Below are positions 1 to 64,000 of a DNA stretch of 64,000 nt, piece after piece. The stretch covers positions 5,208,001 through 5,272,000 of the forward strand of contig VRMN01000001.1 in NCBI GenBank assembly GCA_008690995.1, in the 5' to 3' direction. The notes under the pieces are model-generated. The model was given only the letters and a program-made list of their open reading frames with translations. It had not been told where the DNA came from and ran no database searches. Numbering within the stretch: position 1 is the stretch's first letter; the number at the start of each line of letters is the position of its first letter. The position numbers were made by a program, and so were the translations under genes. Origin of the DNA: Porphyridium purpureum. Taxonomy: Eukaryota > Rhodophyta > Bangiophyceae > Porphyridiales > Porphyridiaceae.

Positions 1-13
1 TACGGTTTTTCGG

Positions 14-973
14 TTAAGTGGTTTCCCAATGAGGTACAGCTTTGAGGCGTTCTGCGAGTTCCGGGATCACGCTCAACTTCTGGCGTGCGAGGCGGGTGGC
101 CGACTCGCGAAAGTCGACAAGGGACAAGTCACACTCGCCCTCCAGTAGTCGCGATTTTCTCTGATTCTGCTTTGGGGCCTCGTGGCTGTACTGGCCGCGC
201 AGGTTGCGCGCGTCGATCGCGCGGAAATGGCAGCCCGTCACTTTGAGAAGGCTGTTCAGCGCACGGTTGTATAAATCCAGCGTGAGCTCCTCCACCGGGA
301 AAATCATGGTTCGTTCTGGAAACGCAGCGTGCGTCAGGTTGACTAGCTCGCGCCCGTACACCCACCGCTTGCGCGCATGCTTGCCAAATTCCTTCTCTGC
401 CAAGTTTATCACATCGGCATTATTGCGCACCGAGAAAATGAAGCGCGCGCACGGAAACATGTCCAGCAGAAACAGCAACATATCCGGCGATCGCGTGGCG
501 TAGCGAATTTCCTTGAAGCCTAGAATGCGCGTGAGTGGCTCGCGCTCCGAACGCTCCTTGCCAAAGATCATGTTCTTCACAAGCTCCTGAATTGTGCAGG
601 CAAACGCGTCGTGGTCTAACTCCGGGCTGCTGAATGCGGACACGTGCCTCGGTAGCGCGACCAGCCGCTCATAAATAACGCGCGCCTCGTTCAGTACGCC
701 ATTGTGTTCTCCCGCTAGCTCGATCCCTGGTACCGCCCGAAGTGTAAACATCGTGGTCGTCGTTCCGGTGCGCCCCTCGGCGCCGAGGACGAATAGCCAA
801 TTATCCGCGCACAAATCACACGACATCGACTTCGGCGGCACGTCTGCTGCTACACTGACCCTGGTGATGCGCCCGAGCGACGGCCACGACAAAGAAAAAG
901 AGCTCAACATGACCAGGGCAAAGCAGACACGCATCAAAAGATTTCGCGGCGGTGCCGCATGTCGTTTGTTCAT
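14..973 (-). CDS. Sulfotransferase-like protein, copy 1 of a tandem pair
   Basis: A 319-residue protein from the ATG at 973 (an in-frame ATG at 1006 is also possible; the open frame runs further only through non-ATG codons). A hydrophobic stretch at about residues 12-30 looks like a signal peptide or type II anchor, so the product probably enters the secretory pathway. After it comes CDLCADNW, then a phosphate-binding-loop-like segment GAEGRTGTTT (about 64-73), and later FSVRNN, which resembles the 3'-phosphate-binding strand of PAPS-dependent sulfotransferases. Its neighbour at 1369-2301 shares all of these blocks, so the two are tandem paralogs. Known for the fold: transfer of sulfate from PAPS to sugars or proteins. 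The acceptor is unknown; sulfated wall or mucilage polysaccharide is a guess from the presumed lineage. The family assignment rests on motifs only. Confidence 0.6.
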   Translation of the reverse strand: MNKRHAAPPRNLLMRVCFALVMLSSFSLSWPSLGRITRVSVAADVPPKSMSCDLCADNWLFVLGAEGRTGTTTTMFTLRAVPGIELAGEHNGVLNEARVIYERLVALPRHVSAFSSPELDHDAFACTIQELVKNMIFGKERSEREPLTRILGFKEIRYATRSPDMLLFLLDMFPCARFIFSVRNNADVINLAEKEFGKHARKRWVYGRELVNLTHAAFPERTMIFPVEELTLDLYNRALNSLLKVTGCHFRAIDARNLRGQYSHEAPKQNQRKSRLLEGECDLSLVDFRESATRLARQKLSVIPELAERLKAVPHWETT

Positions 974-1368
974 CGCTATGGCTCCGCGCGAACAGCACCG
1001 GTGCATGCGCAGCGCACGGCCAACACCAGGGAAGGATCGATTGGCCGCAAATGACGCACTCGGAGTCACCCAGACCACACGTGCAAATAATGAACAGAAC
1101 CCCCGCTCTCGTAGAGGATGGAAATGGATGCATGCTAGTAGTGTCCAGACTTGCGTTCTTGCGTGTCTGCGTGCGTGTGTGCGTATGATTGTGTGTGTTT
1201 TAGTGTTTGCATGTGTGTGTTACACAGTGTGGATGTGTGCGTGCGCGCACACATCATCAAACACCTGAGTACTTCTCTCCGCCCCCAAAGATAAACTTTT
1301 GTCCATAACGAAAGAAACATAAATCGCCTAGTGGCAAATTCAGTCCCGTCGGCACTTGCACAACTTCA
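974..1368. other. Spacer between the tandem sulfotransferase-like genes
   Basis: No gene is supported here. About 1155-1260 is a GT-rich low-complexity stretch (many TGTG and GTGC runs). It lies upstream of copy 1 and downstream of copy 2, so it probably holds the copy 1 promoter and the copy 2 3' end. Confidence 0.5.
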
Positions 1369-2301
1369 CTATCTGCGACCCTCTTCCATTACGAGAGCAT
1401 CCGGATTCTTGAGCCCCAGTCGTGGAATCATGTGCAAATCTTTTGCGAGCTGAACCCAAAGCTCCTGGCCGCGAGTCAGCTCATCGTTGGAGTATCGAAA
1501 GCTGACGGCGGAAAGGTCGCATACGCCCTTCAAGCCGCTTTTGCCCATCCTGAATTCCTTGGAAAATGTTCCTTCCGAGTTTCGCACATCAACCCGCCAA
1601 AAAGTACATCCCTGTACGCCGAGCATGTCATGCAGGAAGGCGTTGAATCGGTCCACGGTCAAATCCTCGACAGAGAAGACCGCCGTGCTCTTCGGGAAAG
1701 CCTTGTTCATGGTTTGAAACAGATCTCGGCTATATCTCCATTTCTTTCTCATCCAGGCTTCGTCGCCGAAGGCGCTTGCTTTGAGAGGTACGCTTACATT
1801 GTTCCTGACAGAGAGAAGAAAGCGCGCACACGGGAACGCATTGGCTAGAAAGCGCATCATATTGGGTGAGGCGTACCGAATTTCTTTGAAACCCAGAATA
1901 CGCGTGCTCTCCTCTATCTCGTCACGATTATTTCCAAACACAATTGCCTTAACCATGGACTGTACTGAACACATGAAATCGGTGTCATTGGTTGGGCTAC
2001 CCATGAACGCGGAAACTCTATACTTTTCTCCGATAGTCCTGAGCCTCTCCCAGATCCGCCAGCTTTCTCGCAACACACCGAAATGCTCGCCGGTGAGGTG
2101 AATGCCTGGAACCTCATTAAACATGCTGAGCGCCGTCGTGGAGCCCGTTCGCCCACCAGCTCCAAGAATGAAGAACCAGTTATCGGCGCACAAATCGCAC
2201 TGAGCGGCGGCCTCAACGCCGCCAGCGCCGCCGCCGGCCAATACGACAAGCCCCAGCCATCCCAACACCACGCCCGCGATCACAAATAGACGCATCTTCA
2301 T
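1369..2301 (-). CDS. Sulfotransferase-like protein, copy 2 of a tandem pair
   Basis: A 310-residue protein from the ATG at 2301 (a second ATG at 2295). The N-terminus (MKMRLFVIAGVVLGWLGLVV) is a clear signal peptide or membrane anchor. Then follow CDLCADNW, the loop GAGGRTGSTT (about 48-56), the shared GFKEIRYAS block, and LLSVRNN, in the same order and spacing as in copy 1. This supports a gene duplication and a nucleotide-sulfate-binding fold in the secretory pathway. The conserved cysteines just after the anchor (CDLC) are shared by both copies and may form a disulfide. C-terminal tails differ. Copy 2 ends about 400 bp before copy 1, in the same orientation. Acceptor unknown. Confidence 0.6.
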   Translation of the reverse strand: MKMRLFVIAGVVLGWLGLVVLAGGGAGGVEAAAQCDLCADNWFFILGAGGRTGSTTALSMFNEVPGIHLTGEHFGVLRESWRIWERLRTIGEKYRVSAFMGSPTNDTDFMCSVQSMVKAIVFGNNRDEIEESTRILGFKEIRYASPNMMRFLANAFPCARFLLSVRNNVSVPLKASAFGDEAWMRKKWRYSRDLFQTMNKAFPKSTAVFSVEDLTVDRFNAFLHDMLGVQGCTFWRVDVRNSEGTFSKEFRMGKSGLKGVCDLSAVSFRYSNDELTRGQELWVQLAKDLHMIPRLGLKNPDALVMEEGRR

Positions 2302-3047
2302 GGTCCAAGTCACACACGCGCCTTGCCCTCACATCGCGCCCGTGTTCTTTCGCAATCGTCCGCGTGCGTTAAAATACGGTGTTTTTCGATGGAGCCGCTT
2401 CTCAAACGCTCTGCTTGCTCGCTGCCATCCTCAATTCACCCACCACAGGCGTCCTCACCGACGTCACTGTACCCACGACTGTCATCCCCACCGGCATTCC
2501 TCCGCGCTTCCATTCCCCAGTTTTCTCCCGCTTTTCGAATCGGCGCTATGGGCACGGATTTTCAACCACACGCGCGGCCTGCCGCAGAATCTTGGGTGAC
2601 CGTTTCACGTTTGTCTCATCCTTGCAGAACGCGCAGGTTTTAGTATGGCCTCTCCCCTCCGCCAAGCGGCAGGAGTGTACGGCACCGCGAGTACAGTTCG
2701 TATCAGCACGTGGGCTCAATGGTCGAGTCGCGGTGATTCGCGTAAGGCACTGTGGGACGGAGAGGCAAAGGGGAGGGGGGAAGGAAGGGGCGGTTATTGA
2801 GAAGACACAAAAGAAGGCGTCTAACTTTCCTGGGAATGTATGAAAACCGGCTTGTTTTGTTATGGTGTGCGTGGGGACGTGCGCGAAGAGCAAGAGCGGT
2901 CCGCTCGGGGCTTGAAAAGGACTTGCGGCGACACATGGAACTGAGGGGGAGAAGGGCGGGAGAGAGAGTGGTGTGTGTGTAAGTTGGGAGACGAGAGGAA
3001 GGGGGTGGGTGAGGGTGCGGGAAGGAGAACGGAAGGAAGTAGTGACG
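2302..3047. promoter_or_regulatory. Divergent promoter region with GTACAG element and GA tract
   Basis: Lies between the minus-strand sulfotransferase-like gene and the plus-strand CaaX gene. It holds GTGTAC at 2675-2680 and CGAGTACAGTTCG around GTACAG 2691-2696, the element seen in several other divergent promoters of this window. A purine tract with GAGAGAGAG (about 2940-2972) precedes the CaaX gene on its coding strand. Short open frames here are not supported as genes. Confidence 0.45.
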
Positions 3048-3682
3048 ATGCCGCCACCACCACCGCCGCCGCCGCCGCCAGCTGCGGGGATTGCTGACGC
3101 TGGACGCGCGTTGCCACCGGTAAGTTTTGCGAGCGGGATTCTGAGTGGTCCGTTTTGAAACGGGGGGCGATGGGTTGTCGAAGGGCGGAAACGGACGACG
3201 CTCGCGGTAAGGAGCTGTTATCCATCTTTCGTTTGGGCTCTGGCTGGCGTGCAAGCGTTTGTGTGGCGCCGGTATCGCGTTTCGCATGCGCGCCTCAGTC
3301 GTGCGCGAGCGTGCTGGAGGCTACACGCGCTTCGTCCCGGCCACCGAGAGCCTCGTCGCGGGGAAGGAAGTAGGAGTGAGGAGAAGATCTCTGTGTTTGG
3401 TGTTCAGATAGCTGACTTGACTCTTTTCACATTTGTCTCAATGTGCCTTTTCGAACTTCTGTGCGTTTCTGTATCGAACTGTTAATTTTATCGGTGTAGC
3501 CGCCGCCACCGCCATCGGGAGGGGCTGCCGCGGCCGCGAAGCCGCCACCACCGCCAGCGGCTCAGCCTGCCGCAGCACCGCTGCCGCCACCGCCAGCGGC
3601 TCAGCCTGCCGCGGCACCCGCCGCCGCCGCCGCCAGCGACTCAGGCTGCTCCGCCTCCGCCGCCACCAGCCGCGGCAGCACC

Positions 3683-3715
<33 letters not shown>

Positions 3716-3908
3716 AGCGCCGCCAGCAGAGGTGAAGAAGGAGGAGCCCAAGAAGGAGGAACCGAAGAAGGCGGAACCGAAGAAAGAGGAGGCCAAGAAG
3801 CCGGAACCGAAGAAGGAGGAAGCTAAGAAGGATGCTCCAAAGGCAGCAGCCACTCCTGCCGCAGAGGGTGACAAGAAGAAGGCCGCTGGCTGTTGCGTGA
3901 TCTCTTAG
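3048..3908 (+). CDS. Pro-rich/Lys-Glu-rich protein with C-terminal CaaX box, one intron
   Basis: Exon 1 is 3048-3119: ATG, ten prolines, 24 codons in all, ending at a GTAAGT donor. The intron is 3120-3499 (380 nt, ends TGTAG). Exon 2 is 3500-3908. Exon 2 continues with PPPP/PAAQPAAAP repeats, then an alternating PAPAPA stretch, a highly charged KKEEPKK block, and ends GCCVIS-stop. CVIS is a CaaX prenylation box, and the cysteine before it could be palmitoylated, so a membrane-anchored disordered protein is likely. Oddity: the proline/alanine repeat reads from exon 1 in one frame and the Lys-Glu/CaaX part in another, offset by one base. The 39-bp repeat unit becomes 40 bp near 3601-3640 because of an extra C. 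This may be a sequence error, a real frameshift or a different splice pattern. No enzymatic domain. Confidence 0.55.
3120..3499 (+). other. Spliceosomal intron
   Basis: The GTAAGT donor follows exon 1 in phase 0, and a TGTAG acceptor precedes CCGCCGCC, which continues the polyproline run. Stops fill all frames between them. It is the only intron that could be supported in the window. Confidence 0.6.
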
Positions 3909-5194
3909 ACGCGTGCCTTCTTCCAAGGCACTGCTAGCCTCGGCCGCGCGGGATCGGGAGAATTCTCGACCTCAGGCGAGAGTGAACGGAATCTCTCGCA
4001 TGGACCCGCAGTTGCCGTCTTGCTCTTTGACTCTTTGACTGTGCTTCTGTGCTTTTTGCGTGTATCGACGGTATGTGTGACGGTTCAGTGACATACCGCC
4101 TCGGGGGAGATTGGGTTTGCCATCTTTACTTGACGAGAATGGCTGCCCGTCGGGGTGCGGTGTAGGTCTGGCTTGATAAAATTAAAGAAAACTCATTTTT
4201 CGGAGCTCGCGGGACGTCGAAGCATGGGGATGAAGCGAACTGGGTGACGACGCGTGTTCATTTGGAGTCGGCGTGCACACTTGCTCAGCGCACCAAAACG
4301 TCTCGAAATTGTTCTCGCCGCAGAAAAACTTGCAGAGCCGCGCTGTGCTACATCATGTATTTCCGAACAGGAAGGAATTCTGACGCAAAGAAGGACTGTG
4401 CAGAGTATTTTGCCAACAGACCATCCCTGCATACTTGACTACCGTCGCTATGCGCAGAATCATTGTGACTCACAGTTCTCATCAACCTCAAGGCAGCAGG
4501 ACGACTACACGCATACTATGCGAGCTCGCGGCTTGCCATTCTTGCCTAGGAACATTGCAAGATTCCTTCCCGTTGAGCTGAAAATGCACAACATCCAGCT
4601 CACCCCGCAATTAAAATCGAATAAAATAACGTGAATAAACTGTGGCTTGGTTGTACACTCAAGTGAACACCCAAGTGAACACGCGATTGGACGGGCATGC
4701 GGCAATCAAGGGGAGAGCCCTGCCCGCTCAGCCCGGCTACCGAGCACGAGACCTGCAGTCTACACACATAATGCGGCCTAGGCGACGAATGCGAGCCAAC
4801 TTTGGACGACACAAGGTAACCATAATCGAGTGAGCGCAGAAGACTTTCGCCTGCATGGCGGCAACGTACTTGGTGCGGAAAAATCGCTTCTCAGAGGGTG
4901 GCTTGGCCCTTTGAGCAGCACTGTCAGGGTTTCAGAGGGTGTGCGGGAAAGTTGCTTTATGTGTCGCTGTTGATTCTTCTCAAATTATGGGCGTTCGTGG
5001 ATACGCGGAGTGCACAGCCGTGCACTTTGCGCATAAGCCTGATCTTGGAAATACACCAATCCATGTAACAAGCGCATCGGAAAGCGCTGAACAAACCTGA
5101 CATCCGATGACCTCCGCGACGATCGGTCCAACTGTCTTTTCTTTTTCTTCTCCCTTTCTCTTCATGTGCGGTAAACAGCTACGCACCATGCGCT
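3909..5194. other. Intergenic region without a recognised gene
   Basis: About 1.3 kb between the end of the CaaX gene and the end of the minus-strand acidic coiled-coil gene, so it should contain two 3' ends. Only short open frames with no family resemblance were seen. A small direct repeat (CAAGTGAACAC twice, about 4661-4683) is the only structure noticed. Confidence 0.4.
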
Positions 5195-7018
5195 CTAGTT
5201 CCCAAACAAAGCCATGCGTTCCGCGACGCTCTTTGTACGAGGCATTTCTTCCTCTCCCGCGCCGACCTGCGGTACGTCCGGTATCATGTGTTCCAATTCT
5301 GGGACTTCGTCTCTAGGCGTTCGAATGTCTGGCGTCGAGGATGCAGACGCACCGCCAAACGCCGCCATTTGAATTTTCATTTTCTCCTTGTGCTCGTCCC
5401 TCTCAATAGGTGGGGGCAGGCTGCTGCCGCCAAATCTTGCCGCAATGTCCTTCACACTGCTCGAAGCACGCTCGCCCATTCCGTCCGGGGTTGCATCTTC
5501 ATCCTCATCTTCTTCGGCGAACTCCACAACGCTAGGCGAGGTAGCAAACTTGACACTTTGTGATCGCGAAGACTTCGAGGTAGTGGTAGCTACTTCGGGT
5601 TCAGTCTGCTTCGCCAGTTCAGAAAGCTTGCTTGAAATGATATCCTCATTCGAAAGCAGCGTCTCGTCGGCAACAGGCTCAGCATCGTACTCGTCCTGCG
5701 ACATCCCGCGCGCAAATACGTTGGCCATTTCCTTCACACTTCCTTTTCGAGACGGTGTTTCCTGATCGAGATCATCCTTGTTGGGCTCTGAGATGCCGCG
5801 TGAAAGTTCGTGATCCGGTTCAACATCCAGCGAGTCCGTTTCCATTGAAGCATCCCCGCCTGTCACTCTGACCTCCCGTGACTTCTGCGCCAGACGAGCG
5901 GTTTCGTCATCCTGGACGGGAATGCGCATGGCGACCTCCTTGCCATTATCAGGAATTGGAATATCTTCGACCGCCTTTGCCTCATTGTAGCTCAAATGCC
6001 ATGTCTTCAGAACGCGGGACTCCCCCGACAATGTCAAGATCGGCAACACGCCCTTCTCGCGCACAGGTAGCTTATGCAAAAACACAGCAGGCTCGTCGCC
6101 GTACGGCTTGAACTGCGCGACAACCTTGTTATCGACCAGAGACCAAAGAGAAACACGACCGTCCATGCTCGAGCTCAAGACCAGATCGTCTGTTACAAAC
6201 ACGACATCCAACACAGGGGCGTCGGCAAACCCTTCTTCGATAGCCGGCAGATCCACAACCACGGTCTTGAGGTTTTCCGGGAGTCGGTCCATAAACGGTT
6301 TGCCTGCCATGGGATCGGTTGCCACGTCTGGCTCAATGGTGCCAAACACTTCAATCGCACGCGCGGCTGCCGCCTCGTCGGCCTGTCTTTGCAGTTTTGC
6401 AAGTTCTTCCGCGCGCTGAGCTTTGCGCGCTTCGGCGGCAGCCAACTTCGCTGCGGCTGCTTCCCCCTTGAGCCGCTGCTTCTCTGCTGCTGCTTTCTCC
6501 GCTGCGATCCCCTTTGCTTCGGCTTCTTTTTCTAGCCTCTGGGCCTCCTGCTCATTCGCGATTCTCTTGGCCTCAGCCTCCTCCGCAGCCAGTCGAGCAC
6601 GCTTTTCGTCCTCTTCCTTGAGGGCCACCTCGTCCGCTGGCGTCGTGGCAGCAAGCGATCGTTCCTCGCGATGCTCTTCTGCGGCCTCCTCCTCTTCATC
6701 GTCCTCCTCCTCCTCCTCCTCACTGTCCGTCTCGTACTCGCTCGAGTCATCGGTCTCGTACTCTGTCGATCCCTCCTCTTCTCCAGACTCCTCCTCCTCT
6801 TCTCCTGCGTCCGCCGCCGCAGCCGGCGCAGCCGGTGCCTCGTCCGCGGCTTCAGGGGCCTCAGCGACATCACCCGCTTCAGCGGATTCTTCATCCGCAT
6901 CATCCGCATCGTCCGCGTCGGGGGCCGCCGCCTCGTCTTCCACATCCTCCGGCGCCATGTATGGCGGCGGAGGCACGCCCTCCGTCCTCCCAACCACCAT
7001 CCCCGAATCGCCCTCCAT
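5195..7018 (-). CDS. Acidic coiled-coil protein with a WD-like segment and a repeated C-terminal motif
   Basis: A 607-residue protein from the ATG at 7018. Order: a very acidic low-complexity N-terminus (about 20-125, mostly E, D and A), a long Ala/Glu/Lys coiled coil (about 130-230), then a compact part (about 240-330) with WD-repeat-like strands (VLSSSMDGRVSLWSLVDNK, SRVLKTWHLSYN). The rest is a Ser/Glu-rich tail. The tail carries three spaced copies of a short motif: SVKEMANVFARG, SVKDIAARFGG and SVAERMALFGN (the very C-terminus). A repeated Val-Lys-x-x-Ala-x-x-Phe motif suggests multivalent binding to one partner. No enzyme signature, function unknown. A CT tract (GA on the coding strand) lies about 140-170 bp upstream of the start. 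Confidence 0.65.
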   Translation of the reverse strand: MEGDSGMVVGRTEGVPPPPYMAPEDVEDEAAAPDADDADDADEESAEAGDVAEAPEAADEAPAAPAAAADAGEEEEESGEEEGSTEYETDDSSEYETDSEEEEEEDDEEEEAAEEHREERSLAATTPADEVALKEEDEKRARLAAEEAEAKRIANEQEAQRLEKEAEAKGIAAEKAAAEKQRLKGEAAAAKLAAAEARKAQRAEELAKLQRQADEAAAARAIEVFGTIEPDVATDPMAGKPFMDRLPENLKTVVVDLPAIEEGFADAPVLDVVFVTDDLVLSSSMDGRVSLWSLVDNKVVAQFKPYGDEPAVFLHKLPVREKGVLPILTLSGESRVLKTWHLSYNEAKAVEDIPIPDNGKEVAMRIPVQDDETARLAQKSREVRVTGGDASMETDSLDVEPDHELSRGISEPNKDDLDQETPSRKGSVKEMANVFARGMSQDEYDAEPVADETLLSNEDIISSKLSELAKQTEPEVATTTSKSSRSQSVKFATSPSVVEFAEEDEDEDATPDGMGERASSSVKDIAARFGGSSLPPPIERDEHKEKMKIQMAAFGGASASSTPDIRTPRDEVPELEHMIPDVPQVGAGEEEMPRTKSVAERMALFGN

Positions 7019-7944
7019 CCCCACACCGCCCTCTAATCTCAACCTCTCGTACTCGTACCCTTCCCCTACTCCACCACCTCCACCACCTCTCCCTTCTCCC
7101 GCTCGACGCGCTTATCCATCAACCTTCTTCCCCCACCCCTCCTTCCCTCTAACGCTCTCTCTCACCCTCTCTCTCTCTCTCTCCCATTAAAGGGAAAGGC
7201 TGCGTGCTTCTCTTGATCCCACACTCCCCCCGAATCCGCATCCAAAACCCCTCACTTTCATCCACCAAAATAACACACCAACCACACCAACCAACAAACA
7301 CACGTTGATAATCCTATCAACCCGCCATCATGAAGCTCTGCCGCGTTTGGTCTGCGCGCTCGTTTTGGATGGGAACGAGGGCGCGGCCAGCGCGGTTCAC
7401 CGTTACGGTAAATTTCTTGCTCATCGGCGCGCTGTACCTCACCTCAACGAAGCAGATGTACTTACATGTACACCCTGCACGTGTTTGTGTGTGTGTGTGT
7501 GTGTGTGAGGCGGGTGAACGACCGATGCTTCGAACAGACAAGGGGTGGTTATGGTACAGTGTGTATGCCGCGCACTGTACTTCTTGCGTCAGAACTGGAC
7601 AAGGCGGATGACCGCAGCGCGGAATAGTGTTGCGTGAAGGACGCTAGGGTTTCCATCAACGCGAGTGCGCAGTCAAAACGAGCCGGTTTGGGTATGAATG
7701 CTGTGTGTGATACAGGGCGAGGCGCTGTGTTCACTTGATGGGTTGGATGTGAGAAGGGTAGACGAAGGGGAGGGAGAACGGGACATGCTTAGAGTGTGTG
7801 GGTGGGTGGCGGCGTTGTGCGGGGGGGAGGGAAAGGGCGGGTCGGTGGTGTGTTGGAGCGCGGGACGGAACGCGCGAGCGGGAACTTGGGGCTTGATCAA
7901 GGGAGGAAGGGATCGGGGCGCGAGTGGGAGCGGGCTCAGGCAGG
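7019..7944. promoter_or_regulatory. Divergent promoter region of the acidic protein and beta-COP
   Basis: Contains a CT tract at about 7156-7186 (GA for the minus-strand gene), CTGTAC at 7432-7437, a (GT)n run at about 7487-7508, and an inverted pair GTACAG 7554-7559 / CTGTAC 7575-7580. A G/A-rich leader (about 7760-7930) precedes the beta-COP start. No additional gene is supported. Confidence 0.5.
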
Positions 7945-10935
7945 ATGGCGTCGGCCGCGTCGGCGCTGGAAAAGCAGTGCACGCTGCTGATCAATGTGGA
8001 CGTGGCGTCCGTGTTGGGAAGCAAGGGCGGGGATAAGTCGGCCGTGGCGACGGGCGGCGTGGATCTGCAAGAGCTGCGGAAAGCGCTCGAGTCGCAGGAC
8101 ATGGCGACCAAGATGGACGGGCTCAAGAAGATCTTGCTGCTGCATCTCAACGGCGAGAAGATGGACTCCATGCTGATGTCCGTGATCCGTTACGTGCTCC
8201 CGCACGAGGACGCCCACATGCGCAAGCTTGGACTGTACTTCCTCGAGACAGTCGATAAAAAGGGGCCCGATGGAAACATGCTCCCGGAAATGATTCTCGT
8301 GGTCAACATGATCCGCAATGATCTTGTGCATCCAAACGAATACACGCGCGGCTGCGCTCTGCGCTTCTGCTGCAAACTGAATGACGCACAGCTGCTCGAA
8401 CCCCTTGTGCCTTCCATTCGCCAAAACCTCGAGCATCGCCACTCATACGTGCGTCGCAACGCCGTCCTGGCCGTGCATTACGTGTTCAAGCAATTTGAAT
8501 TTCTTGTCCCAGACGCGCCCGAGCTACTCGAAGAGTTTCTGCGCAACGAGGGCGATCTGTCGTGCAAGCGTAATGCGCTAACGATGCTCATGGACTGTGA
8601 TCGCGATCGCGCAGTGCTGTACCTGCATGAAAATATCCAGCAGGTGCCGCTCTGGTCCGAGACGATGCAGCTGTGCTCGCTGGAGCTGATCAAGCAGGTT
8701 TGCCGCCAAAACCCGGCCGAGAAGGGCAAGTACATGCAGGTCATCTTTGCCCTTCTGAACGCGTCTTCTGCGGCGGTCGTGTACCAGTCCGCCATGACGC
8801 TCATCAGCATGTCTTCAGCGCCCACAGCTGTTCGAGCTTCTGCGCAGTGCTTCTGCATGCTTCTTGCTTCGCAAAGCGACCAGAACGTCAAGCTTATCCT
8901 GTTGGATCGGCTGCTCGAGCTGAGAAAGGGCTACGCACACGTCCTCCAAGAGCTCGTCATGGACGTGTTGCGCGCGCTCACCACGCCCAACATGGACATT
9001 CGCCGCAAGTGCCTGAGTCTTGTCACCAGCCTCGTCACAAATCGAAACGTCGACGACGTCGTCGAGGCGCTGAAGAAGGAGCTCGTCAAGACGCAGGCCG
9101 AGATGAGCATGGGTGGAAGCCGAACCGGTTCGGTGGCCAGTGACGCTGTGACCGCAGCCGCGCGGTCTGCAGAGACAGCCGTCGCTGACGCGTACCGGCA
9201 GCTGCTCGTGAAGACAGTGCATGGTATCTCCCTCAAGTTCAAAAGTGTCGTGCCTGTCGTGCTGAATATTCTGGCCGACTTTCTGTCTGGCGTGCTTGGT
9301 GCCGGCTCTTCAGCGGACGTGGTGGTGTTCATGCGTGAGGTCTGCGAGCTCCATCCCCACCTGCGCCCGGCAGTGTTGGATAAGCTTCTGGCAGCAATGA
9401 AGAATCCTGTTGCTGCGCCCGCAGTGGCACGCGGGATCATCTGGATCCTAGGCGAGTACAGTGCAGCGCCAGCGGAGATCAGAAACGCATTTACATCGCT
9501 CGTGGGCCTATTGGGTCCGTTTCCGTTGCGCCCAGACTTACCTGCCGCGGCAGCAGGTGAAGCGGAAGAGACGGCGCCCACTGCATCGCTGCCAGTAGTT
9601 AAAAAGACCCCAGCCGTGTTGGCGGATGGTACATATGCCACGCAGATCGCAGAGTCGACAGTTGCCTCCGCGGGCACGCTCGGTGCGGCAGGGCCGAGCG
9701 TAAGGCAACTCGTGTTGGGTGGGGATTACTTTCTGGGCGTCGCTCTCTGCTCGGCGCTCACCAAGCTGGCTGTGCGATTGGGTCTCATTGAGAATGCTCC
9801 GCCAGAGGTGGTACACAAGGTGAAAGCAGAGGCGATGCTTGCTTGTGCCAGTCTGATCACGTACGGTCGCTTTCCTGGCGCCGCGGCGACAATTGATGAG
9901 GGTTCGGTCGCACGGCTCGTGTCGTGCATCCGTCTGCTGAACAATGAAATTTCGCCAGGCATGTTTTTGGCGTCAAGTCGCGACGTCTTTGTTGCTTTGG
10001 TGGCTGACAAAAAACGAAAGGACCAGAAGCTTGCAGAAGAGCAGGCTGTCAAGAACCGCGTAGGTGCCGAGCAACTGATTGATTTTGAGATTCTCCGCTC
10101 GCGACGCATTCAAGGTGGCGTGGAGGATGTGACGGGTGGCGAAGGTGACATGGCATCAGCGTTGACAGGCGTTTCTAGCGCAAGTGCTTCAGCCGCCGGT
10201 GGCAGTCCGTCATCGTCTGCATTCAGTCTGGGCCGTGTTATGCAACTGACGGGTATGAGTGATCCGCTATATGCCGAGGCACACGTACTGGTCAACGCGT
10301 ATGATATTCTGCTTGATGTAACCGTCATCAACAAGACATCGAAGACGCTACAGGCGGTCACGCTTGAGCTCGCGACGATGGGCGATTTGCGGCTGTGCGA
10401 GCGGCCGGCGCAACTGACTCTTGCACCGGGTGACCAAAAGTCGATTCGTGCGAACATTAAGGTGAGCTCGTCTGACACGGGTGTAATCTTTGGGAACCTG
10501 GTGTACGACATTGCCGGCGCTGGCGGTGATTCGGGCTGTATTATTTTGAACGATATCCACATTGATATCATGGACTACATTCGACCGGGCGAGGTGTCAG
10601 ACGTAGCGTTCCGCGCTATGTGGGCCGAGTTTGAATGGGAAAACAAGGTTGTAGTGAACACTCAGATCACGGACCTTGCAGAGTACCTAGACTACATTCT
10701 CGCCTCAACCAACATGAAGTGCCTCACGTTGCGTGGAATGGAGAACGAAAGTGGCTTTTTGGCCGCCAACCTGTATGCGACGTCAGTATTTGGAGAGGAC
10801 GCGCTGGTGAATATCAGCGCAGAGAAAGCCAAGGATGGCTCGCTCGCTGGATATGTGCGCATTCGCAGTAAGACGCAAGGTATTGCGCTGTCGCTTGGAG
10901 ACAAGGTGACCTTGAAGCAAGCGAGTAAGTCGTAG
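7945..10935 (+). CDS. COPB1: Coatomer subunit beta (beta-COP)
   Basis: A 996-residue protein from ATG 7945, full length for the family (about 950). It is the adaptin-like core subunit of the COPI coat that forms vesicles on the Golgi for retrograde transport. The N-terminal two thirds is the HEAT-like adaptin solenoid; YTRGCALRFCCKL, HRHSYVRRNAVLAVHYV and CKRNALTMLM are family-typical. A linker then leads to the beta-COP C-terminal region, with ADGTYATQIAES and LGGDYFLGVALCSALTKLAVRL, and to the appendage domain ending near SKTQGIALSLGDKV. A Ser/Ala-rich insert (about residues 735-765) lies between trunk and appendage. Intronless. It converges with the Prp17 gene. High certainty. Confidence 0.97.
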   Translation: MASAASALEKQCTLLINVDVASVLGSKGGDKSAVATGGVDLQELRKALESQDMATKMDGLKKILLLHLNGEKMDSMLMSVIRYVLPHEDAHMRKLGLYFLETVDKKGPDGNMLPEMILVVNMIRNDLVHPNEYTRGCALRFCCKLNDAQLLEPLVPSIRQNLEHRHSYVRRNAVLAVHYVFKQFEFLVPDAPELLEEFLRNEGDLSCKRNALTMLMDCDRDRAVLYLHENIQQVPLWSETMQLCSLELIKQVCRQNPAEKGKYMQVIFALLNASSAAVVYQSAMTLISMSSAPTAVRASAQCFCMLLASQSDQNVKLILLDRLLELRKGYAHVLQELVMDVLRALTTPNMDIRRKCLSLVTSLVTNRNVDDVVEALKKELVKTQAEMSMGGSRTGSVASDAVTAAARSAETAVADAYRQLLVKTVHGISLKFKSVVPVVLNILADFLSGVLGAGSSADVVVFMREVCELHPHLRPAVLDKLLAAMKNPVAAPAVARGIIWILGEYSAAPAEIRNAFTSLVGLLGPFPLRPDLPAAAAGEAEETAPTASLPVVKKTPAVLADGTYATQIAESTVASAGTLGAAGPSVRQLVLGGDYFLGVALCSALTKLAVRLGLIENAPPEVVHKVKAEAMLACASLITYGRFPGAAATIDEGSVARLVSCIRLLNNEISPGMFLASSRDVFVALVADKKRKDQKLAEEQAVKNRVGAEQLIDFEILRSRRIQGGVEDVTGGEGDMASALTGVSSASASAAGGSPSSSAFSLGRVMQLTGMSDPLYAEAHVLVNAYDILLDVTVINKTSKTLQAVTLELATMGDLRLCERPAQLTLAPGDQKSIRANIKVSSSDTGVIFGNLVYDIAGAGGDSGCIILNDIHIDIMDYIRPGEVSDVAFRAMWAEFEWENKVVVNTQITDLAEYLDYILASTNMKCLTLRGMENESGFLAANLYATSVFGEDALVNISAEKAKDGSLAGYVRIRSKTQGIALSLGDKVTLKQASKS

Positions 10936-11358
10936 TATGACCGCGATGATGTCTCGTTTTTTTAGTGTTTCAATGTTGCATTGTGGATATCCCAAAATCT
11001 TAAAATCACGGTCCCAAACGTATTGAATTTGCTTGTGTGTAAGTATGTACCGCCGACTTGCATCTGCGAACCTCAGATGTAGACGAGCCATCAATCCTCT
11101 GCACGCAAAGTACGGGCCCTACGTACAGAAAGATGCGGGCCATGATGAGCCCTGCTTGATATGCTGTCGGCACAGTAACAACGCGAATGCAGCACAGCCG
11201 AAGCTCGGGTCGATCCTAGGGTACGAGCCTTCGTGGGCGCAGGACAAAATGGATCTTGACGTCTTGACATGGATGCACCGAAGAATATGGTGTTGACCGA
11301 CGTCCCATTCATCGGCAGGAATTCACATGTCAACGTCAAAGTTGAACAAGGTTCAAGG
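10936..11358. other. Convergent 3' region of beta-COP and Prp17
   Basis: About 420 bp between two stop codons facing each other. A T-rich stretch follows the beta-COP stop. No gene or RNA seen. Confidence 0.4.
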
Positions 11359-12957
11359 TCACGTGCTGGTGTGTCTCCAGACCTTGAGCATGCCATCCCA
11401 GCCAGCAGTGACAACAGTCCCTGTCTCTGTCGGATGCCATTGCACCGAGCTGCACGCACCGTCGTGCGCTTGTAATGCATGCGCGACTCGCGCGGTCGAC
11501 CAATCCCAGAAGAATAATCGACCGAGCGCATCGCCGCTTGCAAGAAACCGACCATCAGTGGAAAAACAAGGTTCGCATGCGTACCCAGCTGACACGTGTC
11601 CAACAAACGTCTTCCGGGAGTTCTGCTTGAAGCGATCCCGTTGGCGCAACCCATACGTCACAAGTTTGTTGTCCATCGACTGGTACGTAACGGCGGAGCC
11701 AGAAGGATGCACAGCGGCGCTGGGCATCGAAAACATGCTAGGATCAGAGATGTACTTGATTACCACGGGAATGCCCCAGTCCCAAACGCACAGCGTTTTG
11801 TCGTCGCTCGAAGAAATGAATCGCTCACCATCCTCTATGAACACGACCGAGTTCACAGCAGCGAGGTGCTGATTGTACGTCTGGATGGGCACGGACGGAT
11901 CGCTTACGCGAACATCGTGTTGCGTGATTTTCTTGTCCGAACGAGCCACCAGCAACTCATTTGATGCGGTTGACATCGTAGGGCCTGCTCGAAACTTGGC
12001 GCAATAAGCGACGACTTTTGACGATGCTGCCAGCGAAGTCTGCGCGCACCGGATTTTCGATATCGCCTGACCTGTCTCCGTATCCCAGTACCACACCACA
12101 CCGTCAAAGCCCGCGGAAAGGAAATGCGCACTGTCCCCAGCAAAGCAAACATCGCGCACTGCCTTTGCGTGTCCCATGTAGCTGCGGATGCATCTCCCGT
12201 GCGCCGTGTCTGGATGTGTGCTCCACAACTTGACGGTCTTGTCCATCGAGCCTGACAGAAGCAAGTGGCCGTACTCGGGCGCAAAACGGACCGTGGAAAT
12301 GCCTTCTTCGTGCGCGCGAATGGTTGCTGCACAGCGTCGCGGCAAGAAGCTCTGCAGCACTTCTCGTTCCGATACAGCGCGCACTCCTTTCGGTGGCAAC
12401 ATGAATGACCTTCCTTGGTAATCGTATCCACTGAGAGCGCTTCCGTGGTACACACTCCGAGGCAGATTCTTTTCCATGTCCACCCTTGACGAGGACTCGA
12501 CTGCCAAGGCTCCAGCAGGCTGTCCACGTGTGCTTCGAACCTCCTTGGACCCCGCGGCTGCGGCTGCAAGGCGAGCTTCTGGTAGCGCCCTGGTGCGCTT
12601 GCTTTTGTACACTTCATTCCCGGTACTCTCGCCAATGGCATAGCCACGACGGTACGAGTAGAGCTCGCGATGGAACGACGCCGCGGTCACGAGATGACTC
12701 TTCACAACTGCATTCCGCGAATGGGGTTGATCCTCGCCTATGTGGCGTTCTTTCACGTCACTAGACAGTCCTGTTTCAGCAACGGGCTGCTCAGCTTGAG
12801 AACCTACAGAAGGCGCTGCTTCAGGTGCTAGTATCTCTGGATGCTCGAGTCGACTTTCAATCTCGGCAATTTTTGCCCTCTTTGTGTCGTTTGAATCCAA
12901 ACTCCAACTGTCTGTTTCTGAAGCGCTGTCGTATGCCTGCTGCAAGCTTTCCATCAT
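11359..12957 (-). CDS. PRP17: Pre-mRNA-processing factor 17 (Prp17/CDC40), WD40 protein
   Basis: A 532-residue protein from ATG 12957 (a second ATG immediately follows at 12954). Prp17 is a spliceosome factor for the second transesterification step. The N-terminal third is Ser/Glu-rich and diverged. From the conserved SGYDYQGRSFMLPP block on, the match to the family is close: HEEGISTVRFAPEYGHLLLSGSMD, GHAKAVRDVCFAGD, NQHLAAVNSVVF, SSSDDKTLCVWDW, VIKYISDPSMFSMP, and the final WDGMLKVWRHTST. Seven WD repeats can be traced. It is shorter than human CDC40 (579). Its start codon overlaps that of the divergent INSIG-like gene, so each 5' leader must lie inside the other gene. Confidence 0.93.
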   Translation of the reverse strand: MMESLQQAYDSASETDSWSLDSNDTKRAKIAEIESRLEHPEILAPEAAPSVGSQAEQPVAETGLSSDVKERHIGEDQPHSRNAVVKSHLVTAASFHRELYSYRRGYAIGESTGNEVYKSKRTRALPEARLAAAAAGSKEVRSTRGQPAGALAVESSSRVDMEKNLPRSVYHGSALSGYDYQGRSFMLPPKGVRAVSEREVLQSFLPRRCAATIRAHEEGISTVRFAPEYGHLLLSGSMDKTVKLWSTHPDTAHGRCIRSYMGHAKAVRDVCFAGDSAHFLSAGFDGVVWYWDTETGQAISKIRCAQTSLAASSKVVAYCAKFRAGPTMSTASNELLVARSDKKITQHDVRVSDPSVPIQTYNQHLAAVNSVVFIEDGERFISSSDDKTLCVWDWGIPVVIKYISDPSMFSMPSAAVHPSGSAVTYQSMDNKLVTYGLRQRDRFKQNSRKTFVGHVSAGYACEPCFSTDGRFLASGDALGRLFFWDWSTARVAHALQAHDGACSSVQWHPTETGTVVTAGWDGMLKVWRHTST

Positions 12958-13747
12958 GCCTTTCTTCCCCGCAGAATCCTGCACGACATGCTTTGTCACG
13001 GGCGGTCTTCGCCCGGTCCGTCGCCGCTTGTCACAAGTTCGGCCTACCGTTTTGCGATGCTGCTCGCCGAGAATCAGTTCTTATCCTTCGAGCGCGCGGT
13101 GGCTTCGTGTATCGGCACTCAACGTGCTGAGTGGCGCTGCGCTAGGCCCGTGTCTGGACAACTATCACTCGGCATTCGGGCTCTTGCGCTACGTGACGCC
13201 TCTTCACGTGGGTACCAGCGCAGGCGCAATTACAACAACGTGGTGGACGCCCTTGTTGTTTGGGTTTGCCGGGCTGACTATAGGGGGTGGCACATTGGTG
13301 CTTGACATCTTGCTTACCAGGGTCGGAGATCATGACAAGGGCAAGGTGAACATGCCGAAAAGGGCCAGCGTGCCGAACGTTCTGCTGACCATCAGCGCGT
13401 TTAGCGGAATCTACTACATGTCCGGGTATCTTTACGCGTGTGGAATGGACAAGACTGACATCAGTGTGGTTCTGTGGCTGCTCACATTCTTAGAGTTCGG
13501 TTCACTGGTCAGGGCATTGGACGTTTCGCTAATGGCGATGTCTTTGCTTACTATGATCGCCGGGCCAGCCGCCGAAGCCGCGCTCATACACTATGGACAT
13601 CTTTATACTTACGCCGTCACGGACGCCAATGGAGTCATCCCATGGCTGATCTTACCTGTCTACTTTGCCGGTGGCGCGCCTGTCGGTATGCTAGCACGAA
13701 CGTACTGGCATGCGCTGGGAAAAGCGCCCGCAAAGCCTGTAGAATAG
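12956..13747 (+). CDS. INSIG-domain-like multi-spanning membrane protein, probably plastid-targeted
   Basis: A 263-residue protein. ATG 12956 is the only in-frame ATG before the conserved part. The first 55 residues are rich in Arg and Ser with few acidic residues, fitting an organelle transit peptide. The rest has about six hydrophobic segments. LSGAALGPCLDNYHSAFGLL and WWTPLLFGFAGLTIGGG resemble the start of the insulin-induced-gene (INSIG) family as found in plant plastid-type members. FLEFGSLVRALD and the late GGAPVGMLARTYWHAL also fit. Animal INSIG retains SREBP/SCAP and HMG-CoA reductase in the ER; the plant-type role is not established, so no function is assigned. It overlaps the Prp17 start head to head. 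Confidence 0.65.
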   Translation: MPFFPAESCTTCFVTGGLRPVRRRLSQVRPTVLRCCSPRISSYPSSARWLRVSALNVLSGAALGPCLDNYHSAFGLLRYVTPLHVGTSAGAITTTWWTPLLFGFAGLTIGGGTLVLDILLTRVGDHDKGKVNMPKRASVPNVLLTISAFSGIYYMSGYLYACGMDKTDISVVLWLLTFLEFGSLVRALDVSLMAMSLLTMIAGPAAEAALIHYGHLYTYAVTDANGVIPWLILPVYFAGGAPVGMLARTYWHALGKAPAKPVE

Positions 13748-13779
13748 AGGGACCGGACATCTGGATGCGCCGCATCCGT

Positions 13780-13858
13780 CGCAAAAGCCAAGTCGGAGGT
13801 CCCTCCCCCGATCAATCTTCGGTTTGTGAGGGTCTCGTCATGTATCAAGAGCTTTGCG
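13780..13858 (-). promoter_or_regulatory. SECIS element (form 2-like) of the SelL-like gene
   Basis: Begins about 58 nt after the stop of the SelL-like gene on the same strand. Reading the minus strand: helix I CGCAAAGC (13858-13851) pairs with GCUUUUGCG (13788-13780, one bulged U). An internal loop follows, then the core AUGA at 13841-13838 opposite CGAC at 13795-13792, which allows the tandem G-A/A-G pairs. Helix II is GAG/CUC plus CCCUC/GAGGG. The unpaired AAA is at 13825-13823, 12 nt after AUGA. A small apical stem CCG...CGG closes it. This order and spacing is that of a eukaryotic SECIS with the extra apical stem. Folding was by eye. Confidence 0.8.
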
Positions 13859-13915
13859 CACAGCGTGGCGTCGTCCAGAAACTGTAGGGCCTTATGCCCG
13901 TCGAGAAGGGACCTG

Positions 13916-14635
13916 TCATTCGCTACATTCGACGTGATTACCTTGGCCGCGATCATCCGCGCTCGTAAGAGCACTGGCGTGACGACCACCATGGTTCACG
14001 CTGCTGGGGTCACAGAAGGGTGCAGCCTCGTGATCCTCGTCGTTTTCGCTCGCGGATGCTTGCACAGCCTCCAGAATGCGGACGACCGGCACGCGGTCGA
14101 TAGGCGTGCGGCTAGGGTGTGCCAGAACAATATAGAGATTGCTACCAACAACGAAATCACCACCAAGCTGATGTGGATCCTCCTCATGTGCACGATAGCT
14201 GTACTCGCCGGTAAAGATCTTTTTCGCATACCACAGCAGCGTTCCTGGTGACCACGTGTTTACCACAGAGCGACCCATGCCATAACTGGCGTATAGTCCA
14301 CGACCTTCGTCGAAGAGAACCAGAAATCGGTCCTGTGATCCAACGTCGAACTTGGACCACCATTTCTCCACGCGCTGGGCGTTTGCAAACGTGATCAGAA
14401 CGACTCGGTACCCCGACTCTTCGATCTGCTGGCGATGTTGCAACAGCTCCTTCACATGCACTTGTCACGGATATCATTCGAGGTGGCGAAGAAAACACAG
14501 CACCACACCGCGGGGCGCTGCGTTTGACTCATCAAGATTGCCCACCGTCAGATCACGCAGGGTCCACACGCGACCAGAGGCGTCGGGAAGTGCAAACATT
14601 GGAGCCGGGTAACCGGCCACGGCAAAATGCGCCAT
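13916..14635 (-). CDS. SELENOL: Selenoprotein L-like peroxiredoxin-fold protein with a U-x-x-U motif (two in-frame UGA)
   Basis: Read from ATG 14635 with UGA at codons 54 (14476-14474) and 57 (14467-14465) taken as selenocysteine, the frame is open for 239 residues. N-terminal half: GYPAPMFALPDASGRVWTLRDL, then VVLCFLRHLE-U-YP-U-QVHVKELLQH. This is exactly where AhpC/TSA-like (Prx-like 2) proteins have F-x-R-x-x-x-C-x-x-C. The C-terminal half has VVLITFAN, VLFDEGRGLYASYGMGRS, and HQLGGDFVVGSNLYIVLAH...DRVPV, all typical of that fold. The coding match on both sides of the UGAs rules out two chance fragments. SelL is known from aquatic animals and bacteria, with a diselenide between the two Sec residues. 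A SECIS-like hairpin follows the stop. The terminating codon is itself UGA, with UAA eight codons on. Substrate unknown. Confidence 0.88.
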
Positions 14636-15656
14636 CTTTGTACTCTGGGAAGATGTGTGGCGAAAGCAAGAGCAACAACAAAAAAAAAATTATAAAAAAT
14701 TTCCGTTAGATCATCTCTTCACGACGAGGAAGTCTTGTCGAAATGTGACACTTTTCCCTCATGATGCGGCGGGCCTGTGTGGATTTCTGCTGCGTGCTTG
14801 TTGATAGCTCAGATGCATGTGTAAGTTGAGTATAACCGCGTAAAAGCTGATCCTCAAAGTGAATTAGGACTGGTGCCAGCATAATATCATCAAGGCTCCT
14901 GGGACACGCAAACGATCCACACGCAAGCGACCATCTACATAAACGGAAAAGGAAAAGAAAAAATCGGTATCGACGTACCCTTTGTCACCTGATCCTCGCC
15001 TGGGTTCTCGCCCCGGGTCAGAAGTGGACGCACGTTTCCCTGCAGCGGGAACGGGAATACGAATCTTCACCGACACACCATGTGGCACCGAGAAAAACAA
15101 AGGCCATCGAACACGCGGGTCAGTACTTTCAGCTCAAAATCGCAAGGACATCAACGAGATGGACAGGCGTGTCGTGTTTGGGGGGATCCCAACGTGGCAA
15201 TAAGTCAGGAGAAAAGCCAAGCCATGCCAGGGCACGCATCAGAGATTGTTCACGGTCCGCATGTATAGGGCCGGCAACATAAGGTACCGTCCAGGAATCT
15301 CAGTCTGGTACGGACAAGTTTCTGCATCCTTGCGTGCGAGGAACGACGAACGGATCCACCACAGTATCCCTTCGGTGTTCTTCCCGGCCTTGTCGTGATC
15401 TGCTAAACGACGGCCACATGACACCCGATCAGAGAACGGAGCAACATACCAAAAGCCCACACGCGCCTTGATCTGCGTCGGGCGGGAGGAGACTACGGCC
15501 TCTAACCCCTCGATCCCCTCTCAAGGGCCATGAATACCTAGCTTCGATCTATGCCGATCTTTCCTTCTCGTCGCGTCCACCACGAGGCCACGTAAAGAGA
15601 GAGGTGTGCGAGATAGGCGATTTGGGCAAACGCAGGTAGCGGAAGGCGAGTGGCTG
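14636..15656. other. Divergent intergenic region of the SelL-like and FolD genes
   Basis: About 1 kb with no supported gene; short open frames lack family resemblance. An A-rich run sits at about 14681-14700. The promoters of both flanking genes should lie here. No CTGTAC element or GA tract was found, unlike most other divergent promoters in the window. Confidence 0.4.
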
Positions 15657-16793
15657 ATGTGCTTGGGATCGGGACGTAGATGGCGATTGTGGAGGCGGTG
15701 TGCTGAAGGTTTGCCTAGGATCAGCAGTGGATGCACAGGAGAGAGGAAACAGACCATAGGTGGCGCAAGCAGCGGGGCGGCGACGACTCAGACGAGGCTT
15801 GCGGTGGCGTTCGGTCGACGAGTGCTGTGGGACTTGGGCCTTGGGCTGGTGTGGCGTGCTCGCGAGGCAAATCGTGTGGTGAAGGTGGCGGAGAAAATGA
15901 CGGGCGTCGTGATTGATGGCAAGGAAACAGCTGCGGGTATCCGCAAGGAGGTGAAGCGCCAGGTCCAGGCGCTGGAAGAGAAGTATGGCGCGGAAGCGGG
16001 CACTCCGGGGCTGGCCACAGTTTTGGTCGGGTCTAGAACAGACTCCGCGACCTATGTGAGGATGAAACACAAAGCATGCGCAGAAGTTGGCATCAAGTCG
16101 ATACAGAGACAGCTGCCAGAAGATATCACCCAAGAAGCTTTGTTAGAGGTGGTTCGCGCATTAAATCAAGATCCGCTCGTGCATGGTATATTGGTGCAGT
16201 TGCCCCTGCCCAGTCACATCAACGAAGAGGCGATTTTGGCAGAGGTTGCCCTGGAGAAAGATGTGGACGGCTTCCACCCGCTGAACATTGGAAAGTTGGC
16301 AATGAAAGGCCGGCAGCCGCTGTTTGTCCCTTGTACGCCACTCGGTATTATGGAATTACTTCGGCGTCACAATATCTCACTTGCCGGCAAGCATGCTGTG
16401 GTTTTAGGGCGCAGCAACATTGTTGGTATGCCAGTGGCCATGCTTCTGGTGAAGGCCAATGCGACGGTCACGGTGTGCCACTCACAGACGACAGACTTAC
16501 CTGGCATCGTCAAGCAAGCAGACGTGCTTGTTGCAGCGGTTGGTCGGGCGGAGATGGTCAAGGCCGACTGGATCAAGCCTGGTGCCGTAGTGATTGACGT
16601 GGGAATCAACAGCAAGGACGATCCGAGCTCCAAAAAGGGATACAGACTCGTCGGCGACGTTGCCTACGACGAATGTGCGAGCGTAGCGTCCATGATTACT
16701 CCGGTGCCAGGCGGGACAGGACCGATGACCATTGCAATGCTCTTGCAGAACTGCGCAACCGCGGCGTCTCGCACGTTAGGCGCATCCACGTAA
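15657..16793 (+). CDS. folD: Methylenetetrahydrofolate dehydrogenase/cyclohydrolase (FolD-type)
   Basis: The FolD core begins at MTGVVIDGKE (ATG 15897) and ends at 16793. It is about 298 residues, the usual length for the bifunctional enzyme that interconverts 5,10-methylene-THF, methenyl-THF and 10-formyl-THF. Visible: YVRMKHKACAEVGI with the catalytic Tyr/Lys, VQLPLPSHI, KDVDGFHP, PCTPLGIMELL, the dinucleotide-binding GRSNIVGMPVA, and PVPGGTGPMT. The frame is open upstream to ATG 15657, adding 80 residues rich in Arg, Gly and Trp with few acids. These could target it to mitochondria or plastid; the shorter start would give a cytosolic form. It lacks the formyl-THF synthetase domain of animal C1-synthases. 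Confidence 0.93.
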   Translation: MCLGSGRRWRLWRRCAEGLPRISSGCTGERKQTIGGASSGAATTQTRLAVAFGRRVLWDLGLGLVWRAREANRVVKVAEKMTGVVIDGKETAAGIRKEVKRQVQALEEKYGAEAGTPGLATVLVGSRTDSATYVRMKHKACAEVGIKSIQRQLPEDITQEALLEVVRALNQDPLVHGILVQLPLPSHINEEAILAEVALEKDVDGFHPLNIGKLAMKGRQPLFVPCTPLGIMELLRRHNISLAGKHAVVLGRSNIVGMPVAMLLVKANATVTVCHSQTTDLPGIVKQADVLVAAVGRAEMVKADWIKPGAVVIDVGINSKDDPSSKKGYRLVGDVAYDECASVASMITPVPGGTGPMTIAMLLQNCATAASRTLGAST

Positions 16794-16906
16794 CTGTGGT
16801 TTCGATATCTATGCATTTATACCAAGCTCGATGCGTGACTTTTGCGTCTCTAGTCATTGGATACGTGTACGGCCACGCCCCTTGGTATATGACATCCTGG
16901 TTGCAT

Positions 16907-18598
16907 CTATGATTGGGTTTGCGCGTTTTTTGCCTCCAGGCGAATCCCGAGACTTAAAAGGCGCGCCTCGCGTTCGGCGGCAAGTCGGCCTTTCTGGAAG
17001 GCACAGCGCTGACGATTGAGCCACTTTGTCAACATGATGCTCTCATTTGAGCTGAACTCGCGGTCTTCTACCAGTTTTGCTTGCAGCATGGCAAACTTGG
17101 TTTCCCATCGATCCCCATGGGGATCCCACTTGAAACCGAGTGACTCGAGCTGCAGCTGCCTTTCCCGAGAGAGCTGCTTCCTCTTGAACAGAAAACGCTG
17201 CTCCTTTGCCCATGACCCTAGCACAGGATGGAAGCGAGGCACATCCGCATGACCATGTTCTCGCTGAAAGTTTGCAAGTGCACGCACCCGCATTTTCCAC
17301 GTCGGATGTTTTCGAACCGCTTGATTTTCCACACGATGTCGTCTCGCGTCGCGCGCTTTCCGCCGCCCGTCTGCCCATATGAATCCAATCGATTGCAATC
17401 TCTGAACTTTGTTCCTAGACAATGTTCCTTTGCGGCGCTGCACGGCCTGCGACCAAGCCCACTTGCGCAGTGTTCGCAGTTCTTCCTCGGTGAGCGCGGC
17501 ATCCCGAGCTGCATCAGCTTTGCCGTGCTCATCCGTCCCGAGCGAATCTAAAATACGGGTAAAGTCCGTGTGCCCAAACAGCTGGCGCACACGCTGCACT
17601 TGTTCAAAACGCTCTCGCCACCGCGTTCGAGGTTGGAAGACCGGTCCGCTGGAGAAAAAGCCAAGTGCACAAAGCAGCGCTCTTCTCTTTGGGAGCAGCT
17701 TGTTCTCGCGTGCCACGCGGCGCTGATTTTTCGCCCACACGGCCAAATCGGGCAGGTTGAGGTCGCTTTTTACATCCCGCAGAGACACGTCCTCACCGCT
17801 TCTCATGGCAAGCGCCCTGCTGCTTGTTGGAAACCGACAGTGCCGATGCGTACGAAAGTACTTCACCATGTGTAGAAAGTGGTCCTCCCACAGCGCCTGC
17901 CGCTCAATGAGTTCGAGATCGATACCGAGGTGCAGCATGAATCGCTGCTCTCGCTCCGTTGACATGGCGAAGCTTCTCCACATGGCACGCTGCTCGCAGA
18001 GCCAGATCAGAAGCTGCTCTGTTTTATGCTTTCGAAGTTTGCCTTGTGTGTCTTGGCTGTGTCGCTCAAGGATACGCTCCACCAGATATTGTTCGAGGTC
18101 GCCGCTGCGCACGCGCGCGCGCAACCTGAGCATCGACGCGAATGCGGCTTCCCATTGTTCGTCACGGTCTGGCTCATCCGTTGGCAACGCGCCGATGGCG
18201 CGCAGCTGCTTCAGCACTGCGCTATCTAATTTACCCGCACGCGCGCGCTCGACGCATTCCATCAGCCACGCAGCGAGCGGCATGCCCTGCGGGATGCGGA
18301 AATGCCCATACTGCAACTTCCACATGACCAATTCGTTCATAAACATATCTTGCGTCCCGGCCGGCGCGATGTGTTGTCCCTTTCTCACGTCACTGCCTTC
18401 CTCAGTCTCTTTCTTCGACTTTTGCAGGGTGCGACCATGAGCTGCATGGTCAGCCGCACACAGCACAACGCGCTGCTCTCTGAGCCACACCAAATCATAT
18501 CCGACGCGCACAAACTTGCTGCGTCTTTTCGAGCGCCGCTTCCGTTCTGTCAGCGCATTCGCCGTACTACCGCCGCATGTCGACGCAAACGCCTGCAT
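16907..18598 (-). CDS. Protein built of helicase-associated (HA) repeats, no helicase domain
   Basis: A 563-residue protein from ATG 18598. A basic N-terminus (about 15-30, KRRSKRRSK) could be a nuclear signal. The rest is about six repeats of 60-90 residues, each opening with W-x-x-x-[FM] and ending W-[LA]-x-x-Q-R-x-x-[WR]...LxxLG[IF]. Examples: WEDHFLHMVKYFRTHRHCRF / AVWAKNQRRVARENKL; WRERFEQVQRVRQLFGHTDF / WAWSQAVQRRKGTLS; WKMRVRALANFQREHGHADV / SWAKEQRFLFKRKQLS; and WETKFAMLQAKL / KWLNRQRCAFQKGRLA at the C-terminus. This is the helicase-associated domain family, expanded in algae and in some bacteria. The fold is a small helical bundle thought to bind nucleic acid. No ATPase motif. Target unknown. 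Confidence 0.75.
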   Translation of the reverse strand: MQAFASTCGGSTANALTERKRRSKRRSKFVRVGYDLVWLREQRVVLCAADHAAHGRTLQKSKKETEEGSDVRKGQHIAPAGTQDMFMNELVMWKLQYGHFRIPQGMPLAAWLMECVERARAGKLDSAVLKQLRAIGALPTDEPDRDEQWEAAFASMLRLRARVRSGDLEQYLVERILERHSQDTQGKLRKHKTEQLLIWLCEQRAMWRSFAMSTEREQRFMLHLGIDLELIERQALWEDHFLHMVKYFRTHRHCRFPTSSRALAMRSGEDVSLRDVKSDLNLPDLAVWAKNQRRVARENKLLPKRRALLCALGFFSSGPVFQPRTRWRERFEQVQRVRQLFGHTDFTRILDSLGTDEHGKADAARDAALTEEELRTLRKWAWSQAVQRRKGTLSRNKVQRLQSIGFIWADGRRKARDARRHRVENQAVRKHPTWKMRVRALANFQREHGHADVPRFHPVLGSWAKEQRFLFKRKQLSRERQLQLESLGFKWDPHGDRWETKFAMLQAKLVEDREFSSNESIMLTKWLNRQRCAFQKGRLAAEREARLLSLGIRLEAKNAQTQS

Positions 18599-19102
18599 AT
18601 CATTTGCTCCAGTTGTGCAACCCTCGTCGTCTCTGCACACACGTACACACAGACTGGCTCTCTCTCTCTCTCTCTCTCTGTCTCTGTCTCTCTCTTCCTC
18701 GCTTCACCGCGTGCCGCACTCGCGCGCGGCCTGAAAGTCGAAAACGAGAAGTTGTCACTGTACACCCGGATCCATGAAGTACAGTGTTGTTGTTCTGTAC
18801 ACTCGAGTACAGTGGCGCCACACGCGGCGACGGCGCAGTGCGCATATCAAACAAGCGTGTTTTAATATGAAGGCCGAAACAGCGCGTGTTTGTGTGAAAC
18901 ACGGCGGCGGTGCGAGAGACTCAAAGCTTCGAGGGGGCGGCGCCAGGAGGGGAAGAAAGTCAAGAGGCGAAGAGGAGAGGTTGTATGTCGAAGGAGCAGA
19001 GATAGGAAAGGAAGCCTGGTCACCGCTGTTGCAAGTCGCCAGGTGTACATCGGAAAGGAGCAGGACCAGGAGGACGAAGATAAAAGTAGGAACAAACGGA
19101 AG
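18599..19102. promoter_or_regulatory. Divergent promoter region of the HA-repeat and uS10 genes
   Basis: A CT tract at 18658-18702 is GA on the coding strand of the HA-repeat gene. Then come two CTGTAC (18758-18763, 18795-18800) and two GTACAG (18779-18784, 18808-18813), the last two joined as CTGTACACTCGAGTACAG, an almost perfect palindrome. A purine-rich leader (about 18935-18985) precedes uS10. Confidence 0.55.
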
Positions 19103-19450
19103 ATGGCAGACTTGAAGAAGCCCGGCTTGGAAGCCGAAGTGACGCAGCACAAGATCAGGATCACGCTGACAAGCAAGAACGTCCGAGCGCTGGAGAAGAC
19201 GTGCTCGGATTTGGTGCGCGGCGCGAGGGAGAAGGAGGTTACCGTGAGGGGCCCCGTGCGTATGCCGACCAAGAAGCTCATGCTCATGGTGCGAAAGTCG
19301 CCGTGCGGAAATGGAACAAACACGTACGACCGCTTTGAGATGCGCATCCACAAGCGCCTGATTGACTTGCACGCGTCGACCGACGTCGTCAAGCAGATCA
19401 CTTCGATCAAGATGGAGGAGGGTGTCGAGGTGCAGGTCGACGTGATGTAA
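19103..19450 (+). CDS. RPS20: 40S ribosomal protein uS10 (S20)
   Basis: A 115-residue protein, the normal size for eukaryotic S20. [55 protein letters not shown] and the C-terminal [14 protein letters not shown] are diagnostic. It sits in the head of the small subunit. ATG 19103 is chosen because it gives the standard N-terminus; the frame upstream is open but lacks an ATG and homology. Intronless, which is notable for a ribosomal protein gene. Confidence 0.97.
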
Positions 19451-20044
19451 AAAAAACTGCCGGTGAACTCTGATCCGACGACCATACCACGCACACGTAT
19501 TCAGTGTCCACGCGAGAATATGTGAACAGTTTTATGTTTTTTTCCGAGACAGCTTGTGCCAGACTCATAACCTGGTCCGTTCTTTCGTTGTCCAGAGAGC
19601 TCCCGTCTGGATCGCAGCCGGTCTCTGGAGTCCCGTAGACGTGTACTAAATCGAACACTTTCCGTCAGTTTTATGTGATTGGCGGTCTCGCGCTTCGGCT
19701 GAGCTTCACGTTGTTCACACAGACCGGCCACGGGCGTCGTGCTCCCGTTCGCGTGCGGCTTCCCGCCGCTTCCCAACACCGTGCTCGCATCCGAGCCGTT
19801 CTCAAGCCGCCATGAGTTAGGGTTCCTACTAAAATCACTCCACACAAAGCAAATCACAAAACAGACGTTTTTACTTCTGACGTTGCCTTGACACATCTGT
19901 TGGTCTGGTTCGTGACAAAGTGCGCCTGTTTGCATAGAGAGGTCGCGTGGTAGGTGGTTTGCGGTAGAGGTGTGGAGGACACAAGCTGCAGAGGAAAGAC
20001 TTGTGGGCGACGGCGGCTTCGCATTCGTGACGGAGGGGTGGAAC
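19451..20044. other. Spacer between uS10 and Rieske genes
   Basis: About 590 bp. Antisense open frames run across the whole stretch but show no family features. It should contain the uS10 3' end and the Rieske promoter. Confidence 0.4.
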
Positions 20045-20869
20045 ATGATGCGGGGAGCGGCCGCCGTGCGGCGGATGGCGCTGTTTGCGCGTGCGTCCGA
20101 GTCGATGGCGACGGCGACGGCGACGGGACAGACGTGCTCGTGGGCTCCGCGCGCCATGTACTTTGGCGCACAACAGCATGACAAACAAGGCGGAATGCGG
20201 GATCTCAAAGCGCGCGCGATGTCGACAGGCGCGGGCGCGATCGAGAAGCCAAGTGCGGATGAGCAGTCGCAGATGGTGCCGCAGGCGCCGCAGTCCACTG
20301 CGCTGCCCGTCGCCTTTGAGGACTCTTACTACGACAAACCGCATTACCATCGGTTGCGTGGTGACCCGACGAAGCGTGCCTACACGTACCTTATTCTCGG
20401 AACCACCAAGTTTATTGCCGCTTCTACCATTCGTGTCTTGATTCTGAACGCGGTGTACACCATGAGCGCCGCGGCAGATGTTTTGGCCATGGGCAGCTTG
20501 GAAGTGGATCTTAGCAATGTGCCAGTCGGACAGAGCGCAACAATCAAATGGCGCGGCAAGCCCGTGTTCATCCGTCATCGCACGCAGGACGAGATTGAAT
20601 ACGCGCGCAAAGATGATGACGCGCCCATGCGCGATCCATCACCAGACGCCCTGCGCTGCCCAGACCCAGAGTGGGCCGTGTTCCTCGGCGTATGCACACA
20701 TTTAGGGTGTGTCCCGATTGCAAATGCTGGCGACTACAAGGGATGGTTTTGTCCGTGCCATGGGTCGCACTACGATCTCACAGGACGCATTCGCAAGGGT
20801 CCCGCACCGTTAAATTTGGAGATTCCACCCCATCAGTTCTTGGAGGGCAACAAACTGCTCTTGGGCTAG
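20045..20869 (+). CDS. UQCRFS1: Rieske iron-sulfur subunit of the mitochondrial cytochrome bc1 complex
   Basis: A 274-residue protein from ATG 20045 (or 20048). It transfers electrons from ubiquinol to cytochrome c1 in complex III. The first ~50 residues are Arg/Ala-rich without acids (mitochondrial presequence). A transmembrane helix follows around 115-150 (TYLILGTTKFIAASTIRVLILN). The cluster domain shows CTHLGC (C217, H219 ligands; C222 disulfide) and CPCHGSHYD (C236, H239 ligands; C238 disulfide), then GPAPLNLEIPPHQF. This form (GDYKGWFCPCHGS) fits the mitochondrial rather than the plastid b6f protein. Confidence 0.96.
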   Translation: MMRGAAAVRRMALFARASESMATATATGQTCSWAPRAMYFGAQQHDKQGGMRDLKARAMSTGAGAIEKPSADEQSQMVPQAPQSTALPVAFEDSYYDKPHYHRLRGDPTKRAYTYLILGTTKFIAASTIRVLILNAVYTMSAAADVLAMGSLEVDLSNVPVGQSATIKWRGKPVFIRHRTQDEIEYARKDDDAPMRDPSPDALRCPDPEWAVFLGVCTHLGCVPIANAGDYKGWFCPCHGSHYDLTGRIRKGPAPLNLEIPPHQFLEGNKLLLG

Positions 20870-21078
20870 ACCCGGTCCATTCCCATAGAGGAAGATGTAC
20901 ACATGCGCGCGTGTGTGCTAACGTGTGCGCGCGTGCCGTTGCGATGGCCTGTTTGTGTCTGTTTTGGGTTTTATTGAGAGCCTATTAAAGTCGGAAAGCG
21001 TTCTATCTCTCTCTCTCGTTTTGTTTGACTTCTGCCTCGCGGCTGGACAAGCCCACAGACACCCATCTCACAGGTTCC

Positions 21079-22698
21079 TCATTGTGCTTTGACAGCCTTG
21101 CCCTTCGCTTTCGCTGCAGCGACACGTCTCGTCGTAGATAGGCAAAAACCTGCAAATAAAGTGACTAGGACTCCCGCAGCGCACTTGAACATCATAGCAC
21201 GCACTTGCTTGGCTAGGTCTACTTCACGAGACAAACGCTCCATATCCTGAATCCAACGGATGCTGTCGCTTAGTTTGGCGGCAGTGTGAAAGAGGGCAAT
21301 AACCTCGTTCCGCTGCAATCCGACCGAGTGGGACTCGTCGTGCTTGTCAAACAGGATCTTAAGCGCCGTTCCGACACCCAAGAATTGCACCTTACCCCAC
21401 AACCGGCACGTGTCACAGCCGACGCAATCCATGATAGATGAAATGTTCCGGAACGCTGCTCGGAATTCATCACGTAGCGACGTGCCCTGCATGAGGCTTG
21501 AAAATTCGTGCTCTACATCAAACACTGAGCTCTCATCAAACGGCGCTGCACAGTTGGGAGCCAGTAAAGGCAATTCGTACAGCTCACGCACCAGACGCTG
21601 CGTGAGCTGATCTTGCTCTGCATTGCCCGTCGTGTACAAAAAGCGATCTGGATCTAGCTCAGTGCGTGCCTTGCCGAGAGCGCGAAGCATGAGCGCCATC
21701 GTGAAGTAGAGGTTTCGAATGCGCTCAGGAAAATTCCCAATGCGCCACCTGTAAATATCTACGTTCGGGAAGCCCCAAACTTTCCACGGCGGATGGCTCA
21801 GGAACGAGCTCTCATATGAGGACGCGTTCGCGCTTTCGCGCCCTCGAGGCCCATGGTCCATCACGACAAAATCCATGGCCACGTGCGCATTGATGGACAC
21901 GTGCAGGCCCGAGATCAGGCGGAACAGCACGCGCTCGGCGCGGCAGGCGTCGTCTGTGCACACTCCCGACGCGCAGTTTCGAGCAAAGTGGAAGCAGTTC
22001 TCTGTGTATATTGCGTGCCATACTTTCCGAGCCGAGTCTCCTGCATAGCCTGTGAAACGTTCCGGATTTTTGATGAGGTCGATGTACTGGACGCGCTCCG
22101 GATCGTCTGGGTCCAACACAGTCCAAGCGGCGTCTGGGACACCTCGCGCGCCCCACTGCTCACTGGGCCCTTCAATGCTGGTGTCAAAAAGAGCCGGGTG
22201 GAGTCCCTTGGCGTGGTTAAGCTGCTGCTTTCTGCGCTCCAGTTGCTCATTCTGCCGCTGGCGCTGCTCGAGCTCAAGACACTCTTCGTCATCTTGCGCG
22301 CAGCTTCCCGCGTGCAGCCACTCTCGCGGGATCTCGCTCTCATCGCTAGGCTCAAGCGCGCAATCCTCGTTCATGCACTGCTGGTCATCCTGCCAGTACG
22401 GGCACTCGGCATACAGCGCGGATCGAAAGAGCGCAAAAAAGCGCGATTTGCTTGTGAGTCGATGCAGTGCGTCAAAGATGGCCGCGTTGCCTTCTTCGAT
22501 GACCTCGGCGCGACAGCAGCAATCTTCCAGAGGGCCTTCGAGTACAGGCACAGAGCCGGGCATGCCCAGTGCGAGCGCACTGTTCGACTGTGTGCTCACG
22601 CAGATCAACATCAGCACACATACTGCACTGCACACAGACGCAGAGCCCCTGCTAGAGCGACCCACACATTCTCCTCGCCTGTGTGTCATGTGCGGCAT
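21079..22698 (-). CDS. ERO1: Endoplasmic reticulum oxidoreductin 1 (ERO1)
   Basis: A 539-residue protein from ATG 22698 (22689 also possible); upstream codons in frame include no better start. ERO1 oxidises protein disulfide isomerase with FAD and O2 in the ER lumen. A signal peptide/anchor lies near residues 18-45. The shuttle cysteines are CPYWQDDQQC (C99, C108) and C113. The FAD-binding core includes YAGDSARKVWHAIYTENCF and RLISGLHVSINAHVA. The active site is CVGCDTC (C425, C428, C431) in IMDCVGCDTCRLWGKVQ. A Gln/Arg-rich insert lies at about 135-165. A hydrophobic segment near the C-terminus followed by a Lys/Ala-rich tail suggests a membrane-anchored, yeast-like form. Confidence 0.95.
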   Translation of the reverse strand: MPHMTHRRGECVGRSSRGSASVCSAVCVLMLICVSTQSNSALALGMPGSVPVLEGPLEDCCCRAEVIEEGNAAIFDALHRLTSKSRFFALFRSALYAECPYWQDDQQCMNEDCALEPSDESEIPREWLHAGSCAQDDEECLELEQRQRQNEQLERRKQQLNHAKGLHPALFDTSIEGPSEQWGARGVPDAAWTVLDPDDPERVQYIDLIKNPERFTGYAGDSARKVWHAIYTENCFHFARNCASGVCTDDACRAERVLFRLISGLHVSINAHVAMDFVVMDHGPRGRESANASSYESSFLSHPPWKVWGFPNVDIYRWRIGNFPERIRNLYFTMALMLRALGKARTELDPDRFLYTTGNAEQDQLTQRLVRELYELPLLAPNCAAPFDESSVFDVEHEFSSLMQGTSLRDEFRAAFRNISSIMDCVGCDTCRLWGKVQFLGVGTALKILFDKHDESHSVGLQRNEVIALFHTAAKLSDSIRWIQDMERLSREVDLAKQVRAMMFKCAAGVLVTLFAGFCLSTTRRVAAAKAKGKAVKAQ

Positions 22699-23027
22699 CG
22701 TTGAGCACCCTCCCACTAACATTCCTACCGCTCGACCACAAGACTCGTCGCACCAACAAAGACAGCTTGTCCCTGCAGCCTCGTCGAGGTCCAAAATTCC
22801 AATTTTGTGTTTTCAATCAAGAAGTCGTGAAGGGGTGCGTCTGTGACCTATGGAGGGCCACGAATGACGTTTGGTTGCGGCCGGACTGCGAAGCCTTTCC
22901 TAAGAACGAGTCAGAATTGCCTATTTGTATTCAGCGTATGCCGCGAATGTTATTAGTTATGTACGTTGCGGTGAAGAGAGTGAGTTCCCGCGAGATGTGC
23001 AGTCACGCGATTGGCATGAAGGTGCGC
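22699..23027. other. Spacer upstream of ERO1 and downstream of the TLDc gene
   Basis: About 330 bp with nothing recognised; it should hold the ERO1 promoter. Confidence 0.35.
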
Positions 23028-24329
23028 TTAGCCGGAAACCTTGAAAGCCCACACCTCAAACATCACGATATCAAAATCCTTGTGCTTTGACAGACCTTCG
23101 TTCAGGTTCTGGTACGTATCGCACGCGCACGAGCGTCCAAACTGAAAGTCCGCGTCAAGATACAATCCAAAATCACGATTCTTGCCGCCGCCTCCGCTCG
23201 CAATGTACTGAGCGTTAGCCAGCTGATACAGCGAATTATCGCCCGTCGAGTGGTATATGCAGAGTTCCGGCTCGGCCCGAAAGAAGAAGCAGTCGTCCGT
23301 GCCATAGTAAGAAGGCTGGGGTTTCCACAGCTGCGACGAAAACATCCCAAACGAGTAGCCATAATTATCCTTGACAAGGAGCAGCAAGAACCGCCGTTTG
23401 GCGACCGCGCGGTAAAATGTGCGTATCGCGCGCTTATGAGAACGAAAGCTGTACACAAGGGAGACGTCGGCCGCGCGGACGCGCGGCGGGCATTCCTGCA
23501 CAATGCGATCAAACAGCTCGCGCGACACGATCTCGCTTTCCTGCATAAATCCAAACACGGGAATCTTTTCGGCTATGAGCGAAAATGAGCTTGCACGCCT
23601 ACTGCTTCCACTTATAGGGCCGCTGGACAGACGCGAGCCTTGCCTGAATACGCGGCTCCCCTCTTTCACGAAAAGGCCTGAAGGCGAATCGTCCCTGTCC
23701 AAATCGTCTCCACTGATCTCCTTGAACGAATTGTTCCGCCGCGGCATCAACCGACTTGACGTTGGTTGTTCTGTCCCGACCCCTGAAATCGCGCGGCTCG
23801 AAAACATCCCAAAGGCGCCGCCATTCGTGTTGGCAGCGTTACTACCCGCGACGTTCGACTGGCTCCGGGCGGCGACTACGGTGTCGCGCTTCGGAGCCGC
23901 CCTTGCCTTGCCCGGCAAGGAGATTGCGCTGAAGGGCAAGCTGCTGAACTCATACTGGCCCCCGAGATCTTCGTGCGCGCAGGCATCAGCATGTGCCGAG
24001 ACCTCTCTCACCGTGCGGGCGCTCCGCGGGCTGCGGACCGTCCAATTCAACGAATCGGTTTGGTGGCGCTTCACGGGCGCGCCGCCATTGCGTGCGGCGT
24101 TGAGATTCCTTTGTGCCTGACCCTGAGCCTGCGGCGGCAAGTCGGCGGCGCTGAGCGCGGCGTCGTCTGCTCCGCACACCCCATTACTGCCGCTCCCACT
24201 TCCCGCGCGCATCGGCGTGTACGTGTTCCGCCGCGCGAGCAGCACATCCTGGCGCGACGAATTCGCGCTGCGCGTCGGCACGCCTCTACGCGCGCTCGCC
24301 GACAACGGCGGCGTCACCTCCCCATCCAT
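23028..24329 (-). CDS. TLDc-domain protein
   Basis: A 433-residue protein from ATG 24329. The first ~240 residues are Ser/Arg/Asn-rich and disordered. The C-terminal ~170 residues are a TLDc domain: LVYSFRSHKRAIRTFYRAV, LLLVKDNYGYSFGMF, PSYYGTDDCFFFRAEPELC, IYHSTGDNSLYQLAN, the Gly-rich IASGGGGK, FGLYLDADFQFGRS, and the closing FDIVMFEVWAF. TLDc proteins (OXR1, NCOA7, TBC1D24 types) bind the vacuolar H+-ATPase and are linked to oxidative-stress protection. Without LysM, TBC or GRAM domains this is a plain TLDc protein, so subtype and role stay open. A (CT)n run at 24421-24451 lies about 100 bp upstream (GA on the coding strand). Confidence 0.85.
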   Translation of the reverse strand: MDGEVTPPLSASARRGVPTRSANSSRQDVLLARRNTYTPMRAGSGSGSNGVCGADDAALSAADLPPQAQGQAQRNLNAARNGGAPVKRHQTDSLNWTVRSPRSARTVREVSAHADACAHEDLGGQYEFSSLPFSAISLPGKARAAPKRDTVVAARSQSNVAGSNAANTNGGAFGMFSSRAISGVGTEQPTSSRLMPRRNNSFKEISGDDLDRDDSPSGLFVKEGSRVFRQGSRLSSGPISGSSRRASSFSLIAEKIPVFGFMQESEIVSRELFDRIVQECPPRVRAADVSLVYSFRSHKRAIRTFYRAVAKRRFLLLLVKDNYGYSFGMFSSQLWKPQPSYYGTDDCFFFRAEPELCIYHSTGDNSLYQLANAQYIASGGGGKNRDFGLYLDADFQFGRSCACDTYQNLNEGLSKHKDFDIVMFEVWAFKVSG

Positions 24330-24419
24330 CACCCTTCCACGCCTTCCACAAATCACCCCCACCACCCCTGAACCCCCTCTTCACACCGCCCCACCCACTC
24401 TCTCTTCCCTTTCCCTCCG

Positions 24420-24450
<31 letters not shown>

Positions 24451-25108
24451 TTTGCTTACTCCAACCCTCACCGACCACTTCTAAACATCGCGTCTTCTCT
24501 TTCTCTCTTCACCCCGACCTTTTTTTCCTTTCCGCGTCGTCTCCTCACTGTCACTGTACGTTCGTTTCATTTTGTTCTCCTAATTAAATAACGCCGTTTC
24601 TGAATGCGTGTCTGAGTCGGTTGCATCGCGCTCCAACATTTCAATCGATTGAGTTCGAGTTCTGGCGTGAGGTTCACTTACGTCCTGAACACCACCACTG
24701 TACATCCAACCCGCTCCACCAACACGATCGGTTCGGTTTCTGGTCTCTGGAGTGAATTTTTTAGATACTCTGCGAAAAGGGTGCGGCGGATGTACAGTGA
24801 TCGGTGTTAGTGGGTGTGTCGTGTGAACTGGGAGGGGCGTGTGGGTGTGAGTCACGAGGGCGGAACCACGCATGCGGGGGACACAGATTGCTTGGTAGAG
24901 TGTGAGAGACACAGAGAGGGAGAGAGAGAGAGGGGGAGAAGGGGAGACAGAGTGCGGACGGAAGGGTGGAAGGGGAGGGGAGGAGGAGAAGGAGGCGTTG
25001 GCTTGCTTGTGGGGGGACTGTGCGGGTTTGTGAGAGATTCTGTGCGCGCGTCCATGAGGTAGCTGCAGGGGTGTGCATGGAACGTGGGTTTTGCTGGCGC
25101 AGGACGGA
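24330..25108. promoter_or_regulatory. Divergent promoter region of the TLDc and 768-residue genes
   Basis: Contains a (CT)n tract (24421-24451) and a GA tract (about 24902-24945), each purine-rich on the coding strand of the gene it precedes. Between them lies an inverted CTGTAC (24698-24703) / GTACAG (24792-24797) pair. No gene supported. Confidence 0.5.
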
Positions 25109-27415
25109 ATGAGCATGAGTGTCAAGTCGTCGTACGAGTCGTTCGAGACCGCAAAGGCAGAGCCCGACCATGACCTGCCGCCGCAGCGCTTCCACGCGCT
25201 GCCCACGGGCGCCCCGCCTGGCTGGCAATCGCAGTCACCCGTGTCGCCGCAGATTGAGCTCGAGCGTCAGAATCATCCGCATCACGTCCCCAAAGAGCCA
25301 AAGCAAGCAGCGCAGCACAAATGGCACGAAACCGTGACAATCGTGAACGACGCGCAGGGGATGCAGGCGCCTCAGCTGCCGCCCCAGTTGTCCCCTCAGC
25401 TGTCACCAGACATGGAAGCACAGCAGCGAGGGTCAGAAGAAAGCGATGTACATCACAGAAACAGTCAGCACACTGGCAGTCCGCAGCATGACATGGGCTC
25501 GGACGGAGCGCATGAGGGCTTGAACAGAGCGCTTGAGGGCTCGGACGGAGCGCACGAAGGCTCGGACGGAGCGTACGTCGGCTCGGACGGACCGCATAGT
25601 GGCTACCGATTGCCACCAGCCGACATGTCATGCAAAACGGCGTTGACAGAGGAACCAATGTCCGGCGTGATGGCGCTGACAGGGCTGGACTTTGAGGTCG
25701 CGACCGATGAAACGCCGGATGCAGGCAGTAGTGATCTGGACCGCATGCGCTCTCCAAAGGGAGGCTCTGTGCGCACGCACGCGGGCATGATGGGACGCCA
25801 GTCGTCCAAGAAAAATGTCGCGGGCGCAAACAGCGAAAGTGGTCCCGTGCGTACGCGCAGTCGTCCTAACCCTGTATTCCGTACCATGAAATCCGAAGTT
25901 GTCTCGTCGTCAAAATCGCCGCGTGCGCGCGATTCAACTAAGGGGAGGAGTCCTCGCTGGGGCGGAATAGCTGTGATCGGAAATGATCTACTGTACGACT
26001 CAACCCAGCCACGCGCGTTTTCGCGCGGCAAGAGCATTTCTTCGCAGGTGTTTGGTCGTTCAAATACAGCAAAGGGTATTGACGGCGAAGGCGCAAGTTC
26101 AGCATCTGCGGCTCGATCACCGTCACAACAGCAGTCTACTCTCCCCCAAGTGTCGCCACGTGCCAGTTCAAAGCCGCAGACGGGTAGAACAGGAAAGGAA
26201 GGGCGTGCTTCGTCGTTAAAGGACATGAGCGGAAGTCTCATTAGTTTGCTGGGTGGAGGCGGTAGTGCAGCTTCCGCATCGCACGGGCCCGGGCAAAAGC
26301 CGTCGCTCGCGGGGAACGAGTCAGGTGTGCCTGATATATTTGCCCGCGGAAGTTCGGCCGCGCGGCATAGAACGCGGCCGTCAGAGGCCTTTTCAATGGA
26401 ATGGAGCTCCAAAGGTGGGCTCAATGCCCGATTGCCGCAGTCACGTATGTCGGGAGGAGGAGGGACTGGAAGCGGAGCGAAACGAAGTCCGGGTCCTCAA
26501 ATCTTTCGCTCGGTATCGCGGAGCGGAAAAATGGACCTGAGCCCGGACGCTGTGTCTGAGGGGGCAATGCACGTGGCGTCTCATGGTTCTCATGAATCCT
26601 CACTATCTCAGTCAGGCTCTGAGCAGTCGCAGGTATCCATCAGTATGGGTGGTTGTTGGATTCGTGATATTTTGCACATTTTTCATCGACCCCTCGAACA
26701 GGAAGTCGGGATGATTCAGCGTATGATGAGCTCGCTTGTCGTTTTAGCGCACACGCTGAACCAAGCGGAATTCACCGAGTACATGGGCTGTTGGAAAGTG
26801 TGCGAAGAAGTGGTTATTGACGTTTTGGCCTTGGAATTGTCGACATTACTACAATTTGTGGAATCAAAGCGCTCGACTTGCGCGTTTGCGCTAGCGAGCT
26901 GGAAAATGGGCAAATCGCGTGAGGTTGTGTACGAGAAAATGAATGTCATTTCAGATCAGTGGCGTGAGCTACTTCGGCTTGTATCCTCGGACGAGACACA
27001 GGCGCGCGACGTCTTAAGTAGCGCGGAGCAGCTTGAGATGAGCATGGCTGAGCTCGCAGCGGTGCTGGATAAGGTCTTTGAGCAGCTTGAAGGCGCCTTG
27101 CCAGCTTGGTTTGAGCGCCACTCGAATGGGCCGGAACGAGACATGATTGATGAAGGGATCAAAGATGGCATCATGAAAAAAATCAAACGACCGGACATTT
27201 TGCTGCCCATGATCAGTCGATGGTTGCATGGCGTATCACCACTATTTCATGACATTTGGATGACCTCCATGCTCAAGGGCGCAAAGCGCATCCAGTTTCC
27301 ACTTTGGCGGAAGGCGTACGAAGAAAAGCACGTCAAGGTTTGCGAAAGTGCGCAGTCCAGGAGTTTGATGTACGAGGAAGGTGGATCTCGAATGGCTGAC
27401 ATTCGAGGAGTGTGA
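25109..27415 (+). CDS. Unknown 768-residue protein with a helical C-terminal domain
   Basis: From ATG 25109. The first ~510 residues are disordered (Ser, Gln, Pro, Gly, basic). They include five 7-residue repeats of the type SDGAHEG coded by a 21-bp minisatellite at 25498-25602. The C-terminal ~250 residues, from GCWIRDILHIFHRPLEQEV on, are well-ordered and mainly helical (VEVVIDVLALELSTLL-like helices, WKMGKSREVVYEKM, DEGIKDGIMKKIKRPDILLPMISRWL, SPLFHDIWMTSMLKGAKRIQF). I do not recognise this domain. The few His residues do not form a hemerythrin pattern. No signal peptide or membrane segment. Possibly a scaffold or regulatory protein. Confidence 0.6.
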   Translation: MSMSVKSSYESFETAKAEPDHDLPPQRFHALPTGAPPGWQSQSPVSPQIELERQNHPHHVPKEPKQAAQHKWHETVTIVNDAQGMQAPQLPPQLSPQLSPDMEAQQRGSEESDVHHRNSQHTGSPQHDMGSDGAHEGLNRALEGSDGAHEGSDGAYVGSDGPHSGYRLPPADMSCKTALTEEPMSGVMALTGLDFEVATDETPDAGSSDLDRMRSPKGGSVRTHAGMMGRQSSKKNVAGANSESGPVRTRSRPNPVFRTMKSEVVSSSKSPRARDSTKGRSPRWGGIAVIGNDLLYDSTQPRAFSRGKSISSQVFGRSNTAKGIDGEGASSASAARSPSQQQSTLPQVSPRASSKPQTGRTGKEGRASSLKDMSGSLISLLGGGGSAASASHGPGQKPSLAGNESGVPDIFARGSSAARHRTRPSEAFSMEWSSKGGLNARLPQSRMSGGGGTGSGAKRSPGPQIFRSVSRSGKMDLSPDAVSEGAMHVASHGSHESSLSQSGSEQSQVSISMGGCWIRDILHIFHRPLEQEVGMIQRMMSSLVVLAHTLNQAEFTEYMGCWKVCEEVVIDVLALELSTLLQFVESKRSTCAFALASWKMGKSREVVYEKMNVISDQWRELLRLVSSDETQARDVLSSAEQLEMSMAELAAVLDKVFEQLEGALPAWFERHSNGPERDMIDEGIKDGIMKKIKRPDILLPMISRWLHGVSPLFHDIWMTSMLKGAKRIQFPLWRKAYEEKHVKVCESAQSRSLMYEEGGSRMADIRGV
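25498..25602 (+). repeat. 21-bp coding minisatellite, five units
   Basis: Units of the form CTCGGACGGAGCGCAYGARGG encode SDGAHEG, LNRALEG, SDGAHEG, SDGAYVG and SDGPHSG. It keeps the frame, so length changes would be tolerated. Confidence 0.8.
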
Positions 27416-27768
27416 GAAGCTTTGGACCCGCGCGGAAGGAAGAGAAGTGATTGACTTAATCTTGAATTTGTCGCCGCTGTATGTCTCTAACGTACGGCTT
27501 TGACATCACACTGACACTCGTTTGCACTGGAGAATAAGAGCGTATGCAAACGAGCATAGGTTCTGGTTTTTTTATTTTTTCAATTTTTTTTTCTTTCGTG
27601 CATGAATATGAGAACGCAGAAAAGGAGACGGTAAATGACACCGTGTGGGTGAACTTATTCGGCCTCTATATTTATTCGGCTCATGAATCCGGGCCATTGT
27701 TACTAAAACGTGCTTCTTGCGGTCTCAGCCGAGCGTCTCAGCGCAGCAATACGACTCTCACCTTGCAT
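27416..27768. other. Convergent 3' region
   Basis: About 350 bp between the 768-residue gene and frataxin ends. It holds a T-rich run (about 27566-27594) and no gene. Confidence 0.35.
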
Positions 27769-28428
27769 TTAGCTCGGAAACGAAATGCGCACTCCAATGA
27801 GTTGATGTAGTTCCGCACCGACCTTGTCACCAAGTGATTGGCCGTCTCGAGTCGAATACCACTGGCACCGCTCTGGATTGTAATGGAAACGCCACGGGCC
27901 GCTCACTGGTGACGACATCCATATCTGACGGTTTGGTGTCTGTAGATTGAAGACGTACGTCCCGCGCACAGCGCCAAGCCGCAAGTTGAGCACATCACCG
28001 GACAATTCAGCATCAAACTCGCTGCCCACACATTCTTCTGCCGGTTCCTCGACCGCATCCAGCAACTCTTCCAGTGTGTGCGAGGCCACTTTTCGAAAGG
28101 CACCTTCCTCCCAGGATTTCTCATCCAGAAAGGTCGCCTTCTGAACCGTCTGAGTGGGCGCTTGCTCCACAGCCAACCCGCGCCGCTGTTGCACCCAAAC
28201 GCGCAACGCATGCGCTACACACGCACGCCGGATCTCCATTTTCGCACGCGCTGCCGCAGGCCCACCACATGCTCCGGCAGACGAAGAAGAAGCGGAATCC
28301 CTTTCCATCCATCTGCACCAGCTCCATGTCGAAGCTGGTATCCAAAGTTCTCTGCTCCACGGTGCTCGCCGGATGCGCACGACCAAGTGCCGGCACACAT
28401 TGCCAGGCATTAGGGCACGACTCATCAT
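27769..28428 (-). CDS. FXN: Frataxin, mitochondrial iron-sulfur cluster assembly protein
   Basis: A 219-residue reading from ATG 28428; an internal ATG at 28239 would give 156 residues. Either N-terminus is Arg-rich and fits a mitochondrial presequence. The mature part has the acidic first helix (LEELLDAVEEPAEECVG), then the sheet DVLNLRLGAVRGTYVFNLQTPNRQIWMSS, PVSGPWRFHYN and a final helix GDKVGAELHQLIG. These are family-typical, including Asn-Lys/Arg-Gln-Ile-Trp-x-Ser-Ser. Frataxin activates cysteine desulfurase-Isu complexes for Fe-S cluster synthesis, upstream of proteins such as the Rieske subunit in this window. Divergent from SRP68. Confidence 0.92.
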   Translation of the reverse strand: MMSRALMPGNVCRHLVVRIRRAPWSRELWIPASTWSWCRWMERDSASSSSAGACGGPAAARAKMEIRRACVAHALRVWVQQRRGLAVEQAPTQTVQKATFLDEKSWEEGAFRKVASHTLEELLDAVEEPAEECVGSEFDAELSGDVLNLRLGAVRGTYVFNLQTPNRQIWMSSPVSGPWRFHYNPERCQWYSTRDGQSLGDKVGAELHQLIGVRISFPS

Positions 28429-28717
28429 TCGCAGTCCTTCAGTTGACGCCAGTCACAAACGCGCGCCCGGATCCGACAGGTATATGTCGCAGTATCCTGG
28501 CGCCCTGCCAGCCAACCAGCCAACCAGCCAACCAGTCAGTTACACCTGGACCTGAGACCACTACGTGACCTCTGCTGGTCGGTCCACAGTCCACCGCCCT
28601 CAAGCTCCGCGATGTCGAATTGGTGTGAGTTTATAGTAAAATACCTCGATTTTGTGATATTTGGAGAAGGCTGTGTTGATTTCATGTGTGCTCGGGGCGA
28701 CGAGTGGCACGAGGTGC

Positions 28718-28752
<35 letters not shown>

Positions 28753-28766
28753 GCAGAGGAGAAGAG
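28429..28766. promoter_or_regulatory. Divergent promoter region of frataxin and SRP68
   Basis: A (GA)n tract at about 28729-28752 ends only 15 bp before the SRP68 ATG on its coding strand. A CAAC/CAGC-type short repeat (CCAGCCAACCAGCCAACCAGCC, about 28504-28535) sits near the frataxin side. No CTGTAC element. Confidence 0.45.
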
Positions 28767-30635
28767 ATGGGACAGATAAAGAGGGAGAATGAGGCGATGG
28801 AGGTAGATGCAGGGTCTGCGGTGGAGGCGCAGAAAGTGGCGTTGCATATTTTGGGAGTGTCGAAAGCCGCGCAGCAGACGCATGGGTTGAAGCATGGCGA
28901 TTATCGACGCTACCGGCGGTTCTGCTCGGGCAAGATCCACCACCTGCGGCGCATCCTCAAGCTGACAAATGGCCGCGGGCAAAAGTTTGTGAAGCGCGAA
29001 GTCACGACGGATGTGATCACCGTTCACGGTCAAGTGCGTGCGTTGGACTTGATCTTGTGGCAGGCAGAGCGATCGTGGAGTTACAGCATGGAGATGAAGG
29101 ATCTGGAGAGCAACAAGCCCGAACAGCCGCAGAAAATGCGCCGCCTGGCGATCAGGAAGCTGAAAAGGGCGGTCCTGTATGCGCAGCAGCTACATGACTT
29201 TTGCGTAGAAACAGCAGAGGATCGCACACGGTTGGAAGCGGACGCATACGTGGCGTGGATGAAGGGTAATTTGTACCTGGAACGCGAAATGTGGGCTGAG
29301 GCGCTCGAACATTTTGTGAACGCGTCAGGCCTGTACGAAGGTATGGCGAATGTGCTCGAGTCGGACCCAGATTCGGTGTATCGCAGCAGGGTCGAAGAGA
29401 TTTCGCCGTCGATTCGGTTCTGCAAATATCATTTGGGCCTTCGTTCAGACGGGGCGCGCAAGGACGATCTCGTCAAGTTGATGAACGAAAGTGGTCTAGC
29501 GAATGACCTTCTCAAGGCCAAGATCGATGTCGCGCTGGCGGAGGAGCGCAAGAGGCTTGCTCAGTCGTTCGGCACTATTGATTGGCTCGGCAAGCAAGTG
29601 GCGATGCGAAGCGAAAGGACGCGCGAGGCTGTCCTGGCTGCTCGCGAAGCAGAAGCGTCTCTCCGGGATGAAATGGGCAAGTCAAGTGCTTCCCTCTCCT
29701 TGGAAGAGAAAGCTGCTCTTTATGACGGGGTGTTTTCGATCCTGAATGAGTCGATTCAGGGTGTTCAACGCGTGGTGCGTGAGCTCAAAAACGATGAAAA
29801 GGAAAGTGCAGACCGTGTACAAGAAGTCGTGGATGTTGCATCTTTCCTCAGTTTCTCCAAGAATTTGCTTTTGATTGAGCGCAACCAGTTATTGATTGAG
29901 ATTCTCAGAACGCCATCGTCGAAGACGAAATCGAGCACGACTCGCCCTGAGGATTTTGTGAGGCTTTACGAAACGCTCGTCCAAGTCACGCGTGACATGC
30001 TGGAGTTGCCGGGAGTATCAGAATTCACGCCGATCTCGGATCGTCTCAACTCAAACCTGACTGCATTCCGCGCGCTCCGGTGTCATTATTTGGCGCTGTG
30101 CTATGCGGACCTTAAGAGCTACAAAGAGGCAGTGGGCTTGCTCGATCGTGCGATAGGCTTGTCCGAGGAGGCGATTCGCTGTGTTCAGGATGAAGAAGTA
30201 CTCGCTCAACTTCACGCGAATGTGGATTCCTGTGTTCGCGACAAGATGCGAGTTTTAGCTGAGAATTATAGGGATCAAGTCGCGCTATCAAATGGAGTGG
30301 ATCGGTCTATGTCCATCTCAAAGACTAGCGGGCGTGGCTCAGGGGCTGCCAAATCGCTGTATGCTGATCTTGATCAGCCGCGTGGCGCGCAAGACGTGAT
30401 CCCGGTACCTCCAGAAATCCAGCCCGTTATGTGCAAGCCGCTCGTATTCGATCTGGCGTTAGATGGCGTGCAGTTCCCTCCTCTCGATGCGGTGCGCAGT
30501 TTCTACGAAGCAGAGAAGCAGGAGCGAGCGAGCGTTGCTCGGAAAGCCTCGCCTACAAGCGCCAAGCCCGAGGAAGAAACACCCAAACCAACTGCAAAGA
30601 AGGGTTTTTTCTCGCGGCTTCTGGGCTCTTCGTGA
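28767..30635 (+). CDS. SRP68: Signal recognition particle subunit SRP68
   Basis: A 622-residue protein from ATG 28767, normal length (human 627). SRP68 forms a heterodimer with SRP72 and binds SRP RNA. The N-terminal RNA-binding domain is evident in HGDYRRYRRFCSGKIHHLRRILKL, ILWQAERSWSYSMEMK and MRRLAIRKLKRAVLYAQQL, all close to the family. Then come TPR-like helices (KGNLYLEREMWAEALEHFVNA; YADLKSYKEAVGLLDRAIGL). The tail is Pro/Lys-rich and ends KKGFFSRLLGSS, the SRP72-contacting end. Intronless. Confidence 0.96.
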   Translation: MGQIKRENEAMEVDAGSAVEAQKVALHILGVSKAAQQTHGLKHGDYRRYRRFCSGKIHHLRRILKLTNGRGQKFVKREVTTDVITVHGQVRALDLILWQAERSWSYSMEMKDLESNKPEQPQKMRRLAIRKLKRAVLYAQQLHDFCVETAEDRTRLEADAYVAWMKGNLYLEREMWAEALEHFVNASGLYEGMANVLESDPDSVYRSRVEEISPSIRFCKYHLGLRSDGARKDDLVKLMNESGLANDLLKAKIDVALAEERKRLAQSFGTIDWLGKQVAMRSERTREAVLAAREAEASLRDEMGKSSASLSLEEKAALYDGVFSILNESIQGVQRVVRELKNDEKESADRVQEVVDVASFLSFSKNLLLIERNQLLIEILRTPSSKTKSSTTRPEDFVRLYETLVQVTRDMLELPGVSEFTPISDRLNSNLTAFRALRCHYLALCYADLKSYKEAVGLLDRAIGLSEEAIRCVQDEEVLAQLHANVDSCVRDKMRVLAENYRDQVALSNGVDRSMSISKTSGRGSGAAKSLYADLDQPRGAQDVIPVPPEIQPVMCKPLVFDLALDGVQFPPLDAVRSFYEAEKQERASVARKASPTSAKPEEETPKPTAKKGFFSRLLGSS

Positions 30636-31785
30636 CGCCTGATCCGAACCTCAAGTTTGGCGGTGTCCCAAGACACAAAGCAACGGTTTTCCGCCAGAAG
30701 AGTCAAACTGCAATGCCGCAGACCAAAATCCCCAGTGCTTTCATTGTTGCACAGGAAAATGTGCTTCGCACCGTTCACACGGCGGTCCGTGCACGCACCA
30801 CACTGTTTAGAGCAGCATTAAAGCACTTTTGCACCACATGGATATGCATTGCTCGTACCGCACGCGTTTGTAGCTAAAGGACTAATGCAGACTCTTGTTC
30901 GACGCTCACTAGATGATGGCACCGATGCTCCGGACGGAGCCATCAGTTATTTCACTCTCATCTTTTACGTAGACACGTCTTCTTTTCTTGCAAAGAATGC
31001 ATAGGTCTTTTTACTCTGAGAAATTTCGCGAATTCTTGCCCGGTCTTCGTGTCTATGAGCAAAAGCAGTATTGGAGCGGAAAAGCCCGTTCATCGTCATC
31101 TTCGAACGGGCGCGCCCCTGTCGCCCAATACACTCACGGAGCGGCGACCTTGTGCAACGCGGCGATGTGGTTGCGCGCCGGGCCAGCCTCACCCTCATTT
31201 CTACAGGCTGAACTGCTTACCTCGCGAGTGGATGCCCATGCCTGCTTGGATCCCGCAGCGCAAGCCGACGCCAGGCGCGGCGCGCAAGCGAGAAGCAGCT
31301 ACTACCGCATGAATAGCATCGAACTCAATGATTTCTTCCGCCCGTTCTGATGGTATTGGTCAATTTTCCGAATCAGTCAAAGATCCCGTGCCGCGCTGAA
31401 AATGCAGACCTTGCTCAACTTGACGCACGCCTCTACCACGCTGACTGCTTCGTGTCATGTGGTTAGGCTGCTGTGCTCCCCCGGGTTCTTCTAACATGAT
31501 TCGTGGCCTGACGTATCCTTGTGTCGTGCGGTCGCGCGTCAAGTGTATGCGTCGTCCTTGTGTACAAGATATCGTCCTTGGGCCTTCACGCTACAAAGCC
31601 TAAAGAAGAATGCATGCGTACCATGAATTGCAGTCAGTGGGATAAGTAAACAAGAGATGCGTGTCACATGAACCCGCCATCACGGACAGAGGCCATACCT
31701 ACACATTGAACACCATCAGGCGCATCTGCGGGCCAGACCGTCATCTTGATGTCCTGGCCACGGTGCCTGGCATCACCCTCCGCAG
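30636..31785. other. Convergent intergenic region without a recognised gene
   Basis: About 1.15 kb between the ends of SRP68 and the TspO-like gene. Short frames on both strands lack homology cues; no RNA gene was seen. Confidence 0.35.
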
Positions 31786-32610
31786 TCAGTCAACTTTGAT
31801 GGAAGCTGTCGTTCGGGTTGCGTCTACATCACTCTCAGTGCCAGACGTGTTTGATGTAGCACTTGCACCGTTCACGCTCTTTGCGTTCTTACTCGATGGC
31901 TTCTTGACCTCCTTCCTGTTCCACAAGGTGATGCTTATGTTGATGCATGTCGCAAACATGTCCGCAAAGACGCCGAAGTAAATGTAGAAGCTTGCGCCCG
32001 GCACGTAATGCGCAATGAGAAAGGCATAGCATATTTCTGCGAACGTAAGGCTGGACATGACCCCGATCCCACCGACCATGTCGTGCTGCACAAAGAAGAC
32101 CTGATTCCATATATCGCTCCACACCATGGCAAAGATGGGGAGCATGAGCGGAGGCGACAGCGGGTTTCGCCTGAGCGCCTCCCACAGCAGGCTCGAGCCG
32201 ATGCTGCGCAGGACACGCACGGGCACCCACAGGAGCGGGAAGCAAAAGTTGGGCGGGTGCCAGATCGGCTTCTTGAGTTTGCTGTACCATTCCGGGTCCA
32301 AGGGGCGCACGGGGCGATAGATTTGCACGCGCTTCATCCACATGCTAGGCAAATGCAGAATGAAGGACGAGCCAAACGCCACGGTCATCCACAACACAAA
32401 GGACCACATGCTGAACAGCTGGGTGTGCTGCAGTGTGCGCAGCAGCGGCGCAATGCTGGCGGCATCCCAATTGACGGCGGGCCACGTGCGATAGACCAGC
32501 GCGACGACCGGGTCGAGCACGAAAGTCTGGAGCACAAACACGCCCACAAACACGGCCCACAGCAGCAGAAACTGCACGACCAGATGGAACAAGACGTACT
32601 CCCAATTCAT
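31786..32610 (-). CDS. TspO/MBR-family membrane protein with N-terminal extension
   Basis: A 274-residue protein; ATG 32610 is the first ATG in a longer open frame. The TspO core covers about residues 85-230. SKLKKPIWHPPNFCFPLLWVP matches the L-x-K-P-x-W-x-P-P...F-P-x-W signature, and WSDIWNQVFF, SSLTFAEICYAFLIA and PGASFYIYFGVFADMFATCINISITLWN form the remaining helices. Two extra hydrophobic helices precede the core (VLFHLVVQFLLLWAVFVGVFV; FSMWSFVLWMTVAFGSSFIL), unlike the usual 160-residue TspO. The Ser/Thr/Asp-rich tail is probably cytosolic. TspO proteins bind tetrapyrroles and sterols; location here is not clear. Confidence 0.75.
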   Translation of the reverse strand: MNWEYVLFHLVVQFLLLWAVFVGVFVLQTFVLDPVVALVYRTWPAVNWDAASIAPLLRTLQHTQLFSMWSFVLWMTVAFGSSFILHLPSMWMKRVQIYRPVRPLDPEWYSKLKKPIWHPPNFCFPLLWVPVRVLRSIGSSLLWEALRRNPLSPPLMLPIFAMVWSDIWNQVFFVQHDMVGGIGVMSSLTFAEICYAFLIAHYVPGASFYIYFGVFADMFATCINISITLWNRKEVKKPSSKNAKSVNGASATSNTSGTESDVDATRTTASIKVD

Positions 32611-33116
32611 CGCGCGAGCTGACACATCCACCTTGAGACCGAGTCGACGCAACACCAAGACGCACTCCCGTCCCGCATGAACGTAGCACTCCGAGAGCGT
32701 GCTACACCCAACAGTGAGAAACACCCCGCTGTCCACTTGTAGACCTGCGGCGTCGGTCCTTCGTCTCCACCACGCGCCGCTAACACCACTTCACTCGGTG
32801 CGCTCAAAAGTTGACTGGGCGCGCGTTCAGTGTGCGTGATCATATAAAAGCGCTCGCATTTGATAGACACAAGCTGTACCTCCTCATCGTTGTCGGTCCA
32901 CGCCAGCCGCGATGCACGCGCAGCCCGCGTGCGAGATTTTTGTGTCGGTCTACTAAACTGATGCCGATTTAATATGTAAAAGTACAGTTGCGGATGTTTA
33001 ACCCAGGGGAGGAACGACGGGAAAGTCGGACTGGCGTGATGAGAAACAGTGGCGCAACGAACCACTTTGACGGTTGGACGTGTGTGTTGTGTGTTGTGTG
33101 TTGGGTGTTGGGTGAG
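32611..33116. promoter_or_regulatory. Divergent promoter region of TspO-like and GDH genes
   Basis: Contains CTGTAC 32874-32879 and GTACAG 32982-32987, an inverted pair about 100 bp apart, a TATA-like CATATAAAAG (about 32841-32850) and a TG-rich leader just before the GDH ATG. Confidence 0.5.
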
Positions 33117-34616
33117 ATGGCGTCTTCGTGGATGATGGGGGCCGCGCAGCTGCGGCGCGTGGCGGTGAGTGGCTGGAATGCGCGGTGGGCGCCGAATGCG
33201 GCGCGTGGATGGCCGCTCGCGCCGATGGGAGCGGGCGTGCTGCACGCAAAGGGCATGGCCACCATGGGGCCCGCCGTGACCGCGGCGTTGGAAGGCGTCG
33301 TGAAGCGAGATCCAGATCAGCCAGAGTTTCATCAGGCCGTGCGAGAGGTCCTGGAGACAATCTCGCCGGTCTTCGATCGCCATCCGGCCATGGCTGAGCT
33401 GCTGCCGCTCATCACCGAGCCGGAGCGCGTGATCCAGTTCCGCGTCCCGTGGCGCGATCGCAACGGAAATTTGCAGGTCAACCGCGGCTACCGTGTGCAG
33501 ATGAACTCGGCGCTGGGTCCTTACAAAGGCGGGCTGCGCTTTCACCCCAGCGTGAATCTGTCGATCCTAAAGTTCCTCGCCTTCGAGCAGGTGTTTAAGA
33601 ACTCGCTCACCACGTTGCCCATGGGCGGCGGCAAGGGCGGTGCCAATTTTGACCCAAAAGGTAAAAGCGACCTGGAAGTCATGGCATTCTGCCAGTCGTT
33701 CATGACAGAATTGAGCCGTCACATCGGACAGTTCACCGACGTGCCGGCCGGCGATATTGGGGTAGGCGGTCGCGAAATTGGCTTCATGTTTGGCCAGTAC
33801 AAGAAGGTGCGCAACGAGTTTGTTGGCGTTTTGACAGGCAAGGGTATCGAGTATGGTGGTTCGCTCATCCGTCCTGAAGCCACTGGATATGGGCTAGTTT
33901 ACTTTGTGCAGGAGATGCTCGCCACAAAGAGCTCCAGCCTGAAAGGCAAGACGGTGCTGGTCAGTGGCAGCGGAAATGTGGCACAGTATGCCACAGAAAA
34001 GGTCACTCAGCTGGGTGGAAAAGTTGTCACGCTTTCAGATTCGAGCGGCTTCATCTATGACAAGGACGGCATTGATGCCGAAAAGCTTGCTTTCGTGATG
34101 GACTTAAAGAATGTCAAGCGCGGCAGGATCGAAGAGTACGCAAAGAAGTACCGCAGTGCTACGTTTGAAGCCAAGGATGCGTCCAAGGCACACAACCCGC
34201 TGTGGGCCGTGAAAGCGGACGTGGCGCTTCCGTGCGCTACGCAAAACGAAGTCATGGAGGAAGATGCCAAGAACCTGGTGGCAGGCGGTGTTCAAGTTGT
34301 CGGGGAGGGTGCCAATATGCCGTGCTCCATTCAGGCGACCAATACGCTACTGGCGAACAAGGTTCTCTTTGCGCCAGGAAAGGCGTCAAATGCGGGCGGT
34401 GTTGCTTGCTCTGGGCTGGAAATGTCGCAGAACAGCCTCCGGCTCAGCTGGACCCGCGAAGATGTTGATTCTCGCCTTCACAACATCATGAAGGAAATCC
34501 ACCACGCAGCATACTCCACTGCAGAGGAATACGGCGCGCCCGGCAACTACGTTGTTGGCAGCAACATTGCCGGCTTCTTGAAGGTTGCGCGTGCCATGAA
34601 CCAGCAGGGAGCGTAA
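33117..34616 (+). CDS. gdhA: NADP-type glutamate dehydrogenase
   Basis: A 499-residue protein from ATG 33117. The ~450-residue core is the hexameric, bacterial/fungal-like enzyme (2-oxoglutarate + NH4+ + NAD(P)H to glutamate): RVPWRDRNGNLQVNRGYRVQMNSALGPYKGGLRFHPSVN, the catalytic-Lys loop LPMGGGKGGANFDPKGKS, VPAGDIGVGGREIGFM, and the dinucleotide site SGSGNVAQYA. AEEYGAPGNYVVGSNIAGF closes it. The first ~45 residues (Arg/Trp/Ala-rich, no acids) look like an organelle presequence. Whether it goes to mitochondrion or plastid cannot be told. Another in-frame ATG at 33039 lies in a TG-rich stretch more like leader. Confidence 0.95.
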   Translation: MASSWMMGAAQLRRVAVSGWNARWAPNAARGWPLAPMGAGVLHAKGMATMGPAVTAALEGVVKRDPDQPEFHQAVREVLETISPVFDRHPAMAELLPLITEPERVIQFRVPWRDRNGNLQVNRGYRVQMNSALGPYKGGLRFHPSVNLSILKFLAFEQVFKNSLTTLPMGGGKGGANFDPKGKSDLEVMAFCQSFMTELSRHIGQFTDVPAGDIGVGGREIGFMFGQYKKVRNEFVGVLTGKGIEYGGSLIRPEATGYGLVYFVQEMLATKSSSLKGKTVLVSGSGNVAQYATEKVTQLGGKVVTLSDSSGFIYDKDGIDAEKLAFVMDLKNVKRGRIEEYAKKYRSATFEAKDASKAHNPLWAVKADVALPCATQNEVMEEDAKNLVAGGVQVVGEGANMPCSIQATNTLLANKVLFAPGKASNAGGVACSGLEMSQNSLRLSWTREDVDSRLHNIMKEIHHAAYSTAEEYGAPGNYVVGSNIAGFLKVARAMNQQGA

Positions 34617-34794
34617 GCCTCCTGCGTGCCGTGCCGCGTCATCCCGCTCGTGCCCACACATACACAAGCGCCCAAACACGCACGTTCGAGTTCAGTAATA
34701 AAAAACGCTGCATTTTGGCAGGGCGCTCAGCATCTTCAGAAGCGGGTCACGCAGGCGCTGCGGACGCGCGCGTGGAGAGGCGGGATACGCGAAC

Positions 34795-36399
34795 ATGGAG
34801 CTCCAAAGGGGCCAGGAGCGATGGCTAGACGTGCGCGCTCTTGTCGGGGAGGATGTCTGGAACTGGATGGTGGACGAGCCGGACGCTGAAATGCTCGCGA
34901 ACGTGCTGCCGTCCAGCGCGCTCCAAAAGGCAATTTTTCTTGACCTGCAGGATGTGATTTTGTTCAATGAAGAGGACAACGCGGTTCCAAAAGAGAGCGA
35001 TCCTAGGAGTTCAAGTGGCACGTCGGCTGACAACCAGTCTGGTGCATCATCGTCCGTGCTGTCTGCGCAAGAACGGGAGAAAGTGATCGAGATGACCCGC
35101 ATCTACAGTTCGGTTCCTAGCGACGAGCACCCGGTGTCTACGACACGTCTGTATTTGCCGGAACGAACCATGGGCTTCTACACTGTTGGTGTTGCATTTG
35201 GACCGGGAGGAGGCGTGCTCTCCCGGCTGCTCAAGTTGGAAAGCGTGCAAGTGGTTCCGTCGTTTTCGCGATTCATTGTGGACCACCGCAACGCGCTATA
35301 CTTTGAGCTCTTCAAGCTGCCAAATGGCATGTTTATGTGGAACCGTGTTGTCTTTCTGCGCGACGGATCGGTGTACACCTCGTCCTTCATGCTCAGCTCA
35401 CCGGACCTCATGGAAACAGGGCGTTCGATCGTGGCCAACGTGGTCGCTCTACACAGCATGAGCGATTGTCAGTTTTGTAGGTTGAAAGGTTCACTCTTTT
35501 GCGAGTGCTCACTGTCGATGCGGATGCGCAAATCTCAAATTACGGTTCCCAGCGCAAGCTACAGTGACTTCGTGGCACTCTTTATCAAGTATTTCAGAGC
35601 AGTCTCTGCTTTCATGATTCAGCGGTTCACGCCTCAGCACGAGTGTTTAAGCAGCGTCGCACATCCGGTCGTGCGGACGTGCGTCGAATATGGTACGCCG
35701 AGTGGGTCTAGGAGTGGTATCGCCCAAACAAAGCTGGATTTTGCCAAGCGCTTGTTCGTGCTATGTATTCAGCGCCACGAACCAAGCGTACTGTTCAGGC
35801 GCGAACGACGTCTATTTATTCAGGACTCTGCCTGCAAGCAAGCGAAATGGCTTCAAATACAAGAAGAAAGTAGCGGCCGGGATCATGACGAGCTGTGCTC
35901 CTTGCCGTCTCTCTTTGCGGAGCATGAAGATGAACCGCCGGCATGTGATCAGGTTGCACCGAAGCGGCGGCGAGACAGCGAAGACATCGAAGCCTCTTCC
36001 GGCTGGGATCACGCGATGTTGCTCACAGAAAAATCTGGCAAGCGGCAAAGGCGCGACGACATCGAAAGCGCTCGAGTCCATCGAAATAGCGATGCGGAGC
36101 GCGCACGCGTGTTTCCTTGCACTGCTTGCGATATGAAGTTCCTGTGCCGGGCACATCTCAACTCGCATCTTAAGTCTGTGCACCTCCGCGTGCGCGATTA
36201 CGTGTGTGAGGCGTGCAGTGCCGCATTCACGTCGCGAGGTAATCTTAATCGGCACATGGACATGAAGCACAATGATGTGAAACGCTTCGCCTGTGAAGCG
36301 TGTGGTTCTAGTTTTGTCACAAACGACAAGTTAAAGCGTCACATGCAGTCGAGGCAGCACCAACTTGCTGTGGCCAGGCACGGGCCCGATGACGCGTAG
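34795..36399 (+). CDS. C2H2 zinc-finger protein with a long novel N-terminal region
   Basis: A 534-residue protein. Three classical C2H2 fingers close the protein: FPCTACDMKFLCRAHLNSHL..H (about 440-463), YVCEACSAAFTSRGNLNRHM..H (about 469-492) and FACEACGSSFVTNDKLKRHM..H (about 497-521). This suggests sequence-specific DNA binding. Lys/Arg clusters (KRRRD, KRQRRD) before them fit nuclear import. The N-terminal ~330 residues look folded (MGFYTVGVAFGPGGGVLSRLL, MWNRVVFLRDGSVYTSSFMLSSPDLMETGRSIVANVVALHSMSDCQFC) but match no family I know. A Cys-rich segment CQFCRLKGSLFCEC (about 224-237) could hold a metal. Confidence 0.7.
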   Translation: MELQRGQERWLDVRALVGEDVWNWMVDEPDAEMLANVLPSSALQKAIFLDLQDVILFNEEDNAVPKESDPRSSSGTSADNQSGASSSVLSAQEREKVIEMTRIYSSVPSDEHPVSTTRLYLPERTMGFYTVGVAFGPGGGVLSRLLKLESVQVVPSFSRFIVDHRNALYFELFKLPNGMFMWNRVVFLRDGSVYTSSFMLSSPDLMETGRSIVANVVALHSMSDCQFCRLKGSLFCECSLSMRMRKSQITVPSASYSDFVALFIKYFRAVSAFMIQRFTPQHECLSSVAHPVVRTCVEYGTPSGSRSGIAQTKLDFAKRLFVLCIQRHEPSVLFRRERRLFIQDSACKQAKWLQIQEESSGRDHDELCSLPSLFAEHEDEPPACDQVAPKRRRDSEDIEASSGWDHAMLLTEKSGKRQRRDDIESARVHRNSDAERARVFPCTACDMKFLCRAHLNSHLKSVHLRVRDYVCEACSAAFTSRGNLNRHMDMKHNDVKRFACEACGSSFVTNDKLKRHMQSRQHQLAVARHGPDDA

Positions 36400-36500
36400 G
36401 AGAGGCTCACCGGTGCTAGTGAAATGTAAATAAGAATCAAGGTTATTTAATGGTATTGGATAAAGACCACACTTCACTAGGCGGCTCCGTACTCTGTCTT

Positions 36501-39152
36501 CTACGGAGGACTAGGACTAAAAATATCCAAACAGCCATGCCAGTTGCGAGCTTCCTTGCATTTCCAGTACTCATTCGTGCACACCCAGTCCTCCGAACCG
36601 ACAATCGGATCATGTCTCTTCACAAACCAGCGCGGAATGTGTTCAATGCCTTTCTCCTCGTACAGCTTGCGCCGAGTACGCTGCTTTTGTTCCAAGCGCA
36701 GCTTCTCGTTCGTGGCCTCGTCGATCATCAGCTTTTCAAGGTAGCGCTGGTCTGGTCTAAAGCGCGAATCCGTGGGAGCATGGGTATCCCTCTCATTCTC
36801 TGGTACTTCGCTGTTGAGTGAAATGGCCCACTGTGTCATGTTGAAGCCGGCGCTGTGGTCCGCCGGGGGTCGCGAGTTCGACTCCCATACTTTCCGCTTC
36901 TTGCCATCGATTTCGATCGACATTTTCTTGTCCCAGTTGCCAAAAATGCGAGCATCCATCTTTACCCCGTTCTTGTCTGTCACTTCACCCTTCAGCGAGG
37001 CGTACAGCTTCTTATCCGACATCCACCCACTCTTGTACAACGAAACGAGCACTTGCATGCCCGACTTGTGCTCCTTGACGAGAACGTCGCCATAGTTGTC
37101 GACCCATAGGTTCCCTACCATAATATTGTGAACGCACGTTATAGGTTGGAAGTACGTAAAATGCTCATCGTGGTCACGAAACTCGACGTGATTCCAGCCG
37201 GTGGGAAAGACCTCCAAGCTCTTCCCCCAAAACTTATTCTTCACCTCAATGTTTGAACGGTACGTCCACGCGCCGCCAGCGCCTTCGACGTGGATGCAGC
37301 TGACGGGCGGATGATGGCTAACCTGTTCGGCTATCACCCGAATGTGCCGTGCCTTGCTCACGAGCTCAAAAGTCTCGCCAAGCAGCGGGTTAAACGGCTT
37401 TCCCAAGCGCTCCATTGTGCTCGAGTAATGGCTCAGCCCAAGCGCAGCCACCAGCAACAAGCGCTCGCGCGGATCGTTTGATTTGACCGCCGCGTCGAGC
37501 AGATCTGAGTATTCGACGTCTTCCGTCATGCGCTGCAGGAAAGATAATGGCTCGTTGAACACCACTGGCACTGCAATTTTGCTCAGATCTTTCCCGACCG
37601 CGTCCTTGAGCACACCCCACACGCTGATCTTCTTCATCTCATGTTTTGGCTTTGGAATCATCGAACGGAACTCACCAGCCACTGGGAGCGCCATGGTATC
37701 TACTCGGCGCACAGTCATCGTGGGCTCCACTTGGACAAAAATGCCGCCCTGGGAGGAGGTATCCGCCATGTCGCTATCCGCTCGATCCGCGAATTGGCGC
37801 TGCTTGATGGTTGAGATGTCGTAAAATTCGTCGTCATCTGACTCTGAGCTTATGCTGTTCACAGGCGCGAACGCAGAAGCTTCAGAATTAACACTTTGTT
37901 TGTGTCCCAAGTCGTCTCCACTGGCTGCATCCTGCGCTTGAAAGTCAGATCGCGTAGACGACACGGCAACTGAAGGCAAGACGGTCGCCGCCGTGGCGAG
38001 CAGGCTCGGTCCTGATGCTGCAGATGCCGCAGAAGAAGGCGGCCGTCTAAGGCTACTGCGTTTTCGCGCAGCCTTATCAGCGCGAGAAGTCTTTACCGGT
38101 GCACCCAGGGCGGCCATTTCGTGTTTGGACTTCATCAGCCACAACAATTCCTCCGTTTTCAGCACGTTCAGAGACCATTCCACCAAATCACTTAATCCAT
38201 TGACGACTTTGCCCTCTGGCGAAGCTTCAAAGCTATTGTCGGACGGCTTCTCGCCAAGAGACTCGGGGGCGAAAATGCTTTGAAGATTCATCACGATTTG
38301 CTGTCTGTCCTGCAACACGCCCTTCTCTTCCAAGGCCTTCATTGACGCTGACATGCGCTGCAGTTCGACAATAAGCATCTCGTGATTCTTCCACGCCTCT
38401 CTGAAGCCGTCATCCTCCTCGACCTGGCCTGAAAAGTCAGGCGCGCGTATCGACCGACTACGCTCCTCCAGACCACCCACGCCCACTGAGTCGATTTCAC
38501 GCACCAACTGTCTAACCTGATCCTTGCCGAGCGTGGTGCGCCGCTCAGCGCGCGTCACGATTTCCTCGTGGAACTTTTTGGCTGCCTGGAGGTCATGAAC
38601 CCAAGCGTCCCGCTCGAGCTGGGTTTCGGCTTTGAGATGCACAATCTGTGTGCCGCAGTCAATCGCAAACTTGCACTCGTCCGCGTCGTCCGCCGCGATG
38701 ACAGCGAATTGCAAGTTGATCGATCCGTGGTACTTGAGCCTGGGCGGTTGTGCAATCACGCCGGAGCTGAGAACCGATGCGTTGGATGCGCCTAGAGCCG
38801 ACTCTGCGGAGCGCTTCTCGTTGCTCTCCCGCTCGCGCACATTCTTCACGTACATGTAATAATTAAGAATACCCGACTCGAGCTTGAAGAAGCGCTTCTG
38901 CCACCCCTTCATCAAATTCACATACTTGAGCAGCTCGCCCGAGCGGATCGATGCCCGCACGACCGCGGACGTCCTCACCGCTAGCTGCGCGCCATTGGAC
39001 GGCGCCGACGCGGGCGCCGACGCTGCTCCCGCCGCGTTGCCAGCCACCGCCTGCGCGAGAATCTCATCGAACTCCAAATTCCCGCGCGACTTTGACCGCA
39101 CCTTCTTTGCCAGCGCGTTCAGAATCGTACTCTTACCCTCCTTCCCACTCAT
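36501..39152 (-). CDS. Oxysterol-binding-protein-related protein (PH + ORD)
   Basis: An 883-residue protein. A PH domain is at about 65-195 (GELLKYVNLMKGWQKRFFKLESGILNYY; late W in ERDAWVHDLQAAKKF), with an insert in its middle. A coiled, Ser-rich linker follows. The C-terminal ~380 residues are the OSBP lipid-transfer domain: WGVLKDAVGKDLSKIAVPVVFNEPLSFLQR, LGKPFNPLLGETFE, the signature EQVSHHPPVSCIHVEG starting at E609, and KFWGKSLEVFPTGWNHVEF. Such proteins exchange sterol or PI4P at membrane contact sites. No FFAT motif was noticed. Upstream coding-strand sequence is strongly purine-rich. Confidence 0.95.
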   Translation of the reverse strand: MSGKEGKSTILNALAKKVRSKSRGNLEFDEILAQAVAGNAAGAASAPASAPSNGAQLAVRTSAVVRASIRSGELLKYVNLMKGWQKRFFKLESGILNYYMYVKNVRERESNEKRSAESALGASNASVLSSGVIAQPPRLKYHGSINLQFAVIAADDADECKFAIDCGTQIVHLKAETQLERDAWVHDLQAAKKFHEEIVTRAERRTTLGKDQVRQLVREIDSVGVGGLEERSRSIRAPDFSGQVEEDDGFREAWKNHEMLIVELQRMSASMKALEEKGVLQDRQQIVMNLQSIFAPESLGEKPSDNSFEASPEGKVVNGLSDLVEWSLNVLKTEELLWLMKSKHEMAALGAPVKTSRADKAARKRSSLRRPPSSAASAASGPSLLATAATVLPSVAVSSTRSDFQAQDAASGDDLGHKQSVNSEASAFAPVNSISSESDDDEFYDISTIKQRQFADRADSDMADTSSQGGIFVQVEPTMTVRRVDTMALPVAGEFRSMIPKPKHEMKKISVWGVLKDAVGKDLSKIAVPVVFNEPLSFLQRMTEDVEYSDLLDAAVKSNDPRERLLLVAALGLSHYSSTMERLGKPFNPLLGETFELVSKARHIRVIAEQVSHHPPVSCIHVEGAGGAWTYRSNIEVKNKFWGKSLEVFPTGWNHVEFRDHDEHFTYFQPITCVHNIMVGNLWVDNYGDVLVKEHKSGMQVLVSLYKSGWMSDKKLYASLKGEVTDKNGVKMDARIFGNWDKKMSIEIDGKKRKVWESNSRPPADHSAGFNMTQWAISLNSEVPENERDTHAPTDSRFRPDQRYLEKLMIDEATNEKLRLEQKQRTRRKLYEEKGIEHIPRWFVKRHDPIVGSEDWVCTNEYWKCKEARNWHGCLDIFSPSPP

Positions 39153-39483
39153 GTTCCCTCACCCCGCGCCCCCCTTCCCCCACCCACCCTTTCCACCCCG
39201 TCCCTCTCCTCCTCCTCCTTCCCCCTCCCAGCACCAACCCACCACACTCGCTATTTACCACCTACCCAATCATGCTCGTTGCCTCGTTCCCTTCTTGTCC
39301 CTCTCCTTTTCTCCTTCTCCCCTGTTCTTCTTCCTCTCGACTGAAAACATGCAAAACCCTAGATTAACTCAAAGACTCTCACTCACACACACACACACAC
39401 ACAGTACACTACACAAAACACACTGTACCTCGTCCATTCGAGTCGAAACCGCGCGCGCTCTCTCAAGAACCACAAGTACGTAC
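39153..39483. promoter_or_regulatory. OSBP-related gene promoter region next to the LTR unit
   Basis: A long CT-rich tract (39153-39330; GA on the coding strand), a (CA)n run (39382-39400) and CTGTAC at 39423-39428 mark the promoter. The 9-kb LTR unit inserted just upstream. Confidence 0.5.
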
Positions 39484-39488
39484 CTTAC
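39484..39488 (+). repeat. Left target-site duplication CTTAC
   Basis: Five bases directly before the left LTR-like repeat; the same five follow the right one at 48465-48469. Confidence 0.7.
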
Positions 39489-39811
39489 TGACGTAAGTTC
39501 GCACGGTTGCAACGACCATGTGGTGAACCAAGGCGCACCGAAACAAGGGGTCGCGCCCGACGAAGTGCAGACATATGACGCTAGAAACCCGGCCAAAACG
39601 TGCCGAGGGGTCGTAGCTTAGACGTATAAACACGCGAGCGTGCCGGTTTCCCGGGCACGCTCAGGTCCAACATAAAGAGACACAACGGTGACGAGAACAA
39701 ACAAAAGGTGCCCTGGAAAGTCAGCTCACGTAAAAGTCGGCAAACTTCCCCGCGACAGCGGTCAGGGGAGCCGATTGTAACCGTTAAGCAACAAGGCCGG
39801 ATTCTACGACA
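39489..39811. repeat. Left LTR-like direct repeat (323 bp)
   Basis: Begins TGACGTAAGTTCGCACGG and ends ATTCTACGACA. About 93% identical to 48142-48464 with no length difference. Confidence 0.85.
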
Positions 39812-41980
39812 GCGACGCTCTCCTCTCGCTTATCCAACCCTGATCAAACGTTCCGCCTTACTTTCGTTTCAGCAGACTCAAAAGCCCACGCTTAAAGCCT
39901 TGCTTGGCAACTCTTTTGCATGACGCGCGCGTTCATCTCACCCCTTATGCTTGACCGCTTCTTGGCGGCGGACAGAGGTGATCGGTCGGCGGAGGATAGG
40001 TTAATTGAAATGGGCTACCAGCAAGCGTAAGTGGAGACGAACGTGTTAAACGAACACGCACGCCAGTCAGTGGGCATGAGACAACATCTAATATTGGTCT
40101 TGATATGTGTAACAGAGTACGTTGGAATCGATGCGCGAATAGTTCACTTAACGACATTTGGGGGGTATATATGGTCCAGCCTTAAGGTGCAGGAAGAGTA
40201 AAGAGTCCAGTCTTAGAACTGTAAGAGCACATAGCCGCGGGTTTCGGCGGGGAAAAGTGAATTGCGATACCGAAAGAAGATGCGGAGAAAGTAACCCGCT
40301 TAGGTTTGCGGGGTGAGTCAAAAGGACAGGTATCAGCCCTACCGTAAAAGCTCGTTTAACTTTTTGCACATTTGGAAGCACATGCCGCGTCAAGTTCATG
40401 CGTTATTCGCAAAGAGCGTTCAAAGGGCTTCTCCAGGACTTACGCAACGCTTTCCGTAAACCGTTTCGAGTGCTGCATCGCAGACGACCCATCGAGCGGC
40501 TGGCTGCTGGGCGAGACCAAGACAAGCAAGCCGGTGGTGCACACGTTCCGGAGCGGGACATCGCTCGGCGACATTTGATAACGACGGGTGAAAGTCCGGC
40601 AGTCTCGGCAGCCTGAATCGGGCGCTTCGCAGGTAATGACGACCGTGTTGCGCAGCTGCACAGCAAACCATGTGCGCGTGCCAAACGCGCCCAAATCCAC
40701 AGTCGCGAGCTGATCTATCAAAGAGGAGACTGGATTACTCACAAGCTCGTGAGTGGTGACCTTTCCAACATCTCAGCAATGGCGTTAATAGCGTACTCGT
40801 GGTCGCTGACGTAATGGTATCGCGCACCTGGATTGACAGTGGCGTAAAAAGCCTCGTTCCGCTAGAATCTCGCTCTTCAGCTCCCAGCCGGTGATGGACC
40901 CATCGCATCTCGGGAACATCTTTCTCGATCTCACCTCCCAAGCCTCTGACGTGATCTTGTCCAGATCCTACGCCTCGGTCTCCACGTGCTGTGGCCGCAG
41001 CCTCCTGCCTATTTCAACTTTAGCGCTCTAGAAGAACGTTTCTGCGAAACTTCTCGCGTCGCCAGCTAGTACATATTAAAGAGGTCGAGCGCCTTCGAGC
41101 CCTCTTGTTTTTTTAAATCTGCTGTCACCACGGCGGTCCCGTGGTCACCGTCTGGGCGCATCCGTGCGCGCTCAGCTGCATACCCATGCCGACCGACTGC
41201 GCACATACGTGATTTGCGGCGTTGTATAACTCACCCTTCCCCCGAATCCACGCAGTCGCAGGTGTGAATCCCGGATCCGAGTCTGCTGACAAAACCAGCG
41301 CACGTGTGACCCTGTCCCTGCGCTGCACATGCATTTTAAACCTTTCGCGCTAAACGGTTACCGGTTATCGGTTATCGGTTATCGATTGACTGTAATTTTT
41401 ATCTCCTGCTTCTCACCGCCTCGCTGCTGTGCCGCTAATGGGAACCCGGACGGCGCAGTAGCAAGGAATGAATTGGGTTATCGCACTCCGAATGTGGGCA
41501 AATTAGGCTGATGTCCTTGTGCGCTCGAACAGCAGATTCTGGAAATCGAGCAATTCCTGCGTGCGTTTGAGTACTACGGTTCGGATCTTCATCATCCGGC
41601 TTTGCCAATGGTGGCAAACATGCCTAGCTGAGAGGACACGTCCGTGCCAAAGAAAATTACAGGGCTTTGGCTGGACGTTCCGGCATTTCTTGCAGGTGCC
41701 TCGATGGCTACCGCATACATGCAAAAGGCATCAAATAGAGTTCGTGCGAAGAAATATCCAAAACGGCCTCGTCGTACTTCTTGCCGCTCAACTTTACGCA
41801 ACACCAACCATCCAGGCGCGAAAAGTTCTGAACTGAGACCGTACGACCGTGCTGGAAGAATTCTGTGACTGCGCTAGAAAGCAACAACATTCCGCAGACA
41901 GAAGGGGCCTTGACGCTTACGCGAGAAATCTTTTCTTTCAAATTATCAGCCAAGGTCCAGGCCGTTGCCTGACTAATACA
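39812..41980. other. Left interior spacer of the LTR unit
   Basis: About 2.2 kb between the left repeat and the end of the minus-strand coiled-coil gene. Open frames up to about 100 codons (for example around 40440-40742) show no recognisable family. A 7-bp tandem repeat (GGTTATC type, about 41357-41384) is present. Confidence 0.35.
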
Positions 41981-43105
41981 TCATTCGTACGCTTCAATAT
42001 CCTTCTCCATCAAGTTGTGCGCAGCACGGAAGGCCTTGTTAATGTTGTTCTCGTTTGTATTAAACTCGGCCTGCAAGGCCATGAGCTCATTGCTGAGCTT
42101 GTTGTAGCTGCCGGTCGAATGCTTCGCTAACAGGGAGGCCGCTGCCTCGTGTGCGCGCCTCTCCGTTTCCTTCTGCTCTTCGACCTTGCTCTCGAGATGC
42201 CTCTCCTTTGCCTTGGCAGGCCCCAAAGAAGATTCGGCGTCGTCAAGCTCAAACTGAATCTTGCTTTTCTTTCCCATGTTGAACGCTGCAGCGATGCCCG
42301 TCGGCATGTCACGCCTGGCCCTCTGTGCTTTGCTTTCACACCTCTTGATCTCCTCACGCGCCTCGCACAGCTCCAACTGGATGTTTTTCAATTCCGTCTG
42401 CTCCCGCTGAGCGACAAGCTCGAGTCGCTTCGCCTCGGCCATGTCATCCTCCCGGCCTGCCTTGAGAGCATCAATTTCGTTCCTTAGCTTGCTCATCTGT
42501 GCACCCAGCTTATCGCGCAGTGCCAGCAAATGCTCCTGCCGCCCGACGCGCGCATGCATGTACGAATCCCTGAGCTCCCTCTCCTGTTGACTCTTCGCCT
42601 CGGCGTGGATATCGACGGTTTTGTGCTTGATATCGCTCACCACCTTTTGGCCGAGTTTTCCCTGCAGCGCCTCTCTTTCAAGCCACTCCTGCTTGACAAC
42701 TTGCTGCTTGTCACCAGTCGCCCGCTCAGCATCGGTTTGCCCGAGCGAAAACATGCGTTGCATTAGTTTTTCCTTCTGGTGAGGCGGAACGTTTGGGTCT
42801 GCCATGATGCGCGCGAGATCAGATTCTGACATGCTCATATCCTGTGAGCCTATCTGGCTCGGCTGTTGCATGTACGTCCTTTGCATATACGCTACAGGGA
42901 CGATTTGCGTAGCAGGCATGCGATACATTGGCACAACCCCCCCGGACTGGCTCGCCGAGCGCATATGCATCACATCTGACACATTATCGATGGAGCCACT
43001 CTGTGACGGTTGCGAGCCAGCCGAGCTGACGCGCACCGTCACCTCCGGCTGCACAGGTGCACCGCCATTCATGTACCACGGGTTATTCAAGTTATGCGGA
43101 TTCAT
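41981..43105 (-). CDS. Coiled-coil protein inside the LTR unit
   Basis: A 374-residue protein from ATG 43105, intact. The first ~110 residues are disordered and rich in Ser, Gln, Met and Tyr. The rest, from about 135 to the end, is a long Lys/Glu/Gln/Arg coiled coil (SQQERELRDSYMHARV, LRNEIDALKAGREDDMAEAK, KETERRAHEAAASLLAK). No enzyme or structural-family signature. Its layout (disordered Met/Gln/Tyr N-terminus, coiled-coil C-terminus) resembles the divergently placed gene at 44692-46452. The two may be distant relatives, but no clear residue-level match was seen. Function unknown. Confidence 0.55.
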   Translation of the reverse strand: MNPHNLNNPWYMNGGAPVQPEVTVRVSSAGSQPSQSGSIDNVSDVMHMRSASQSGGVVPMYRMPATQIVPVAYMQRTYMQQPSQIGSQDMSMSESDLARIMADPNVPPHQKEKLMQRMFSLGQTDAERATGDKQQVVKQEWLEREALQGKLGQKVVSDIKHKTVDIHAEAKSQQERELRDSYMHARVGRQEHLLALRDKLGAQMSKLRNEIDALKAGREDDMAEAKRLELVAQREQTELKNIQLELCEAREEIKRCESKAQRARRDMPTGIAAAFNMGKKSKIQFELDDAESSLGPAKAKERHLESKVEEQKETERRAHEAAASLLAKHSTGSYNKLSNELMALQAEFNTNENNINKAFRAAHNLMEKDIEAYE

Positions 43106-44691
43106 GACGGCCTACAGTGTTCTGGTAACGCAGACTTATATTCTCGTCTTGAACAACTTTCCCAGCCTTTGTTGGGCAAACTTGTCCACAATGTGTTCCT
43201 TGTCAATACGTCAGGAGTCTAAATAGAGACTGCACGGCGAGAACTCTGACTCCCTTTATGGATTCTTTAATGTGCTCGTCTGGCGGGCGAGCCTCCTCGC
43301 TGTATTAATAATTTGACACAAACTGTCCGCTTCCCCTGGCTAGCCCAAATCCAGCTCCTTGATGGCCAAGAAAATCCGCCAACTGGATCTTTGCTGACTG
43401 CAATATTTTTTGCTCTGTTTTTTCTGACCCACACTTTTGAATTTCACTCCCCAATTCGACAAACGTCTCTCCACAACACGACACCTCCATCGAGAAATTC
43501 TCTCCGTTCGGGTGATCCCATCCCAAATCACGTCCAACTGCACAAGAAAGCAGTCTCATCATCTTAGCAGGACAGTACATTTCCCCCCAACGAAAACTGC
43601 CTTAACAGCACAAGTCCTCTTTCTCCTGGATTTGTGTGATGCATGTGCCCATTTAACGGCAGCGAGCTGTGTCAGTCCAGCCAGACTTGCTAATGGTAAT
43701 TCTAGGAGGAATAATGACAGCGATGTCAAATTATTCTCTCCATTCCGATACTCCGCCTTTGAAATTCTTATCATCCTGGATCAGAAAACTCGGAGCAAAC
43801 CTCACTGTTTCCGTTTTTCATGTACCGAGTTCACACTTCGAATTCAATTGACTCTACCACTGCGTGAATTTTCACAAATTATTGCACGGAAAGTTCAACT
43901 GGTGTAATTTTTCACTACTTATTATCACAGCAAGTATCCCAAATCAAGTTTCTTCCCTTTGTCCATCGGTCGTTCTTAAACTTCGGTTCGGCCCAGCCCA
44001 GCCCAGTTTTGAGTGCACATCGTTATTTTTAATACGGATCAAGCATGCTCCAGAAATAATGCACACCTCGAATTGCGATTGTGTGGAGGTTTACGCTCAA
44101 ATCGGCACCTTTCCTTGTAATTTCGCCCGGTGTGGAAGGATTCTGAATTTGAGGTTTCCATGCAAACAGACCTATTTTGGACGTAATATCCGGACCAAAC
44201 CATTTGCTGATGAAGGATTTCTCGTTTTGAATTGTTATCCCCCGTGATTCACGAAGGAATGATTTGTCCATGATTTGTCCATGATTTGTCCATGATTTGT
44301 CCAGGTTTTGTCAGCTTACGTCTGGACGTGTCCAGAAAACGGCTTTTGCCCCGCAAAGCGAATACGAGGATATCATGTATGTATATCCCCATGCAACTGC
44401 GTGTGGATGCCGAGCACGAGCATTTCCTTTATTCTATAAGGCCGGGGTTTGTACGGATACCAAGGGGTTTGGCTCAAAGGCTCGCTTGGTAAATAATCAA
44501 GGTTCTTCACGTCGTAAAGAGCGGAGCCGATAGTTGGCGTGCATACGCAGATTGGCCAGGGCATTAAAGTGTCACGTGCAAACGCCTGTTCTTCAGAAGA
44601 CGAGACGTGGCCTGGGTTCGCGGACAAACGGACCGTCCCAGAATTAAGAGAGCAAGCGACGTTCGACACTCAAAGACAGCAACCAGGCAGC
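43106..44691. other. Divergent spacer between the two coiled-coil genes, AT-richer
   Basis: About 1.6 kb, noticeably richer in A/T than neighbouring DNA, without supported genes. It holds a tandem repeat of the 11-mer ATGATTTGTCC, four units at 44260-44303. Confidence 0.45.
44260..44303 (+). repeat. Tandem 11-bp repeat, four units
   Basis: ATGATTTGTCC repeated head to tail in the spacer upstream of the 586-residue coiled-coil gene. Confidence 0.8.
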
Positions 44692-46452
44692 ATGGAAGGT
44701 GCTCAAGTCGAGCCCCTGCGGGCCGAAATTGCCGAGCTCGAGGAACTGCTTAGCCAAGCCTCTGCAAAAGGATATCCGGCGTTTTACGCGGACGGGTTGG
44801 AGCAGGATCTGAACTTCAAGCGCGCGGCGCTCAACGAAGCGCTGGGTGCGTTGCAGGCTCAGGACAATCCCAATGTCCCTGGCAACCAAACCAGCCTGCA
44901 CCGGCATGACAGCAACGAGCAGTACCAGAGCTTTACATCGCTGCCTGCTCTCGATTCTCCAAAGGGAGCCCCGCAAACGAAAGAAATTGCTGGAATGGAA
45001 CAGATCCGTGCGTCTATCGCACAGCTTCAGGCTGTACTCGCGACGCCAGGCATGCCAGCGGGAGTGATCCAGAGCTCGCAAGTGGAGCTATATCGGCTGC
45101 ACCAGGTGTTGCTCGCTCATGGCGCGCCTGCACAAGCCGTGCCGCCCGAGCGTGATGCTGTGGCGCAAGTGGAGGACCCGGAAATTGCCGTACTCGAGGC
45201 ACAGCTCGCGAGTCCTGAATTACCGGCAAGCGTCCGCGCTGTCATCCAGAAATGTATCGATAGTAAGCGCTTGACCGGGGCTGTGCCATCACTTCCCAGC
45301 CCACCAGGGTCGGATGCGGGTACGTCGGCTTCTAATTTGCCCCAAGGTCAGTTTCAGCCAACACCATCAAACGGGAGCGAGGGTCTATACGGAAGGGGCA
45401 TGGATACTCATCCGACATTTTACGCCGCTCCAGGTGTCACCGCGGCACAACCCGGCCGCAAAGCAGGCTTCGCTTCGCCTCCCGGATCCGACGCGGGTGT
45501 CTCCGTTTCTGGATCGCTAGGAAATGCGGAGCGGTACCCATCGCGTGGTGGTTTTCCTGGCGGCCAAAGCGCGTCTAATGTATCTATCGACGTACACAAG
45601 CTGCAGCACTCTCGTTCACTTCACGGCAGCATGTACCACCAGCCGCAAACAGAGACTGTGGCATATTCTACGATGCCGCAGCTCATGATGCCGTCAGTTT
45701 CAGCGCAAGACATTGCACTGAGACTCCATGTGTCTAAAGATGCTCCCTCCGAGGCGCCCGGGCGCTCAGTAGAATCGGTCCCTGAACTGACAACCTCGGA
45801 AAAGAGGTTGAATGGAAAAAAGGCCGAGTACGTATCTAATACGCAGGACCTGCGGATCGCATCGCTGCAGTTCAAGCAGCGTGAGCTCGAAACATATGCG
45901 GCGGACCGTGAGCGGCGGCTGGATCGGTACCAGCAGAATTTGGATATGGCTTTGGTGCGCGAGCGCGATTCCAAGCAGGTGTATCGCGCGCTGATCGATT
46001 CCGAGGAAGAAGATCTCGAGACAAGGAAGCGTAAGGAGGCGGCGATCGAACAAGCGACGAAAGACCGCACCGCGCTCAACACGGAGATCTATAAACTGGG
46101 GAATGATGTGAAGAACTTGCAGCAAGAAATTGAAGCCAAAAAAGCCGTTCAAGAGGGCAAATTGCTGGGCAAGAAAAAGTTTTTAAAGTGGGTCGCGGAG
46201 GCAGAGGAATGGGTCAGCGGTGCCAACAGTAAGATTTCACAGCATCAGTACGAGCTCCAGCTCAAGCAGGAAGAAATAGACAAGCTGGTATGTGAAATCG
46301 GAGTCCTGCGCGACAAGCACTCGGACGCAAACCATCGTCGCGCAAAGACTAGGTATGAGGAAGAGCTGCGCGAAGTGCGCGAGCTGGAGGATCGTATCGA
46401 CAAGCTACAGCAGGGCAATAAGAACATGCTCGACGCGCAACTGCCCTTGTAA
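44692..46452 (+). CDS. Coiled-coil protein inside the LTR unit
   Basis: A 586-residue protein from ATG 44692, the first ATG of a longer open frame. The N-terminal part has two copies of a helical hairpin-like unit (LRAEIAELEELLSQASAKGYP...; IRASIAQLQAVLATPGMPAGV...), possibly a third (EIAVLEAQLASPELPASV). Then a Pro/Ser/Gly-rich stretch with two SPPGSDAG motifs follows, and a ~240-residue coiled coil (about 345-585). No known domain. It is intact, with codon use like its neighbours, suggesting it is or recently was a working gene rather than decayed element DNA. Function unknown. Confidence 0.55.
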   Translation: MEGAQVEPLRAEIAELEELLSQASAKGYPAFYADGLEQDLNFKRAALNEALGALQAQDNPNVPGNQTSLHRHDSNEQYQSFTSLPALDSPKGAPQTKEIAGMEQIRASIAQLQAVLATPGMPAGVIQSSQVELYRLHQVLLAHGAPAQAVPPERDAVAQVEDPEIAVLEAQLASPELPASVRAVIQKCIDSKRLTGAVPSLPSPPGSDAGTSASNLPQGQFQPTPSNGSEGLYGRGMDTHPTFYAAPGVTAAQPGRKAGFASPPGSDAGVSVSGSLGNAERYPSRGGFPGGQSASNVSIDVHKLQHSRSLHGSMYHQPQTETVAYSTMPQLMMPSVSAQDIALRLHVSKDAPSEAPGRSVESVPELTTSEKRLNGKKAEYVSNTQDLRIASLQFKQRELETYAADRERRLDRYQQNLDMALVRERDSKQVYRALIDSEEEDLETRKRKEAAIEQATKDRTALNTEIYKLGNDVKNLQQEIEAKKAVQEGKLLGKKKFLKWVAEAEEWVSGANSKISQHQYELQLKQEEIDKLVCEIGVLRDKHSDANHRRAKTRYEEELREVRELEDRIDKLQQGNKNMLDAQLPL

Positions 46453-48141
46453 GTTGCTTTGTGAATGCGCATTCTCACGCCATTTTATTTGAGCGGCGCC
46501 CGTGTTACCTTTCCCCGACAGATGCAGTGGAAGCGTGTCAGAGACGCTGCTGAGTTAAGTATCCGTTGCTTTTAAACAGACTTTTCATGCAAGCTTAGTG
46601 TGCCTTTGGGCGGGATTTGTCTGCGGTAAACGAACTAACCAGTTGCTGATATGCCGCCGCAAGATTTGGCTGGCATGCAGGACAAACTTGCATACACCAG
46701 CAGCGCGGAACCCACCAGATTCTTAGCGTGGCGCAGCTGTGGCTGGAAAGCGCTTCTCGGGACCCAGCGAGTCTCGGGTTCGTACGTTGGGTGAGAGGAG
46801 AGACAGCTTAGCTCGAACACTCTGCGGCTATCGCTCAGCAATGTCTAGGCGGCAGATTGTCGCATAGAGATGCAGCAAATGAAAGCAAACAAATCAACTC
46901 ATGTATGTTCTCCTCTACCCTCTCGGGGACTGGCGGCCTGTGTGGGAACCACCCAGAGGGGCTTATGTGGGCCACGTGGGATCAGAGTACAGTCGTGGTC
47001 GTGATGAGACTGCGGACTAGGGTAGCGCATGCGCGACAGCGCCGGAAAGTCGGAAAGAGGAATGTACCGATAAGTTCCCGGCATAAAAAAGGGCTAGGAG
47101 GAGCGATGAAGACCTCGCCTATGGTGTTAAGGCGAAAGATGAACAATGAGGTGCTTTAAACCAACATCATTCCGGCAAAGTCACTACGGAATAGAAAAGT
47201 AAACGAGCACTGGCTGCATATGACTCCCACTCACCCATAGGCTTGAGTCCCGCGCTTGAAAGTTTAGTTGCGCGGAATCTCGCCATGAGGGAAAAGCGTT
47301 TCTTACCCTTTCGTTCTTTGAACCACCGTCTTTACAGTCGCCAAAAGATCGACCTTTGCCCATCCTCCGGTCGATTGGAACTTCTGGTTATCCACAAGCT
47401 CATTCGCTGTGGGGGTTTCGGAGCGTGAATATATTGCCCGGTACTCCTTGAATGTACTGTGAGTGGCGTGCTTCGTTTTCCACTGGCGATTCTAGTGGCT
47501 GTGAAGACTGCGCTCGGCGCGCAGAGGATGTTCGCAACTGAGGACCACTATCTGTCATTTTGGTGTGTGGTGGCGGCCAATGCCCGGAAGGGAGTTCAGC
47601 GTCTTGTGCCGCGGGTCTGTGGCCGTGCCATATTGCTGCTTGCTGTGTGCTCTTCTCCAACCAACTTCTTCAGTTCAAGTCTTTCGTCTTTTTGTTCTCT
47701 TCTCCCTTGCCTTTTTACTTTTCCAAACCAGAACAACTTTCGAAGAGACCCTTACTTTTACACCCTTCTTGCGATATTAAGTCGGGGGAAAACTGCCCCT
47801 CGGCAGAAAAAAAAACCCTGCTACAAGGTTTCTTTCAAACGTGTCACCGCACTTTCATTCCGAATCCGCATTCCTTCCTGACACTTCTGTTCATTTCCGC
47901 ACTAAATTTTGATAGGCTGCTTCCGCGGCCCTTCGCTCTGGCGCGGCCCCATGCCGTGGCAAGAGATTTGGAAGTGACCTTTGCTCAGCCGCGACCCCTC
48001 GCCTTGGTGCGGGTCTCGACTATTTTCACGGGAAATACAACGTTCTGCGTTAGTTTAGTGTCACGCATTTTGAAGACCCTGGAATCAACGCAGATTTGCC
48101 TCCAGTCGACCTATTTGCAGTCAGATAGGAAGGTTTGCCAC
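46453..48141. other. Right interior spacer of the LTR unit
   Basis: About 1.7 kb, AT-richer in its right half, no supported gene. A purine stretch (GATAGGAAGG, about 48124-48133) sits just before the right repeat, where a polypurine tract would be expected. Confidence 0.35.
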
Positions 48142-48464
48142 TGACGTAAGTTCGCACGGTTTCAACTACCTTGTGGTGAACGAAGGCGCGCAGAAACAAG
48201 GGGTCGCGCCCGACGAAGTGCAGACGTATGACGCTTGAAACCCGGCCAAAATGTGCCGAGGAGTCGTAGCTTAGACGTATATATACGTGAGCGTGCCAGT
48301 TTCCGGGGCACGCTCAGGTCCAAAATAAAGAGACACAACGGTGACGAGAACAAACAAAAGGTGCCCTGAAAAGTCAGCTCACGTAGAAGACGGCAAACTT
48401 CCCCGCGACAGCGGTCAGGGGAGCCGATTGTAACCGTTGAGCAACAAGGCCGGATTGTACGACA
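48142..48464. repeat. Right LTR-like direct repeat (323 bp)
   Basis: Begins TGACGTAAGTTCGCACGG and ends ATTGTACGACA; partner of 39489-39811. Confidence 0.85.
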
Positions 48465-48469
48465 CTTAC
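48465..48469 (+). repeat. Right target-site duplication CTTAC
   Basis: Matches 39484-39488. Confidence 0.7.
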
Positions 48470-49674
48470 ACCATGCAAGTCGCCGTATGGCAAGCCGCGT
48501 GCGAATCGGAACTGAAGAGTCGATACTCCAACGCAAAGAAGACGCAGGCTGGCATCGAAGCCGGTCTCGCAGGGTTTACGACCCCAAGCGTCCCAGGCAC
48601 AGCGGCGGGGAGACGGAGGCACGTCAGGCTGTGGGTGCGCTGTCGCGGACGTCCGCCTGGGCCTGCTGGCGGTCGCCGTTTTGCACTTCTTGCCGCTTTT
48701 AGGCACAGCAAGCTACTCGGGTCCAATCCTTTTCCGCTGCGTTTCTCACCCCTTTTATTTTGCGCGCCGCGGCACATACTTGAGTGCGGCGCGCGCGCGA
48801 ATTATGCACGAACAGGGCGACCAGTGTGCGCTGATGACCGCGACGGCGGCTGTGCCAGCGAGAGCCGCTGTCCAAGCCCAGTCTTTTGTCAGCGCTGCAC
48901 AGATGGGTAAAGTTTTGCGGACAGACTTTAGACCTGCGACAAATACAGAATGCTGGAAAGTATCCAGTTGAGTCGGCACGCGCGTTCTCCTTGGACGACG
49001 AGCGCTAGAAAGGCATCTGTGATGTGAATTCAGGCACGTGCTTTCATACCCACGAGGCGCCGTCGCCAGATGCTACAGATGACGCTCATCATCGTTGGAT
49101 GCGGTGACAAATCAGGCTGCATTTGGCCACCGACAAATAAGTCACAGCAAGTTCCCCCCCGCTCACTTCATTCAGTATGCCGTGCCTATGCAGTGAACAC
49201 CTGTGGACCATCATGCTGTAGGCTGTCCAAACGGCTGTTTTAATAAAATAGAGAGATGCAGGGCTCCAGCGGCTCCGCTCCCCTCGCGAGGCGTGTGGAA
49301 GAAGGCTGGCCGTCGCTTGCAGCCGCCAGTCGTTGTTTCAGAGAACGACCCACTGCAGTCCGCCCTGGTCGTCCAGGAAACAAATTGCACAGGAGCACCA
49401 GCCTCTGTGCGCAGTCCGAATGCGGACGAAGAACATCGCGGGAAGATGTGACCGGGAGTGTGTTTGAGACAAGAAGCCACGATCTGCCCGCCATCTCGAG
49501 AACATGTGCGTGCGCGCTCTGAACAAGGATCCCCGCCGCATTACGAACCAGGCTGCACGTCATCTTTCTGTGCTCCAACTGAACCATATCGGGTGTACAG
49601 CGTGATCCCCTAACCACCCACTCATCCAGCACAGCTCCACTGTACCTCTTACTGAACCATCGACCGGAAACCCC
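48470..49674. other. Gene-poor flank right of the LTR unit
   Basis: About 1.2 kb. A plus-strand frame starting right after the duplication (ATG 48473) is open for about 145 codons but shows no family features. It contains CTGTAC at 49640-49645. No gene is claimed. Confidence 0.3.
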
Positions 49675-49981
49675 TGAAACGAAACCGAACCGAAACCCGC
49701 CGGTGAAACCGAAACCGTGAAACGAAACCGAAACGAAACCTAACCCTGAAACCTGAAACGAAACTGAAACCAAACCGAAAAACTGAAACGAAACTGAAAC
49801 TGAAACCTGAAACTGAAACTGAAACCGAAACTGAAACTTACTGAAACCGAAACCGAAACCGAAACGAAACCGAAACCGAAACCGAAACCGAAACCGAAAC
49901 CGAAACCGAAACCGAAACCGAAACCGAAACCGAAACCGAAACCGAAACCGAAACCGAAACCGAAACCGAAACCGAAACCGA
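49675..49981 (+). repeat. (CCGAAA)n hexamer array
   Basis: The left part is degenerate (CTGAAA, CGAAA and CCTGAAA variants). From about 49866 to 49981 there are about 19 perfect CCGAAA units. On the other strand it reads TTTCGG. It gives rise to a long Arg-Phe open frame that is not a gene. It could be a satellite or an internal telomere-like block; the host telomere unit is not known from this window. Confidence 0.85.
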
Positions 49982-50465
49982 ATGCGCCAGATTATGGAGC
50001 GGCACTCGAACGTGCTCTTGAGGTCAAGCGCAAGTTTGCTCGCGGTTTGTCGAAAAGCTGTTTTCCCTTTTTGCGTTCTTATAAACAGACGATGCCGTTT
50101 TAGTAGTAGACGTGTGTGTACTGTCATTGCTTTCGCGTCATAAAAGTATCAACACCACCGAAGCACCAAACATATCACACACGGCGGTGATGGTAGTCGT
50201 CCAAGTGGCGTAGTGGTTGATGGAAAGAAGGGATGGATTGATAAGAACAAGTAGTAGAACGTTCCGGTTTAGTATGGAAATGGTGCGGGGGTAATGTAGA
50301 GATGGAGATAGCGCGGCGTGGGTTGTTGGTTGGTGCTTTGGGTAAGTAGGAAGAATAGCTTGGCGCCGGCGGTGGAAGGTTTGGTAGATGGGGTGAGGGA
50401 AAAAGAGAGAGAGAAAGGAAGGAGGTGAAGGGGAGGAGGGGGGAGCGGGAGGTAACGAGGGGAGA
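49982..50465 (+). promoter_or_regulatory. Promoter region of the S1 gene
   Basis: A purine tract (about 50396-50465, with GAGAGAGAG) runs up to the ATG on the coding strand. GTACTGT at about 50117 is a variant of the CTGTAC/GTACAG element. Confidence 0.4.
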
Positions 50466-51617
50466 ATGGAGGGCGTGGCATTTGTCAATGGCGCGCTGCA
50501 AGGGCAACCGCTGCGTCAGGCCGCCGTGCTGACGTCCCGAAAGGACGCCGGCGCGTGCGCGTTGCGGATGGTCGCCGCGCCCGCTGCCGCCGCAACCAAG
50601 TTTGACAAGATGCGGCTCAAGTTTGGCGTGCGCACGCCAAAGACGCAGCATGAGTCCGGGTTCTCGTACGATGAGTTCGAGTCGCAGATGGTCAACTACG
50701 ACGTCAAGATCGGCATGGGCGACCTCGTGCAGGGCACCGTCGTGCAAATCGACTCGAAGGGCGCGTTCGTCGACATTGGCGCAAAGGCGTCGGCGTTCCT
50801 CCCAGAGGAGGAGCTCAGCATTGTGGGCGCAGAGCGCGTCGAAGACTTCATTGAGCCCGGAGAGCAGCGCGAGTTCGAGGTTTGCTCGACAGAGGACGTC
50901 AACGGCCAGCTGACCGTGTCGCTGAAGAAGATTGAGTTCCGCCGCTGCTGGGAACGCCTCGCGCAATTGCAGGCGGAAGACATCACCACATTCGCAACGG
51001 TGGAGTCCGTCAACCGTGGTGGCGCCATGGTGCGCGTCGAGAACCTGCGAGGCTTCATTCCGGGCTCCCACCTGGGCATGGCCAACAACCAGGACATTGT
51101 AGGCACAAATCTGCCGCTCAAGTTTATCGAGGTCGACCCAGAGAAAGGCCGCGTGGTGCTGTCCCACCGCCGTGCCATTGTGCAGTCGCAGATGACCGAC
51201 ATTGAGACGGGCGCCGTCGTCGAAGGCATCGTGCGCGGTGTCAAGCCGTACGGAATCTTTGTGGACGTGAATGGACTCACAGGCCTTATCCACATCTCGC
51301 AGATTTCGCACGACCGCGTGGACAACCCGGAAAACGTGATAAGCGTGAATTCCAAGGTCAAGTGCATGGTGATCAGCCAGGACAAGGAGAAGGGACGCAT
51401 TTCTCTGAGCACAAAGACCCTCGAGCCAGAGCCTGGAGACATGCTCAAGTCTCCAGACGCAGTGTACGATCGTGCCGAAGAAATGGCAGAGAAGTACCAC
51501 AAGCGACTGGAGGAGGAGCGCAAGGCAGCTGCGGATGTGGCAGACGATATTGTGTCGTCGCTTGATATTGCCAATATCGACGACCTTCCGATTGCTAGCG
51601 GCTCAGCCGTCAACTAG
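50466..51617 (+). CDS. S1-domain ribosomal protein, probably plastid-targeted (bS1c-like)
   Basis: A 383-residue protein. The first ~40 residues (Ala/Arg-rich, ending RMVAAPAAAA) look like a plastid transit peptide. Three S1 RNA-binding domains follow: GDLVQGTVVQIDSKGAFVDIGAKASAFLP (about 83-152), FATVESVNRGGAMVRVENLRGFIPGSHL (about 172-240), and GAVVEGIVRGVKPYGIFVDVNGLTGLIHISQI (about 253-322). Three domains plus a short acidic tail is the layout of plant chloroplast S1, shorter than the six-domain bacterial protein. Role: binding mRNA at the small plastid ribosomal subunit. Mitochondrial targeting is not excluded. Confidence 0.9.
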   Translation: MEGVAFVNGALQGQPLRQAAVLTSRKDAGACALRMVAAPAAAATKFDKMRLKFGVRTPKTQHESGFSYDEFESQMVNYDVKIGMGDLVQGTVVQIDSKGAFVDIGAKASAFLPEEELSIVGAERVEDFIEPGEQREFEVCSTEDVNGQLTVSLKKIEFRRCWERLAQLQAEDITTFATVESVNRGGAMVRVENLRGFIPGSHLGMANNQDIVGTNLPLKFIEVDPEKGRVVLSHRRAIVQSQMTDIETGAVVEGIVRGVKPYGIFVDVNGLTGLIHISQISHDRVDNPENVISVNSKVKCMVISQDKEKGRISLSTKTLEPEPGDMLKSPDAVYDRAEEMAEKYHKRLEEERKAAADVADDIVSSLDIANIDDLPIASGSAVN

Positions 51618-51673
51618 AGTTCCCGAGCAAACTGTCACGCGCTGGTGAGTGAATAAAACGTCTTTCTGCAAAG

Positions 51674-53179
51674 TTAGATACTCATTTCGCCCTCTGTGTC
51701 TAATTTTCTCTGCAACTGAGAGTCGATAACCGTTCCGTCCGGTAACACTTGTCGCGAGACGTCGCGAAGCAGGTCCTCGAAAGAAAAGTCCCCGCTGTGC
51801 GCCTCACAAATCTGCTGCAACTCACGGCAGATTTCGATGACCACGCTCACGTCCCGTTTCGCGTATTGAGTCATATTATGCCCCATCTCGTTGGCTCTCC
51901 AGTGCGACCGCCTGGCGGTCTTCTTGTTGCTGCTACCGCCAAGTTTTGATTTCACCAGGCGCTTCCCCAGAAATAAACCTGTGAGACCCTTCAAGTCGCT
52001 CTTTCTCAGATGGTGTTCCTGTGGCTCTACAGATCCCCAGTACACTTGCCAAATGGGCGCCGTCCGGGTCCTTATCTTTTTCGAAACGCCGGGGGGTACG
52101 GGATCTTTCGCATCGATCGGACGACTCAATCGTGACACCAAGGCGTCAGCCAGCTCGCCGACTTCAACAACACAAGAAAAGCCCTCCCAGTCTAGCCGCT
52201 CAGCGCCGTTCCAGAAGTCTGCAAGTTGCCTCGCGTCTGCCGTTATGCCCACACCAACTTTGAATGAATCCCGGCTCTGCATGAGCTCCAGCACACGACT
52301 AGGCGGGTTAGTGCCGTATTGTTGCCATTTGTCCAACCAGAAGAAAACGACATGCTGGGCAGACGCGACCTGAACGAGCGCGGGCAGTTTTGCGCCACCT
52401 TGCTCAATGGTCGCAGATTCGACGTCCAACGCCAAAATCTTACGCATCGCTGACGGCAGCATCGCATTCTCCCGTGACGACGCGACGGTTTCTTCCTTGG
52501 AAAACTTGTCCAACACATCTGCCTCCACGCGAGCCATCTTGGCGCTGCGAACTAGACTCGGACGCGGATGAGCCGACTCGTACTTTGGGAATGTCTCGAT
52601 GCTCGCGTGCAACATTTCAAGGAACGGATTTGGAGGTCGAGTCTTCTCATTCTCCGAATCATCCGACTCGGAATCCAAGCCGTCGTCTGCCTCGAAGAAA
52701 ACGCCGCTTCCCATAATCGCCGCGACATCAATCTCGTCTTCATCAGACACGAGCCTCTTCCTTGCATTTAGCGTCGTCCAGCTGACCAAACGGGCCGAAC
52801 CCGACCGCCAGCTGCAGTGTCCGGGCGCATGACTTCCGGTGCCCCATGAAAAGGTCGACCCTCGTTGAACAGTTCGACGCCTGAGCGAAGAAGATACGCT
52901 GCGTACGGATGCTCTAGGAGACAACGTCGACAGAGCGAACGCAGCGCCTGCCCGATGCAAGGCAAAGGCAGTACACCGCGCCACGGCACCGCGCATAATG
53001 CTATCACTTGCCGCACGCGCTTCTGTGCTTTTCACATCCAGATCGAGTGCGCGGCGACTGGTTGGCAGAAAATTATGAGCGCTTGCATGTGACAGAAGCG
53101 ATAAAGTAAAGAGCCTTTTGTGGGCATAGGATCGTGACTGCGTCAGAAGGCGGGGTACACAAAATGCGCGCGTCGGCAT
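51674..53179 (-). CDS. DEDDy 3'-5' exonuclease, RNase D/WRN-exonuclease-like, organelle-targeted
   Basis: A 501-residue protein from ATG 53179 (another ATG at 52996). The first ~60-100 residues are Arg/Ser/Ala-rich with few acids, fitting an organelle presequence. The exonuclease fold shows motif I ILALDVES (D252, E254), motif II VGVGITADARQLADFW (D315) and motif III QYAKRDVSVVIEI (Y439, D443), the DEDDy pattern for two-metal 3'-5' hydrolysis. An insert (about 345-420) with basic stretches (KSKLGGSSNKKTARR) lies between II and III. No HRDC or helicase domain, so it is closer to stand-alone WRN-exo/RNase-D-like proteins. Substrate (RNA or DNA) not decidable. Confidence 0.8.
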   Translation of the reverse strand: MPTRAFCVPRLLTQSRSYAHKRLFTLSLLSHASAHNFLPTSRRALDLDVKSTEARAASDSIMRGAVARCTAFALHRAGAAFALSTLSPRASVRSVSSSLRRRTVQRGSTFSWGTGSHAPGHCSWRSGSARLVSWTTLNARKRLVSDEDEIDVAAIMGSGVFFEADDGLDSESDDSENEKTRPPNPFLEMLHASIETFPKYESAHPRPSLVRSAKMARVEADVLDKFSKEETVASSRENAMLPSAMRKILALDVESATIEQGGAKLPALVQVASAQHVVFFWLDKWQQYGTNPPSRVLELMQSRDSFKVGVGITADARQLADFWNGAERLDWEGFSCVVEVGELADALVSRLSRPIDAKDPVPPGVSKKIRTRTAPIWQVYWGSVEPQEHHLRKSDLKGLTGLFLGKRLVKSKLGGSSNKKTARRSHWRANEMGHNMTQYAKRDVSVVIEICRELQQICEAHSGDFSFEDLLRDVSRQVLPDGTVIDSQLQRKLDTEGEMSI

Positions 53180-53837
53180 ACGTGAAGACTAGCGAGTCCA
53201 CATGACCTCCGTCAGTCGTGCGGGATTTTTCTTTCTCGGAAAAGAGCCAATCAACGGCTCGTATTCAGCACGTTTTTCTCGGAGCGCAGGGGAGCCCACG
53301 CGCCGTGTGCCATTCGGAACATAGGCAGAGCAACGCAGCACACGAATGCTTCATGTTGGTGCATGAAGATCCCGCTGACAAAGCTTTGATCCTTCCTTTC
53401 CTCTGCAGAAGAAGTGGTCGGAGGACGTGGACAAAGACGTTCACAAAGCGCCTGGTGCGCATGGTCACAGCTGTGTCTTTGGTTACGAAATTATCGCGCA
53501 GGCGAATGAATGTCGCCTGAACAGCCCAAAACCCACGCATACGACCGAGCAAATGCCGACAATATGCGGCAGGTTCTCACTGGATCTGTGCGACAAGTCG
53601 TGATCCCGGATCGAAAGTGACCTGCCAACGGCGCCGCGCTACTCATCCCGAGCGTGTCGCATTTGGACGCATACACACAGGGTCCACGGCGGCATCGCAG
53701 GAACCCAATCCTAGTCTACCCACTGTAAAGTCCGTTCCCCAATCAGCCACGGTGGTGGACTGAAAAAGCGTCACGCAAACGCAGGAACTAACGTGCGAGC
53801 TGATGCGTTCAGACGAGCAGGTGGGTGGAATTCTGGA
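53180..53837. other. Divergent intergenic region
   Basis: About 660 bp between the exonuclease and GT47-like starts. No gene, GA tract or CTGTAC element noticed. Confidence 0.35.
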
Positions 53838-55649
53838 ATGGAGCTCTTCCACAAAGCATTGCAGATGCGGCTGCGCAACCTGCGCATCCTGGTGCAGAGC
53901 ATGTCGCGCAGAGCTTGGGCGGTGCGGATTCTATTTGCGCTGTCTTTGCTGTACGGTGCGGTGCTATTTGTAAGCGTACTGGGTCCCGACGTGGACGCAG
54001 ACGTCACAGCTTCTTCTGGCTCAGAACGGGAGAATGATCATGGCAATGGCAGCAGAAAAAGTCACTCGCACCGTGGCCATTCGGTAGACGATGCCGAGTT
54101 CTTGGAAGGTGAAGCCGCGCTCCGGCCCATCGAAGCTGCTGGATGGACGTATAGCGAGCTCGAGGCCATAGATTTGGATGGAGATGATGATACTGCTAGA
54201 ATTCTCGGCGGCGGCCGTGGCGAAGAGGTAAGGGCATCATCGTTTGCCAGAGAAACGCTCGAGCAGTTGCAAAAGCTGGTCAGAGTAATTGTGAGTCTCA
54301 ACTATGAACGCACCCATTTCCCTGAAGGCCAAGACGATCCCGATCGATCCGCTCCGCATTCGTACGATGGTGTGCCGTACGATACGAATCTGTCCTTTAC
54401 TATGCACTTACTGGTCCCAGAGAGCGAGATGAATTGCCGGAAGAACGGAATGTACGTCTGCACGCATCTGTACTTTATTCGATGTGTCTTGCTCGGTCTC
54501 TTTCCCAAGGTGAGGATCTTCTCATCACTTGAAGAAATCGAAATGGTGCTTGAATCACAGGATGTAATACTGCTGTTTGAACGCGAAAAGAGCGAAAGTG
54601 TAACATCGCGCGAAACGCTGCGTGAAGCCAAAGACAAAGGGGCGCGCCTTGGCGTTTCGTGGGGTCTATTCTTCATGGGCAGCGCTTTCGCGTTCGACGC
54701 AGCAACCTCAAATTTCGAATTTGATCTGACACTGCATATCCCGACGGATGCACCTGTAGAGCTGCGCGCGCAGGATCCGAAGCGGCCCGCAGAGGCGCAT
54801 CTTCGCGTCCCTGTTGGGCCGTCCACACCGGCGCAATGCATTCCAGAATGGACACCAGACCTCATGCTAAGTGAAGATAAGGGCTTCTGTCGGTGTTCGT
54901 ACCACATTCGGCGTTCGTCTGCCAGAGATGTGCGGTTTACTTACTTTTTCGATGAAACACATGACGAGCAGGTACTGATTGCGGACCGTTTACGAAGAAG
55001 ATCACGCGACGAGCAGAGCTATCTGGCGTTTGGGACGTATGCACTTGGAGAAGATGCGGGGGATTCAGGCTGCGACCGTCGATATGGCGCACGGATGAGC
55101 CACCTCGACATCGTTTCAATAGAAGGCACCACGTTTGAGGATCAAGAAGCCTTTGAGCTCGGCAGACGGGCGGACGCACTCAGGCTCTTGTGGCTTCATT
55201 CTTCGTACCCGCACTGCCCGCCCATGAACATGCTAGGTCGAAGCGGTTTTTGCGACGCGCAGAAGTGTCGCAGTGACCCAAAGTATTTTTATCACGCTGC
55301 ACTCCAGCATTCAATGTTTACCGTGATTCCATGCACGGCAAACAGCTTTCTGCACCGCGAGCAGCTCTTGTTTGACGCGATGATGCTTGCCAGCATCCCA
55401 GTGATGCAGCTTTGTGATGGATACAGTGAGAAACATCCGTGGTTGAGCTGGAACAGCACCACATTTTCGCACTCGGACGAGCTAGTTGACTATGTGACGG
55501 GTGTGTTTGGTGACCCAGAACAGTTGAACATTTTGCAGCGACGCTCATCGCGCGTGTGGCAGGAAAATTACAGCACACTGAGCAAGTTTGTTCAAGCTAC
55601 AGTGCAGACTGCGCAGCAGAATGTCATGGAGCGCGTGCCTTTGCACTGA
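53838..55649 (+). CDS. Exostosin (GT47)-like type II membrane glycosyltransferase
   Basis: A 603-residue protein from ATG 53838. A short basic cytosolic tail precedes one transmembrane segment (about 26-42, VRILFALSLLYGAVLFVSVLG), the Golgi type II layout. The stem is acidic. The lumenal part has Cys-rich stretches, and near the C-terminus (about 485-535) HSMFTVIPCTANSFLHREQLLFDAMMLASIPVMQLCDGY. This resembles the exostosin segment S-x-F-C-L-x-P-x-G...R-x-x-D-A-x-x-x-G-C-I-P-V. The N-terminal half is not recognisable, so the assignment is tentative. Known role of the family: sugar transfer in polysaccharide synthesis. Confidence 0.6.
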   Translation: MELFHKALQMRLRNLRILVQSMSRRAWAVRILFALSLLYGAVLFVSVLGPDVDADVTASSGSERENDHGNGSRKSHSHRGHSVDDAEFLEGEAALRPIEAAGWTYSELEAIDLDGDDDTARILGGGRGEEVRASSFARETLEQLQKLVRVIVSLNYERTHFPEGQDDPDRSAPHSYDGVPYDTNLSFTMHLLVPESEMNCRKNGMYVCTHLYFIRCVLLGLFPKVRIFSSLEEIEMVLESQDVILLFEREKSESVTSRETLREAKDKGARLGVSWGLFFMGSAFAFDAATSNFEFDLTLHIPTDAPVELRAQDPKRPAEAHLRVPVGPSTPAQCIPEWTPDLMLSEDKGFCRCSYHIRRSSARDVRFTYFFDETHDEQVLIADRLRRRSRDEQSYLAFGTYALGEDAGDSGCDRRYGARMSHLDIVSIEGTTFEDQEAFELGRRADALRLLWLHSSYPHCPPMNMLGRSGFCDAQKCRSDPKYFYHAALQHSMFTVIPCTANSFLHREQLLFDAMMLASIPVMQLCDGYSEKHPWLSWNSTTFSHSDELVDYVTGVFGDPEQLNILQRRSSRVWQENYSTLSKFVQATVQTAQQNVMERVPLH

Positions 55650-55793
55650 CTCAATTCAAGCTTGGGACAGAAACGTGTATGACTGACCCTTTCTTTTCAC
55701 TGCATTTCAGATTCTAGCTAGCTACAACTATTTGTACTATTAACGACCGTGGTCAAAGATCAGAATGCCATGCTCAAGCACACATCTGTTGTA

Positions 55794-57284
55794 TCATGCT
55801 TCTGGTTCTTCCACCCACCTCCCGCTTCGGAAAACACGGACCTTTTGGGTATGGCCATCTGGCGCAGTCGCCATTGCGCCACCTTCGGTCTCGCACTCAT
55901 GGCCAACATTGATGGCACGTCTCCATGCGCCATCACTTAGCAGCTGCGGTGAAGATGATGTAAATGGGGATGCTGGGATATCTGCGTTTGGAACGTCGGC
56001 CTCAAAACCCTGGATCGTCACGTGCTGTTCAACATCCAGACCGTGTCGTTTAGGTTCAAATTCATTCGCTCGCATGTGCTGCTGCGGATCTGTGCCCACT
56101 GCAAAGGAGCGCTGCCTGCCGCCGCCGGGCAGGTAACCCAGATTCGCCCAAAAGTTCACCAGGTCCAAATACTCTAGCATCTTGGCCGGGATTTCGGTCC
56201 GCATTTGATGGAGCGCATGCTGTAACGCAATCTGCGTTCCTTTCAGCTCTTCGCGAAGGTCCCTCATTTCACGCATAAGAACCGAAGTCTCCTCACCACC
56301 AACTATCCCGTGTCGGCTCGGGGATTCTTCAGCAGCGGCGGCGGCAGCGCCGCCGGCAGCACCCGAATCACTGCCGGAGCTCGGCTGACTATATATTGTT
56401 TCTTGCAACTGCATGTCAGACTGCTGCTGAGACAGATGATGATCAGTCGTCCTCCCGTGGAGCGCGGCGCTCGGCCTCACGGGAGACACCTGATACGATG
56501 CAGCCTGCGACTGAGGAACGCTCGGGGTGGAAGGCGACGAGTCTGTAAAAATGTCTCTTTGCATGTTGTACAGGCAGCAGAAGGCGTTTTCTGCGCGCAT
56601 TGCAGAGATTTCGTCCACGGGATCCACACCTTCGCGCGCGTGAGTCTGCTGGAGGTCATCTTGGCTGCCAGTTTCGCTCCACAACTCCGAATCTGCGAAC
56701 AAGAGCGGACCAAACAGTCCCACAGATGCTGATGTGTTACGATCAAACATATTAATCAGCAGCGGGGAAAAATGATGGAGCATAGAAGACGAGCTCGCAG
56801 AGCGCAACGAGCCAACGGGCAGAGCGCGCCGGAATCCTTGCGCAATGAGCCTGAGCAGGACCAGCAAGAGCTGATGTGCGTGAGGCGGCAAGGCGGCGAT
56901 GGCCCGACGCAGCTCGGCGACGCGGCGAAAGGTGCTCTCCGCGGCCATGACGACGTTGAGCCGCAAGCGCTGGTCGACTGCCTTTTTCCAGTGCTCTTCG
57001 AGCCACATGCCCAGCGCGACATACACCTCCATCGGGTCATAGTTCAACAAGTCGACAGGCGCCGCCATGTTCTTCTCCTCGAGCTCTAGCTCGCGCAGCA
57101 GCCCGTTGAGAGTGCTCTCATCGCAGTTCAGCATACACCCGTGCAGGCCCAGCTCGGATACCAGCACCCACAGCGACGAGCTTGCGGACGCCACCACCGA
57201 GACAGCGCGCATTAGCCACACCGGCACCACCAGCTCCGGCACGGGCGACCGCGCCTCCTCAGAGGGCGTCACCGCCGACACCAT
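55794..57284 (-). CDS. RhoGAP-like protein, apparently without the arginine finger
   Basis: A 496-residue protein from ATG 57284, the first ATG. The first ~150 residues have the RhoGAP order: VPELVVPVWLMRAV, GLHGCMLNCDESTLNGLLRELE, APVDLLNYDPMEVYVALGMWLEEHW, and RVAELRRAIAALPPHAHQLLLVLLRLIAQ. These match the RhoGAP helices, including D-x-x-x-V-A-x-x-L-K-x-[FW]-L and the LP-x-x-x-x-x-L-L motif. The loop that should read G-[IL]-[FY]-R-x-S-G reads GCMLNC, so the catalytic arginine is missing. The protein may bind rather than switch off a Rho/Rac GTPase. The middle is Ser/Gln/Ala-rich, followed by a short coiled coil (MREMRDLREELKGTQIALQHAL). Confidence 0.5.
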   Translation of the reverse strand: MVSAVTPSEEARSPVPELVVPVWLMRAVSVVASASSSLWVLVSELGLHGCMLNCDESTLNGLLRELELEEKNMAAPVDLLNYDPMEVYVALGMWLEEHWKKAVDQRLRLNVVMAAESTFRRVAELRRAIAALPPHAHQLLLVLLRLIAQGFRRALPVGSLRSASSSSMLHHFSPLLINMFDRNTSASVGLFGPLLFADSELWSETGSQDDLQQTHAREGVDPVDEISAMRAENAFCCLYNMQRDIFTDSSPSTPSVPQSQAASYQVSPVRPSAALHGRTTDHHLSQQQSDMQLQETIYSQPSSGSDSGAAGGAAAAAAEESPSRHGIVGGEETSVLMREMRDLREELKGTQIALQHALHQMRTEIPAKMLEYLDLVNFWANLGYLPGGGRQRSFAVGTDPQQHMRANEFEPKRHGLDVEQHVTIQGFEADVPNADIPASPFTSSSPQLLSDGAWRRAINVGHECETEGGAMATAPDGHTQKVRVFRSGRWVEEPEA

Positions 57285-57910
57285 TCCCCGCACTTTGTCT
57301 TCTGGAGCCCAACTCTCGCTCTCCTTCCCCTTCGCGTTGCTGACAACAAGCCCCTGGACGTACGAACTGTCACCCCCACGAGCAACACCTGCCCTCAAAT
57401 GCCACCACTACGACCGCCAACTCAAGTCCACGACAAACGCAGCAGCGGCCCAGCACGACGCAGCCGCAGCGCCCGTCGCCGCGCGCCGTTCGACTATGCT
57501 TGACCGTTTGTGTGCGTTGTTGTCATCGATCCGCAAGGCGCTGCGTGGCCAGAACACCAGCGGAGATCTCGCCGTTCCAGCTTCCACCTCCAGGATTTCA
57601 CGAGGGGCGGCGACAAATATCGGCACGGGTCGACGAAGCGCGCACGAGATCGTGCAGTTAACAGGACGTGTCTGATCATACGGAGGTCTCGCGATGGTGT
57701 AATGGGAGGATGAGTGGACCACACGGCGCTTTGGGACGGGTTATCAAAGCGTTTAGTTGTTCGCGGCATTTGTCGAGAGTTCTGTTGGTACATGCGTGTC
57801 TCTCTGTTCTTCCTCTTCCACCGGCGTGGCACGCGCACGCACTCGTGCCAGGCCTGTGTGGAAACTGATCTGCGGCAGAATTCTTTCGCGCGGCGCGGCG
57901 TGTCCACCAC
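57285..57910. other. Spacer between glutaredoxin and RhoGAP-like genes
   Basis: About 630 bp in tandem order; a poly-Ala-coding-like GC stretch near 57420-57490. No gene supported. Confidence 0.35.
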
Positions 57911-58243
57911 TTACTCGGCGACGGCAAACGCCGACGCGCTTTCGAGCAACGGCATGAGCGCGCCCTGCCGATGCAACGCGGATACCTTATCGTAACCGCC
58001 GACGTGGTTTCCATCAATAAACACATTCGGCACCGTGCGCTGCCCCGTGAGTCGCGCGAGCTCGTTTTGCAGCTCTGCGCCTTCCTTCATCTGGTTCAGC
58101 TCGTAAACTTGCACATTGGCCACTTGCAACTCGGCCAGCAACTGCTTCACGCGCATGCAAAACCCGCACGTCGTCTTGGAAAACACCACCACGCCCGCGC
58201 TGGCGATCATTTTCGACAGCTGCGCCGTACTCGCACTGCCCAT
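57911..58243 (-). CDS. GRX: Dithiol glutaredoxin
   Basis: A 110-residue protein from ATG 58243. Glutathione-dependent disulfide reductase of the thioredoxin fold. Active site TTCGFCMRVKQLL (C26, C29), a CxxC variant of the CPYC class. TVPNVFIDGNHVGGYDKV holds the cis-Pro and the GG glutathione-binding turn. No targeting sequence, so probably cytosolic. Normal length. Confidence 0.95.
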   Translation of the reverse strand: MGSASTAQLSKMIASAGVVVFSKTTCGFCMRVKQLLAELQVANVQVYELNQMKEGAELQNELARLTGQRTVPNVFIDGNHVGGYDKVSALHRQGALMPLLESASAFAVAE

Positions 58244-58757
58244 CTTCACCCTCTTCTTCCCACCCAATCACACGCCCCGACGTTCGCACTCTCGCAGCAA
58301 ACTCTACCACAACCGTCTCTCTCTCTCTCTCTGCCTCCCTCAGCCCGACTACCCTTCTCGTTGTCCCACGCACTCGCGCGCAGCGATTCAACCTCCACGC
58401 ACGAAATTCACCGCCGGAGACCCTGTCCAGGCCGTCAACACACCATCAGCAGCGGCACAACCAATTCCTGAGTGTGTATATGTACGAGCGCTGCGGCAGG
58501 TGGTTACGCTCCCGCACGTTCTTTTCTCCGTCGCGTCGCGTTTCTCTCCTTGTGCACGTGTGTAGATGCGATATGCCTTGCCTGTGGGCCCCTGCCTTTT
58601 CTTTCTCTCCCCTCCAAGCAGCTGCATCGGCGTCCTGCTTGCTTTTTCGTCGGGTCCTCAACCGCGGCTCATTCCGCACCAAAATGAAGATGACAAAGGA
58701 ATGAGCAGGTTCGGCACGTTTGGACGGACCCGAAAGGGGGTACAGTTGGGTGTACCG
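58244..58757. promoter_or_regulatory. Promoter region of glutaredoxin / end of UGPase
   Basis: A (CT)n run at about 58313-58331 (GA on the coding strand) lies 70-90 bp upstream of the glutaredoxin ATG; GTACAG at 58740-58745 lies further up. Confidence 0.4.
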
Positions 58758-60776
58758 TTACATGCGGAGGATGTTCAAGTTGCCGCTGCACACATTGTTC
58801 TCCAGGATCGCGCCTTCCGGGATCGTGATGGTCTCGCCTGGGTTCGCCACAATGATCACCGTACCGCGTAGCGTGACGTTCTTGCCGAAACGGACGTCAC
58901 CGCTCACAGTCAGATGCTCCAGGTCAATGATGTCTGGGATGCTGCCCAGCCGCTCCGCGTAGTCCGTCACGTTCTTGAACTCCTCGCCAAGCTTTACGTG
59001 CGGCGCCACAGAAAACTGCCGGCGCGGGTTCATGCAAAAGTTTCCTTGGCTGTCCAGCTTGTAGAGGTTGCTCTGAACTGTTAGCAGGTCTGACGTCGTC
59101 TTGACCGGCAGGAAACGGGTGCGCGGCACGTTGATCCCCTTGGCGCGCTCAAAGTACTCGATCAGCGCGCCCGCAGCCGTCTCCAGCTGAATCACGCTCT
59201 TACCATTCGATAGCTGCTTCTTGTTCACGATCAGGTCGGGCCGAATTCGGTCCTCACGCTCCTCCAGTACCGTCTTCAGCGCCCGCAAGTTCACCCACAG
59301 GTTATTTGTGTTGAACACGCGAAACTTTCGCACCGATTTGAACTCCTCCACATGGTCCTTGGGAACCTGCGCAATCTCGAGCAACTTCTTGCGCCCTTGA
59401 TAGTTGATCAAAGTGCCTCCTTTCACGTCCGCAATCGTCTTGTCCGTCAGCTCCATCGCAAAGTCGGGACCTCCATCGCTGTCCATGTAGCGCAGGATGC
59501 TCAAGTCGACTGTGGCGCCCAGATTGTCAATGTTGGACAAGAACAAGTACTCACGCCCTTGCTCCAGTAACGAGTCGAGAACACCGGAATTCTGCAGCGA
59601 TCGGTACACATCGCCATGGCCAGGCGGGTACCAGCCTTCGCCCTCGCGCGAGTCCGTGCGCACGTAAAACTCCGAGGGCAACAGAGAAAGCACATTCGCT
59701 TGGATTCGCGGAAATCGCGACTGGTAGAAGCGCACGATATTCACATTGGAGGTTCCATACTTGCGCAAAATCTTCTCTGTGTCACTGTGCGTGTTGAACG
59801 AGTTCATGAGCAAAAGGGGCACGTCCGAGCCGTACGTATCATTCAGTGCGGCAATCTGCTGCACCGTCAAATCCATGAATGACTGGTCTGGAATGACCTC
59901 GATCGCCGATTTTGGGCCTGTGCATCCCATCGAGGTGCCAAGCCCCCCGTTTAGCTTGAGCACCGCCACCTTTTTGAGCAACTCGCGCGCTTCCGCGGTG
60001 CTGTGCTCCCGCAAGGAGCCATCATCCGATCGCGAGACAATCTGATCATATGGGACTAAGTCCTCCTCAGTGGGACTTTGGATAGTGTCCCAAGAAAGCG
60101 ACCGTTCTTTCGAAGAGCGCTCTTTGAGGTAGCGCGCAAAGATGCGCGTGAACCCGAGCACGTCTGTCTCTGACATTCTTTGATTCCCTGGGAGGCGCGC
60201 ATTGAAAGCATCCAGTTCGGTGCGAACCACCTTTCCGATGCTCGCCTCGCTCAAATCAACGATCGCATCCACGAACGGCCGCGCTCGGCTTCCGAGCGGT
60301 ACAAAGTGCTGCCGCCCTGCAGCTGCCCTTTCGTCAGTCTTCGAATGTTCACTGTCTTGAGCGCTCCTTTCATCCTGGAATGACGCTACGGCGGGTTGGG
60401 CCGCTAGTATCGTGCTCGTGCTTGTCAATGATCGCATCAGCTCGCCGAGCTCTTCAATGAGCTGCTGCTGCTTCTCAACAAGCTTCCGGAGCTCTGACAC
60501 TTCATCACTGACATCAGATATGCTGGACGTGTTCTTGCTAGCTTCTCCGAAATTCGTGGATGAATCGCCCACGGGCGCGTGCGCTCTTGCGAGCACCGAC
60601 ACACGCGTTCCGCGCCGCGGCCGCTTCAGGAATGGCGCAGCTTGCAGAGGCGACGAATACAGATGAAGCACGCGATGCGGAATGGGCGCGACGTGAAGCC
60701 ACGCTAGCTGGTTGGCTCTCGAATCCATATTCATTCCGGGTGATACCACCCAGTTTTCCTCCGCAACGTTTTCCAT
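58758..60776 (-). CDS. UGP2: UTP-glucose-1-phosphate uridylyltransferase (UGPase) with long N-terminal extension
   Basis: A 672-residue protein from ATG 60776; typical UGPases have about 470-500, so there are about 170 extra residues. It makes UDP-glucose for polysaccharide and glycan synthesis. Core motifs: VLKLNGGLGTSMGCTGPKS (nucleotide loop, about 271-289), LLLMNSFNTHSDT, PPGHGDVYRSL, LFLSNIDNLGATVD, FNTNNLWVNL, and the C-terminal beta-helix ending NPGETITIPEGAIL. The extension has a basic, acid-poor stretch (PFLKRPRRGTRVSVLARAHAP), then a coiled coil (EVSELRKLVEKQQQLIEELGELM). It might target an organelle or mediate assembly. The gene starts only about 90 bp after the unknown gene upstream ends. 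Confidence 0.95.
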   Translation of the reverse strand: MENVAEENWVVSPGMNMDSRANQLAWLHVAPIPHRVLHLYSSPLQAAPFLKRPRRGTRVSVLARAHAPVGDSSTNFGEASKNTSSISDVSDEVSELRKLVEKQQQLIEELGELMRSLTSTSTILAAQPAVASFQDERSAQDSEHSKTDERAAAGRQHFVPLGSRARPFVDAIVDLSEASIGKVVRTELDAFNARLPGNQRMSETDVLGFTRIFARYLKERSSKERSLSWDTIQSPTEEDLVPYDQIVSRSDDGSLREHSTAEARELLKKVAVLKLNGGLGTSMGCTGPKSAIEVIPDQSFMDLTVQQIAALNDTYGSDVPLLLMNSFNTHSDTEKILRKYGTSNVNIVRFYQSRFPRIQANVLSLLPSEFYVRTDSREGEGWYPPGHGDVYRSLQNSGVLDSLLEQGREYLFLSNIDNLGATVDLSILRYMDSDGGPDFAMELTDKTIADVKGGTLINYQGRKKLLEIAQVPKDHVEEFKSVRKFRVFNTNNLWVNLRALKTVLEEREDRIRPDLIVNKKQLSNGKSVIQLETAAGALIEYFERAKGINVPRTRFLPVKTTSDLLTVQSNLYKLDSQGNFCMNPRRQFSVAPHVKLGEEFKNVTDYAERLGSIPDIIDLEHLTVSGDVRFGKNVTLRGTVIIVANPGETITIPEGAILENNVCSGNLNILRM

Positions 60777-60867
60777 CCGGCTCGGAGTTTGGAGATCACA
60801 AGTATGTTGACGAGTGGCGGGAGGCGCTTTAGCAGGATCATTTACAAAATTTCGTCGCCTTTTTTTT

Positions 60868-63255
60868 TCATATCGTCTGACGATTGTACAAGTGCATGAG
60901 AATGGTACACACGTCCGCATAGATGCCGGCGTAAAGTGATGGAGAGCTGTCTGCTGCCATGGAGCACGGAGCGCACAACTGCGCAAACAAGCCCACAGGC
61001 CGGCCCTGCGCGTCGACCTGAACAAGAGACCTGAGCACCTGCACAGGGAGGACAATGGGACACTCATTATGTACGTGGTATGCGACCGCGTGAAATGTTG
61101 CCTGTGTAAAGAGAATGAGAGCCTGCGGAATGCCGTTGATCATTCGGCCATTCCGAAGACACACAAACACGCACGTGGTCAGAAACGCACCAATCTCAGT
61201 ACTCCAGGCCACTGGCATAGAGAGAGAATCCGAACTCAAATAATGACGGGGGTCGGGACTGTTCCAGTCGTATTGGAGGCGTCCGCTGCAGTAGGTTGTC
61301 AAGAACGTACATGCGCTGCTGAGCGTCGAAGATTCGGCCAGCGTGAGGTCCAGGTCGCTGCACGTCAGCAATTTAGCCCGCAGCTGCGCCAGCGCACTCA
61401 AAGTCGGACTTTGCAGCCGGGCCGCACTGCGCATATTCACGCTTGTATCGAGCTCCACATCCTCTTGCCCAATGTGCACTGGCGAGAGAGCGATTTGTAT
61501 CCCCTCGACTGTTGTTCGCAAGATGTCATTTTGCGTGCTCGTATCGCTCGAATCCTTGAGCACGCGCTGAATCCACTCAACGGAGCTGGCGCAACACGCG
61601 CCGAGCATTCCGCGGCTCTGGATATCATGGAAGCACGCCTGAAGTTCCTTTTGTTGTCCGTGCACCAAACCTAGCGCGAGCGCGAGCCACATCAAGAGTT
61701 CAACAACAATCTTATCCTTTTCGGTGGTGCAAAGTTGCAGCACGCTGTCAAAGACATCCTTTGGGAATGGGCTTAGAGATGTGCTGTCTAATATCAACGT
61801 GAATGCTTTGTTGAAAGCACTCAGCAGCGCTCGGAGAAGCAGGATGCTTCTTTTCGTGGCTCGCGTGGTCATCCTGTACCGCATGGATGTGAGCGTTAGT
61901 ACCCACGCGACCACCGGCTCAGGCACAAAGCAAAGCGAGCGAGCACAATATTCTAGAGATTCGCAGATGGCGCTTGCGACGAAGATCCACGTACGATCAT
62001 CGACCGCGTTCAGCAAGCCGCCACGAAAGCTCGCATACAAGAACCACTCTACAACCTCGACTTTTTGAGGCGCTGTACAGCTAGACATGCTCATGAGCAC
62101 CAAAGAGGAGCAATCGGTCAGAATATGTTCAAAGTTGCCGCGGCTGCTTGCGAAGCCACAAAGCTCCTTGAACAAACAGTCCAGTTGCAGCCATTCGACA
62201 CAGCAAGCCCGGATGGCTTTGTGTAGGCCTTCAAGTACCATTTGACGGGACTCTTCACCTGGATAGGTGTGCTGATTGTTGTCTGTTTGCCTTAGTGACG
62301 CTAGCCACACACACGCCACGCGGTAGCTAAGAGTCGAGCCTCTTACAACCATAAGGGATCCTAGCGCTTCGCTGAAAAGTGCCTGGAGGGTGAATTGTAC
62401 GTGAGGACTGCTCTGATGCACACTGGTCAGCCTCTTGTGCAGTGACATGAGACAGTTGAGCACCATGAGTTCGGGATCATGACACAGAGCTTGAATCCAG
62501 AGCACTGCATGAACACCAAGCTCTCGCGAAATCACTTGCACCATTCCCACACCCGTGTTTGTAATTTTGCCGAGCGCGGGCGCGCCGAGGTTCACGAGAA
62601 AGGAAGGACTGCTCGCGCAGAACAAACACGAGGCAAAGCGTAGTGGTCCTGTACTCCAAGCCTCAGCAAGACGTGACTGCAATGTCGCAAAGGTATTCGT
62701 TCCTCGCTTTCCTAGCTTGAAGGGCGATGCTTCAGCCCAACCTCGCAACTGGACCGAGTCCATGAGAAACGCAGCATATTCTGCATAGTTTTGTTTCTCC
62801 TCCGCGTCCTCTCCGCAAGGCACGTTGAATGCGAGCGCCTCATCGAGACGAGTGAGCAAGTCAGTGTACACGCGATGCCAATTCAACCTTCCGTCGCGCC
62901 ATGCATCACCAAACAGAGCCCATCTCACGTGCAGGACGCGCTGCTTGTTATACTTTCCAAATGCGGCGACGCGCAATGCATTTGCATTCCACCAGCATTC
63001 CAGCGCCGCCTGATCCACACACCGCGTCCAGTACGCGCTCACTTGATCATTCGGCAATGCCACCAACTGCGCAGAGGAAGTTGTCGCTGCAAAGTCCAAA
63101 TATACGGTGCACAACACAGCCGGATGTACCTGTTGGGACGAGGCTGACAAGAAGCCCGACGATGGCGATGACGACGACGACGACGACGGAAGTGGCGCAA
63201 TCTCTGGGTGTGACGGCGGCAACGTCTGGTTCTGTGCGGCAAACCCGTGTTGCAT
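60868..63255 (-). CDS. Large mostly helical protein of unknown function
   Basis: A 795-residue protein from ATG 63255. A short Ser-rich N-terminus (poly-Ser about 22-35) precedes ~740 residues with the Leu/Ala/Cys pattern of an alpha-helical solenoid (VELLMWLALALGLVHGQQ, ALILFTQATFHAVAYHV, VCTILMHLYNRQTI at the end). I do not recognise the family. Candidates such as Integrator- or Mediator-type helical subunits cannot be supported by a motif. No signal peptide or clear membrane segments. It is transcribed in tandem with UGPase. Confidence 0.55.
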   Translation of the reverse strand: MQHGFAAQNQTLPPSHPEIAPLPSSSSSSSPSSGFLSASSQQVHPAVLCTVYLDFAATTSSAQLVALPNDQVSAYWTRCVDQAALECWWNANALRVAAFGKYNKQRVLHVRWALFGDAWRDGRLNWHRVYTDLLTRLDEALAFNVPCGEDAEEKQNYAEYAAFLMDSVQLRGWAEASPFKLGKRGTNTFATLQSRLAEAWSTGPLRFASCLFCASSPSFLVNLGAPALGKITNTGVGMVQVISRELGVHAVLWIQALCHDPELMVLNCLMSLHKRLTSVHQSSPHVQFTLQALFSEALGSLMVVRGSTLSYRVACVWLASLRQTDNNQHTYPGEESRQMVLEGLHKAIRACCVEWLQLDCLFKELCGFASSRGNFEHILTDCSSLVLMSMSSCTAPQKVEVVEWFLYASFRGGLLNAVDDRTWIFVASAICESLEYCARSLCFVPEPVVAWVLTLTSMRYRMTTRATKRSILLLRALLSAFNKAFTLILDSTSLSPFPKDVFDSVLQLCTTEKDKIVVELLMWLALALGLVHGQQKELQACFHDIQSRGMLGACCASSVEWIQRVLKDSSDTSTQNDILRTTVEGIQIALSPVHIGQEDVELDTSVNMRSAARLQSPTLSALAQLRAKLLTCSDLDLTLAESSTLSSACTFLTTYCSGRLQYDWNSPDPRHYLSSDSLSMPVAWSTEIGAFLTTCVFVCLRNGRMINGIPQALILFTQATFHAVAYHVHNECPIVLPVQVLRSLVQVDAQGRPVGLFAQLCAPCSMAADSSPSLYAGIYADVCTILMHLYNRQTI

Positions 63256-63647
63256 CGCCGTTGAACCCACACCACCGCGGCACACCACCTCCCCGAGCCC
63301 AGCTCAGCTCAACCCGCGACACCGACCACCGCCACGAAGCCTTCAAGTCGCTGTACTTTGTGTACACTTCATTATTTGCTGTACCCACGGTACACTGGAG
63401 TACAGTTCGGGTGTTTTAAGGGCAAGCGCGTTAGAATATAGTAAAGCTGCGTTATTTTCGTAGGAAACGCGCGCTGGACTAGTAGAACCGACTAGAATTC
63501 GTAGGGAATGACGGAGCCGTGTTTTTTTTTTGTGTGGAGGCGCCCGTGGCGGAGAAGGAGGAACAGAGACGGAGACGGAGAGACAGAGAGAGACGGAGAG
63601 GGCGGCTGGTTGTGTGTGATAAGGCGGCTTGTGAAGGGGGAGGCGCG
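63256..63647. promoter_or_regulatory. Divergent promoter region of the unknown 795-residue and DnaJ genes
   Basis: Three copies of the element: CTGTAC 63351-63356 and 63379-63384, GTACAG 63400-63405, with GGTACACTGGAGTACAGT forming an inverted arrangement. A GA tract (about 63560-63603) precedes the DnaJ ATG on its coding strand. Confidence 0.55.
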
Positions 63648-64000
63648 ATGGGGCAGGATTACTACGCGCAGCTGGGCGTGTCGCGGGGATGTGATGAGGC
63701 GACGCTGAAAAAGGCGTACAAAAAGTTGGCCATGCAGTATCACCCGGACCGGAACCCGGACGACCCAGAGACGGCGAACCGCAAGTTCCGCGACATCTCG
63801 CACGCGTACCAAGTGCTGTCCGACCCGAAGAAGAAGGAGGTGTACGATAGGTTTGGAGAGCAGGGCATCAACTCTGGAATGGACGAAGTGCCCCAGGGCC
63901 CGCAGTTTGGCGGGTCCAGGGGGGCGTCCTTTCGTTCCCACGGTCCGTATGGTGAGAACATGCATTTTGTGGATCCGAATGACCTGTTTGCGCAAATGTT
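63648..64000 (+). CDS. DnaJ/Hsp40 co-chaperone, class B-like (cut by window end)
   Basis: 118 codons are visible from ATG 63648. The first ~70 residues are a J domain: DYYAQLGVSRGCDEATLKKAYKKLAMQYHPDRNP with the HPD motif at 32-34, and FRDISHAYQVLSDPKKKEVYDRFGEQG. A Gly/Ser/Phe-containing linker follows (QFGGSRGASFRSHGPYG), then FVDPNDLFAQMF. This is the layout of DNAJB1/Sis1-type proteins that stimulate Hsp70 ATPase. The client-binding part lies outside the window. Confidence 0.93.
   Translation, partial: MGQDYYAQLGVSRGCDEATLKKAYKKLAMQYHPDRNPDDPETANRKFRDISHAYQVLSDPKKKEVYDRFGEQGINSGMDEVPQGPQFGGSRGASFRSHGPYGENMHFVDPNDLFAQM

Follow-up and report, generated by a model that had tools for sequence, protein, structure and literature searches.

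A probable SelL-type selenoprotein gene with two in-frame UGA codons in the red alga Porphyridium purpureum

The window, by which we mean the whole 64,000-nucleotide stretch of Porphyridium purpureum DNA analysed here, very probably carries a real SelL-type selenoprotein gene, as judged from sequence (Table 1). The best overall explanation of the data, which we hold with high confidence, is that two UGA codons in the gene are read as selenocysteine (Sec) by means of one SECIS element, giving a protein with a putative diselenide redox site. A SelL-type selenoprotein had been proposed by an earlier sequence-only reading of the region, and the proposal is supported by homology, by the use of TGA in the protein's kin, by selB in the genomes of those kin, by the predicted fold and by a plausible SECIS.

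Table 1. Coordinates of the SelL-type gene, its putative Sec codons and adjoining features in the window
Feature	Positions	Strand	Basis or remark
SelL-type coding sequence, 239 aa	13916..14635	minus	ATG 14635, stop TGA 13918-13916; profile and alignment
Putative Sec54 codon TGA, first active-site position	14474..14476	minus	directly precedes helix 55-66 in the predicted model
Putative Sec57 codon TGA, second active-site position	14465..14467	minus	Cys in most relatives
Gap from SelL stop to stop of convergent ORF, 168 nt, containing the candidate SECIS	13748..13915		ORF coordinates
Candidate eukaryotic SECIS: helix I, ATGA/CGAC core, interrupted helix II, ACAAA, apical hairpin	13780..13858	minus	descriptor scan
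Convergent ORF, 287 aa, neighbour outside the SelL system	12884..13747	plus	no Pfam match at E 1e-5

The SelL frame is intronless, and its 239 codons contain no interior stop other than the TGA codons 54 and 57; an in-frame TAA lies 18 codons 5' of the ATG. That the frame is broken solely by two UGA codons, and that these stand at both active-site Cys positions with conserved motifs on either side, had been noticed from the letters alone, and both observations hold. When TGA is read as Cys, the two columns contain Cys or TGA in all 25 aligned relatives. The 26-row alignment has 14 invariant columns, situated at the TGA pair and on both sides of it (F48, R50, C/U54, C/U57, H60, D109, Y115, D153, QLGGD at 156–160 and R181). 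Two TGA codons placed at random would hit exactly this pair about once in 28,000 trials (238 choose 2). At the DNA level, then, the gene has the UxxU feature of the family in the form of two in-frame UGA codons at the active site. The expected truncation by gene callers is also real, since all that a standard ORF list gives of this frame is a downstream piece of 181 aa (13916–14461).

The kinship of the protein is shown by profile as well as by alignment. The NCBIfam profile NF040769 (SelL_rel_redox) matches it with 115.4 bits, about 5 bits below the curated cut-off of 120, at E 2.1e-33 over profile positions 21–172 of 173, and all 26 members of the alignment match the same profile at E 0.001 or better. 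The AhpC/TSA thioredoxin-like fold is indicated by Pfam (AhpC-TSA, 3.6e-10; AhpC-TSA_2, 2.9e-08), by an AlphaFold2 model (mean pLDDT 86.3, pTM 0.80) and by matches of the model in the PDB. In the model, a predicted strand at 43–48 is followed by helix 55–66, before which residue 54 would sit, with residue 57 in its first turn. Thioredoxin-like CxxC sites have the same placement at a helix start. The top PDB fold match is human prostamide/prostaglandin F synthase (TM 0.81 by target length, 20% identity), which was matched in a profile search too, over profile positions 19–182 and alongside many peroxiredoxins; a PDB search with the single sequence of the window protein gave nothing usable. The PDB title of the human enzyme names a C44S/C47S mutant, from which we take its CxxC spacing; it is alike in fold, but it has Cys44 and Cys47 where the window protein would have Sec.

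On the preferred explanation, the two in-frame UGA codons would be read as selenocysteine, aided by a single 3'-UTR SECIS hairpin, and the product would be an AhpC/TSA thioredoxin-fold protein whose active site, Sec-Tyr-Pro-Sec, stands where a helix begins. Sec54 would be the nucleophile and attack a peroxide or a disulfide. Sec57 may then resolve Sec54 by forming a diselenide, which thioredoxin or thioredoxin reductase might in turn reduce.

Evidence that TGA stands for Sec comes from bacteria. Scanning bacterial and archaeal genomes with a pattern yielded 106 relatives, the best 80 of which were kept (L004–L083). The active site was readable in 77 of these 80, as UxxC in 66, UxxU in 10 and CxxC in one; the first position is thus TGA in 76 of 77, and the second is TGA in 10 and Cys in 67. 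The raw codons at the loci of eight relatives show TGA in seven and Cys in one. Furthermore, selB exceeded the cut-off in 13 of 15 hand-picked host genomes of relatives, as against two of 14 control genomes. The two hosts in which it did not are G011, with a TGA-bearing gene (L036), and G015, which carries the CxxC gene L083. Since TGA occupies the site and most of the hosts tested have selB, we read TGA as selenocysteine in this SelL-related family. By the same sequence evidence, TGA at the active site signifies Sec in the close kin, and the distant kin include Cys forms. In a survey of 301 genomes of the Ardenticatena phylum a match was found in 52, and six of the 60 matches listed have E below 1e-20, each with one TGA. 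The next-best matches listed are mixed (G190 and G269 without a stop), and weaker ones include some with TAA, TAG or no stop.

Several side observations concern the bacterial genes themselves. The pattern-selected sample, which spans Actinomycetota, Chloroflexota, Planctomycetota, Myxococcota and other groups, is overwhelmingly Sec-bearing; its TGA-bearing genes would be truncated by plain gene calling. The Gemmataceae CxxC gene L083, from genome G015, which has no selB over the cut-off, pairs (100/99) with the TGA-bearing Gemmataceae gene L044, and a recent change from Sec to Cys is possible there. Among mobile elements, tblastn of the window protein against phages and a protein search of viral contigs gave nothing usable; plasmids gave no usable match at E 1e-5, and relaxing the limit to E 1 brought six weak ones (24–34% identity), annotated as peroxiredoxin-like or redoxin. 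A DNA pattern, FLRH-TGA-TGA-H, picked out 13 stretches in viral contigs. These include no credible relative (best BLAST E 0.07 among the matches listed; short profile matches at 4e-4 and 2e-3) and were rejected as chance.

The gene had also been credited with a SECIS of its own. This claim stands in part: a hairpin with a SECIS-like core is indeed where it was said to be, beginning 57 nt past the SelL stop, and neither an Rfam match nor the minimum-energy fold supports it. Helix I of the candidate pairs 13858–13851 with 13788–13780, the core sets ATGA (13841–13838) against CGAC (13795–13792), helix II is formed by GAG-CCCTC/GAGGG-CTC, ACAAA lies at 13827–13823, and an apical hairpin (CCGA/TCGG) closes the structure. 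When both strands of the window are scanned with a descriptor, it scores 41.5 against a top score of 44.0 and ranks second of 52; the descriptor was written from general SECIS rules after the hairpin had been viewed and had no known SECIS as positive control. Forty dinucleotide shuffles yielded 0.725 equally good candidates per 128 kb, which corresponds to 0.001 in the gap behind the gene; by the window's own two such hits the expected number there is 0.003. The total of 52 candidates, against a shuffle mean of 49, is as expected by chance. Rfam SECIS models found no match anywhere in the window, nor, with E up to 10, in the 501 bases at 13500–14000. The candidate also has flaws: next to the core there is a C-C mismatch, and helix II is interrupted by a 1x2 internal loop. 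With the core kept unpaired its energy is −20.0 kcal/mol, versus −31.1 kcal/mol for the best fold, and minimum-energy folding favours other structures (z −0.4 to −1.6). Because Rfam is negative, the candidate count is that of chance and other folds are preferred, the case for this SECIS is moderate and rests on form and place.

The missing Rfam match, together with the fact that the gene is read from its DNA sequence, is what speaks for a pseudogene, that is, a decaying CxxC or Sec gene in which the TGA codons are nonsense mutations or sequencing errors. We consider this very unlikely. The 239 codons have no further interior stop, the alignment with kin continues in one frame with conserved columns intact on either side, and the TGA codons fall exactly on the two active-site columns, the first of which is TGA in nearly all readable relatives.

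A reading that would extend, rather than replace, the two-Sec protein is given similarly little credence. The terminal TGA might sometimes be read as Sec as well, which would add Sec-QVPSRRA and produce, at the C terminus, a Cys-Ser-Glu-Sec (CxxU) motif that might reduce the diselenide. Consistent with this, the stop is a TGA preceded by ECSE, a TAA follows after seven more codons, and the core of the candidate SECIS lies 74 nt past the terminal TGA. However, nothing in the aligned bacterial kin corresponds to the tail of 50 aa, which is poorly predicted from residue 201 on (block pLDDT below 60 in the AlphaFold2 model). Among the 83 of 90 aligned bacterial rows with a readable tail, 49 end in TGA and 10 have Cys at that place; a conserved C-terminal resolving Cys was accordingly rejected. 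In one alignment TGA was treated as Cys at every position, so that several bacterial rows extend a few residues beyond their terminal TGA.

That TGA encodes another amino acid (Cys or Trp), genome-wide or locally, would leave the frame just as open, as any TGA-sense code would, but we regard it as negligible: TGA terminates five of the 19 other tabulated ORFs of the window (the WD40 ORF, TspO, ERO1, SRP68 and one without a Pfam match), and in the WD40 ORF Pfam matches reach residue 544 of 546 before it. The code therefore looks standard, and general recoding of TGA was rejected.

By Pfam, the neighbours in the window are eukaryotic (coatomer beta, oxysterol-binding protein, ERO1 and SRP68), and from the long open frames we infer a compact, intron-poor genome. 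The convergent ORF downstream of the SelL-type gene encodes hydrophobic stretches, and its 5' end overlaps the opposite-strand WD40 ORF at 11359–12999. Elsewhere on the minus strand, two similar tandem ORFs (14–1078 and 1369–2313) match Sulfotransfer_3 weakly (2.7e-06 and 7.1e-05, the latter below the cut-off), and a 6-base tandem repeat of 46.5 copies (49705–49982) lies within an ORF of Arg-Phe runs (49240–50127).

The protein family is already known; the newer point is where the window copy falls in its tree. Out of 110 bacterial loci (L004–L113), 90 cleared the thresholds of E 1e-3 and roughly 130 aligned residues, with UC in 74, UU in 12 and CC in four (L004 and L084 are the same gene). 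In the tree of 90 rows, whose bootstrap had not settled, the window protein belongs to a set of eight (100/98), the other seven being from Chloroflexota and all UxxC, and its sister is an Ardenticatena gene (94/82). For the motif tree, 37 of 91 rows (window included) were removed by hand, namely near-copies, L004 as a duplicate and four rows that were long or odd, so that two of the four CC rows are gone; 54 rows remained and the two site columns were masked. The sister pair (97/83) and the set of eight (99/98) recur in it, and when the sister row is left out the window protein remains within a starred set of seven (97/97). Its branch is long (1.6–1.9).

On the unrooted 54-row tree, UU requires six changes, five of which are forced by the starred branches; without a root the changes have no direction. 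A single clade of the 13 UU rows was rejected (p 1.4e-5), as was a clade of the window protein with nine UU rows of the SAR202/Dehalococcoidia type (p 9e-5), the latter test having been chosen after the tree was seen. The rejection of a single UxxU clade means that, among the sampled proteins, the double-Sec site has undergone more than one change. We tentatively suggest, as somewhat less than an even proposition, that the gene came from a Chloroflexota-type Sec-x-x-Cys donor, that its resolving Cys became a second Sec independently of bacterial UxxU, and that the diselenide site arose convergently several times. Because the trees cover the window protein and bacterial rows, with animal and algal SelL absent, bacterial transfer is a lead and not a result.

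How does the protein compare with known systems? The bacterial NF040769 Prx-like UxxC/UxxU proteins share with it the same domain, an R-H-x-x-U-x-x-C/U-x-x-H site and QLGGD, at up to 45% identity over 185 columns. They differ in that its nearest relatives among them are UxxC and in that the aligned ones show no counterpart of its C-terminal tail. Bacterial Sec insertion is not known to use a 3'-UTR SECIS. Prx-like selenoproteins with UxxC and UxxU are listed in PMC2398784, PMC9312934 and PMC13188914, and the latter two list both motifs for prokaryotes. SelL (SELENOL) of animals, some algae and bacteria likewise has two Sec two residues apart in a Trx-like redox domain; here the animal and algal proteins are likened to ours by described features, not by sequence kinship. 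PMC3316567 and PMC3473315 contain tables of SelL from fish and invertebrates, and the former reports that two Sec are inserted with a single SECIS. SELENOL, with its Trx-like redox domain, is among the algal selenoprotein families named in PMC7539508, so that calling the gene part of an 'overlooked system', as was first done, is too strong. AhpC_b of Thalassiosira oceanica, as described in PMC7539508, is similar in being an AhpC/TSA-domain algal selenoprotein with prokaryotic Cys kin and dissimilar in its UxxC motif.

For red algae, PMC7539508 reports very small selenoproteomes and counts Porphyridium purpureum among the organisms searched. SBP2, EFsec, SecS, SPS2 and tRNA-Sec are reported from Cyanidioschyzon with no selenoprotein, and SelO from Porphyra ESTs (PMC2375036). 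In the literature found on red-algal selenoproteins, algal selenoprotein L and UxxU, no title or opening of an abstract names a red-algal SelL.

With the gene described here, a compact eukaryotic genome gains a well-supported two-Sec protein, and a group with, according to PMC7539508, very few reported selenoproteins gains a two-Sec candidate. Among the sampled kin, the second site has repeatedly changed its state (Cys or Sec). Comparing UxxC and UxxU relatives should thus make it possible to test what a diselenide offers over a selenenyl-sulfide.
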